A stretch of 41,050 nucleotides of DNA from Candidatus Dormiibacterota bacterium. Its GTDB lineage: Bacteria; Chloroflexota; Dormibacteria; Dormibacterales; Dormibacteraceae. The stretch is taken from positions 1 to 41,050 of the forward strand of contig CATPBO010000114.1 of the NCBI GenBank assembly GCA_955652835.1. Direction: 5' to 3'. Below are positions 1-41,050 of the stretch, piece by piece (within the stretch, counting starts at the first letter, position 1; every line of letters starts with the position of its first letter). Below the pieces are notes generated by a model. It did not search any database and was not told where the DNA came from. It worked only from the letters and a program-made list of their open reading frames with translations. The translations under genes were made by a program, and so were the position numbers.

Positions 1-1
1 C

Positions 2-742
2 CGTTACAACGTCAACGTCTGGCTCGCCATCGTCGCCGTCCTGATCTTCGCGGGGATCATCGGGACGATCAATGGAGTGCTCGTCGTTCGGACCAAGCTG
101 CCGAGCTTCATCATCACCCTGGCGACCTTCTTCGTCCTCCGTGGCGTCGATGTCGGCGTCACCAAAATCCTCACCAACACGGTGCGCTTTGACATCTCCG
201 ACCAGGCGCCGGGATTTGCCAGTGCCCAGTCGATCTTCGGCAGCACCTTCCTCGCCCCCTACAACTTTCAGGATGCGGTGCTGTGGTGGATCGCCGTCAC
301 CGTCGTCGCCACGTGGGTGCTGACCCAGACCACGTTTGGCAACTGGATCTACGCCGTGGGCGGTGACGCAAACGCGGCCCGGGCCGTGGGCGTGCCTGTG
401 TCTCGCACCAAGGTCATCCTTTTCATGTACACGGCTATGTCGGCGGCGCTGGTCGGCGTGATGGTGGCGCTGCGCTTCAAGGGCATCCAGTCCGGCCAGG
501 GCGTCGGCCTCGAGTTCTTCTACATCATCGCCGCGGTCGTCGGCGGCTGCTTGCTTACCGGCGGCTATGGATCGGCGATCGGAGCGTCCCTTGGAGCGCT
601 GATCATCGGTTTCGCTCAGATCGGAATCATCTTCGCCAACTGGGACTCGAACTGGTACTTCACGTTTCTTGGTGTGATCCTGTTCGTCGCCGTTGGCGTG
701 AACACGCTTGTACGGCGGCGCGCCGCGAGCGCGCGGCGTTGA
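2..742 (+). CDS. Sugar/inositol ABC transporter permease (5' truncated by window)
   Basis: The frame is open from base 2, so the gene begins upstream of the window; about 246 C-terminal residues are visible. The protein is very hydrophobic with about six membrane segments and has the RbsC/FrcC-type signature region ([19 protein letters not shown] near the start, later [20 protein letters not shown]), so it belongs to the branched-chain/ribose-type inner-membrane permease family. It should form the channel of an importer with the ATPase that starts 7 bp downstream. Because iolD and iolB follow, myo-inositol or a related cyclitol is the likeliest substrate; this is inferred from context, not from residues. 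No substrate-binding protein gene is seen, so it probably lies upstream. Confidence 0.9.
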
Positions 743-749
743 GGCGGCT

Positions 750-1610
<861 letters not shown>

Positions 1611-1613
1611 CGG

Positions 1614-3494
1614 ATGAAAAGCACTCGCCTGACCATGGCGCAAGCGCTGGTCCGATTCCTTTCGGTCCAGCACCTGGAGCGCGACGGAATCGAGCACCAA
1701 TTCATCCGAGGATGCTTTGGGATCTTCGGTCATGGAAATCTCGCCGGCATAGGACAGGCGCTCGCGCAAAATCCCGAGCTGCTCACCTATTACCAGGCGC
1801 GCAACGAGCAGGGCATGGTTCACGTCGCGGCTGGTTTCGCCAAGATGCGCAATCGCCTCGCCACGTTCGCCTGCACCACGTCGATCGGCCCGGGAGCGAC
1901 GAACATGGTGACAGGCGCGGCGGCGGCGACCGTCAACCGCTTGCCCGTGCTGCTCCTTCCCGGCGACGTCTTCGCCTCCAGGCGGCCGGACCCCGTTCTC
2001 CAGCAGCTGGAGACATCCTGGCTCGGCGATGCGAGCGTGAACGACTGCTTCCGGCCCGTGACGCGCTACTGGGATCGCATCCAGCGCCCTGAGCAGCTGG
2101 TGCCGGCAGCGCTGGCTGCGATGCGAGTGCTGACAAGCCAGGCTGACACCGGCGCCGTGATGCTGGCGCTTCCGCAAGACGTGCAGACCGAGGCATTCGA
2201 TTACCCCGCTGAATTCTTCGAGCGCCGCGTTTGGCACACAGGCCGTCCGCTGCCCGACGCAGCCGCGCTCGACCGCGCGGCGCAGACCATCCGGGCGGCG
2301 AAGCGTCCGCTCATCGTGGCCGGTGGCGGCGTCATCTACTCCGAGGCGACCGACGCTCTTCAGCGTCTGGTCAAGCGAACCGGGATCCCTGTGGGGGAGA
2401 CGCAAGCGGGCAAAGGCTCGCTGCCATTCGACCACCCCGGGGCACTTGGGGCGATCGGCGCCACAGGGACGCTGGCCGCCAACCGCGTTGCGGTCGAGGC
2501 CGACGTGGTGATCGGCGTCGGCACGAGGTACAGCGACTTCACGACCGCGTCGAAAACGGCCTTCCAGCATCCGGACGTTCGCTTCGTCAACGTCAACGTT
2601 TCCGAAGCGGACGGCCACAAGCTGGTTGGCCTGGCCCTGATCGGTGATGCGCGGGCCACGCTTGAAGCCCTCGACGAGAGGCTTCACGGGTGGACGGTCG
2701 ACGCTGGCTACAAACGAAGCTGTGAACAGCTCCGGGCCGAGTGGGACAAGGAGGTCTCACGCCTGTACAACCTCGGCCACGGGCCGCTGCCCGCGCAGTC
2801 GGAAGTGCTGGGAGCGGTCAACGAGCTGTCCGGGCCTCGGGACGTGGTCGTCTGCGCGGCTGGTTCGATGCCGGGCGACCTTCACAAGCTGTGGCGCACG
2901 CGCGATGTGAAGGGCTATCACGTGGAGTACGGCTACTCGACGATGGGCTACGAAATCGCGGGCGGCCTCGGCGTCAAGCTCGCCGACCCTGAGCGCGAGG
3001 TCTACGTCATGGTCGGTGACGGCTCCTACCTGATGATGGCGCAGGAATTGATCACGTCCATTCAGGAGCACCTCAAGCTGACCGTGGTCCTGGTCGACAA
3101 CGAGGGATTTGCCTCGATAGGGGGCCTGTCTCGGTCCAAGGGCATGGCCGGGTTCGGCACCCGCTACCGATACCGCTCGGACGGCTCGCTCGGAGACGAT
3201 GGTGCGCACAAGAACGGTGAGCCACTGCCCGTCGACCTCGCCCTCAACGCGCAGGGACTCGGAGCGCACGTCATCCGCGCTCGAAATATCGAGGAGCTGC
3301 GAGACGCGCTGGTCGCCGCCAAGGGAATCGACCGCACCGTTGTCATCCACGTGCCGGTCGACAGATACGAAGGCGTGCCGAGCTACGAGAGCTGGTGGGA
3401 GGTTCCAGTCGCCGAGGTGGCTGAATCGGACGACGTGAAGAGCGCCCGCGCTGAGCACGAGCACGGAATTGCGCGCCGCCGCTGGCACGTGTGA
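1614..3494 (+). CDS. iolD: 3D-(3,5/4)-trihydroxycyclohexane-1,2-dione hydrolase
   Basis: A thiamine-diphosphate enzyme of 626 residues, the usual IolD length. It cleaves the ring of 3D-trihydroxycyclohexane-1,2-dione to give 5-deoxy-glucuronate, the ring-opening step of myo-inositol catabolism in the cytoplasm. The N-terminus carries the IolD-like run RLTMAQALVRFLSVQ followed by GIFGHGNLAGIGQAL. A ThDP/Mg binding motif begins with GDGSY at residues 468-472 and ends with the DNEG segment about 27 residues later; the catalytic-domain glutamate lies in the YQARNEQGMVH region. The gene follows the ABC ATPase by 3 bp and overlaps iolB by 4 bp (GTGA), so it is co-transcribed with them. No good ribosome binding site is seen, consistent with translational coupling. 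Confidence 0.95.
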   Translation: MKSTRLTMAQALVRFLSVQHLERDGIEHQFIRGCFGIFGHGNLAGIGQALAQNPELLTYYQARNEQGMVHVAAGFAKMRNRLATFACTTSIGPGATNMVTGAAAATVNRLPVLLLPGDVFASRRPDPVLQQLETSWLGDASVNDCFRPVTRYWDRIQRPEQLVPAALAAMRVLTSQADTGAVMLALPQDVQTEAFDYPAEFFERRVWHTGRPLPDAAALDRAAQTIRAAKRPLIVAGGGVIYSEATDALQRLVKRTGIPVGETQAGKGSLPFDHPGALGAIGATGTLAANRVAVEADVVIGVGTRYSDFTTASKTAFQHPDVRFVNVNVSEADGHKLVGLALIGDARATLEALDERLHGWTVDAGYKRSCEQLRAEWDKEVSRLYNLGHGPLPAQSEVLGAVNELSGPRDVVVCAAGSMPGDLHKLWRTRDVKGYHVEYGYSTMGYEIAGGLGVKLADPEREVYVMVGDGSYLMMAQELITSIQEHLKLTVVLVDNEGFASIGGLSRSKGMAGFGTRYRYRSDGSLGDDGAHKNGEPLPVDLALNAQGLGAHVIRARNIEELRDALVAAKGIDRTVVIHVPVDRYEGVPSYESWWEVPVAEVAESDDVKSARAEHEHGIARRRWHV

Positions 3495-4294
3495 GCGATC
3501 TCGTAGTTCGCACGCGTCCAGCACCCGGTTCGGATGGGTTGCTCGTGGCGGTCACGCGCGAAACCGCCGGCTGGTCTTATGTGGGCTTCGAGGTGTATCG
3601 GCTGCCGAGGGGGACGCGAATCGAGCGTGCAACCGACGGGCAGGAGCTTTGTGCCGTCATTTTGTCGGGACGCGCAGACATCGCGTTCGGTCAGCACACG
3701 TGGCGCGATGTGGGGACGCGTCCGAGCGTCTTCGAAGGTGCTCCCGACGCGGTATACGCGCCGCCGGGCGGCTCGATCGCCATCACCGGCTCAAGCGAAA
3801 TCTGCGAAGTGGCATTGTGCTGGGCACCTGCCGCCCAGGGCGTCGAGGCCGTGCTGCTGCCCTCGGCCGGCGTCCGCGCGTTCAAGCGAGGTTCCGGCCG
3901 AACTGAACGGACGATTCACAACATCCTGATGGAGGACCGCCCGGCCGAGTCCCTTCTCGTGACCGAGGTGCTGACGCCGGGCGGCAACTGGTCGAGCTAC
4001 CCGCCGCACAAGCACGACACCGATGATCCGCCGAGGGAGACGTACCTGGAGGAGACCTATTACCACCGGATGGCGCGGCCGGAAGGGTTCGCCGTCCAGC
4101 TCGTGTACACGGACGACCGCTCGCTGGACGAGGCGATCCAGGTGCGCGACGGTGACGTCGTCATGGTCCCCCGCGGCTACCATCCCGTCGCCGCCGGGCC
4201 GGGGTACGACCTCTACTACCTGAACGTGATGGCCGGCCCGCGCCGCCGCTGGCTGGTCACCACCGACTCCGACCATCGCTGGCAATTGGATTGA
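3491..4294 (+). CDS. iolB: 5-deoxy-glucuronate isomerase
   Basis: A bicupin of 267 residues that converts 5-deoxy-D-glucuronate, the product of IolD, to 2-deoxy-5-keto-D-gluconate. The second cupin holds the metal-binding stretch PPHKHDTDDPPRETYLEETY, with His173 and His175 and the following glutamates as likely metal ligands, and a later histidine in PRGYHPVAAGPGY. The GTG start overlaps the iolD stop in GTGA. Length and motifs match IolB over the full protein. The remaining pathway genes (iolC, iolE, iolG, iolJ) are not in the window; they presumably lie upstream or elsewhere. Confidence 0.95.
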   Translation: MSDLVVRTRPAPGSDGLLVAVTRETAGWSYVGFEVYRLPRGTRIERATDGQELCAVILSGRADIAFGQHTWRDVGTRPSVFEGAPDAVYAPPGGSIAITGSSEICEVALCWAPAAQGVEAVLLPSAGVRAFKRGSGRTERTIHNILMEDRPAESLLVTEVLTPGGNWSSYPPHKHDTDDPPRETYLEETYYHRMARPEGFAVQLVYTDDRSLDEAIQVRDGDVVMVPRGYHPVAAGPGYDLYYLNVMAGPRRRWLVTTDSDHRWQLD

Positions 4295-4300
4295 GCCGAA

Positions 4301-4306
4301 TAAAAT
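4301..4306 (+). promoter_or_regulatory. Candidate -10 hexamer for leaderless lacI-type gene
   Basis: TAAAAT lies 7 nt before the ATG at 4314, and no Shine-Dalgarno sequence is present. The surrounding GAAT-aaa-ATTC is a short inverted repeat that could also be an operator half-site. The hexamer position would put transcription initiation at or beside the start codon. Inference only. Confidence 0.4.
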
Positions 4307-4313
4307 TCCCCTG

Positions 4314-5372
4314 ATGGCGGTGCCCCGGGACTCTGCCCCCGCCGTAGGAAGGCCTCCGACCATCCTCGACGTGGCCTCCCGCGCCGGCGTCTCAAAGTCG
4401 ACTGTCTCGAATGTCGTCCGGGGGATGCCCGGCGTGTCTGAGACGACGCGGCACCGCGTTCGAATGGCAATCGACCAGCTGGGCTATCGTCCAAATGTCC
4501 TGGCCCGCCAGCTCGTGCAACAGCGCACCAACATCCTCGGTGTCGTTGTGGGCGACCTTGCCAACCCATTTTTCGCAGAGATGGCCAAGTCGGTCGAGAG
4601 GCACGCAGCTGCGCGCGGATATACGGCCATGTTCTGCAACACCGAAGGCAACAGCCAGAGTGAGCTCGCGGGCGTCGAAACGTTGCTCGAGTATCGGGTC
4701 GCCGGAATCGTGTTCCTCGCCTTCTCGGGTGACTCACGAACGATGAAGGAGAGGCTCGAGCACCGCGTGCCTGTAGTTTTCTGCAGCTGCACGGCTGACT
4801 GGGGTGACGTTGTGTCGGTCGACGACGTCCGCGGCGGAAAGCTCGGCACCAACCACCTCATTGAGGTGGGCCATCGCCGCATCGCGTATGTCTCGATTCC
4901 CGAGCTGGAGGATCAGTCCGACCTTGCGCGGTGGCAGGGCTACTGCGAAGCGCTGCGGATCTCGGGCCTTGGCCCACCGATGCGAGTCAGCTGGTCGCCG
5001 CCATCTGACCATGCAGTTGTGGACGGAGAGGATCGGACGCTGAGCGAAATCCTTACCGGTCAGGACCGTACGACGGCGGTCTTCGCCTCCAACGACGTAG
5101 CCGCTATCTCGGTGCAGGAATTCGCCGATAGGGTGGGCCTTCGCGTCCCCGAAGACCTGTCCATCGTCGGGTTCGACGATGTGCCGATGGCCGGGCTTGC
5201 ACGAATCGCGCTGACGACGCTCGCCCAGCCGCGAGATAAGCTGGCAAAACTGGGAATCGCGACAATAGCCGACCGCATCGAGCGCAAATTGAAAGGGCCG
5301 CCCACGACCACATTGGTTGAGGTGGACCTCGTGGCCAGGAAGTCGACGGCGCCTCCCTCCAACCCAAGTTAG
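4314..5372 (+). CDS. LacI-family transcriptional regulator (probable inositol-locus repressor)
   Basis: A 352-residue LacI/GalR regulator. The N-terminal helix-turn-helix is clear (TILDVASRAGVSKSTVSNVV, about residues 17-36, then RPNVLARQL of the hinge helix), followed by a periplasmic-binding-protein-like sensor domain ending in GFDDVPMAGLARIALTT. Members of this family bind palindromic operators and release them on binding a sugar. It lies 19 bp after iolB on the same strand, so control of the inositol genes is the natural guess. No typical Shine-Dalgarno is seen before ATG 4314; a TAAAAT hexamer 7 nt upstream suggests it may also have its own leaderless transcript. Confidence 0.92.
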   Translation: MAVPRDSAPAVGRPPTILDVASRAGVSKSTVSNVVRGMPGVSETTRHRVRMAIDQLGYRPNVLARQLVQQRTNILGVVVGDLANPFFAEMAKSVERHAAARGYTAMFCNTEGNSQSELAGVETLLEYRVAGIVFLAFSGDSRTMKERLEHRVPVVFCSCTADWGDVVSVDDVRGGKLGTNHLIEVGHRRIAYVSIPELEDQSDLARWQGYCEALRISGLGPPMRVSWSPPSDHAVVDGEDRTLSEILTGQDRTTAVFASNDVAAISVQEFADRVGLRVPEDLSIVGFDDVPMAGLARIALTTLAQPRDKLAKLGIATIADRIERKLKGPPTTTLVEVDLVARKSTAPPSNPS

Positions 5373-5397
5373 CCGGGCGTCCGGCGACAATCTTGCT

Positions 5398-5649
5398 GTG
5401 CGAACAATGCTGGGCAACGTCTTCTCGTGGACGGTCACGGCCCTTTTTGGGGTGATCACGATCCTGCTCGCCTTTGAAAGCTGGGCGCTGCTCACCAATC
5501 ACAAACCGATATCCGACTATGTGCGGTCTGCAGTGCACTCGTCGCCGGGCGAGGCTTTGGTGATTGCCGTGGTGATCGGCATGCTGTTGGGTCACTTCCT
5601 CTGGGGACCGGCCTACGGCCGAACGTCACCGACGAACCAATCCAGGTGA
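5398..5649 (+). CDS. Small two-helix membrane protein, copy 1 of a tandem pair
   Basis: About 83 residues from GTG 5398 (80 from ATG 5407). Two hydrophobic helices flank a short loop: the first around SWTVTALFGVITILLAF, the loop with PISDYVRSAV, the second with AVVIGMLLGHFLWGP. It is clearly related to the next gene, which repeats the PIS-x2-VRS loop and the AVVIGMLLGH-x-LW segment, so the pair arose by tandem duplication. I do not recognise the family. A GACAAT hexamer 6 nt before the GTG favours the GTG start. It overlaps the next gene by 4 bp (GTGA). Confidence 0.65.
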   Translation: MRTMLGNVFSWTVTALFGVITILLAFESWALLTNHKPISDYVRSAVHSSPGEALVIAVVIGMLLGHFLWGPAYGRTSPTNQSR

Positions 5650-5858
5650 ATTTCAGTCCCGAAGCCATCCTCTCGCTGATCGCGACCGCTTTTGCCCTCG
5701 TCGCGTTTCTCTTGATGCTCGAGGAATCCATCGCCCTGGGACAGGGACGAGACCCGATCAGCAATGGGGTGCGGTCGGTGGCGCGCCGTTTCCCACGCGT
5801 CACTTATGCCCTGGCTGTCGTGATCGGGATGCTGCTCGGCCACCTTCTTTGGCCGTAG
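5646..5858 (+). CDS. Small two-helix membrane protein, copy 2 of a tandem pair
   Basis: Seventy residues from a GTG that overlaps the previous stop (GTGA). It has the same plan as its neighbour: N-terminal helix (LIATAFALVAFLLMLEES), a loop with DPISNGVRSVARR, and a C-terminal helix AVVIGMLLGHLLWP at the very end of the chain. The near-identical last helix and the conserved PIS-x2-VRS loop show paralogy. The LEES stretch places acidic residues at the end of helix 1, where copy 1 has FESW. Function unknown; the two may form a heteromeric membrane complex, which is a guess from the coupling. The 3' end overlaps the next start by 10 bp. Confidence 0.65.
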   Translation: MNFSPEAILSLIATAFALVAFLLMLEESIALGQGRDPISNGVRSVARRFPRVTYALAVVIGMLLGHLLWP

Positions 5859-6775
5859 ATACAGCCGCGCCGGGGGCGCAGAGAACGCAGTGGGCCGGGA
5901 CGGCCATGGTCCTGGGTTCGGCAACGGCCTTCGGGACGCTTGCGATATTTGCCAAGCTCGGCTACGCGTCAGGGCTTGGGACGGAGCAGACTCTCGCCTT
6001 CCGCTTTCTGCTCGCAGCGATCGGGATGGTGGCAGTCGCGATGGTCGTCGGCCAGAATCCGCTGCGACTCCGTCGCAACCAGCTCGTCACGCTGTTCACG
6101 TTAGGCGCCATCGTTTACACCGGGCAGTCGCTCACCTACTTCATCGCCCTGCGCTCACTCCCGGCATCCCTGGTCGTTCTCATCGCCTACATCTATCCCA
6201 GCCTGGTCGTCGTGGCCGGATGGCTGTTTCTCCGCCGCGCTGTCTCCGTGTGGCATTGGGTGGCGCTGGCGGGAAGCTTTGCCGGAGTCGCGATGCTGGT
6301 GGGGGGTGCACGTTTTGAGCTTTCCTGGGCACTGGTGCTCGCGATTGCCTCGCCCACCATCTACACGGGTTACATCCTGATCGGCGAGCGCGTCATGAGC
6401 TCCGTGCCCGCCGTGGCTGCGAGCGCCGTCATCATGAGCGGAGCCGGGCTCGCGTTCTGCCTGCTAGCGGCCCTCAACCATGAGCTCGCTTTTCCTCGAA
6501 ACGTAAGTGGGTGGGCCGTCGCTGTAGGCATCGCGCTGTTCCCGACGATGGTGGCCATCTCCCTGTTTCTGGCAGGTCTGCCACGAGTGGGCGCCGCTCG
6601 CGCCGCATTGCTCAGCACCTGGGAGCCGGTCGTCACCGTCCTGCTCGCAGTGGTGATTCTCGGCGACCGGTTGTCCATCGTCCAGGTGATCGGCGGCGTG
6701 CTGGTTCTGCTGTCCGTGATCGTCGTCCAGGCCGCGCACCTGTGGAGGCCCGGCCTGCCGAACGCCATGAAGTAG
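5849..6775 (+). CDS. EamA/DMT-superfamily transporter
   Basis: A 308-residue integral membrane protein with ten predicted helices arranged as two EamA repeats (first repeat from about residue 18, second from about residue 160). The repeat-end signature VLIAYIYPSLVVVAGWLFL closes the first half and ALLSTWEPVVTVLLAVVILG the second. Family members export metabolites or amino acids across the inner membrane; the substrate cannot be told from sequence. The likely start is TTG 5849, overlapping the previous gene; an in-frame ATG at 5906 would start right at the first helix. A hairpin at 6809-6827 follows. Confidence 0.88.
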   Translation: MAVDTAAPGAQRTQWAGTAMVLGSATAFGTLAIFAKLGYASGLGTEQTLAFRFLLAAIGMVAVAMVVGQNPLRLRRNQLVTLFTLGAIVYTGQSLTYFIALRSLPASLVVLIAYIYPSLVVVAGWLFLRRAVSVWHWVALAGSFAGVAMLVGGARFELSWALVLAIASPTIYTGYILIGERVMSSVPAVAASAVIMSGAGLAFCLLAALNHELAFPRNVSGWAVAVGIALFPTMVAISLFLAGLPRVGAARAALLSTWEPVVTVLLAVVILGDRLSIVQVIGGVLVLLSVIVVQAAHLWRPGLPNAMK

Positions 6776-6808
6776 GAGATTGCGGCTCGGGTCGCCCACC
6801 ACCCTAGT

Positions 6809-6827
6809 CCTCCCCCTGACGGGGAGG
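6809..6827. terminator. Bidirectional terminator hairpin between convergent genes
   Basis: CCTCCCC (6809-6815) pairs perfectly with GGGGAGG (6821-6827) around a 5-nt loop. It lies between the stop of the EamA gene (plus) and the stop of the DUF47 gene (minus), where a shared terminator is expected. There is no long T run on either side, so efficiency is uncertain. Confidence 0.55.
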
Positions 6828-6833
6828 GGAGAG

Positions 6834-7469
6834 CTAGCTCCGCTTGATCACGATCACCGAGATGTCGTCGGCCGCGCGGTCGATGCGGTCGGCGGAATTC
6901 TTGAGATGGCGATAGATCTCCCTCGATTTCAGGATCAGGCTGATCTCACCTCCGCCGTCGAACAGGCGGCCCACCGCCTGGTGGTAGAGGCCGTCAATCC
7001 TGTTCTCCGAGCGCTTGGCTCTGACGGCATGCTCTGACGCAACCCCTGGATGGTCAAGCAGCTCGCCAACCGACGCCAGGATGTGGCGAGCTCCTTCGAC
7101 GAGGACGCCGGCCATCTCGTGCAGCCCCTCAGGCGGCTCGATCTTGTATATCGAGAGCTCGATCGCCGTCTCGTTGGCCGCGTCCAGGATGTCGTCGATC
7201 GCGCGCGAGAGGGCGAACAGGTCCTCGCGATCGAAGGGCGTCGCATACGTGTGCGCGAGCTCGTCGATCAAGATCCTTCGTTTTGCGTCGCCCTCGCGCT
7301 CGATCTCTTTGATCTCTTCGATGAAATCGTTGTTCGCGGTCGGCTGCCGGCCGAACTTCTCCAGCGCCTGGAGTGCCCTCACGGTGAGCTCGGCCTGTTC
7401 GGACAACAGCTGAACGAACCGTCGATCGTTTGACCTCGCCAGTGCCTTGAACGTGCGGCCAAAGCTCAC
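6834..7469 (-). CDS. DUF47/PhoU-like phosphate transport regulator
   Basis: A 211-residue all-helical protein of the DUF47 (TIGR00153) family. These PhoU-like cytoplasmic proteins are typically paired with PiT phosphate transporters and are thought to modulate them. Family features include the N-terminal SFGRTFKALARSNDRRFV, the acidic IEREGDAKRRILIDEL, the TPFDREDLFALSRAIDDILD motif with metal-binding-type acidic residues, and a C-terminal DRIDRAADDI. I chose GTG 7469 because it overlaps the stop of the PiT gene (GTGA) and gives the usual family length; longer readings run into the PiT gene. Co-transcribed with PiT. Confidence 0.92.
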   Translation of the reverse strand: MSFGRTFKALARSNDRRFVQLLSEQAELTVRALQALEKFGRQPTANNDFIEEIKEIEREGDAKRRILIDELAHTYATPFDREDLFALSRAIDDILDAANETAIELSIYKIEPPEGLHEMAGVLVEGARHILASVGELLDHPGVASEHAVRAKRSENRIDGLYHQAVGRLFDGGGEISLILKSREIYRHLKNSADRIDRAADDISVIVIKRS

Positions 7470-8458
7470 GGCGCTATCCCTGCGAGCCTGATTGCCAAAT
7501 GCAGACCCGACGCTACGACCACAGCAAGCGGCAGCGTCAGCAGCCAGCTGCCGAGCATCTCCCTGACGATTCCCCATCGGATCGATGAGGCGCGCTGGGC
7601 CGCGCCGACCCCGACCAACCCGCCGTCGATCGTCTGCGTCATGCTGACCGGCGCACCGGCGGTTGCGAGCGCCGCAACCACAGTCCCCGAGGCAAGCTGC
7701 TGCGCAAGGGCCTGCACCGGGCGCACCTTCAGCACACCAAACCCGATTCGACTAGCCACTCGCCAGCCGCCGACCAGAGCACCCACGTAGAAAAATCCGA
7801 ATGCGCCAATGATAGGGACCGGACTTGCAAACACCACCTGCTGATGATGATTGGCAAGCGAGATGCCGACCGCGATCAATCCGACGGACTTCTCCATATC
7901 GTTCGCCCCGTAGGCGAATGCCTGGACCGCAGCGGTGAGCAGCTGCAGCCTTGCGACCTCGAGCAGGGCGGCATGCGCCTGGGTACCGAGGAACTTCCGG
8001 ATGGTCCAGTAGACGGCCAAAGCGAGCAAGCCACCGCCCAGCACTGATATGGGCATTCCGATCAGGACTCGCGCGACTCCACCCCAATGCACCACCGTGC
8101 GGCCCCCAGAAGCAAAGGCCCAACCGAGCATGCCGCCGACGAGCGCGAGGGTCATGCTCGTCGGGATACCGAAGCGCCATGAGAGCAGAACGACTGACAG
8201 CGGCGACACGACGATCAGGACGTATCCAAGCTCACCTTGCCCCCCGAGGTCGATGACGTTCGTCCCGATCGTCTGTGCGACAGCTGTGCCGATGACGAGC
8301 GGCCCACCAAGACTCACGAGCAGCAGGAGCGCCGCTACCGGTGGGGTGATGACGCGTCCAGAGGTGAACGACGCGAGAAGGTTCCCGCCGTCGTTGAAAC
8401 CGGAGACCAGGCCAAACAAGCACGCCGCGACCAGCGGAGCTACCGCCTCGAGACTCAA
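7466..8458 (-). CDS. pit: PiT-family inorganic phosphate transporter
   Basis: A 330-residue multi-spanning membrane protein. The duplicated PiT signature is visible: GFNDGGN in the first half (about residues 20-26) and AYGANDMEKSVGLIAVG in the second. Both halves carry the asparagine-aspartate pair needed for phosphate translocation. These low-affinity symporters move phosphate with protons or sodium. The only in-frame start near the N-terminus is TTG 8458; the frame is closed by a stop 27 bp further upstream. It is followed immediately by the DUF47 gene. It is divergent from the OsmC-like gene across 76 bp in which I see no clear promoter pair. Confidence 0.92.
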   Translation of the reverse strand: MSLEAVAPLVAACLFGLVSGFNDGGNLLASFTSGRVITPPVAALLLLVSLGGPLVIGTAVAQTIGTNVIDLGGQGELGYVLIVVSPLSVVLLSWRFGIPTSMTLALVGGMLGWAFASGGRTVVHWGGVARVLIGMPISVLGGGLLALAVYWTIRKFLGTQAHAALLEVARLQLLTAAVQAFAYGANDMEKSVGLIAVGISLANHHQQVVFASPVPIIGAFGFFYVGALVGGWRVASRIGFGVLKVRPVQALAQQLASGTVVAALATAGAPVSMTQTIDGGLVGVGAAQRASSIRWGIVREMLGSWLLTLPLAVVVASGLHLAIRLAGIAP

Positions 8459-8534
8459 CGGGGCTGAATCGTAAGGCGCGCATCAGTTGAATCCGCGGAG
8501 ACACGCATCACCTCAGCATGAGGAGAATGTGCGC

Positions 8535-9068
8535 ATGCCATATACCATCGACCTCCGAAACGTGCAGGCCCCGCTCAAAGAGCAGTACCGCTCAGACCCA
8601 GCCTCGGCTCTTGTCGTGACCGAAGCCCAGAGCATCGCCAGCGACCTCTCGGATCCCAGGCACTGCACCGTTGCGCCGTTGGAGTTCCCTGAAATGACGA
8701 TCCGAGCCGGGCTGCACCCCGCCGCCGGCGGAGCCGGCGACACGCCTTGCTCTGGCGACATCCTCGCGAGCGCCCTCGCCATCTGCGAGGAGAGCACCCT
8801 GCGGTCGGTCGCGGCGAACATGGGCGTCGAGCTCGAGTCCGTGCACATCGACGTCCGCATCCACTGGGACTTCCGCGGCACGATGGGCGTCGATCGCGAA
8901 GCACCTGTCGGCGCAACGGGAATCGAAATGCGCACCGAAGTCAAGGTCAAGGACGGTGTGGACCCAGAGCGCGCGAAGCGTCTCTTGTCGAGTGCAGAGC
9001 GCTACTGCTCGACGCTGCAGACGCTTCGAAACGGCGTCGAGGTGGCAACGGAGTTCTCGCTCTCGTAG
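8535..9068 (+). CDS. OsmC/Ohr-family protein
   Basis: A 177-residue OsmC-fold protein. The two family cysteines are present in GDTPCSGDILASALAICEES, matching the reactive-thiol layout of peroxide-reducing OsmC/Ohr proteins, and the following helix VAANMGVELESVHIDVRI is typical. It probably reduces organic hydroperoxides in the cytoplasm with a thiol donor. ATG 8535 is chosen because AGGAG sits 9 nt upstream (8521-8525); the in-frame GTG 8529 would be too close to it. The VOC gene starts 3 bp downstream, so they are likely co-expressed. Confidence 0.87.
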   Translation: MPYTIDLRNVQAPLKEQYRSDPASALVVTEAQSIASDLSDPRHCTVAPLEFPEMTIRAGLHPAAGGAGDTPCSGDILASALAICEESTLRSVAANMGVELESVHIDVRIHWDFRGTMGVDREAPVGATGIEMRTEVKVKDGVDPERAKRLLSSAERYCSTLQTLRNGVEVATEFSLS

Positions 9069-9071
9069 CCG

Positions 9072-9467
9072 ATGACACCCTTTCAGCAGCTCGACTACCT
9101 GTACACCCCGAGCAGTGATGTCGCAAAGGACGTGCGTTACTTCACAGAGGTGCTCGGCGGGCGCCTCGGGTTTGCCGTCGAGGGGATGGGAGCGCGCGTG
9201 GCGATGGTTGAGTTGACGAGCGGCCCGCCGCATGTCCTGCTGACAGATCACCTGGATGGTGATCGGCCGATCTACATCTACCGAGTCGAAGACCTCAAGA
9301 AGGCGACCGCCGAGCTCAAGAAGCGTGGATTGAAGAAGCAGCACAGCCTTGAGATCCCGATGGGACCCTGCTCGTCATTTGTAACGCCCAATGGTCATCG
9401 CATCGCCCTTTACGAGCTCGCCAGGCCCGGCGTGCTCGAGCACTTCATGGGTCGAAAAGACTTCTAA
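9072..9467 (+). CDS. VOC-superfamily (glyoxalase/bleomycin-resistance-like) protein
   Basis: A 131-residue protein with the paired beta-alpha-beta-beta-beta modules of the vicinal-oxygen-chelate fold. The first module runs from LDYLYTPSSDVAKDVRYF through the central acidic strand MVELTSGPPHVLLTDHL, and the second ends in SFVTPNGHRIALYELARPG. Members bind a divalent metal and act as dioxygenases, isomerases or drug-binding proteins; the substrate is not predictable. It follows the OsmC-like gene by 3 bp and lacks a clear ribosome binding site, suggesting coupling. The context (thiol peroxidase upstream, exporter downstream) fits a detoxification role, by inference. Confidence 0.8.
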   Translation: MTPFQQLDYLYTPSSDVAKDVRYFTEVLGGRLGFAVEGMGARVAMVELTSGPPHVLLTDHLDGDRPIYIYRVEDLKKATAELKKRGLKKQHSLEIPMGPCSSFVTPNGHRIALYELARPGVLEHFMGRKDF

Positions 9468-9491
9468 AGTTGTCACGGTGACTGCGATCGG

Positions 9492-11072
9492 ATGACCACT
9501 AAACGCTGGATCCTGGTCGCGGCCGTGCTTGGCTCTGGCATCGTCTTCCTCGACTCCACCGTCGTCAACGTTGCCCTGCCGCGGATCGGCCGCGATCTGC
9601 CGCGCTCCTTCCTGGGCGTCCTCGAAGGCCAGTCGTACGTCTACAACGCCTATCTCTTGACGCTGAGCGCGCTGCTCATCCTCGCGGGTGCGCTGAACGA
9701 CTTCTACGGTCGCAAGCGGATGTTCCTCTACGGCCTGATCGGCTTCGGCGCCACCTCGGTGCTGTGCGGCCTTGCTCCGACCATGGAGCTCCTGGTCTTG
9801 TTCCGCGTCCTGCAAGGCGCCGCCGGCGCGATGCTGGTGCCGGGCTCTCTGGCCCTGATCACAGCCAACTTCTCAGGTGAGGAGCAAGGGCGTGCTTTCG
9901 GTGTGTGGGCCGGCGCCTCTGGTGCGACCACGATCCTGGGTCCGGTCGTCGGAGGCCTGCTCGTCGACACCATCTCCTGGCGGGCGGCATTTCTCATCAA
10001 CGTCCCGCTCATCCTCGTCGCGGCCTGGGCGACCTGGAAGCACGTCGCGGAAAGCCGCGACGAGAAGGCCACCGCGAACTTCGACTGGCTGGGCGCGGCC
10101 GTCGTCGCCCTGGCGGTCGGAGGCCTCGCCTTCGGGGCGATTTACGGCCAGCAGAGGGCCTGGCGGGACCCCATCGGGTATGTGGCACTGGCCGTGGGCG
10201 TGATCGCGACGACCGCGCTGCCGATTCTCATGAAGCGTTCGGCTCACCCACTGATCCCATTGGGGCTGTTTCGCTCGCGCAACTTCGCGGTGACCAACCT
10301 TTCGACGCTCTTGATCTACGGCTCGCTGTACGTGACCTTCTACTACCTCGCACTCTTTCAGCAGGGCACGCTCGGGTACACCGCGGCAGCCGCCGGCGCG
10401 GGCGGAATACCGGGCACGCTCTTTCTGATCTTCTTCTCGGCACGGTTCGGAAGCCTTGCCGCAAGGTTCGGGCCGCGCTGGTTCATGGCGATCGGACCGA
10501 TGATCATGGCGCTTGGTGTCCTCTGGTTCGCACGGGTGCCGAGCAACAGCACCCCCTGGAGGCTCCAGGTCGGCGATCCGAGCACTTACCTGCCGCCGCT
10601 TTCGTATTTCACCGACTTCTTGCCTGGGACGCTCCTTTTCGGCGTCGGGCTGATGATGCTGGTGGCTCCGCTGACCACCGCGCTCATGACTTCGGTGCCA
10701 GTACGGAATTCGGGCCTCGGCTCGGCGATCAACAACGCTATCTCTCGGGTGGGCCCGCAGCTCGCGGGCGCGCTGATCTTCATCTTCCTGACGGCAAACT
10801 TTTATTCGACGCTGGCGACGCGGCTGTCCGGTGTCGACGTCTCGTCCGCCACGTTTCGGGCGCAGGTGAGCCCTCTCAACACCCCATCAGACCCGCACCT
10901 GGTTGCGCTGGTCCGTGACGCCTCGACATCGTCGTTCCACATCGCGATGCTGATCGGAGCTGGTCTCCTCCTGGTCGGCGCGCTGGTCAACGCGATCGGC
11001 ATCCGGAACGCCGACAGTCTCAAGCGCCAGCAAGCAAGTGCGAGCGAGCCGGCGGCCCAAGCTGGCGCATAA
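9492..11072 (+). CDS. MFS transporter, DHA2 (14-helix) drug exporter type
   Basis: A 526-residue major facilitator with about 14 membrane segments, the size of the EmrB/QacA (DHA2) branch. The N-terminus has the helix-1 motif GSGIVFLDSTVVNVALPRIG, helix 2-3 loop GALNDFYGRKRMFLYG (motif A) and helix-5 motif WAGASGATTILGPVVGGLL (motif C, typical of antiporters). It probably expels toxic organic compounds using the proton gradient. The insertion around TPWRLQVGDPSTYLPPLSYF before helix 11 is somewhat long. It is 24 bp after the VOC gene and 9 bp before the acyl-CoA ligase on the same strand. Confidence 0.9.
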   Translation: MTTKRWILVAAVLGSGIVFLDSTVVNVALPRIGRDLPRSFLGVLEGQSYVYNAYLLTLSALLILAGALNDFYGRKRMFLYGLIGFGATSVLCGLAPTMELLVLFRVLQGAAGAMLVPGSLALITANFSGEEQGRAFGVWAGASGATTILGPVVGGLLVDTISWRAAFLINVPLILVAAWATWKHVAESRDEKATANFDWLGAAVVALAVGGLAFGAIYGQQRAWRDPIGYVALAVGVIATTALPILMKRSAHPLIPLGLFRSRNFAVTNLSTLLIYGSLYVTFYYLALFQQGTLGYTAAAAGAGGIPGTLFLIFFSARFGSLAARFGPRWFMAIGPMIMALGVLWFARVPSNSTPWRLQVGDPSTYLPPLSYFTDFLPGTLLFGVGLMMLVAPLTTALMTSVPVRNSGLGSAINNAISRVGPQLAGALIFIFLTANFYSTLATRLSGVDVSSATFRAQVSPLNTPSDPHLVALVRDASTSSFHIAMLIGAGLLLVGALVNAIGIRNADSLKRQQASASEPAAQAGA

Positions 11073-11081
11073 ACTGCGGCG

Positions 11082-12653
11082 GTGATCTTCAGGAGCCCTC
11101 GCCCCGACGTAACCATCCCCGATATTCCGCTGACTCCTTTCGTGCTGGGCCGAGCCGATCAGCTCGGTGACAAGGTCGCCATCGTGGAGGCGGGAACGGG
11201 GCGCTCCTACAGCTACAGGCAGATCGCCGATGGCGTCCGCAACCTGGCCGCGGGCCTGCACGCCCGTGGATTTCGCAAGGGTGACGTGCTGGCGATCATG
11301 TCGCCCAACCTGCCCGAGTACCCGATCGCGTTCCACGGCGTCGCGACCGCGGGCGGCGTAAACACAACCCTCAATCCGACCTACACGGCGGACGAGATCG
11401 CCTTCCAGCTCAACGATTCGCGAGCTCGCCTGCTCCTCACCGTTCCACCTCTGGTCGGCAAAGCCCAGGAGGCCGCCGCCAAGTCCAAGGTCGAGGAGAT
11501 CATCGTGTTCGGCGAGGCGGAGGGTGCAGTTTCGTTCGCATCCCTGTTTAGCGATGGAAAAGCCGCTGAGGTCCACATCGATCCCGCCGACGACCTGGTT
11601 GCGCTGCCTTACTCGAGCGGCACAACCGGCTTTTCGAAGGGCGTCATGCTCACCCACCGAAACCTGGTCGCCAACCTGGTGCAAACGACCGCTTGCCTCG
11701 AGATCGAGGAAGACGAAAAGATCCTGGCGTTCCTCCCGTTCTTCCACATCTACGGGATGACCGTGATCATGAACCAGGGCCTTTACCGCGGCGCGACGCT
11801 GGTCAGCATGCAGCGCTTCGAGCTCGAGCCCTGCCTCCAGGCGGTGCAGGACTACCGCGTGACTCGTTTCTTCCTGGTGCCTCCGATCGTGGTCCTTCTG
11901 GCCAAGCATCCGGCGATCGACAAGTACGACCTCTCGTCGGTCAAACGCGCCTTCTCGGGCGCCGCCCCCCTTGATGCGGACACGGCGCGCGCGGCCAGCG
12001 AGCGCATCGGCTGCCGCTTGAGCCAGGGGTACGGCCTGACCGAAACCAGTCCCGTGTCGCACATCGTCTCCGATGACATGGCTGATGTCGTTCCCGGCTC
12101 GGTTGGATTGGCGGCGCCGAACACGGAGTGCAAGATTGTCGACGCCGCCTCCGGCAAAGAGCTCGGCCGCAACGCGGACGGCGAGATCTGGATACGCGGG
12201 CCGCAGGTCATGAAGGGTTACCTGAACAATGACGAGGCGACGAGGAACTCGATCGATGCCGATGGCTTCTTCCACACAGGTGACATCGGGCACCTCGACG
12301 ACCATGACCAGTACTTCATCGTCGACCGCCTGAAAGAGCTGATCAAATACAAGGGTTTCCAGGTCGCTCCTGCCGAGCTGGAGGCTCTGCTGCTGACCAA
12401 TCCACACGTCGCCGACGTGGCGGTCATCGGGGTGCTCGACGAAGAAGGGGAGGAAATCCCCAAAGCATTCGTGGTGCTGAAGGATCCACAGACGCCCGAA
12501 GAGCTCATGGAGTTTGTGGCGGCGCGGGTCGCGCCGCACAAGAAGGTCCGGCGCGTCGAGGTGGTCGACCAGATTCCGAAGTCTCCGACCGGCAAGATCC
12601 TGCGCCGCGTTTTGAGGGACCGCGAGAAGGCAGCGACCACCGAGTCCAGATGA
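11082..12653 (+). CDS. Acyl-CoA ligase (4-coumarate-CoA ligase-like, ANL superfamily)
   Basis: A 523-residue adenylate-forming enzyme that activates a carboxylic acid with ATP and transfers it to CoA. Core motifs are in order: the P-loop YSSGTTGFSKGVMLTH (about residues 173-188), YGLTETSP, GEIWIRGPQVMKGYLNN, TGDIGHLDDHDQYFIVDR and the C-terminal catalytic lysine in SPTGKILRR. The overall pattern is closest to plant-type 4-coumarate/fatty-acid CoA ligases; the actual acid is unknown. It starts at GTG 11082, 9 bp after the exporter, and its stop overlaps the start of the SIS gene (ATGA). Confidence 0.92.
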   Translation: MIFRSPRPDVTIPDIPLTPFVLGRADQLGDKVAIVEAGTGRSYSYRQIADGVRNLAAGLHARGFRKGDVLAIMSPNLPEYPIAFHGVATAGGVNTTLNPTYTADEIAFQLNDSRARLLLTVPPLVGKAQEAAAKSKVEEIIVFGEAEGAVSFASLFSDGKAAEVHIDPADDLVALPYSSGTTGFSKGVMLTHRNLVANLVQTTACLEIEEDEKILAFLPFFHIYGMTVIMNQGLYRGATLVSMQRFELEPCLQAVQDYRVTRFFLVPPIVVLLAKHPAIDKYDLSSVKRAFSGAAPLDADTARAASERIGCRLSQGYGLTETSPVSHIVSDDMADVVPGSVGLAAPNTECKIVDAASGKELGRNADGEIWIRGPQVMKGYLNNDEATRNSIDADGFFHTGDIGHLDDHDQYFIVDRLKELIKYKGFQVAPAELEALLLTNPHVADVAVIGVLDEEGEEIPKAFVVLKDPQTPEELMEFVAARVAPHKKVRRVEVVDQIPKSPTGKILRRVLRDREKAATTESR

Positions 12654-13684
12654 GTCGCTTTCGAGAAGAGATCGCCGAGCAGCCGCTGCTGGCATCGCGC
12701 ATGCTCGCGGAGACCCGCGGCGCTGTGGCTTCGATCGCCGCTAGACTGCACGCCACGAAGCCGCGCGGTTTTGTCATCGCAGCGCGCGGCAGCTCCGATC
12801 ACGCCGCGCTGTATGCGAAATACCTCTTCGGAGTTCGCAACCGAATGATGGTGGCGCTCGCAGCGCCCTCCCTGTTCACGACATACCGCACGCCGCCCGA
12901 CCTCGAGGGGCAGTGCGTGATCGGCATCTCGCAATCGGGCGCGGCGCCTGATGTCATCGCTGTGATCGAGGAGGCTGCACGTCAGGGCATGGTGACCGTC
13001 GCGGTGACCAACGATCCGGACTCGCGATTGGCGCAGGCCGCCGAGCTGCTCCTCCCGCTGGGGGCCGGGCCCGAGCGCAGCGTGCCCGCCTCCAAGACGT
13101 ACGTCGCCAGCCTCATTGCACTTGCGCTGATCTCGCAGGCCCTGGACCCCGATCCGTCGTTCGAGGCAGCGCTGGGCCAGGTGCCGCCGGCGCTGGCGGC
13201 GGCCATCGAGCAGGACGGCGAGCTGGACCGCCTCGTGCCGGTGCTCCTGGGCCCACGCGCCATCGTTCTCGGCCGGGGTTTCAACTTCTCGACTGCGGAG
13301 GAGATCGCGCTCAAGCTCACGGAAACCAGCTACGTGCTGGCCCGCGCGTGGTCGGTCGCGGATTTCGAGCACGGGCCGATCGCTGTTGTCGAGCCAGGCT
13401 TCCCGGTGGTGCTCGTTGACGGGCGCGGACAGGTGTCCGCCGACATGCAGGCCATCGGGCGGCGCCTGACCGAGCAATCTTGTCGAGTCATCTGGCTGCT
13501 CGATGGAATCAGCGACCACGGTGCTCCGGGAGAGACGGTCAGCCTCGATTCGGGCTTGCCGGAGGAGCTGACGCCTTTGACCCTGGCGGTGCTCGGGCAG
13601 CTGCTGGCGCACCGCGTCGCGGTTGCCCGCGGGATCGATCCCGACAGGCCGAGAGCCCTGAACAAGGTGACGCGGACCTGGTGA
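12650..13684 (+). CDS. SIS-domain sugar isomerase (GlmS C-terminal/AgaS-like)
   Basis: A 344-residue protein with two SIS (sugar isomerase) domains. The first has AARGSSDHAALYAKYLF and the phosphosugar-binding ISQSGAAPDVIAV; the second follows with LGRGFNFSTAEEIALKLTE and ARAWSVADFEHGP. This layout matches the isomerase half of GlmS and stand-alone AgaS/NagB-II type proteins that act on amino-sugar phosphates. There is no glutaminase domain, so it is more likely a deaminase/isomerase than a glutamine-dependent synthase. ATG 12650 overlaps the ligase stop (ATGA), a firm sign of coupling, although the two activities have no obvious shared pathway. Confidence 0.88.
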   Translation: MSRFREEIAEQPLLASRMLAETRGAVASIAARLHATKPRGFVIAARGSSDHAALYAKYLFGVRNRMMVALAAPSLFTTYRTPPDLEGQCVIGISQSGAAPDVIAVIEEAARQGMVTVAVTNDPDSRLAQAAELLLPLGAGPERSVPASKTYVASLIALALISQALDPDPSFEAALGQVPPALAAAIEQDGELDRLVPVLLGPRAIVLGRGFNFSTAEEIALKLTETSYVLARAWSVADFEHGPIAVVEPGFPVVLVDGRGQVSADMQAIGRRLTEQSCRVIWLLDGISDHGAPGETVSLDSGLPEELTPLTLAVLGQLLAHRVAVARGIDPDRPRALNKVTRTW

Positions 13685-13715
13685 AGGAAACCTAGCCCCG
13701 CGTTATCGGTTAAGC

Positions 13716-14252
13716 ATGGCCAGAGTTGAGCGCTACGGCCCAGGCGAGGAGGCGGATGACTTCGTGCCTGGCGACTTCATCCTCGCCCACCGGCACAACT
13801 TCATCGCGGGGCTGATCAGCCAGGCGCAGAAGCGCCGTTTCAAAGGCGCCGACGCGGTCTATGCCCACTGGAGCCACTCAGCGACGATCGTCGAGCAGGA
13901 TGGCGCTCTGGTCGAGGCCGAGGTCAATGGGGTACGGCAAAACCCGATCTCCAGGTACCGCGCCGACGAATATCACCTCGTGCGGCTGGGTTCAGAGTTT
14001 TCCGCGGAGGGCAGGGCGCGCGCCGTGGCCTATTCCAAGGCACAGGTCGGCCAGGGTTTTGGCTTCCTCGACATGTTCGGAGTGAGCCTTTACCTCCTCT
14101 TCGGCTGGCCGCTGCGGCTCGTCCGCCGAGGCCACGAGATCTGCTCCGGCCTCGTCGTGCGCGCACTCCAGGCGGGCGGCCTCGTGCCCGAGCTCGACGC
14201 GGCGCTGACCCTGCCGGCCGACCTCGCCAAGCTGTTCGACGTGCGGCCCTAA
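13716..14252 (+). CDS. Permuted papain-like (YiiX/YaeF, NlpC/P60-related) hydrolase
   Basis: A 178-residue protein with the circularly permuted papain fold. The histidine comes first (YAHWSHSATIV, about residues 48-58), then a glutamate region (VEAEVNGV), and the cysteine comes near the C-terminus in GHEICSGLVVRAL. The opening DFVPGDFILAHRHNFIAGLI is typical of the YiiX-type subgroup. Members are thought to cut amide or ester bonds in peptidoglycan or lipids; the substrate is unknown. No signal peptide is evident. It ends 12 bp before the rhodanese-CBS gene on the same strand. Confidence 0.78.
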   Translation: MARVERYGPGEEADDFVPGDFILAHRHNFIAGLISQAQKRRFKGADAVYAHWSHSATIVEQDGALVEAEVNGVRQNPISRYRADEYHLVRLGSEFSAEGRARAVAYSKAQVGQGFGFLDMFGVSLYLLFGWPLRLVRRGHEICSGLVVRALQAGGLVPELDAALTLPADLAKLFDVRP

Positions 14253-14264
14253 GCTGAAGCCAGG

Positions 14265-14978
14265 GTGGCGAAATTGATCGACCGGGAGATGGTCGAAGAG
14301 CTGGCCGGGCAGGGCGCACAGCTGGTAGAGGTGCTCCCGGCGGAGGAGTTCGCCGAGGATCACCTTCCGGGGGCGGTCAGCCATCCGCTCCGGCAGCTGG
14401 ACGAGGAGGTCGATCAGATCGATCGCCGGCGTGCGGTGATCGTGTACTGCTGGGATGCCGGTTGAGACATGGCGCCCAGAGCCGCGGCGCGGCTCGAGAG
14501 CCTCGGCTTCGGCGAGGTCTATGAGTACAAGGCCGGAAAGCTCGACTGGCTGGCCGCCGGGCTCGCAACCGAAGGCGAAAACGCGCGCCGTCCGCGCGCA
14601 GGTGATGTAGCGCGCAAGGACATGGTCGTCTGCGCACTGAACGATCGCCTGGGTGAGGTGCGCGACCGGGCCACAGCGGCCAGCTGGGATGTGGCGGTGG
14701 TCGTCGACGAGGGCCAGGTCGTGCTCGGGCTGCTGCGATCGAAACAGCTGGAGATGGACGCGCAGCTGCCGGTCGCGGAGGCCATGCACCCTGGGCCCAG
14801 CACGTTTCGTCCGTATGTTCCGATGAAGGAGATGGCCGACTACATGGTTGAGCACGATCTCGAAAGCGTGCCGATCACAACATCGGATGGAAGGCTGGTT
14901 GGCGTCCTGGACAAGTCCGACGCCGTAAAGCACGCGGCGAGCGGAAGCGCCGCCGCACGAAGGATGATCACGTCCTGA
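14265..14978 (+). CDS. Rhodanese-CBS fusion protein with in-frame TGA at a cysteine position; candidate selenoprotein
   Basis: Read through the TGA at 14463-14465, this is a 237-residue protein: an N-terminal rhodanese-like domain (about residues 1-100) and a CBS pair (about 105-230; LRSKQLEMDAQLPVAEAMHP then VPITTSDGRLVGVLDKSDAV). The frame is identical on both sides, and the reading across is VIVYCWDAG-U-DMAPRAAARLES. Homologues as I recall them read YC-x4-C-D-(L/M)-S-P-R-A-A here, so the TGA replaces the second cysteine: Cys62-x4-Sec67. A 17-nt hairpin starts 13 nt after the TGA. Selenocysteine insertion is the favoured reading. The alternatives are a TGC-to-TGA nonsense mutation or sequencing error, or two separate peptides (14265-14465 and 14469-14978). 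The start is GTG 14265, with a weak ribosome binding site. Confidence 0.72.
14479..14495 (+). promoter_or_regulatory. Candidate bacterial SECIS hairpin (rhodanese-CBS gene)
   Basis: GAGCCG (14479-14484) pairs with CGGCTC (14490-14495) around the loop CGGCG; one more C-G pair can form to leave a 3-nt loop. It begins 13 nt after the TGA. Its size and place resemble the SelB-binding minihelix of bacterial selenoprotein mRNAs and the hairpin at 27903-27919. Hairpins are common in GC-rich coding DNA, so this is supporting evidence only. Confidence 0.5.
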
Positions 14979-17181
14979 TGGTCTCGGCTTGGGCCTCCTG
15001 AACTAGGGCGACCGCGACCACCTCAACCGGCTTGTTGTGCAGTACGGCCAGGTTGGATCGCATCGGCACCGAGAAGTGGAACTCAGAACCCGCGCCCGCC
15101 TTGCTGTCGAACCAGATCTGGCCGCCATGCATCTCGACGATCTGGCGAGCCATCGGAAGACCCAGGCCCGTGCCCATTACCTTGGTCGTCGGGTTGACCG
15201 CGCTCCACTGATAACGGGCGAAAAGCTGATCGTCGAAATCCGGTGGCATGCCGACGCCGTTGTCCTTGACGCTCACCACGACCTGCCCGGGTTCTCTGCG
15301 GCTCGAGACGACGATGTCTTCGCCTGAAGGCGAGTACTTGATCGCGTTGTCGAGGAGAATCCTGAGCAGCCACGCGAGCTTTCCCGCGTCACCGTCGATC
15401 AGAGGGAGGTCAGGGTCGAGGTCGAGCTCGATGCGATGTTTCGTACCTGACGCCCTGGCGATCGCGACCGCCTGGCTCACGGCGAGGCCGAGGTCGATAG
15501 GAACCAGGTGAATCTCGACCTTGTCCGCCTCCATGCGGTCCAGGTCCAGCATCTTGCCGAGCATCCCATCGAGCCTGTGCGCATCGTTGTAAATGTCGCT
15601 CGCAAAGCCCTTGACGGTTGTCACGTCGAGCCAGTCCGCGTCTCTCATCAGCTCGCTGAAGCCCTCGATTCCGACGAGGGCGGTCCGAAACTCGTGGCGG
15701 ACCATGGTCAGGAACTCGCTCTTCAGGCGGTTGAGCCGCTCGAGAACGTTGATGTTGGCCACCGCCGCGACCTCCGCCTCGTGCCGTGCGGTGGTGTTCG
15801 TGAACATGGCGATGAAGTAATCGACCTCGCCATCCGACTTGCGAACCTCTGTCGTGCTCCAGTGCAGCCACATGGTCGTGCCGTCGCCGCGCACCGCCTC
15901 CGTCTCCGATTCGGTTGAGGCGACCGTGCCGTCGGACAGCGACCGAAACTGCTCGGCGGCTCGAGCCACCTCCTCAGCTGGCAGGTACGTGGCCAGCGGC
16001 ACACCGACGAATTCGCTTTCGGGCCTGCGCAGCAGCTCTGCGAATCGGGGGTTCGCCTGGATGATTCTCATGTCCAACCCGAGGCGGACCACGCCGAGCG
16101 GCGCATACAGGATGATGTCGTTCAAGGTGGAGGCGTCCAGCCGGCTCTTGATCAGCAGTGACAGCGATTCGCCGTGCGCGTAGATCTGGCTGATCATCAC
16201 GAGGATCGCGAGCGCGCCGACCAGAACCGTCAGGAAGATGTCCAGAGGGTGGCCTGAGACCGCCAGCACAATCGCACTGAGCCCCACTCCAAGCAGCGCC
16301 AGCCAGGGCAGGGCCAGCTGCCAGAGGTCGATCGGACGATCTTCGGCGACTCTTGCCCCTTCACTCGACGGCCACAGCGCGGCGAGACCGATCATCAGGT
16401 AGCCCCCCACCCAGCCCACGTCCAGCACGCTGCCGATTCCACCGTAGTTGCCGGTGGCCGTCAGATACGCAAGGGCGCTGTCGGCCAGGGAGTTTGCAGC
16501 CAGTCCTCCAAGGAGGAGGAGCAGTCGTCCGTGGGCTTCATTCTTCGCTCGACGGATGGCAAGGACCAGGATCGTGCCGATGAGGATGTCGCCGACCGGG
16601 TACGCGAGGTTGACGGTCCTCTCGAGCAGGGGGTGTCCGGCATCCTCGTACACGGTCCGCAATCCCAGCGTCCAGCTGACGAAGATCAGGGCGAGAAAGA
16701 CGATCCCCCCGTCGAGCCACAGTCGGAGGCGGGTTGACGTGCCTCGCGGGGTCGAAAAGAAAGCCACGACCCCGGCCGCGGCCAGCGGTATCGCCGCGAG
16801 GAAGCCGGCGTCGGCTGCGGACGGGTAGGGAACGCTGCCCGCGCCGAGTTCGTAGACCGTCCATACGACCTGGCCGGCGCCCCATGTCGCGGCCGAAGCC
16901 GAGAGCAGAGTCCAACCAAGCCGTTGATGGCCGCTGCTATGCCTGGCGGCCATTCCGCAGGCGGCGGCAGCGATGAACGCCGCCACGAACTCGGAGATGT
17001 CGTCGATCGCGATCGTGACGCTGTCACCGCCGATTCGAAGCTCAATCCACACGACAAAGGCGATCACCGTCACCACGGCGAAAGCCGCCGCGAAGAAGAA
17101 GACCTTCCGATCTCGAGCTCCGCCCTGCAGGGCGGGCCATCTCAAGCTCAATTCCTTGTTGCGCGAAAGCGTGGCATGCAT
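14968..17181 (-). CDS. Membrane PAS-domain sensor histidine kinase (orphan)
   Basis: A 737-residue kinase. The N-terminal half has about eight to nine membrane helices with a GAGSVPYPSAADAGFLAAIP motif often seen in multi-spanning bacterial sensor domains. Next come a PAS domain (LYAPLGVVRLGLDMRIIQAN), the H-box MVRHEFRTALVGIEGFSEL with the phospho-acceptor histidine, and the ATPase domain with LLDNAIKYSP (N), DNGVGMPPDF (G1) and GTGLGLPMARQIVEMHGG (G2). The usual proline after HEFRT is alanine. I chose ATG 17181; an earlier ATG at 17277 would overlap the divergent gnd gene. No response regulator is adjacent. Its 3' end overlaps the rhodanese-CBS gene by 11 bp, convergently. Confidence 0.88.
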   Translation of the reverse strand: MHATLSRNKELSLRWPALQGGARDRKVFFFAAAFAVVTVIAFVVWIELRIGGDSVTIAIDDISEFVAAFIAAAACGMAARHSSGHQRLGWTLLSASAATWGAGQVVWTVYELGAGSVPYPSAADAGFLAAIPLAAAGVVAFFSTPRGTSTRLRLWLDGGIVFLALIFVSWTLGLRTVYEDAGHPLLERTVNLAYPVGDILIGTILVLAIRRAKNEAHGRLLLLLGGLAANSLADSALAYLTATGNYGGIGSVLDVGWVGGYLMIGLAALWPSSEGARVAEDRPIDLWQLALPWLALLGVGLSAIVLAVSGHPLDIFLTVLVGALAILVMISQIYAHGESLSLLIKSRLDASTLNDIILYAPLGVVRLGLDMRIIQANPRFAELLRRPESEFVGVPLATYLPAEEVARAAEQFRSLSDGTVASTESETEAVRGDGTTMWLHWSTTEVRKSDGEVDYFIAMFTNTTARHEAEVAAVANINVLERLNRLKSEFLTMVRHEFRTALVGIEGFSELMRDADWLDVTTVKGFASDIYNDAHRLDGMLGKMLDLDRMEADKVEIHLVPIDLGLAVSQAVAIARASGTKHRIELDLDPDLPLIDGDAGKLAWLLRILLDNAIKYSPSGEDIVVSSRREPGQVVVSVKDNGVGMPPDFDDQLFARYQWSAVNPTTKVMGTGLGLPMARQIVEMHGGQIWFDSKAGAGSEFHFSVPMRSNLAVLHNKPVEVVAVALVQEAQAETIRT

Positions 17182-17253
17182 GGCCGCCGCGGTCGCCGGT
17201 CCGTTGGCTGGGCACCTGGCCCTCAGTTCACATGGGGCGGAAGGTGACCAAGT

Positions 17254-17259
17254 TAATGT
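17254..17259 (+). promoter_or_regulatory. Candidate -10 hexamer for leaderless gnd
   Basis: TAATGT sits 6 nt before the GTG start at 17266, with no Shine-Dalgarno sequence in between. This matches the pattern seen before several other starts in the window. The -35 region is not recognisable. Confidence 0.4.
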
Positions 17260-17265
17260 GTTGGC

Positions 17266-18702
17266 GTGCCTGAGCATGAGATCGGGGTGGTCGGTCTGGC
17301 GACGATGGGGGAAAACCTGGCCCGCAACCTGGCGTCACACAAGGTTCGGGTCGCTGTCTACAACCGAACCCGCCGGCGTACCGACGATTTCATGGCCGTA
17401 CACAGCGGCGAGGGCGACTTTCGACCGGCCGGTTCGCTCGACGAGCTGGCGCGGCTGCTCCAATCGCCGCGCGCGATCCTCCTCATGGTGAAGGCAGGGT
17501 CGGCCGTCGACGAGGCGATCGATGCGCTCTCGCGTGTGCTGCAACCCGGCGACACGATCATCGACGGCGGCAACTCGCTGTTCCACGACACCCGCCGACG
17601 GGCGGCGGCTGTCGAGCAGGCGGGTCTCGGATTCATCGGAGCCGGCGTTTCAGGTGGGGAAGAGGGGGCGCTTCGCGGACCGAGCATCATGCCTGGCGGC
17701 ACGCGCGCGTCCTATGAGCGTGTGGCCGAGATGCTGACCGCGATCTCGGCCAAGGTCGAGGGCGTCCCTTGCTGCACGTATATCGGCCCAGACGGGGCCG
17801 GCCACTTCGTGAAGATGGTGCACAACGGGATCGAGTACGCAGACATCCAGCTGATCGCCGAGACCTACGACTTCCTGCTCCAGGTCCTCGGCATGAACGC
17901 CGACGAGCTCGCAGCAGTCTTTCGCGAATGGAACCAGGGCGAGCTCCAGTCTTACCTGATCGAGATCACCGCCAATGTGCTCGCGAAGCACGACGGGGAC
18001 GCCCAGTCGTCACTGGTGGACGCGATAGAGGACGAGGCCGAGCAGAAGGGCACGGGACGGTGGACGAGCGAGTCGGCGCTCGAGCTGGGTGTGCCGCTGA
18101 CCGGCATCACCGAGGCTGTTTTCGCCCGCATGCTGTCGAGCCAAAAAGCGGATCGTGTCAAGGCGGCCACCATCCTGGCTGGCCCGGCTGGAGGCGGGAA
18201 ATCAAGATCCGACCCCGGCTTGATCGATGACGTGCGCGACGCGCTGTACGCGTCGAAGATCGTCGCGTACGCGCAGGGTTTTGAGCACCTACGCGCAGGC
18301 TCGCAGGAGTTTGGCTGGGATCTCGACCTCGGGTCGCTCGCGACGATCTGGCGCGGCGGCTGCATCATCCGGGCGCAGTTCCTCGACCGCATCAAAGACG
18401 CTTACGCGGAATCCCCGGACCTGCAGAATCTCATGCTCGCCCCGTTCTTCCAGCAGGCGCTGGCATCGGCGCAGCGCGCGTGGCGCTCAGTCGTCATGCA
18501 GGCGGTCGACCAGGGAGTGCCCATCCCCGCCTTTGCCTCATCACTGGCGTATTACGACGGGTATCGGCGCGCACGCGGCCCGGCAAATCTCATCCAGGGC
18601 TTGCGCGACTACTTCGGCGCTCACACGTATCACCGCACGGACCGCGATGGGGCCTATCACACGCGCTGGGCGCAGGATGGTTCGGAGGTTCGTACCGACT
18701 AG
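17266..18702 (+). CDS. gnd: 6-phosphogluconate dehydrogenase (decarboxylating)
   Basis: A 478-residue enzyme that converts 6-phosphogluconate to ribulose 5-phosphate and CO2, making NADPH in the oxidative pentose phosphate pathway. It has the dinucleotide-binding start IGVVGLATMGENLARNLASH, the substrate motif FIGAGVSGGEEGALRGPSIM, the catalytic lysine in HFVKMVHNGIEY and a C-terminal domain with IIRAQFLDRI and RRARGPANLIQGLRDYFGAH. The length is that of the long homodimeric form. The cofactor loop reads NRTRRRTDDF, whose arginines favour NADP. The GTG start has no Shine-Dalgarno. Its stop shares the palindrome CTAG with the stop of the convergent topoisomerase gene. Confidence 0.95.
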   Translation: MPEHEIGVVGLATMGENLARNLASHKVRVAVYNRTRRRTDDFMAVHSGEGDFRPAGSLDELARLLQSPRAILLMVKAGSAVDEAIDALSRVLQPGDTIIDGGNSLFHDTRRRAAAVEQAGLGFIGAGVSGGEEGALRGPSIMPGGTRASYERVAEMLTAISAKVEGVPCCTYIGPDGAGHFVKMVHNGIEYADIQLIAETYDFLLQVLGMNADELAAVFREWNQGELQSYLIEITANVLAKHDGDAQSSLVDAIEDEAEQKGTGRWTSESALELGVPLTGITEAVFARMLSSQKADRVKAATILAGPAGGGKSRSDPGLIDDVRDALYASKIVAYAQGFEHLRAGSQEFGWDLDLGSLATIWRGGCIIRAQFLDRIKDAYAESPDLQNLMLAPFFQQALASAQRAWRSVVMQAVDQGVPIPAFASSLAYYDGYRRARGPANLIQGLRDYFGAHTYHRTDRDGAYHTRWAQDGSEVRTD

Positions 18703-19778
18703 GCCGCCTTCGCTCGCACCTTGCGTTTCAGCAAGGCGAGGACTGCAACCTCGTCAGCTTTGAGGTTTCGGTACGCCTTGCTCGACACGACGCTCAAGAT
18801 GCTCTCGAGCGACCCGTCCATATACGTGTCAATCACCCTAGGGTGGACGTACGAGCGGCGGCACACGGCGCGCGTATGCCCGAGCCTTCGCGCGACGCTG
18901 TCGATCGCGGCCACCACGTTGCGTTTGGCCTCCGCATCGGACTCGAAGGCCGCCACATCGCGCAGAGCGCAGGTGGCCAGGACGGTGGCTGACCACGTGC
19001 GGTAGTCCTTGGCGGTGAAATCCTCGCCGCTTATCTCTTGCAGGTACTGGTTGACATCATCCGAATGGACCGTGTGACGTTCGCCCGCGGCGCCGACGTA
19101 CTGGAACAGCATCTGGCCCGGAAGCTCCTCGCATCGCTTGACCACCCGCGCAACACGCCGATTCGTGACGCCGACCTCTACCTCGCGCCCGCTCTTGCCT
19201 TTGAAGAGGAATCGCACTGTCGATCCTGTGATAGTCACGTGCCGGTCGCGCAAGGTGGTGAGACCGAAGGAGCCGTTCTCACGCGCGTACTCCTCGTTGC
19301 CGATCCGGGCATAAGTCATCTCGAGCAACCGCACGATGGTCGCGACCACCTTCTCGCGCGGCAGGCCGGGCTGCCCCATGTCACGAGCGACGCGGCGCCT
19401 GATTCGTGGCAGCGCGCGAGCAAAGCCAACCATGCGCGAGAACTTGTCGGCATCGCGAACCTCGCGCCAGGTGGCGTGGTAGATCCGCTGCTTGCGGCCC
19501 CGGGCATCGCGGCCGGTGGCCTGCAAGTGCCCTCTCGGCCGTGTGGACACCCAAACCTCCTTCCAGGCCGGCGGGATGACGAGGCCGCGAATCCTCTCCA
19601 GGGTGGCCCGATCGGTCACCCGTTTGCCGTCCGGATCGAGGTACGTGAACCCTTTGCCCTTGCGCACACGCCGGATGCCGGGTTCGACGTCGGAGGCATA
19701 GACGAGCCCGGCCTCAGCCGCCTCGGGCGGCCGGACCTTCAGGCCGCGTTCGGTGGTGTTGCTCCGGGACCGCTCCAT
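18699..19778 (-). CDS. DNA topoisomerase IB (poxvirus-like bacterial type)
   Basis: A 359-residue type IB topoisomerase that relaxes supercoils by a transient 3'-phosphotyrosyl link. Visible are the N-terminal GKGFTYLDPDGKRVTDRATL and LVIPPAWKEVWV, the conserved YHATWREVRDADKFSRM, the FLFKGKSGREVEV strands carrying catalytic basic residues, DVNQYLQEISGEDFTAKDYR, and the nucleophile tyrosine in CRRSYVHPRVID. This matches bacterial TopIB over its full length. It starts at ATG 19778, within the end of a small upstream reading frame on the same strand. Its stop lies in CTAG shared with gnd. Confidence 0.94.
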   Translation of the reverse strand: MERSRSNTTERGLKVRPPEAAEAGLVYASDVEPGIRRVRKGKGFTYLDPDGKRVTDRATLERIRGLVIPPAWKEVWVSTRPRGHLQATGRDARGRKQRIYHATWREVRDADKFSRMVGFARALPRIRRRVARDMGQPGLPREKVVATIVRLLEMTYARIGNEEYARENGSFGLTTLRDRHVTITGSTVRFLFKGKSGREVEVGVTNRRVARVVKRCEELPGQMLFQYVGAAGERHTVHSDDVNQYLQEISGEDFTAKDYRTWSATVLATCALRDVAAFESDAEAKRNVVAAIDSVARRLGHTRAVCRRSYVHPRVIDTYMDGSLESILSVVSSKAYRNLKADEVAVLALLKRKVRAKAA

Positions 19779-19987
19779 GTCTGCTGACCAGCCAGCGACA
19801 GGCTACGCTTCCGGGCCCACAGCCGGGCGATCAATTCCTCGCGTGGCGTCAGATCGACACAGGCAAGGCCAAGCCTCCAGACGCTGGCCTGGACAGCAAC
19901 TGGCAGTGGCGCGTCGCACGGGTGCGGACGGGCTACCAGCTGCAGCGCCTGGCCGACCTGGACCAGCATCCGCTCGTGTTCGCTCAC
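19739..19987 (-). CDS. Small hypothetical protein between kbl and topoisomerase IB
   Basis: An 82-residue reading frame from GTG 19987, 27 bp downstream of kbl and overlapping the topoisomerase start by 40 bp. Its codons are strongly G/C-ended like the neighbours, and it contains a helical, charged stretch LTPREELIARLWARKRSLSL. I recognise no family. It could be a real coupled gene or chance; the 236 bp between kbl and the topoisomerase contain no other convincing feature. The C-terminal 13 residues lie inside the topoisomerase gene. Confidence 0.4.
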   Translation of the reverse strand: MSEHERMLVQVGQALQLVARPHPCDAPLPVAVQASVWRLGLACVDLTPREELIARLWARKRSLSLAGQQTWSGPGATPPNAA

Positions 19988-20014
19988 TATCCCAAAAACG
20001 CGCGGGACCGCTCC

Positions 20015-21196
20015 TTACCGGACCAGCTCCTCCCGGGTTTCGACGAACGCCTTGACCGCCCTTTCGAGGTCGGTTTTCGAGTGTCCTGCCGACACCTGGG
20101 TCCTGATGCGTGCCTTGCCCTGGGGGACGACCGGGTACGAAAACCCGACCACATAGACCCCTTTCTCGAGCATGACCTCAGCCATCCGCGCGGCCAGCGT
20201 CGCGTCGCCAATCATCACCGGGACGATCGGGTGGTCACCTGGCAGGATGTCAAAGGCCGCCTCGGTCATCTGGTTGCGGAAGAAGACCGTGTTGTCGCGC
20301 AGCCTCTGCCGCAGCTCGCCCGCCGACCTGATGAGCTCCAGCACCTTCAGGCTTGCGGCCACGATCGATGGCGGGACGGAGTTGGAGAACAGGTAGGGCC
20401 TCGAGCGCTGCCGGAGCATGGCGACGAGCTCCTTACGCCCCGACACGTAGCCTCCGCTCGCGCCGCCCAGGGCTTTGCCCAGCGTCCCGGTGATGGCGTC
20501 GATCCGGCCCATGACTCCGTGGTGCTCGTGCGTGCCACGTCCATTAGCGCCCATGAAGCCGACGGCGTGGGAGTCGTCGACCATGACAAGAGCGTCGTAG
20601 CGCTCGGCCAGGTCACAGATCTCGGGCAGCGGTGCGAGGTAGCCGTCCATCGAGAAAACCCCATCGGTGACCACCATTCGGAATCGGGCGTCAGCGCTGT
20701 CCTTCAACTGACGCTCGAGGTCTTCCATGTCGCGGTTTGCGTAGCGCAGTCGTCGCGCCTTGCAGAGGCGTATGCCGTCGATGATGCTCGCGTGGTTGAG
20801 GCTGTCCGAGATGATCGCGTCGCGCTCGTCGAGGAGCGCCTCGAAGATTCCGCCGTTAGCGTCAAAGCATGATGAGTAGAGGATTGTGTCCTCGGTTCCG
20901 AGGAAATCGGTGAGCGCTGCCTCGAGCTCTTTGTGGACCTCCTGCGTGCCACAGATGAACCGTACCGACGCCATACCATAACCCCAGCGGTCGAGCGCGT
21001 CCTTGGCGGCCGCAACGATCGCGGGATCGTCGGCCAGCCCGAGATAGTTGTTGGCGCACAGGTTCAACACCTCGTGATCCTGGACACTCACGACTGACCC
21101 TTGCGGGCTTGTCAGCACTCGCTCCTTTTTCTCCAGGCCGGCAGCACGGATCTCTTCGAGCTGAGCCAACAAGTGCGATCGCACGCGGTCGAACAT
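20015..21196 (-). CDS. kbl: 2-amino-3-ketobutyrate CoA ligase (glycine C-acetyltransferase)
   Basis: A 393-residue PLP enzyme of the alpha-oxoamine synthase family. It splits 2-amino-3-ketobutyrate with CoA into glycine and acetyl-CoA, the second step of threonine degradation. Motifs include [10 protein letters not shown] near the N-terminus, [38 protein letters not shown] and the PLP lysine in [18 protein letters not shown]. The length equals that of E. coli Kbl. It lies 13 bp downstream of tdh on the same strand, the classic tdh-kbl pair. Confidence 0.96.
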
Positions 21197-21209
21197 CTAC
21201 CTACACCGC

Positions 21210-22241
21210 CTAGTTCGCGGTCCAGTCGAGCACGACCTTGCCGCACTTACCCGAGTGAGCGACGGCGAAGGCCTCCTCGAACTGCCGGTAGGGAAAGCGG
21301 TGCGTGATGACGGGCGAGATGTCCAGGCCGGTTTGCGTGAACACGGACATTTCGTACCACGTCTCGAAGATCTGGCGGCCGTAAACGCCCTTGACGGTGA
21401 GCATCTTGAGGACGACCTGCGACCAGTCAATTGCAAATTCATGATCCGGCAATCCGAGGATCGCGATGCGACCGCCATGCGACATGTTCGCGATCATGTC
21501 GCGCAGGGCGCTCGCCTGGCCCGACATCTCGAAGGCAACGTCGAATCCCTCTTTCATGCCGAGATCTTCCTGCACCTGAGTCAGCGTGGTGGTGCGGACG
21601 TTGACCGCGCTGGTCACGCCGACCCTGCGTGCGAGCTCGAGCCGGTAGTCGCTGACGTCCGTGATGACAACAAAGCGTGCCCCGTTGTGACGCGCGACCA
21701 TCGCCGCCATGATCCCGATCGGTCCTGCGCCGGCGACCAGCACGTCCTCCGCGACCACACGGAACTGCGTTGCGGTGTGAACGGCGTTGCCGAAGGGGTC
21801 GAAGATGGCGGCCACATCGAGGTCGATCTTGGTCAGGTGTGGCCAGAGATTTACCGCGGGCATGACTATGAGCTCGGCAAAGGCGCCATCGCGTTGCACC
21901 CCGATCCCGACTGTGTTTGCACATAGGGCTCGTCGCCCCGCCATGCAGTTGCGGCAGCGCCCGCATACGATGTGTCCTTCGGCTCCGACGACCTCACCGG
22001 GATAAACCGACGCGACGCCTTCGCCCAGCTCCACGACCTCACCGACGAACTCGTGTCCGACCACGAGCGGCGGATGGATGGTTGCCTGGGCCCACTCGTT
22101 CCAGCTTTCGATGTGGAGGTCGGTGCCGCAGATGCCAGTGCGCAGGACGCGGATCAATACTTCGCCAGGGCCTGGCCGCGGATCGGGTACGTCCTGCAGC
22201 CACAGGCCTGGCTCTGCCTTGGCTTTGACCAGCGCCTTCAC
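21210..22241 (-). CDS. tdh: L-threonine 3-dehydrogenase
   Basis: A 343-residue zinc alcohol-dehydrogenase-family enzyme that oxidises L-threonine to 2-amino-3-ketobutyrate with NAD. Catalytic zinc ligands fall at Cys38 ([12 protein letters not shown]) and His63-Glu64 (VVGHEFVG), the same numbering as E. coli Tdh when GTG 22241 is used as start. Structural zinc cysteines are in [15 protein letters not shown], and [18 protein letters not shown] is the cofactor fold. Starting further upstream would add an atypical arginine-rich leader. TATCCT 7 nt before the GTG and the absence of a Shine-Dalgarno suggest leaderless expression. Confidence 0.95.
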
Positions 22242-22248
22242 TGCAGGC

Positions 22249-22254
22249 AGGATA
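22249..22254 (-). promoter_or_regulatory. Candidate -10 hexamer for leaderless tdh
   Basis: On the minus strand TATCCT is followed by 7 nt and the GTG start of tdh at 22241. There is no ribosome binding site. It is one of several such arrangements in the window. Confidence 0.45.
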
Positions 22255-22288
22255 GCGGCCGATGGAAGGGGCGCTCTCCTCCGGCTAC

Positions 22289-22308
22289 CTCGTCCCTTCA
22301 AGGACGAG
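22289..22308. terminator. Hairpin downstream of the Zur-like gene / upstream of tdh
   Basis: CTCGTCC (22289-22295) pairs perfectly with GGACGAG (22302-22308) with a 6-nt loop. It lies 45-64 bp past the stop of the minus-strand regulator gene and about 50 bp before tdh, so it may terminate the regulator transcript. No T run follows, so an attenuator or plain structural hairpin is also possible. Confidence 0.4.
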
Positions 22309-22352
22309 ATTCGGAAGGTCACCCCACCCGACCACCACCATCACCGTACGTT

Positions 22353-22745
22353 CTAGGCCTGACGCGCTGACTCGCAGTCGGGGCAGATCCCGCTGAACAA
22401 CAGCTGATGGCTCGTGACTTTGAAGCCGGTGCTGCTCGCGACCGCAAAAGACGCGTCCTCCAGGACGCATCCCGGTACCTCGACCACCCGGCCGCAGACA
22501 TCGCAGCGGATGTGCTCGTGGTGCTCGTCGCTAACCTCGTAGTGCACCTTGCCGTCGCCGAGGTCGATGCGCTTGATCAGCCCATCCCGCTCCAGCCCTG
22601 AGACGGCCCTGAACACAGTCGAGTAGTCGGCGGCCCCCAGCGCCTGGACGACGGACTCGTGCAGCTCGTCAATCGACCAGAGATGACGCCCTTCGGCTGC
22701 AAACAGCGTCTTCACCTGGTCGCTGACGGGGCTCGGCCTGGCCAC
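22353..22745 (-). CDS. zur: Fur-family regulator, probably zinc-sensing (Zur)
   Basis: About 130 residues from GTG 22745 (133 from TTG 22754). It has the Fur-family winged helix (ADYSTVFRAVSGLERDGLIK) and dimerisation domain with DEHHEHIRCDVCGRV and the C-terminal cysteine pair in SGICPDCESA, giving two structural zinc CxxC motifs. Fur-family proteins repress uptake genes when metal is bound. It is divergent from a zinc ABC transporter with a repeated palindromic site between them, so Zur is the likely identity; Fur proper is less likely by context. TATAGT ends 8 nt before GTG 22745, suggesting a leaderless mRNA from that start. Confidence 0.85.
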   Translation of the reverse strand: MARPSPVSDQVKTLFAAEGRHLWSIDELHESVVQALGAADYSTVFRAVSGLERDGLIKRIDLGDGKVHYEVSDEHHEHIRCDVCGRVVEVPGCVLEDASFAVASSTGFKVTSHQLLFSGICPDCESARQA

Positions 22746-22753
22746 TGTTCCCA

Positions 22754-22759
22754 ACTATA
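22754..22759 (-). promoter_or_regulatory. Candidate -10 hexamer for zur
   Basis: The minus-strand hexamer TATAGT lies 8 nt before GTG 22745. The adjacent palindrome at 22768-22779 would overlap the region just upstream, so autoregulation is plausible. Confidence 0.4.
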
Positions 22760-22767
22760 CGCACCAA

Positions 22768-22803
22768 ACTTGCGCAAGTCGGTTGTGCAATACTCTTGCG
22801 CGT
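22768..22803. promoter_or_regulatory. Zur-type operator array, three TTGNGCAA-like units on a 13-bp period
   Basis: ACTTGCGCAAGT (22768-22779) is a perfect 12-bp palindrome. Its core TTGCGCAA (22770-22777) recurs as TTGTGCAA (22783-22790) and the weaker TTGCGCGT (22796-22803), each separated by 5 nt. The third copy abuts the ATG of znuA, and TACTCT (22791-22796), a -10-like hexamer, lies between copies two and three. Placement between zur and the zinc transporter suggests zinc-dependent repression of one or both promoters. Confidence 0.6.
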
Positions 22804-23691
22804 ATGCGGCGACGGGCGATCGGATTGTTGTGCTTGGCAGTGCTGGCCGGGGCGTGCGGCGGACCCAGCGCCGGCCCAATCGGCGCGATCAATGTGGTCG
22901 CCGGGGAGAACTTTTGGGGCAGCGTAGCCCTGCAGCTCGGCGGTTCCAAGGTCAACGTCCAGAGCGTGGTCACAGATCCCAACGCCGACCCACATCTTTA
23001 TGAGAGCAGCGCTAACGATGCCCGCGCCTTCGCCGACGCGAGCCTTGTCGTTCTCAACGGCGCAGGCTATGACGCCTGGGGCCAGAAGCTGCTCGATGCC
23101 AACCCCAGCGTGCACCGCCAGGTGCTGGATGTCGCGCAGATGCTCGGCCTGAAGGTGGGCGACAATCCCCACTTCTGGTACAACCCCGACTATGTCGTGC
23201 GCGTGGCGGATCGCATCACAGCGGAATACAAGTCGATCGATTCCGCAAACGCGACGTACTTCGATCAGAGACGCACAGACTTTGCGAACGCGCTCGTTCC
23301 CTACACCGACGAGATCCGAAACATCGAGCAGAAATACTCCGGCACACCTATCGGTGCAACCGAGAGCATCTTCGTGTACATGGCGTCGGCGCTGGGCCTC
23401 AGCTTGACGACGCCGGCTGGATTCATGAATGCCGTCGCCGAGGGCAACGACCCGCCCACATCCGACGTCGTCACGTTCCAGAACCAGATCACGGCGAACC
23501 AGATCAAGGTTCTCGTCTACAACGTGCAGACGACAACCGCAGTGACCACAACCGTAAAGGCGCTTGCCGCCGCGCACCGCATCCCAGGCGTCGGCGTGTC
23601 GGAAACGCTTCTGCCCGAAAACCTGACCTTCCAGGATTGGCAGCTGAAGCAGCTCAAGAGCCTCGAGGCCGCACTCTCGTCGACGCGCTGA
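22804..23691 (+). CDS. znuA: Zinc/manganese ABC transporter substrate-binding lipoprotein (ZnuA family)
   Basis: A 295-residue cluster A-I metal-binding protein. The N-terminus is a lipoprotein signal with lipobox LAGAC (Cys18), so it is anchored outside the membrane. Likely metal ligands are the histidine in DPNADPHLYE, the histidine in DNPHFWYNP and the glutamate of GATESIFVYMA, where ZnuA has a third histidine; the histidine-rich loop of E. coli ZnuA is missing. ATG 22804 directly follows the operator array with no Shine-Dalgarno; TACTCT ends 7 nt upstream, so the mRNA may be leaderless. The next gene overlaps its 3' end. Confidence 0.9.
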   Translation: MRRRAIGLLCLAVLAGACGGPSAGPIGAINVVAGENFWGSVALQLGGSKVNVQSVVTDPNADPHLYESSANDARAFADASLVVLNGAGYDAWGQKLLDANPSVHRQVLDVAQMLGLKVGDNPHFWYNPDYVVRVADRITAEYKSIDSANATYFDQRRTDFANALVPYTDEIRNIEQKYSGTPIGATESIFVYMASALGLSLTTPAGFMNAVAEGNDPPTSDVVTFQNQITANQIKVLVYNVQTTTAVTTTVKALAAAHRIPGVGVSETLLPENLTFQDWQLKQLKSLEAALSSTR

Positions 23692-24482
23692 CTGATCCAG
23701 CGATCGTCGCGCGCGAGCTGACGGCGAGCTACGGCTCGCGTCCGGTCTGGTCTCGCGGCACGTTCGCCATCCCGTCAGGGTCTTTCACCGCGATCCTCGG
23801 TCCCAACGGCGCGGGGAAGTCGACCCTCATCCGCATGATCCTCGGCCAGCTGCAGCCCGCGGGCGGTCAGCTCGACGTGCTAGGCGAGCCTCCGCGCCAT
23901 GGCAACCCGAACATCGGCTACGTCCCGCAGGGCTCCGCGTTCGATCCGGAGCTGTCCATCCGCGGCCGGGACTTCGTCGGTCTGGGGGTCGACGGCCATC
24001 GCTGGGGGGTGCGGCTCGGGGGGCGGCGTGAATCCGCGGCCGCAGCACAAGCAGCCATCGATGCCGTAGGCGCGAGCGGTTACGCAGACCGGCCTCTGGG
24101 AAGCCTGTCAGGCGGTGAGCAGCAGCGCCTGTTGCTCGCGCAAGCCCTGGTGGGGCGGCCTCGCCTGCTGCTGATGGACGAGCCGCTGTCGCACCTCGAC
24201 GTGCGAAATCAGGGAGCCATGGTTCAGCTGATCACGGAGGTCTCTCGCAAGAGGCAGCTCACCGTCCTGCTCATCGCCCACGACGTGAACCTGCTGCTGC
24301 CTCACATCGACCTGGTCCTGTACATCGCGCAAGGCAGGCTGGCGATGGGCCGGCCGGCGGAAATCATCACGTCGCAGCGCCTGACCGAGATCTACTCCTC
24401 GCCGGTCGAGGTCCTCACCGACAGCCGCGGCCGGCTGTTCGTCGTCGGGTTGGAGGAAGAGGTGAGCCATCCACATGCGTGA
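23637..24482 (+). CDS. znuC: Zinc ABC transporter ATP-binding protein (ZnuC family)
   Basis: An ABC ATPase that drives zinc import. Walker A is GPNGAGKS, the signature LSGGEQQRLLLAQAL, Walker B LLLMDEP and the switch histidine VLLIAHDVN. A charged insert (VDGHRWGVRLGGRR) precedes the signature. The start is uncertain: TTG 23637 would overlap znuA by 55 bp, while no ATG, GTG or TTG occurs between there and the conserved VARELTASYG; a CTG at 23688 overlaps the znuA stop (CTGA) and gives a more natural N-terminus. The permease start overlaps its stop by 8 bp. Confidence 0.9.
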   Translation: MAAEAAQEPRGRTLVDALTDPAIVARELTASYGSRPVWSRGTFAIPSGSFTAILGPNGAGKSTLIRMILGQLQPAGGQLDVLGEPPRHGNPNIGYVPQGSAFDPELSIRGRDFVGLGVDGHRWGVRLGGRRESAAAAQAAIDAVGASGYADRPLGSLSGGEQQRLLLAQALVGRPRLLLMDEPLSHLDVRNQGAMVQLITEVSRKRQLTVLLIAHDVNLLLPHIDLVLYIAQGRLAMGRPAEIITSQRLTEIYSSPVEVLTDSRGRLFVVGLEEEVSHPHA

Positions 24483-25386
24483 GCTCGAAATCCTGCTGAC
24501 AGTCTCCAACACCGCCCCGACGCCCGGCTGGAATCTGTTCGACGACCTGGCCGCGCTCTTCCACTACGCGTTCATGGTGCATGCCTTCGAGGCGGGCACC
24601 ATCGTCGCCATCATCGCCGGGGCAATCGGCTACTTCGTCGTGTTGAGAGGTTCCGCATTCGCCGCCCATGCCCTCTCACACATCGGGTTCGCTGGAGCAA
24701 CCGGTGCGGTGGTGCTGGGGATCAGTCCCGTCTTTGGGCTGCTGGCGTTCACCCTCGCAAGCGGCGCGACGATTGGAGTCTTGGGAAACCGCCTGCGCGG
24801 GCGAGACGTAACCATCGGGATAGTGCTTGCCTGGACACTCGGCCTCGGCGTGCTGTTCATCTCTCTTTATCGCGGTTATGCGACCGAGGCCTATGCCTTG
24901 CTGTTTGGAGAGATTCTCGGCATTAGCTCCACCGACGTCGTGATCACGCTTGTCGCGGGCATCATCACCATCGCCGGCCTGGTAGCGATCTACCGTCCAC
25001 TCCTTTTCTCGTCTGTGGACGAGGACCTGGCGAGCGCCAAAGGCGTCCCGGTCACCGTCCTGTCGATCGCCTTTATGGCGATCCTCGCTGTCGCCGTCAC
25101 CGAGGCTGTTCAGGTGGTGGGCGTGCTGCTGATCTTCGCGCTTATCGTCACGCCGGCCGCCATCGCCGTGCGGTTCACGAGCCGGCCGCCCGCCGCGATC
25201 CTCATCGGCATCGCGCTGGCGCTCTGGTTCACGTGGCTCGGTCTGGCCATCGCCTACTACTCTCCGCACCCCGTCAGCTTCTTCATCACGTCTCTCGCGT
25301 TTGCCACGTATGTCGGGGTCAGGCTGTCAGAACCAGTCAGGAGTCGTCTGCAACGAAGTAAGGCGGCAGCGCCGGTGAGCGGTTAG
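24475..25386 (+). CDS. znuB: Zinc ABC transporter permease (ZnuB/ABC-3 family)
   Basis: A 303-residue permease with about eight or nine helices. The ABC-3 family features are clear: FVVLRGSAFAAHALSHIGFAG near residue 60-80, GRDVTIGIVLAWTLGLGVLF, FGEILGISSTDVVI, and ALIVTPAAIAVRFTSRP near the C-terminus. It forms the membrane channel of the zinc importer with the two preceding products. ATG 24475 overlaps the ATPase stop. The operon appears to end here; the carboxypeptidase gene starts 16 bp later and has its own -10-like sequence. Confidence 0.92.
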   Translation: MRELEILLTVSNTAPTPGWNLFDDLAALFHYAFMVHAFEAGTIVAIIAGAIGYFVVLRGSAFAAHALSHIGFAGATGAVVLGISPVFGLLAFTLASGATIGVLGNRLRGRDVTIGIVLAWTLGLGVLFISLYRGYATEAYALLFGEILGISSTDVVITLVAGIITIAGLVAIYRPLLFSSVDEDLASAKGVPVTVLSIAFMAILAVAVTEAVQVVGVLLIFALIVTPAAIAVRFTSRPPAAILIGIALALWFTWLGLAIAYYSPHPVSFFITSLAFATYVGVRLSEPVRSRLQRSKAAAPVSG

Positions 25387-25402
25387 CTATGTTTTTCCCG
25401 GC

Positions 25403-26596
25403 ATGCGACTTCGAATTGGGATCGTGTTGTTGCTGGTTGTCGCCGGCGCGGCGACCTGGAATTACTTTCGCCCGATTCCAGCCGTAGCCGCCACCGGGAC
25501 GGTACCTGCGTCGGAGGTGGTCGCCGGAACGCCGCCGACCCTGCCGTGGCCGAGCCATGGGTCGGGCGCAGTCGGTGAGGAAAAACTCGGATTCATCGCA
25601 AGCTCTGGAAATGAGCAGCCCATACCGGCCGCCAGTGTCGTCAAGGTGATGACCGCACTTGTGGTCCTTGAAGACAAGCCTCTCCAGAAGGATCAGGCGG
25701 GCCCGACAATCGCGATCACCGACGCCGATGTCGCCACGTACAACGCTGATGCCGCCAACAAGGAGTCGGTCGTCGAGGTCCGAGTGGGTGAGCCGCTGAC
25801 GGAGCTCCAGGCATTGCAGGCCCTGCTCATCCCTTCCGCAAACAATCTGGCGGAGACCCTCGCGCGCTGGGATGCGGGTTCGATCGAAGCCTTCGTGGCC
25901 AAGATGAACGCCAGGGCGGCTGCACTCAAGCTAAGCCATACCAGGTTTGCGGACACGAGTGGCGCCAATCCAGGCAGCATCAGCACTCCGACCGACCTCA
26001 TGGCGCTTGGCATGGCGGCGATGAAGCAAGAGGTGTTCGTGCAGGTCGTCGGGATGGCCCAGGCGCAGCTTCCCGTGGCCGGGATCGTCTACAACGTGGA
26101 CAGCGTGCTCGGCCAGAGCGGCATCATCGGCATCAAGACTGGTTCCGGCTTGAACAGCGGCGCGAACTTTCTCTTCGCCGCCAATGTCACAGTCGACGGG
26201 CACCAGATCACCCTCTACGGATGTGTGATGGGGCAATCGACCCTCGACGCCGCCTTCACCTCGGCCAAGAGCTTGATCGCATCGATGCAGTCGGCCTTGC
26301 ACGTCCACCGGGAGATCGCGCGCAACCAGGCCATCGCCACCTATCTCATGCCATGGGGTGCGCAGTCGGACCTGATCTCATCGGTCGACGTCGACCTGGT
26401 CGAGTGGCCGGGCATGGTGAAACGGCAGCGACTCGACACACGTTCGATCGTCGTCGACCAGCCGCTGGCGGCCGGCACCAGGGAGGGCACCGACCACCTG
26501 GTGCTTGGGGATTACAACCTGGACATCCCGCTGGTCACCGCCGACCCGCTGTTTCCGCCTGGTCGCTTCTGGCGCCTCACGCGGCTCAGCGTCTGA
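25403..26596 (+). CDS. D-alanyl-D-alanine carboxypeptidase (S11 family, low-molecular-weight PBP)
   Basis: A 397-residue serine peptidase that trims the terminal D-alanine of peptidoglycan stem peptides. The three active-site motifs are present: SVVK at 78-81, SAN at 145-147 and KTG at 245-247. The N-terminal hydrophobic stretch (RIGIVLLLVVAGAATWN) is a signal anchor, so the enzyme works outside the membrane. A C-terminal beta-rich region of about 100 residues follows the catalytic domain, without an obvious membrane helix. ATG 25403 lacks a Shine-Dalgarno; TATGTT ends 9 nt upstream. Its stop is directly back to back with that of the next, convergent gene within TGATCA. Confidence 0.9.
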   Translation: MRLRIGIVLLLVVAGAATWNYFRPIPAVAATGTVPASEVVAGTPPTLPWPSHGSGAVGEEKLGFIASSGNEQPIPAASVVKVMTALVVLEDKPLQKDQAGPTIAITDADVATYNADAANKESVVEVRVGEPLTELQALQALLIPSANNLAETLARWDAGSIEAFVAKMNARAAALKLSHTRFADTSGANPGSISTPTDLMALGMAAMKQEVFVQVVGMAQAQLPVAGIVYNVDSVLGQSGIIGIKTGSGLNSGANFLFAANVTVDGHQITLYGCVMGQSTLDAAFTSAKSLIASMQSALHVHREIARNQAIATYLMPWGAQSDLISSVDVDLVEWPGMVKRQRLDTRSIVVDQPLAAGTREGTDHLVLGDYNLDIPLVTADPLFPPGRFWRLTRLSV

Positions 26597-27040
26597 TCAG
26601 CTGACTCGGCACGAACCTGCATAGGAAGGTAGGACCCCATCCCACCCCGCGTGATTCGCGTCGCGCCATGCCTGCCCGATCTCGCCGAGACGCTCCCATC
26701 CGCTGTGTTCAATCTCGACCCTCGTCGACGAGTTGGGAAGCTCGCGAAACACGATCTCGACATCGGTCGCATTCGCGTTGTCCGTGGCGATATGCCAGAG
26801 GTAGCGCAGGCGGCGGGGTGGATCCCATTCCACGATCTGGCCCCAATCGATCTCGCGGCCGCTGCGCGTGCGCTCAAAGATCCGCCCGCCCACGCCGGGC
26901 TCGAAGACGATCTCCGATCCCGCCTCGTGTGACGCGGTATGTTCGACCGGCCACCAGGACGAAGCCTTGCGGGTCCAGGTAGCAAATGCATGGTCTGGCG
27001 CGCAGGCCACGACGAAAGACATCCTGAGCGGTTCGATCAT
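26597..27040 (-). CDS. SRPBCC/AHSA1-domain protein
   Basis: A 147-residue START-like (AHSA1/CalC) domain protein, with typical FATWTRKASSWWPVEHT, EIVFEPGVGGRIFE and a C-terminal helix WERLGEIGQAWRDANHAGW. The fold has a hydrophobic cavity that binds small lipophilic molecules; the function of bacterial members is mostly unknown. It overlaps the ArsR gene by 4 bp (ATGA), a very common pairing in which the ArsR protein regulates the SRPBCC gene. Confidence 0.85.
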   Translation of the reverse strand: MIEPLRMSFVVACAPDHAFATWTRKASSWWPVEHTASHEAGSEIVFEPGVGGRIFERTRSGREIDWGQIVEWDPPRRLRYLWHIATDNANATDVEIVFRELPNSSTRVEIEHSGWERLGEIGQAWRDANHAGWDGVLPSYAGSCRVS

Positions 27041-27369
27041 CGCCGAGCTTTGGCAGGCTTGGTGATCTCAGCAAACAGTCGGAAGCCGGTGCCCACATGA
27101 CCCCATACCTGCGACAGGTACTTGCGCGCCACCTCGGCGCCGTCTTCGTCGAGACGGTACAGACGCCGCGCGCCGATTTGCTCGTCGGCGACGAGGCCGG
27201 CCTTGTTCAGCAGGCGGAGATGACGTGAAACGGCCGGGCGGCTGATGGGCAGCCTGTCCGCTATCTCCTGGACCGAGCGAGGCTTTCCCGCCAACAGCTC
27301 CACGATGGCACGCCGGTATGAATTGCCGAGCGCATCGAAGGGATCGCCTTTCGGCATGGCAGCCTTCAT
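27037..27369 (-). CDS. ArsR-family (SmtB-like) transcriptional regulator
   Basis: A 110-residue winged helix-turn-helix repressor: DALGNSYRRAIVELLAGKP, then the recognition helix region ISRPAVSRHLRLLNKAGLV and wing RRLYRLDEDG. No cysteine or histidine metal-site cluster is visible, so it probably senses something other than metal. It starts at ATG 27369 or ATG 27357. TACCAT 7 nt upstream of 27369, with no Shine-Dalgarno, supports a leaderless mRNA from the first ATG. This hexamer touches the palindrome at 27380-27395, which suggests autorepression. Confidence 0.88.
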   Translation of the reverse strand: MKAAMPKGDPFDALGNSYRRAIVELLAGKPRSVQEIADRLPISRPAVSRHLRLLNKAGLVADEQIGARRLYRLDEDGAEVARKYLSQVWGHVGTGFRLFAEITKPAKARR

Positions 27370-27379
27370 CTGGAGTATG

Positions 27380-27412
27380 GTAACGGTCGCGTTACGGTAA
27401 CAGAATTGTTAC
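27380..27412. promoter_or_regulatory. Tandem 16-bp palindromes, probable ArsR operator
   Basis: Two copies of GTAAC-N6-GTTAC occur at 27380-27395 and 27397-27412, separated by one base, with centres 17 bp apart. The second extends to GTAACA-gaat-TGTTAC. They fill the short divergent region between arsR (minus) and the conserved hypothetical gene (plus), so a dimeric regulator bound here could control both sides. Confidence 0.65.
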
Positions 27413-27427
27413 GACAGGAGGAATGAA

Positions 27428-27847
27428 GTGGCCAGCGCGAAAGTGAAGGGATTGGGGACCAAGGAATCACCATGGCAGCTGACGACGCCCAGCGGGTCGT
27501 CTGAATACCTCATGTACAAGGATGCGTCGCTCGACCCGCCGGCGATCGTATGCGTCGTCGGCAAGACAGAGCTGCGTTACCAGCTGCGTGCAATCGAGGA
27601 CCTGCACGCGATGCTGAAGAAGCACGGCGACTGGATGCCTTTGGGGAGTGCCGATGAACAGAAGCCGGCGGCCGAAGGCACGGTGGAAGCCTGGGGTCGA
27701 TCAGCGAAGAACCCGGTCGGCGGTTGGTACGGTCTCAAGAAAGGACTCCGTGGTAGGTTCGGTATGTATATGCCGCCCCTGATGGAAGCGCTTGGCCTGG
27801 CCGAGGTCGAGCACAATCCCAAGAACAACCGGATGCGAGCGAAGTGA
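27428..27847 (+). CDS. Conserved hypothetical protein upstream of the SelW-like gene
   Basis: A 139-residue soluble protein that I do not assign to a named family with certainty. It begins KVKGLGTKESPWQLTTPSGS, and contains PPAIVCVVGKTELRYQLRAI, GDWMPLGSADEQKPAAEGTV and a glycine-rich end WYGLKKGLRGRFGMYMPPLM. Tryptophans and glycines are conserved-looking, with no cysteine pair or membrane segment. The GTG start has a strong AGGAGG (27416-27421) 6 nt upstream. Its stop overlaps the GTG of the SelW-like gene (GTGA), so the two are coupled. The tandem palindromes just upstream suggest control by the divergent ArsR regulator. Confidence 0.8.
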   Translation: MASAKVKGLGTKESPWQLTTPSGSSEYLMYKDASLDPPAIVCVVGKTELRYQLRAIEDLHAMLKKHGDWMPLGSADEQKPAAEGTVEAWGRSAKNPVGGWYGLKKGLRGRFGMYMPPLMEALGLAEVEHNPKNNRMRAK

Positions 27848-28125
27848 TTGCCCCGCTGCATGAGGTGCGGATCCAGTACTGCGTTCCCTGAGACTACCTT
27901 GACCAGGCCGTGAGCCTGGCGGCCGAGGTGCTGAGCCGGTGGGCGCCGATCATGCGTGCAGTCGAGCTTCAGAGTGGGAGCGGCGGAGTCTTCGAGGTGA
28001 TGCTGGATGGCGAGCTCGTATTCAGCAAGAAGGCGGCACGCCGGTTTCCCAAGCCTGGGGAGGTGGCCGGGCTTTTCGAGAAGAAGCTCGGTCCGGCGTT
28101 GGACTGGCGAAAGTCTTCCACGTAA
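27844..28125 (+). CDS. SelW/Rdx-family protein with CxxU motif; probable selenoprotein
   Basis: Read through TGA 27889-27891, this gives a protein of about 93 residues: VRIQYCVP-U-DYLDQAVSLA and then a typical Rdx thioredoxin-like domain with SGSGGVFEVMLDGELVFSKK and PKPGEVAGLFEKKLG. Cysteine homologues have YCVPC here, so TGA encodes the second thiol position of the CxxC redox motif, the hallmark of SelW-type selenoproteins. The frame is continuous on both sides. A 17-nt hairpin starts 11 nt after the TGA. The start is GTG 27844, overlapping the upstream stop (GTGA), or GTG 27865, four codons before the tyrosine-cysteine. A caller treating TGA as stop would keep only 27910-28125 or nothing. 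Likely role: selenol/thiol redox, partner unknown. Confidence 0.85.
27903..27919 (+). promoter_or_regulatory. Candidate bacterial SECIS hairpin (SelW-like gene)
   Basis: CCAGGC (27903-27908) pairs perfectly with GCCTGG (27914-27919) around the loop CGTGA. The hairpin is 17 nt long and begins 11 nt after the TGA, the spacing and size I recall for the minimal SelB-binding stem-loop of E. coli fdhF. The loop holds a GU step, as in known bacterial elements. Confidence 0.65.
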
Positions 28126-28185
28126 CAGTTCAAATTCACCTGTAACGATCTGACCCCTTCCGACACCAAGCACTGATGGCCGGTT

Positions 28186-28848
28186 GTGCAACCTTTGCCT
28201 TTTAGGTCGCGCTCATATCCTTCGCCGGCGGAGGCTGAACACATCCACGACTCGGAGCTCGAAGCGCTCAAAGCCGGTGACGAGGCCGCATTCCAGTCAC
28301 TCATTCACCGCCATCACGGCCCGATGCTGAGGCTGGCGATGAGCCATGTGGGTGATCGGGGCGTGGCGGAGGACGTCGTGCAGGAAGCCTGGCTCACGTG
28401 CTTGCGCAGCCTTGACCGATTCGAAGGGCGATCGTCGCTGAAGACCTGGATCTTTGGAATCGTGATCAACGTCGCTCGCGCCCGGCGGCGCAAGGAGGCC
28501 CGCATCCTGCCATTCGCGTCGTTCTGGCGGCGTGACGATTCGGATAGCCGCCGGCCGACAGTAGATCAATCGCGCTTCGGCTCAGATGGAATGTGGCGGG
28601 CCGGCCCACACAGCTGGGACAACGTTCCCGAGTCGAAGGTGCTTGGCGGCGAGACTCTTCAGAAGGTCAAGGCGGCGATCGAGTCCCTGCCGCCCAAGCA
28701 GCGCGAGGTCATCCTTCTGCGCGACGTGGCCGGGTTCGAGGCCGTCGAGGTGAGCGCGCTGCTAGGCATCTCTGCGGCAAACCAGCGGGTCAGGCTGCAT
28801 CGGGCCCGGGCTGCGGTGCGAAAAATGCTCGAGGAGTACCTCGGATGA
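28186..28848 (+). CDS. ECF-type RNA polymerase sigma factor
   Basis: A 220-residue extracytoplasmic-function sigma factor. Region 2 is seen in AEDVVQEAWLTCLRSLDRFE and LKTWIFGIVINVARARRR; region 4 in IESLPPKQREVILLRDVAGF with the helix-turn-helix VSALLGISAANQRVRLHRAR. A longer than usual linker (about residues 105-155) with MWRAGPHSWDNVPESK joins them, as in some actinobacterial-like ECF groups. GTG 28186 is the only plausible start and lies in GGTTGTGCAACC, an imperfect palindrome. Its stop overlaps the anti-sigma start (ATGA). A TGTAAC...CGAC pair at 28141 and 28161 could be an autoregulated promoter, but the spacing is short. Confidence 0.9.
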   Translation: MQPLPFRSRSYPSPAEAEHIHDSELEALKAGDEAAFQSLIHRHHGPMLRLAMSHVGDRGVAEDVVQEAWLTCLRSLDRFEGRSSLKTWIFGIVINVARARRRKEARILPFASFWRRDDSDSRRPTVDQSRFGSDGMWRAGPHSWDNVPESKVLGGETLQKVKAAIESLPPKQREVILLRDVAGFEAVEVSALLGISAANQRVRLHRARAAVRKMLEEYLG

Positions 28849-29075
28849 ACTGCCGCCAGGTTGTGGAGCTGATGACCGATTACCTCGAAGGCACGCTGTC
28901 GGCCGCCGACCGCGCCCGATTCGAGGAGCACATCGCGGGTTGTGACGGCTGCCGCGCGTACCTGGCGCAGATGCGGGTGACGAGAAGGCTGGTCGGCAGG
29001 CTTGCCGACGAGCCGATCCCGGAACCCGTCGAGCGCGAGCTGCTCGAAGCATTTCGAAACTGGCGGCTGCCGTAA
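28845..29075 (+). CDS. Zinc-binding anti-sigma factor (ZAS/zf-HC2)
   Basis: A 76-residue protein with the anti-sigma zinc motif H-x3-C-x2-C in FEEHIAGCDGCRAYLAQM and an N-terminal cysteine (MNCRQVVELMTDYLEG). Such domains clamp the cognate ECF sigma and release it on oxidative or other stress. There is no membrane segment, so this is a soluble regulator. ATG 28845 overlaps the sigma stop (ATGA), confirming that they form a pair. Confidence 0.9.
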   Translation: MNCRQVVELMTDYLEGTLSAADRARFEEHIAGCDGCRAYLAQMRVTRRLVGRLADEPIPEPVERELLEAFRNWRLP

Positions 29076-29108
29076 CGCGACGCCCTCCAGCTGCACTCAT
29101 CACCGACC

Positions 29109-29124
29109 GGCCACGTGGGTGGCC
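29109..29124 (+). terminator. Hairpin between anti-sigma and beta-propeller genes
   Basis: GGCCAC (29109-29114) pairs with GTGGCC (29119-29124), loop GTGG. It lies 33 bp after the anti-sigma stop and 25 bp before the next start, so it may terminate or attenuate transcription. No T run follows. Confidence 0.35.
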
Positions 29125-29148
29125 TCGGATGATCGCAAGGAGGATGCG

Positions 29149-30330
29149 TTGTTGCGAGCTTTGCTTCGAATCGGGAAGGCGACGGCGGCGCTGGTGGTGG
29201 CCGCGAGTTTAGGCGGCGGCCTCTCGTTGAGCGTTGCTGCCGAGGAGGAAACTGGGGGCCACGTTTACGTCAACGACAACACTGCTGGGATCAACACGAT
29301 CAGCGGGTTTGTGCGTCACGCGGATGGCAGCCTGACCCCGCTTGCCGGCTCTCCATTCGCTGCAGGCGGGCAGGGGACCGGCACCATCGTCGGCTCCCAG
29401 GGTGCGCTGCAATTGAGCGGCGATGGACTCTACGTGATTGCGGTCGACGCAGGCAGCAACCAGATTTCGGTGCTTCGCATACGACGCGATGGTTCTCTGC
29501 GTGCGGTTGGACGGCCTGTCTCATCGGGCGGTGTAGAACCGGTGAGCATCGCCGTTCACGGCAACCTCGTCTACGTGGCTAACGAGGGCGACAAGACCAC
29601 CGGCACAGGCAGCAACTACACAGGATTCAGGCTCACCGACGGCGGGCGCCTGGTTCCGCTGAGCGACTCAACGTTCGAGCTGCCGAGCACCGCCAATCCA
29701 GGAGACATACTTTTCAACTCGACCGGGACGAATCTCATCGGCGTCGAGGTCGGCACCACCGTTGCCAGCACGTTCCGCATCGACAGCTTCGTCGTCGATG
29801 AGGAAGGGCGGCTCACTCCCGCCGAAGATTCCCCATTTGCCGCCCAGGCAGCGGGGCCATTTGGAAGCGAGTTCTCTCCGGCCAACCCCCGCCACCTCTA
29901 TGTCTCGAACGCGCATGGCGGCCCGGGCAATGGCTCGGTGTCGGCCTTCAACGTGACCCGATCCGGCAATCTCAGCCCGATTGAAAGCTCGCCTTTCGCT
30001 GACGGCCAGACCGCCCCGTGCTGGGTGGAGATAACCAGCGACGGGAAATATCTCTTCACCGTCAACACCGGCAACACAACGATTTCCAGCTACCGCATCC
30101 TGGCGGATGGTTCTTTGAGCTACTTGAGCTCGTCCGCGTTCAAGGGAAAGCCAGGCATCCGACCGTTCGACGCCCGCCTGGGCCCGGACGGCCGCACTCT
30201 GTATGTCGTCGACGCAGCGACTGCCGCAGTAAGCGCGTTCGCAGTCTCCGGAGGCACCTTGAACGAGCTTTCCGGGTCGCCCTTTGCCCTCCCGTCGGGA
30301 GCGACTCCGTTCGGAATAGTGGCGAATTAA
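29149..30330 (+). CDS. Secreted beta-propeller protein (lactonase/YncE-like repeats)
   Basis: About 393 residues from TTG 29149 (or TTG 29152), preceded by AAGGAGG at 29137-29143. A signal peptide is visible (LLRIGKATAALVVAASLGGG then SLSVAAEE). The rest is built of repeats of roughly 50 residues with a recurring pattern of GHVYVNDN, DGSLTPLAGSPFAA and similar: VSAFNVTRSGNLSPIESSPF, ISSYRILADGSLSYLSS, VSAFAVSGGTLNELSGSPF. This is the seven-bladed 6-phosphogluconolactonase/YVTN-like propeller fold, but with a secreted location a metabolic lactonase role is doubtful. It may be a target of the upstream ECF sigma. Confidence 0.85.
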   Translation: MLRALLRIGKATAALVVAASLGGGLSLSVAAEEETGGHVYVNDNTAGINTISGFVRHADGSLTPLAGSPFAAGGQGTGTIVGSQGALQLSGDGLYVIAVDAGSNQISVLRIRRDGSLRAVGRPVSSGGVEPVSIAVHGNLVYVANEGDKTTGTGSNYTGFRLTDGGRLVPLSDSTFELPSTANPGDILFNSTGTNLIGVEVGTTVASTFRIDSFVVDEEGRLTPAEDSPFAAQAAGPFGSEFSPANPRHLYVSNAHGGPGNGSVSAFNVTRSGNLSPIESSPFADGQTAPCWVEITSDGKYLFTVNTGNTTISSYRILADGSLSYLSSSAFKGKPGIRPFDARLGPDGRTLYVVDAATAAVSAFAVSGGTLNELSGSPFALPSGATPFGIVAN

Positions 30331-30354
30331 TCGGCGACGACCAGGTTTCCGACA

Positions 30355-30380
30355 GCGCGGCGGTCCAGCGGCCGCCGCGC
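30355..30380 (+). terminator. Strong GC hairpin after the beta-propeller gene
   Basis: GCGCGGCGG (30355-30363) pairs perfectly with CCGCCGCGC (30372-30380) around an 8-nt loop, 25 bp after the propeller stop. It is followed by CTTAC rather than a T run. It separates the propeller gene from the molybdoenzyme operon, whose AAGGAGG site begins 16 bp later. Confidence 0.6.
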
Positions 30381-30409
30381 CTTACTATGCCTACCAAGGA
30401 GGTGGGGTG

Positions 30410-31015
30410 ATGGGCTTTATCTCGCGCGGGTTTCGTGGCAAGCGGCGCGACAATGTGTCCAGCTCGCGCGTCCCGCCAGGTCAGCATGTGGTCACCGACT
30501 TCCCGGTCCTGGCGGCGGGACCGACCCCGCGCGTTTCACTGGACGTGTGGACGTTCTCCGTCACCGGCGAGATCGACGAGCCTAAGCAATGGACGTGGAA
30601 GGAATTTCGCGCGCTGCCCACTGAAACCCTCACGGCGGACATCCACTGCGTCACCAAATGGTCGAAGCTCGACACCTCCTGGACAGGCGTGTCGGTCGAT
30701 ACTCTGCTTGACGGCGTCGAGTCGGCCGCGGACTTCGCCACCGTTTTCTCCGACGGGGGCTACACCACGAACCTGCCGCTCGATGACCTGACGGGAAAGA
30801 AGGCATGGGTCGTGTACGAGTACGACGGCCAGCCCCTGCACCCCGAGCACGGTGGGCCGGTGCGCCTGCTTGTGCCACATCTCTATTTCTGGAAGAGCGC
30901 GAAATGGGTTCGCGGCATCACGCTGCAAAACGAAGAGCAGCCGGGATTCTGGGAGTCGAACGGATATCACATGCGGGGCGATCCTTGGCGCGAGCAGCGG
31001 TACTGGGGAGATTGA
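30410..31015 (+). CDS. Sulfite-oxidase-like molybdopterin oxidoreductase
   Basis: A 201-residue SUOX-fold (oxidoreductase molybdopterin-binding) domain protein. The molybdenum-coordinating cysteine is probably Cys80 in TADIHCVTKWSKLDTSW; other family stretches are YEYDGQPLHPEHGGPVRLLV and LYFWKSAKWVRGI. It lacks the dimerisation and heme domains of sulfite oxidase and has no Tat signal, so it is a compact cytoplasmic form. ATG 30410 is favoured over GTG 30407 because AAGGAGG (30396-30402) is then 7 nt away. Its stop overlaps the reductase start (TTGA). The natural substrate is unknown. Confidence 0.9.
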   Translation: MGFISRGFRGKRRDNVSSSRVPPGQHVVTDFPVLAAGPTPRVSLDVWTFSVTGEIDEPKQWTWKEFRALPTETLTADIHCVTKWSKLDTSWTGVSVDTLLDGVESAADFATVFSDGGYTTNLPLDDLTGKKAWVVYEYDGQPLHPEHGGPVRLLVPHLYFWKSAKWVRGITLQNEEQPGFWESNGYHMRGDPWREQRYWGD

Positions 31016-31743
31016 GAATCCAGTGGCAGCTTGGCCAGGTGGCCGAGCTGATCCAGGAAACGCCTCGTGTGGCGAGCCTTGTGCTGCAGGTGCCGGAATG
31101 GCCGGGCCACGACGCCGGGCAGCACGTTGACGTCCGCTTGACCGCGGACGACGGCTACCAGGCCCAGCGCAGCTACTCGATCGCGTCGGCGCCGGAGGAT
31201 CCACGCCTGGCGATCACCGTCGAGCGGCTCGAGGACGGCGAGGTTTCGCCATACCTGGTCGGCGAGGTGAAGGTGGGGGACAAGGTCGAGCTGCGTGGAC
31301 CGATCGGGGGCTATTTCGTGTGGAAGGCAGGCGAGGCGCGGCCGTTGCTCTTGATCGCGGGAGGGTCGGGCATCGTGCCGCTGATGGCTATGGTCCGGCA
31401 TCGCGCTGCCGCAGGTGGCAAGGTCCCGACGCGGCTGCTTTACTCGTCGCGCAGCGCGGAGGACATCATCTACCGGGACGAGCTGGACCGGTGCGCTTCA
31501 GCCGGCGACGGTCTTGACGTTGCGCACACGCTGACGCGCGCACAACCCACCGGCTGGAGCGGCTACGGAAGGAGGATCGATCGCGAGATGTTGCGGGAGG
31601 TCGCGTGGCCCAAAGAGCAAGCACCTGCAGTGTTCATCTGCGGGCCGACCGCGTTCGTCGAGACAGCGGCGTCTCTGCTCGTCGAGTTGGGGTACGACCC
31701 GTTGTCGATCAAGACCGAGCGATTTGGCGCCACAGGAGGATGA
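31012..31743 (+). CDS. FAD/NAD(P)-binding ferredoxin-reductase-like protein
   Basis: A 243-residue flavin reductase of the FNR superfamily. The FAD motif is RSYSIASAPEDP, and NAD(P) binding is shown by LLIAGGSGIVPLMAMVRH and FICGPTAFVETAA near the C-terminus. There is no 2Fe-2S ferredoxin domain. It starts at TTG 31012 overlapping the molybdoenzyme stop, so it probably supplies or withdraws electrons from that enzyme; the pairing is inferred from the overlap. It is followed by a DUF6510 gene with its own AGGAGG site. Confidence 0.9.
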   Translation: MRIQWQLGQVAELIQETPRVASLVLQVPEWPGHDAGQHVDVRLTADDGYQAQRSYSIASAPEDPRLAITVERLEDGEVSPYLVGEVKVGDKVELRGPIGGYFVWKAGEARPLLLIAGGSGIVPLMAMVRHRAAAGGKVPTRLLYSSRSAEDIIYRDELDRCASAGDGLDVAHTLTRAQPTGWSGYGRRIDREMLREVAWPKEQAPAVFICGPTAFVETAASLLVELGYDPLSIKTERFGATGG

Positions 31744-31745
31744 CC

Positions 31746-32018
31746 ATGGAGATGTCCGAGGCGAAGCTGGATGGAAACGCGATCGCGGGACTCCTGCGTG
31801 AGATTTTCACCATGGAGATGACCACTTCAGAGACGACTTGCGCGGGTTGTGGTTCAGTCAGCGTGGTGGGGCGGGTCGACGTTTACCTGAACGCGCCCGG
31901 AGTGGTCGTGCGCTGCCCATCCTGCGAGCAGGTCCTGATGCGCATCGTGCACGGGCGGGGACGTTACTGGCTCGACTTGCGCGGGACGCGCTGCCTGGAG
32001 TTCGTGGCGCCCGACTGA
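31746..32018 (+). CDS. DUF6510-like small zinc-ribbon protein
   Basis: A 90-residue protein with two CxxC knuckles, ETTCAGCGSVSVVGR and VVRCPSCEQVLMRIV, that would bind one zinc, plus a C-terminal GRYWLDLRGTRCLEF. I recognise it as the DUF6510 type, which accompanies sulfite-oxidase-like enzymes and flavin reductases in this gene order; the family's role is not established. Of three clustered ATG codons, ATG 31746 has AGGAGG (31734-31739) 6 nt upstream; ATG 31740 would touch it. It may be a third subunit or an electron-carrier chaperone (guess). Confidence 0.82.
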   Translation: MEMSEAKLDGNAIAGLLREIFTMEMTTSETTCAGCGSVSVVGRVDVYLNAPGVVVRCPSCEQVLMRIVHGRGRYWLDLRGTRCLEFVAPD

Positions 32019-32023
32019 CCAGC

Positions 32024-32602
32024 CTATGCTCCGGGCTTTTTCATCGCCCAGGGGCCGAACTTGATCACGCCGATCAACATCCATACGAACATCCCAAGGC
32101 TCAGGATCGATGCCAGCTCGCTCACGAGCACGGCCGGGAGGGGTATGGGTGAGGTTTCCGGCTTGAACAGTGTCGGAAGGTTGGTTAAAGCGCCCAGGCC
32201 GCCGAGCCCAAAGAGGATGAGAGCCGCCCAGAATATCCAGCGCCAGCCGAGATAGCTGCCGGCGGCGACGACCAGCTCGCAGATCGCGAAGAAAACGATC
32301 ACGGCGATGGTGGTGCCGATCGCGATGTTGACAACCGTGTCCACGCTCGTGCCGGATGGGATCTGTGTTCCTTGAGCCCTGATCGCCTTGAGCATGGCGT
32401 CGTGGTTGATGAACGCAATCGCGGTCACCACCGAGTACACCGCTTCGAACGCGAACAGGCCGGCGGCCGCGAGCTGCATCGGGCGCGTCCAGGGCGTCGG
32501 CTCGCGCGTGCCTGGCGGTATGGGTACCCACTGCTGCCCGTCCCAACGGAACTGGCCGTCTGCCGAAACCTGGCCGGCCGCCGCGCTCGGGTTCTGGCTC
32601 AC
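32024..32602 (-). CDS. Four-helix membrane protein with DUF2510-like N-terminal motif
   Basis: A 192-residue protein. Residues 14-27 (SADGQFRWDGQQWV) are the short tryptophan-rich motif seen in DUF2510-type proteins, which often sit at the cytoplasmic face. Then come four membrane helices: around AAGLFAFEAVYSVVTAIAF, TVVNIAIGTTIAVIVFFAIC, IFWAALILFGLGGLGAL and LSLGMFVWMLIGVI. The function is unknown. It is convergent with the DUF6510 gene, with only 5 bp between the stops, and its start lies 164 bp from the HD-GYP gene on the other strand. Confidence 0.75.
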   Translation of the reverse strand: MSQNPSAAAGQVSADGQFRWDGQQWVPIPPGTREPTPWTRPMQLAAAGLFAFEAVYSVVTAIAFINHDAMLKAIRAQGTQIPSGTSVDTVVNIAIGTTIAVIVFFAICELVVAAGSYLGWRWIFWAALILFGLGGLGALTNLPTLFKPETSPIPLPAVLVSELASILSLGMFVWMLIGVIKFGPWAMKKPGA

Positions 32603-32632
32603 AGCGGCGTTAGCGTACCCCCGAACTGGGTG

Positions 32633-32758
32633 GGCTACGCAAAGTAGCCGGTGATTGTTTGCCAGGCCTGGCGACCCAGATCGACCTACCGACCGTTGTC
32701 CTACTGAGCGTCAGTAAGGAATCGGTGACCCAAGCCGGTAAGCCAGTTGGGAGGAGGG
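32633..32758 (+). promoter_or_regulatory. Structured leader upstream of the HD-GYP gene
   Basis: The 163-bp region between genes carries several exact inverted repeats: GGCTAC-GCAAA-GTAGCC (32633-32649), the palindrome GCCAGGCCTGGC (32661-32672), TACTGA-gcg-TCAGTA (32702-32716), and CCCAA (32729-32733) pairing with TTGGG (32747-32751), which would tie up the start of the ribosome binding site GGGAGGAGGG (32749-32758). ACGCAAAG at 32637-32644 recalls a fragment of c-di-GMP-I riboswitches, but the rest does not fit. It could be a regulatory leader; the class is not recognised. Confidence 0.4.
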
Positions 32759-32765
32759 TTCCCCA

Positions 32766-33389
32766 GTGGTTGTACGTCCGGTACCTCAGATCAAAGGGTG
32801 GTTGGATGCAGTCGTGGTCTTGGGCCACATGGTCAAGGACCGGGAGTCGCGCGGCCACAATCATCGCGTTGCTCAGCTGTGCGTGAAGATTGGACGCCAG
32901 CTGGCGATGACGACGGCAGAGCTCCGGGTGCTCGCCCAGGCCGGCCTGCTGCACGACATCGGCAAGCTCGCCATCCCAGACCAGATCCTGGACAAGCACT
33001 CGCCTCTGGACGAACCGGAATGGACCTTGATGAAGACGCACCCGGAAATGGGCCTGTCCCTCCTGGGCGACGGCCGATCGAAGCGGGAGATCCTCGCCGT
33101 GCTCTACCACCACGAGCGTCTCGACGGCAGTGGCTACCCATATGGGCTGGGCGCTGAATCGATCCCCATCGAGGCCCGGATCGTGGCGGTCGCTGACACT
33201 TACGATGCCTTGACATCTGACCGCCCTTACCGAAAAGCCCGCACGTCGGTGGAAGCACGCGGGGTGCTGAAGGAAGAGGCTGGGCGGCGGCTGGACGCGA
33301 GGGTGGTGTCGGCGTTGTTCACCACGCTCGACGCGCAGATAGGCACGTCGCCGGAATTGATCCGCAGGACGTTGCTCGCCGTCTGGTAG
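32766..33389 (+). CDS. HD-GYP domain protein, probable cyclic-di-GMP phosphodiesterase
   Basis: A 207-residue stand-alone HD-GYP domain. The metal site includes the HD pair at residues 63-64 ([13 protein letters not shown]), upstream histidines in GHNHRVAQL, and the signature [11 protein letters not shown] at 115-125, followed by [22 protein letters not shown] proteins hydrolyse c-di-GMP to GMP, lowering its level; there is no receiver or other sensor domain, so activity may be set by expression. GTG 32766 is preceded 7 nt upstream by GGGAGGAGGG. The long structured leader could couple its translation to a signal. Confidence 0.92.
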
Positions 33390-33433
33390 TTGCCTGGTGC
33401 CGGCCAGTCGCTGAGATCCGTCACGATTGACAG

Positions 33434-34267
33434 GTGAAGTTCGGGGTCGCAATTTTTCCCACCGACTACGCGATATCGATGGCGGAGCTCGCGCCGGCCG
33501 CTGAACAGCTGGGCTTCGAGTCGCTGTGGGTGGCCGAGCATTCACACATCCCGGTGAGCCGTAAGTCTCAATGGCCTAGTGGCGGGGAGCTGCCCAAGCA
33601 CTACTGGCACACGATGGATCCGTTTGTCGCGCTCACCGTCGCCGCTTTGGCCTCCAAGACGATTCGCGTCGCCACCGGCATCTGCCTGCTAATCCAGCGC
33701 GACCCCATTCACACTGCCAAGCAAGTCGCCAGCGTCGACCTGGTTTCCAACGGACGATTCATCTTTGGCATCGGCGCGGGCTGGAATCGCGAGGAGATGG
33801 AGGACCATGGCACCGTCTTCAGCACGCGGTGGAAGCTACTGCGCGAAAGGGTCGAGGCGGTGAAGGCGATATGGACCCAGGACGAGGCTGAGCACCACGG
33901 CGAGATGGTGAGCTTCGGACCGATGTGGTGCTGGCCAAAGCCGGTCCAGAAGCCGTACCCGCCGGTCATCCTCGGCGGCAGCGGGCCGAAGATCCTCGAG
34001 CGTGTCGTTCGCTACGCGGATGGCTGGATGCCGAATCGCGGCGACGTGATCGAGCGGATACCAGAGCTCCAGGAAATGGCGCGCGCAGCCGGCCGCAGTC
34101 CCATCCCCGTGACGTGCTACCCCAAGCCGATCGCCAGCGAGATCGAACGCCTTGCGAAGGCGGGCGTCGAGCGCTGCATCTACTACGTGCCGCCGGACGG
34201 CAGGGACCAGGCGCTGGCGAAGCTCGAGGAGCTTGCCAAGATGATCGGCCCGTACAGGGAAAGCTAA
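33434..34267 (+). CDS. LLM-class flavin/F420-dependent oxidoreductase
   Basis: A 277-residue luciferase-like monooxygenase-fold protein. It opens with KFGVAIFPTDYAISMAELAP and has LGFESLWVAEHSHIPVSR, FGIGAGWNREEMEDHG, and GGSGPKILERVVRYADGWMP, typical of the F420-dependent branch named in actinobacterial genomes. Members reduce or oxidise small molecules with F420H2 or FMNH2; the substrate is unknown. The GTG start has no clear ribosome binding site. Its stop overlaps that of the convergent ureohydrolase gene. Confidence 0.9.
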   Translation: MKFGVAIFPTDYAISMAELAPAAEQLGFESLWVAEHSHIPVSRKSQWPSGGELPKHYWHTMDPFVALTVAALASKTIRVATGICLLIQRDPIHTAKQVASVDLVSNGRFIFGIGAGWNREEMEDHGTVFSTRWKLLRERVEAVKAIWTQDEAEHHGEMVSFGPMWCWPKPVQKPYPPVILGGSGPKILERVVRYADGWMPNRGDVIERIPELQEMARAAGRSPIPVTCYPKPIASEIERLAKAGVERCIYYVPPDGRDQALAKLEELAKMIGPYRES

Positions 34268-35268
34268 CGACCGCCGAGCAAGGTCGGCGGGATGCTGTCC
34301 CATGTCCCGCCTTTGCGCCGATACGCGATCCCTGAGAGCATTTCGAGGACCACGCGGTTGGCCAGGAAGGACGTGATCTCCGCGGAGTCGTAGGCCGGCG
34401 CGACCTCCACCACGTCGATCCCTACCACCGGCAGCTCGATCGCGATTCGCCGCACCGCGTCGAGCAGCTGGCGGCCGGTCAGACCGCCGGGTTCTGGCGT
34501 GCCTGTTCCAGGTGCCATGCCGGGATCGACGACGTCCATGTCGACCGACACGAAGACCCCGTCGCAGTCATCGACCGCGATCGCGAATGCCTCGGTGAGC
34601 ACCTCATCCAGGCCGCGGCGCACCACCTCGTGCATCTCAAACGAGCGCATCCGCTGCTCCGCCATCCACTGCAGTGTGGGCGGCTCCGGCCAGTAACCCC
34701 GCAGGCCAACCTGGAGAAAACGGTCGCCTCGACAAGCGCCTGACTCGATCAGCCGGCGCATCGGCAGACCGTGCCCGATGAGGCTGCCAAATTGAATCGT
34801 CCCGGTGTCGGCGTGGGCGTCGAAGTGGATGACCGAGACACGGCCCCAACCCTTGACCCGCGCCACTCCAGTCACGTCTGGCCAGGCGATCGTGTGGTCG
34901 CCACCCAATACCACCGGGATGGCGCCGGCCTCAGTCGCGACGCGGACGGCATTCTCCAGGGCATCGAGAGGAACTCTTCCCTCGACGCCTGCCATCTCGA
35001 TGTCGCCCGCGTCCACGACGCGCATCTCACGGAGTGGGTCGACCCTCAGCGCCAGGTGCGGCCGCGAGCTGTCGTGAGGCAGGTAGTCGGTGGTCCGGAT
35101 CATCTTGGGCCCGAAGCGGGCGCCCGACCGATATGACGTGCCGGCGTCGTATGGGGCGCCGATGATCACGACGTCTGCGCCCGCCAGCGTGGCCGGCTGG
35201 GCCAGGTCACAGCGTTCCACGCCAAGAAACGTCACGTCAGGGCCGTACATCCCACCCAGGCGCGACAC
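34264..35268 (-). CDS. Ureohydrolase (agmatinase/guanidinobutyrase-like)
   Basis: A 334-residue arginase-family enzyme. All six manganese ligands are visible: the histidine of GGDHTI, the three of FDAHADT and the two aspartates of SVDMDVVDPG; substrate-site GTGTPEPGG follows. It hydrolyses a guanidino compound to urea and an amine. The sequence fits agmatinase as well as 4-guanidinobutyrate or related hydrolases, so the substrate is open. It starts at GTG 35268 or ATG 35250, 10 bp downstream of the aminotransferase gene on the same strand, which suggests a shared amine or guanidine catabolic path. Confidence 0.9.
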   Translation of the reverse strand: MSRLGGMYGPDVTFLGVERCDLAQPATLAGADVVIIGAPYDAGTSYRSGARFGPKMIRTTDYLPHDSSRPHLALRVDPLREMRVVDAGDIEMAGVEGRVPLDALENAVRVATEAGAIPVVLGGDHTIAWPDVTGVARVKGWGRVSVIHFDAHADTGTIQFGSLIGHGLPMRRLIESGACRGDRFLQVGLRGYWPEPPTLQWMAEQRMRSFEMHEVVRRGLDEVLTEAFAIAVDDCDGVFVSVDMDVVDPGMAPGTGTPEPGGLTGRQLLDAVRRIAIELPVVGIDVVEVAPAYDSAEITSFLANRVVLEMLSGIAYRRKGGTWDSIPPTLLGGR

Positions 35269-35278
35269 CGGTGCTAAA

Positions 35279-36652
35279 TCAGGAACTGAGGTCTTTGGCC
35301 ATCTCGGCGAAGTTGTCCACGTAGCGCTGGACGTCTTCGACCGAGTGCTGCACGGAAAGCGTCCAGTTCTCCTCGGCCCCGGGCGCCATCATCACGCCTC
35401 GGTTGCACTGGTAGAGCCAGCTCAGGTAGGCCAGCGACTTGTCGATCTCGAGGTAATCGCGATAGTTTCGGACCCGCTGAGCGCGGTACGTGACGCCGCC
35501 GCGCGCTGAGAGCGTGATCACGTGGTACGGCAGTTCGTGCTCGCCGATCACCTCGTCGAGGCCCCCCTGCAGCGTCTCCGCCAGCGCGTCGAAATGCGCG
35601 TAAGCCTTGTCGTCAAGGATCTCGAGCAGCGTCACCTTGGAGGCGGCCATAGTCAGCGGGTTGCCATTGAAGGTGCCCACCTGAACGACGCGCTTGTCCT
35701 CGATCACGCCCATCACATCCTCACGGCCGCCGACCGCGCCGCAGGGCAGGCCGCCGCCGATCGCCTTGGCCAAGGCGATGAGGTCCGGGGTCACACCGAA
35801 CCGCTCCGATGCTCCGCCGGGAGAAATCGTAGCCCCCGTCTTGACTTCGTCGAAGATCAGGAGCGCCCCGTGCCGGTGCGCCAGGTCCTTGATCGCCGCC
35901 AGGTAGCCGGCGTCGGGTAGAACAATCCCGATGTTCATCATCACGGGCTCGACGATGACCGCCGCGACCTCGTCGCGATGCCGGGCGAAGGCCTTCTCGA
36001 GCGCAGGCAGGTCGTTGAACGGGACCACGCTTGTGAGCCCGACGATGGCGGCCGGTATGCCTTCGCTCTGGGGCACTGACGCGGGCGCGTCGGGCGGCCC
36101 CATCAGGGCAGGCGGCGGCTCGACGGAAACCATCACAGCGTCATGGTGTCCGTGGTAAGACGACTCGATCTTGATCAGCCGCTCGCGGCCGGTGAAGCCG
36201 CGCGCCATCCTGACGGCGTCCTCGGTCGACTCAGTCCCTGAATTTGTGAAGCGCCACTTCGGCTGACCGAAGCGGCGGGCGAGCTCGCGGGCGACGGTCA
36301 CGCCATCCTCGACCGGCTGGGCGAAGTGCGAGCCGAGGGCGATCTGCCGCCGCACCGCCTCGACGATCTTGGGATGTGCGTGGCCGACCACCATGACGCC
36401 GAACCCGTTGTGGAAGTCGACGTACTCGTTGCCGTCCACGTCCCAAACGCGACTGCCCTTGCCCTTCTCCATGAAGACGGGCTGGGGAGATGCGTCCTGA
36501 AAAGATGAGGGCACGCCCCGAGGCATTACCTGGCGAGCTTCCGTCCAGAGCTTCCGGGAGCGGGGCCGAGCCTGGCGGAACCTCTCTTCCTCGCCGTGGA
36601 TGAGCTCGGCGACTCGGCTTGCCGGCATTTCGCGCGTGGTCGTGGTCGCCAT
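35279..36652 (-). CDS. Class III aminotransferase (glutamate-1-semialdehyde-aminomutase-like)
   Basis: A 457-residue PLP enzyme from ATG 36652, with AAGGA 7 nt upstream. It shows RGVPSSFQDASPQPVFMEKG, NGFGVMVVGHAHPKI, the PLP-phosphate site NSGTESTEDAVRMARGFTGR, IFDEVKTGATISPGG, and the Schiff-base lysine in ALAKAIGGGLPCG. It resembles HemL but the C-terminal region and catabolic neighbourhood (ureohydrolase, APC permease) argue for an omega-amino-acid or polyamine aminotransferase rather than heme synthesis. It is transcribed divergently from the APC permease with an overlapping promoter region. Confidence 0.9.
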   Translation of the reverse strand: MATTTTREMPASRVAELIHGEEERFRQARPRSRKLWTEARQVMPRGVPSSFQDASPQPVFMEKGKGSRVWDVDGNEYVDFHNGFGVMVVGHAHPKIVEAVRRQIALGSHFAQPVEDGVTVARELARRFGQPKWRFTNSGTESTEDAVRMARGFTGRERLIKIESSYHGHHDAVMVSVEPPPALMGPPDAPASVPQSEGIPAAIVGLTSVVPFNDLPALEKAFARHRDEVAAVIVEPVMMNIGIVLPDAGYLAAIKDLAHRHGALLIFDEVKTGATISPGGASERFGVTPDLIALAKAIGGGLPCGAVGGREDVMGVIEDKRVVQVGTFNGNPLTMAASKVTLLEILDDKAYAHFDALAETLQGGLDEVIGEHELPYHVITLSARGGVTYRAQRVRNYRDYLEIDKSLAYLSWLYQCNRGVMMAPGAEENWTLSVQHSVEDVQRYVDNFAEMAKDLSS

Positions 36653-36665
36653 TCGTTCGTCCTTC

Positions 36666-36694
36666 TTGACAGCGATGGGCCGTGGATCTCTAAT
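36666..36694 (+). promoter_or_regulatory. Sigma70-type promoter for the APC permease
   Basis: TTGACA (36666-36671), a 17-nt spacer, and TCTAAT (36689-36694) make a near-consensus promoter. Transcription would start near 36701, leaving a leader of about 38 nt with GGGGAGGG (36726-36733) before ATG 36739. Confidence 0.7.
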
Positions 36695-36720
36695 TGTGGC
36701 CAATTTCATTTCAGCGTCAA
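36693..36720 (-). promoter_or_regulatory. Promoter for the class III aminotransferase
   Basis: On the minus strand TTGACG (36720-36715), a 16-nt spacer and CACAAT (36698-36693) precede the aminotransferase start by about 40 bp. Its -10 overlaps the -10 of the opposing permease promoter, so the two would compete for polymerase. Confidence 0.5.
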
Positions 36721-36738
36721 AAGCCGGGGAGGGTTTGG

Positions 36739-38256
36739 ATGGGGGACACTGCCGCTGTTGCCGAGCTTGTAGCCGAGAAACGCAAGCTAAAGAAGTCGCT
36801 GTTCCGCTTCGACATGATCTTTTTCACGGTATGCGCCATCGTGGCTCTCGACACCATCGGACAATCGTCTTCGTACGGCGCCCAGGCGGTCTTCTGGCTT
36901 GTCGTCTCGGCGGCCACTTTCTTGATCCCCTATGGCCTGATCACCGCCGAACTGGGGACCGCGTTCCCGACCGAAGGCGCCACTTACGACTGGGTAAGGC
37001 TTGCCTACGGACACTTTTCGGGAGCCGTGGTCGGAGTCCTTTACTGGCTGAGCAACCCGATCTGGCTCGGCGGCACTCTATCAGCGACCGCCATCGCTGC
37101 GATGGACGCCCTATGGGGCACACACTTCGTGAACAACCTGGGCGCCGAGGTCGTCATTGGCATCCTCTTCATCTGGACAGCAGTCACGATGAACATCCTC
37201 TCCCTGCGATATATGAAATGGGTGCCAAACCTGGGGGCAATCCTCAGGCTGACCCTTCTTGGTTTCTTCGCGATTCTCGTCATCTCATCCGGCTTTCAGC
37301 ACGGGTTCCAGGGCAGCCTGTCCGGATTCATTCCGACGGCCGATATCACCGTATTTGTTGGCGTGATCGGAGTGCTCGTCTTCCAGTGGGTTGGGTTCGA
37401 GCTGCAAACCAATGCGAGTGAGGAGATGGACAACCCGCAGCGGGATGTTCCGCGTGCTGTGATCTCCGCAGGTTTGCTGTCAGCTGCCGGCTACGCGGTC
37501 CCGATTATTGGCGTGATCCTCATCCTTTCGTCCAAGCAGCTCAGCGGCGTCTCCGGTTTCGTCTCTGGCTACCAGAGCGCCGTCAGCGGTGCGTTAGGTG
37601 GCGCAGCTAGCGGGTTCAACGTCATTGTCGGCGCGGCTTTTGTCTTTGTGCTCTTGTCGAGCGGCACGACCTGGCTCATGGGCTCGGACCGGCTGATGGC
37701 TATCGCCGCCCTGGCTGGTTCAGGCCCCAAGCAGCTCGGCTACTTCTCCTCCCGGTTCGGCACGCCTGTGGTCGTGAATGTCCTCTCAGGGGTTATCGCG
37801 ACGATCTTCATGTTTCTGGCCTTCAACTTGACGAGCGGCAACCTGGGTGCTTTTTTCAAGGTCGTGCTCGGTCTCGTCATCTCGACCACCACGTTCTCGT
37901 ACATTCTGATCTTCCCTGCGCTGATCACCCTCCGGCGAAAGTATCCGAATGTCCGAAGGCCTTACAGGGTCCCGGGGGGCAATCTCGGCGCGTGGGTGGC
38001 CGTGATCCTCACCCTGTTCTGGGTCATCGCCGCAACCGTCTTTTCGGTTTGGCCGAGTCTCTTCACGTCTGCCTGGGGCAGCGATGTTTCGGGGCTCAGC
38101 AGGTCCAACTTCGAATTGGCGACGTTCGGGGTGCTCGCCGTTCTGGCTGTACTCGCGGTCATTTTCTGGGCAGTGGGCCGGAGGCACGTCGTGAACACTC
38201 AACCTGGGGAGGCGGTGGGCCCGACGCCCATCCCGGCAGGCGCACCCGGGCTTTGA
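36739..38256 (+). CDS. APC-family amino acid/amine permease
   Basis: A 505-residue permease with about 12 helices of the amino acid-polyamine-organocation superfamily. Features include the N-terminal LKKSLFRFDMIFFTVCAIVA with first-helix unwinding region, FPTEGATYDWVRLAYGHFSG, and VGFELQTNASEEMDNPQRDV, the acidic loop after helix 6 typical of the family, then RRPYRVPGGNLGAWVAVIL. The start at ATG 36739 follows GGGGAGGG by 5-6 nt. Near the divergent aminotransferase and ureohydrolase genes it probably imports an amino acid or guanidino compound used by them. It is followed by a strong bidirectional terminator. Confidence 0.92.
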   Translation: MGDTAAVAELVAEKRKLKKSLFRFDMIFFTVCAIVALDTIGQSSSYGAQAVFWLVVSAATFLIPYGLITAELGTAFPTEGATYDWVRLAYGHFSGAVVGVLYWLSNPIWLGGTLSATAIAAMDALWGTHFVNNLGAEVVIGILFIWTAVTMNILSLRYMKWVPNLGAILRLTLLGFFAILVISSGFQHGFQGSLSGFIPTADITVFVGVIGVLVFQWVGFELQTNASEEMDNPQRDVPRAVISAGLLSAAGYAVPIIGVILILSSKQLSGVSGFVSGYQSAVSGALGGAASGFNVIVGAAFVFVLLSSGTTWLMGSDRLMAIAALAGSGPKQLGYFSSRFGTPVVVNVLSGVIATIFMFLAFNLTSGNLGAFFKVVLGLVISTTTFSYILIFPALITLRRKYPNVRRPYRVPGGNLGAWVAVILTLFWVIAATVFSVWPSLFTSAWGSDVSGLSRSNFELATFGVLAVLAVLAVIFWAVGRRHVVNTQPGEAVGPTPIPAGAPGL

Positions 38257-38261
38257 TCTTC

Positions 38262-38295
38262 AGCTGACGGGCCGGGTCGCAGCGGCCCGTCAGCT
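38262..38295. terminator. Strong bidirectional terminator
   Basis: AGCTGACGGGCC (38262-38273) pairs perfectly over 12 bp with GGCCCGTCAGCT (38284-38295), loop 10 nt, followed by TTT on the plus strand. It sits just after the permease stop and overlaps the last codons of the convergent amidohydrolase gene. Confidence 0.85.
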
Positions 38296-39828
38296 TTCGT
38301 ACACGACCCGGCCGCCGACGATCGTGGCGGTCACCTTCAGCGCATGCAGCTCTGAGGTCGGCGTCGCGACGATGTTGCCGTCGAGCACGGCGATGTCGGC
38401 GAGCATGCCGTCCGCCAGCGTCCCTTTCTGATCCTCGGCGTGCTCCGCGTACGCGCCGCCAAAAGTCCAGGCCGCCACCGCTTCGGCAAGCTTGAGTCGC
38501 TGGTCGGGGAGCCAGCCGCCGGCTGGCTTGCCTGCCCGAGTCTGGCGGGTGACCGCAACGTGGAGGCTTGCCGCCGGGTCGAGGGGCACAACCGGCCAGT
38601 CAGTGCCAAAGGCGAGCCGGGCCCCTGAATGAAGGATCGAGCGCCACGGCCAGCCGAAGGCAGCCCGCTCCGCTCCGAGATTGGGCAACCAGATCTCGAG
38701 CAGGTTGCGATTGGGCTCGGCGTGCTGAGGCTGCATGCTGGCGATGACGCCGAGCTCGGCGAAGCGGGGGAGATCGAGCGGCGAGGGCGCCTCGATGTGT
38801 TCGATGCGATGCCGGAGTTCAATTGTCGCGCCGGCGAATGCATCGAGCGCCTGCCGGATCGCCGCGTCGCCGATGGCATGCACCTGGACCTGCCAGCCGC
38901 GCGCGTCGGCGGCCTTGACGGCTTCGGCCAGCTCATCCGGCGCCCACTGCGGCTCGCCGCGTCCCGCCGTTCCTATATAAGGATCGAGCAGCGCGGCGGT
39001 GCCTGACTCGACGACTCCGTCCGCGAACGCCTTGAGGATGCCTGCTGCGATCCAGGCGTCGTTCCTGCGGCCGTGAGCCAGGTCGTCGTAAAGGGTCAGC
39101 CGCTCCTTCCAGGCTGCGGAATCGAGTCCGGGAACCATGTCGAACGCCAGGCGCACGCGAAGCGTCAGCTCATCCGCGTCGCGCAGCGCATCCCACAGCT
39201 CGAGCTCGTCCTGCCCCTCGCCGGCTTCTTGAACCGAGCCGATTCCGTGTTCGGCGGCCACGCGCATCCCCGCCCGCAGAGCTTCGAGGTCCTCGTCCCT
39301 GGACCGTGCTGGGATGTGGCGCGTCACGCCCCGCATGGCCGCCTCCTTGAGCACGCCGGTCGAAAAGGCCCCGGAGATCTCCAGTGCCCTTGTGTTCGCC
39401 CAGCCGGTATGCGCGTCGAACGACTCGAGGTAGGCGGGCCGGTCGGGGACCAGACGGTCCAGGAGCTCGACTGCCGGCGTGCCCCCTGGAAACGCCGAGT
39501 AGAACCAGCCCCTTCCAATTACCCATGGCCCGCTGTGACTCGCCGCGTATGCATCGATCCGGCGCTCGACCTCTCCCTGGGTCTCAGCCCCGTAGAGATC
39601 CAGCTCGGCCAGGGAACGCGACGCCATCAGGAAGTGGACGTGTGCGTCATTGAAGGCGGGCAGGATGCTGCCGCCGCGGGCGTCGATGACGCGCGTGTGC
39701 CGGCCGCACTGGGCGCGGACGTCGTGGTCCGAGCCGGTGGCAAGGATGCGGTCGCCCATGACCGCAACGGCGGTGGCGCGGTGTCGCGGAGGCCATACCA
39801 GTCCGTTGACTACCGCCAGGGATGACAT
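38290..39828 (-). CDS. YtcJ-type metal-dependent amidohydrolase
   Basis: A 512-residue amidohydrolase-superfamily enzyme from ATG 39828. The first metal motif HxH is in FNDAHVHFLMASRS; further conserved histidines are in YLESFDAHTGWANTRAL, QVHAIGDAAIRQALDAF and IELRHRIEHIEAPSP, and the catalytic aspartate is in FGTDWPVVPLDP. The N-terminal beta domain ends with RGGSILPAFNDAHVH and the C-terminal with LADIAVLDGNI. The YtcJ/LAF3 group includes N-substituted formamide deformylases; the real substrate is unknown. It is divergent from the Rieske oxygenase gene across 96 bp, with no clear promoter pair seen. Confidence 0.9.
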   Translation of the reverse strand: MSSLAVVNGLVWPPRHRATAVAVMGDRILATGSDHDVRAQCGRHTRVIDARGGSILPAFNDAHVHFLMASRSLAELDLYGAETQGEVERRIDAYAASHSGPWVIGRGWFYSAFPGGTPAVELLDRLVPDRPAYLESFDAHTGWANTRALEISGAFSTGVLKEAAMRGVTRHIPARSRDEDLEALRAGMRVAAEHGIGSVQEAGEGQDELELWDALRDADELTLRVRLAFDMVPGLDSAAWKERLTLYDDLAHGRRNDAWIAAGILKAFADGVVESGTAALLDPYIGTAGRGEPQWAPDELAEAVKAADARGWQVQVHAIGDAAIRQALDAFAGATIELRHRIEHIEAPSPLDLPRFAELGVIASMQPQHAEPNRNLLEIWLPNLGAERAAFGWPWRSILHSGARLAFGTDWPVVPLDPAASLHVAVTRQTRAGKPAGGWLPDQRLKLAEAVAAWTFGGAYAEHAEDQKGTLADGMLADIAVLDGNIVATPTSELHALKVTATIVGGRVVYES

Positions 39829-39924
39829 AAGGGGCCCCCGCGAACTCACGGCGAAGCCTCGGAGTTCGTGGGGATGATCGCCACGGCGGCATTTGTAGCG
39901 CACGCCGCGCCACAATGTCCGGTG

Positions 39925-41034
39925 ATGGCCAGGGTGGAGTCCAGGCTCGAGACCAACGTAGCGCGAGCTTCGACGCTGCCCTCGACCATGTACCTGGACC
40001 CGGCCGTCCTGGAACTCGAGAAGGACAGGATCTTCGCGCGCACGTGGCAGCTCGTGGCGCACATGAGCGAGCTCGCGCGAGTCGGTGATTTCAAGCCAAC
40101 CACGATCCTCGACGAGCCGATTCTCTTGACCCATGCGCAGGACGGAAAGCTGCGCGGTTTCTACAACGTGTGCCGCCACCGCGCCGCGCAGGTGGTGACG
40201 ACGCGCGGCAATCGAAAGTCGCTCCAGTGCGGATACCACGGCTGGGTCTACGGTCTCGACGGCAAGCTGCAGGCCGCGCGAGAGATGGAGGGCACCGAAG
40301 ACTTCGACAAGGCCGACTTCGGCCTTGTGCCGATCCGGGTCGACACGGTGGGCCCCTTCGTTTTTGCGAACCTCGATCCCAACGCAGCCCCGCTGGCGGA
40401 ATGGATCGGCGCCATCCCGTCAGAGATCGCGAACGCCGGATACGAGATGTCGAACATGCGTCGCGTCGAGCGGCGCGATTACGAAATCGCGTGCAACTGG
40501 AAGGTCTACGTGGACAACTACCTGGAGGGATATCACCTCCCCATCGCGCATCCGGGTCTGTTCAAGGAGCTGGATTACGACCAGTACCGCGTCGAGACAT
40601 TTCGCTACTACTCAAAACAGCACGCGCCCATCCGTGAGCTGAAGCCAGGCGAGGTGCCGGGTCGTGATCGCCGCTACATCCGCATGCCGGGCGCGGAGGA
40701 CAACGCTCTCTACTACTGGATCTTCCCCAACACGATGCTGAACATCTACCAGGACAACATCAGCACCAATGTCATCCTCCCGCTGGGAGTCGACCGCACC
40801 CTAACCATCTTCGAATGGTTCTTCGCGGAGCCCGGCACCGGCGCGGGCTGGGAATCGATGCAGCAGACGATCGCGTTTTCGGATGAGATCCAGCAGGAGG
40901 ACATCGCAGTCTGCGAGCAGGTGCAGAAGGGCCTACGGTCGCGCTCCTACAATCGCGGGCGGTTCTCAGCGTTGCGCGAGAACGGTGTTCACCACTTCCA
41001 GTCGCTGGTGACCGAATTCCTGGATCGCGACTGA
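39925..41034 (+). CDS. Rieske non-heme iron oxygenase, alpha subunit
   Basis: A 369-residue ring-hydroxylating-type oxygenase from ATG 39925. The Rieske 2Fe-2S site is the C-x-H...C-x2-H pattern in CRHRAAQV and LQCGYHGWVYGLDG. The catalytic iron site is in WKVYVDNYLEGYHLPIAHPG (two histidines) with the distant acidic ligand in EDIAVCEQVQKGL. The closest feel is to glycine-betaine, carnitine or aromatic oxygenases of single-component alpha3 type; the substrate cannot be settled. The partner reductase is not in the window. CACAAT lies 5 nt before an in-frame GTG 39922, so a leaderless start is possible. It ends 16 bp before the window edge. Confidence 0.92.
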   Translation: MARVESRLETNVARASTLPSTMYLDPAVLELEKDRIFARTWQLVAHMSELARVGDFKPTTILDEPILLTHAQDGKLRGFYNVCRHRAAQVVTTRGNRKSLQCGYHGWVYGLDGKLQAAREMEGTEDFDKADFGLVPIRVDTVGPFVFANLDPNAAPLAEWIGAIPSEIANAGYEMSNMRRVERRDYEIACNWKVYVDNYLEGYHLPIAHPGLFKELDYDQYRVETFRYYSKQHAPIRELKPGEVPGRDRRYIRMPGAEDNALYYWIFPNTMLNIYQDNISTNVILPLGVDRTLTIFEWFFAEPGTGAGWESMQQTIAFSDEIQQEDIAVCEQVQKGLRSRSYNRGRFSALRENGVHHFQSLVTEFLDRD

Positions 41035-41050
41035 CCGGACGCGCCGCTCA

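Follow-up and report, generated by a model that had tools for sequence, protein, structure and literature searches.

The window, the whole 41,050-nt stretch of DNA analysed here, carries on its forward strand, at positions 27844–28125, a gene for a SelW-like protein of the Rdx family. It is directly preceded on the same strand by a DUF6855 gene (27428–27847; PF21619, E 6.5e-71), the 3' end of which overlaps the SelW-like start by 4 nt and whose stop codon is a TGA at 27845–27847. The SelW-like frame opens with a GTG, the position of which is kept among relatives, terminates at a TAA and is interrupted only once, by a TGA at 27889–27891, the predicted selenocysteine (Sec) codon. Read through, it encodes a product of 93 aa, ...IQYCVP-U-DYLDQAVSLAAEVLSRWAP..., in which the TGA occupies the second cysteine position of the CxxC of Rdx/SelW-like proteins, giving a CxxU active-site motif, C-V-P-U (27880–27891). 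An Rdx gene with an in-frame TGA at this position had been proposed in an earlier note on this DNA, and both the frame and the domain searches bear this out. The read-through protein matched Pfam Rdx (PF10262) with an E-value of 6e-19 and 68.5 bits (cut-off 22.6) over residues 7–75, a span reaching from before the TGA to beyond it. Against NCBIfam TIGR02174 (CXXU_selWTH) it scored 56.9 bits, above the cut-off of 34.2. Solved structures of the Rdx family also matched the read-through protein, with CxxC at the equivalent place. Gene calling under translation table 11 yields just a 71-aa stub at 27910–28125. Four other in-frame TGA codons with a nearby cysteine in the window (928, 27070 and 37298 on the reverse strand; 32373 on the forward strand) were unpersuasive by eye.

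The genome also encodes components of the Sec machinery, which the earlier note had suggested looking for: selB (329.9 bits) adjoins selA (493.8 bits) on contig C166, and selD (358 bits) lies on contig C191. This selD carries an in-frame TGA of its own, in the context HGAG-U-ACKL (L013:1531, G000:C191), and is probably itself a selenoprotein gene. The remaining component, tRNA-Sec (selC), was found with anticodon TCA in both congeners and not in the window's own assembly, which is 85% complete in 263 contigs. There, the top matches of the search were ordinary tRNAs, the tRNA-Sec locus of a congener matched only at its flanks, and the synteny comparison with the congener G001 found a flanking gene (70% match) on contig C251, with tRNA-Sec absent. 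In our class-level sample, 23 genomes carry an Rdx gene and 22 of these have selB as well; the one without it, G017, is 71% complete. Because the own assembly is incomplete, the congeners have tRNA-Sec and selB accompanies the Rdx gene almost throughout, the missing tRNA-Sec is most likely an assembly gap. That the gene belongs to a selenoprotein family while decoding has ended in this species through loss of tRNA-Sec would fit the failed search; it is nevertheless very unlikely, given the congeners, the incomplete assembly and the intact selA, selB and selD (the one in-frame TGA in selD being of the Sec type). Separately, a tyrosine-recombinase-like ORF lies beside tRNA-Sec in G001 (L119:6838-8101, G001:C85), which suggests that an element has integrated at selC in that congener.

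The TGA itself is strictly conserved. Our class-level sample comprised 41 genomes, namely the window's own and relatives up to class level, and 23 of them contained an Rdx match, each with exactly one TGA. C-V-P-U was read in every one of these 23 genes, and the flanking sequence was conserved on both sides, including an invariant C-V-P upstream of the TGA and an invariant W-A-P downstream. Since the TGA is kept in all 23 Rdx genes, its position together with the domain is far beyond chance. If sequencing or assembly had gone wrong here, or if the gene were a pseudogene, the TGA would be a corrupted Cys codon and no full protein would be made; the metagenome-type, fragmented assembly lends this some initial plausibility, but all 23 relatives, each assembled separately, have the identical TGA with the frame kept downstream, which renders it highly improbable. 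An equally small chance attaches to the 71-aa ORF being the true gene, with the TGA as a plain stop: mechanical ORF calling does list it, yet it lacks both CxxU and the beginning of the Rdx domain, and the residues on either side of the TGA are invariant alike.

In a sample of 251 Chloroflexota genomes, with counts taken from the printed match list, 93 of 137 Rdx matches had one TGA and 44 had none (3 of the 44 being partial). That the phylum is Chloroflexota is shown by G141, a genome belonging to it, in which one contig was identical to a plasmid of Herpetosiphon aurantiacus DSM 785 across the 8 kb that were compared. Outside the class, the TGA stood for the second C of CxxC in all 24 UGA loci read, and cysteine was found at the TGA position in nine of nine stop-free Rdx genes read. 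Cysteine homologues had been said to have CxxC here; homologues encoded by three named Chloroflexi genomes (41–44% identity) indeed show CVPC, and a Cys codon replaces the TGA in homologues L073-L075. Genome-wide reassignment of TGA, for instance to Trp, could appeal to the one sense-like TGA each in Rdx and selD, but its probability is negligible: the neighbouring DUF6855 gene terminates with TGA, the Rdx genes of several relatives have a terminal TGA besides the internal one, and homologues have Cys rather than Trp opposite the internal TGA. Four Chloroflexota genomes (G136, G143, G179 and G106) each hold a TGA-containing Rdx gene plus a stop-free one.

Downstream of the TGA, two candidate bacterial SECIS (bSECIS) hairpins can be drawn on the forward strand. 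Hairpin A (27903–27919; CCAGGC-CGTGA-GCCTGG; -9.5 kcal/mol) begins 11 nt past the TGA and has a 6-bp stem and a 5-nt loop, CGUGA, located 17 nt after the UGA. Hairpin B (27906–27924; GGCCGU-GAGCCUG-GCGGCC; -10.0 kcal/mol) is the local form of a phylum-wide candidate whose loop lies 21 nt after the UGA. The two overlap and are mutually exclusive. The published bSECIS model specifies a loop of 3–9 nt, a stem of 4–16 bp, G in the first two loop positions, a UGA-to-loop distance of 16–37 nt and an energy of at most -7.5 kcal/mol (PMC13188914), and both hairpins fall within these limits of geometry and energy. Hairpin A is the 17-nt perfect hairpin of the earlier note, placed exactly where that note had put it. 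As evidence for a selenoprotein, however, the window's hairpin by itself is weak, because about 15% of synonymous-codon shuffles of the window sequence contain an equally good model hairpin (p about 0.15). Searching the window and the region against Rfam turned up no credible RNA family.

Comparison across relatives was more informative. Over 41 distinct UGA genes, hairpin B averaged 4.24 pairs where the synonymous null predicts 3.62 (sd 0.11; the observed mean was reached in 0 of 500 shuffles, a type of count that overstates significance throughout these tests, which treat related sequences as independent), and the other classes likewise exceeded the null (0/500). In nine Cys genes, the mean was at the null (2.22 vs 2.45). 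The core of hairpin B was paired in 85% of cells in the 41 UGA genes (94% in other classes), compared with 44% in the Cys genes. Paired changes occurred at columns 22/32 (G-C and A-U), 21/33 (C-G, U-A and G-C) and 23/31 (U-G, U-A and C-G). In addition, codon +9 ends in G in 41 of 41 UGA genes, whatever the amino acid, compared with three of nine Cys genes. These comparisons do indicate that an RNA structure after the UGA is under selection, and they identify hairpin B as the form that appears conserved across the phylum and absent beside Cys codons. Several other measures gave no such signal: RNAalifold on the class alignment recovered a 4-bp stem only, with no covariation; within the class by itself, neither hairpin A nor hairpin B had a better covariation count than shuffles did; and the raw count of paired changes did not single out hairpin B, other hairpin positions scoring higher at lower pairing. 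Folding energy alone is insufficient, because its z-score against synonymous shuffles is negative in the class (-0.90) but slightly positive (0.13) for the remaining UGA genes.

The window's own family departs from this phylum-wide pattern. Here hairpin A lies above the synonymous null (5.13 vs 4.27, 0/500) and hairpin B does not (59/500); in family f3, both exceed it. One tentative explanation, which we consider possible though on balance doubtful, is a shift of the bSECIS register in this lineage: the overlapping hairpin with its loop at 17 nt would have joined or replaced the phylum-wide one with its loop at 21 nt, and f3 would have kept both. If true, this would represent a recoding signal moving inside a coding sequence.

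SelW-like proteins are a listed bacterial selenoprotein family (PMC1794560), as the earlier note had stated, and are also treated in PMC1088965 and PMC2398784; a count from 2006 gave few selenoproteins in the phylum, with three in Chloroflexi (PMC1794560). With these proteins and with TIGR02174, the window's gene shares the Rdx domain, the CxxU motif, UGA for Sec and the existence of Cys homologues. It differs in its Chloroflexota lineage with CVPU and in its upstream partner: the DUF6855/SelW-like pair is present in both same-genus genomes, none was seen at the loci of other genera, and the DUF6855 gene is a probable operon partner kept only in the genus. No mention of DUF6855 was found in the literature searched. 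The protein also matched NCBIfam NF041051 (SelTWH_Campy) over 70 residues with 76.1 bits, below the cut-off of 88 bits, and is therefore not a member of that equivalog. Relative to the described bSECIS element (PMC13188914), the loop G, stem, distance and energy are shared, whereas the two overlapping, mutually exclusive registers possible in the window's class are a difference.

The conserved TGA, the Cys homologues and selA, selB and selD support the probable CxxU selenoprotein that had been proposed, and they argue strongly, at the level of sequence, for a genuine selenoprotein gene, a further member of a known bacterial family. We are nearly certain of the following overall reading: SelB and tRNA-Sec would decode the UGA at 27889 as selenocysteine, a stem-loop just 3' of it, within the coding sequence, would help decoding, and the CVPU motif would act as the thiol/selenol redox centre of a small Rdx-family redox protein. 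Insertion of Sec at this UGA is what we infer from the comparative data; likewise, either hairpin may be the one that SelB binds, and the redox role of CVPU is a predicted one. The underlying biology is already established. The corrected gene model replaces a 71-aa stub that lacks the active site, and SelW-like selenoprotein genes in which a hairpin after the UGA is conserved are common in Chloroflexota.
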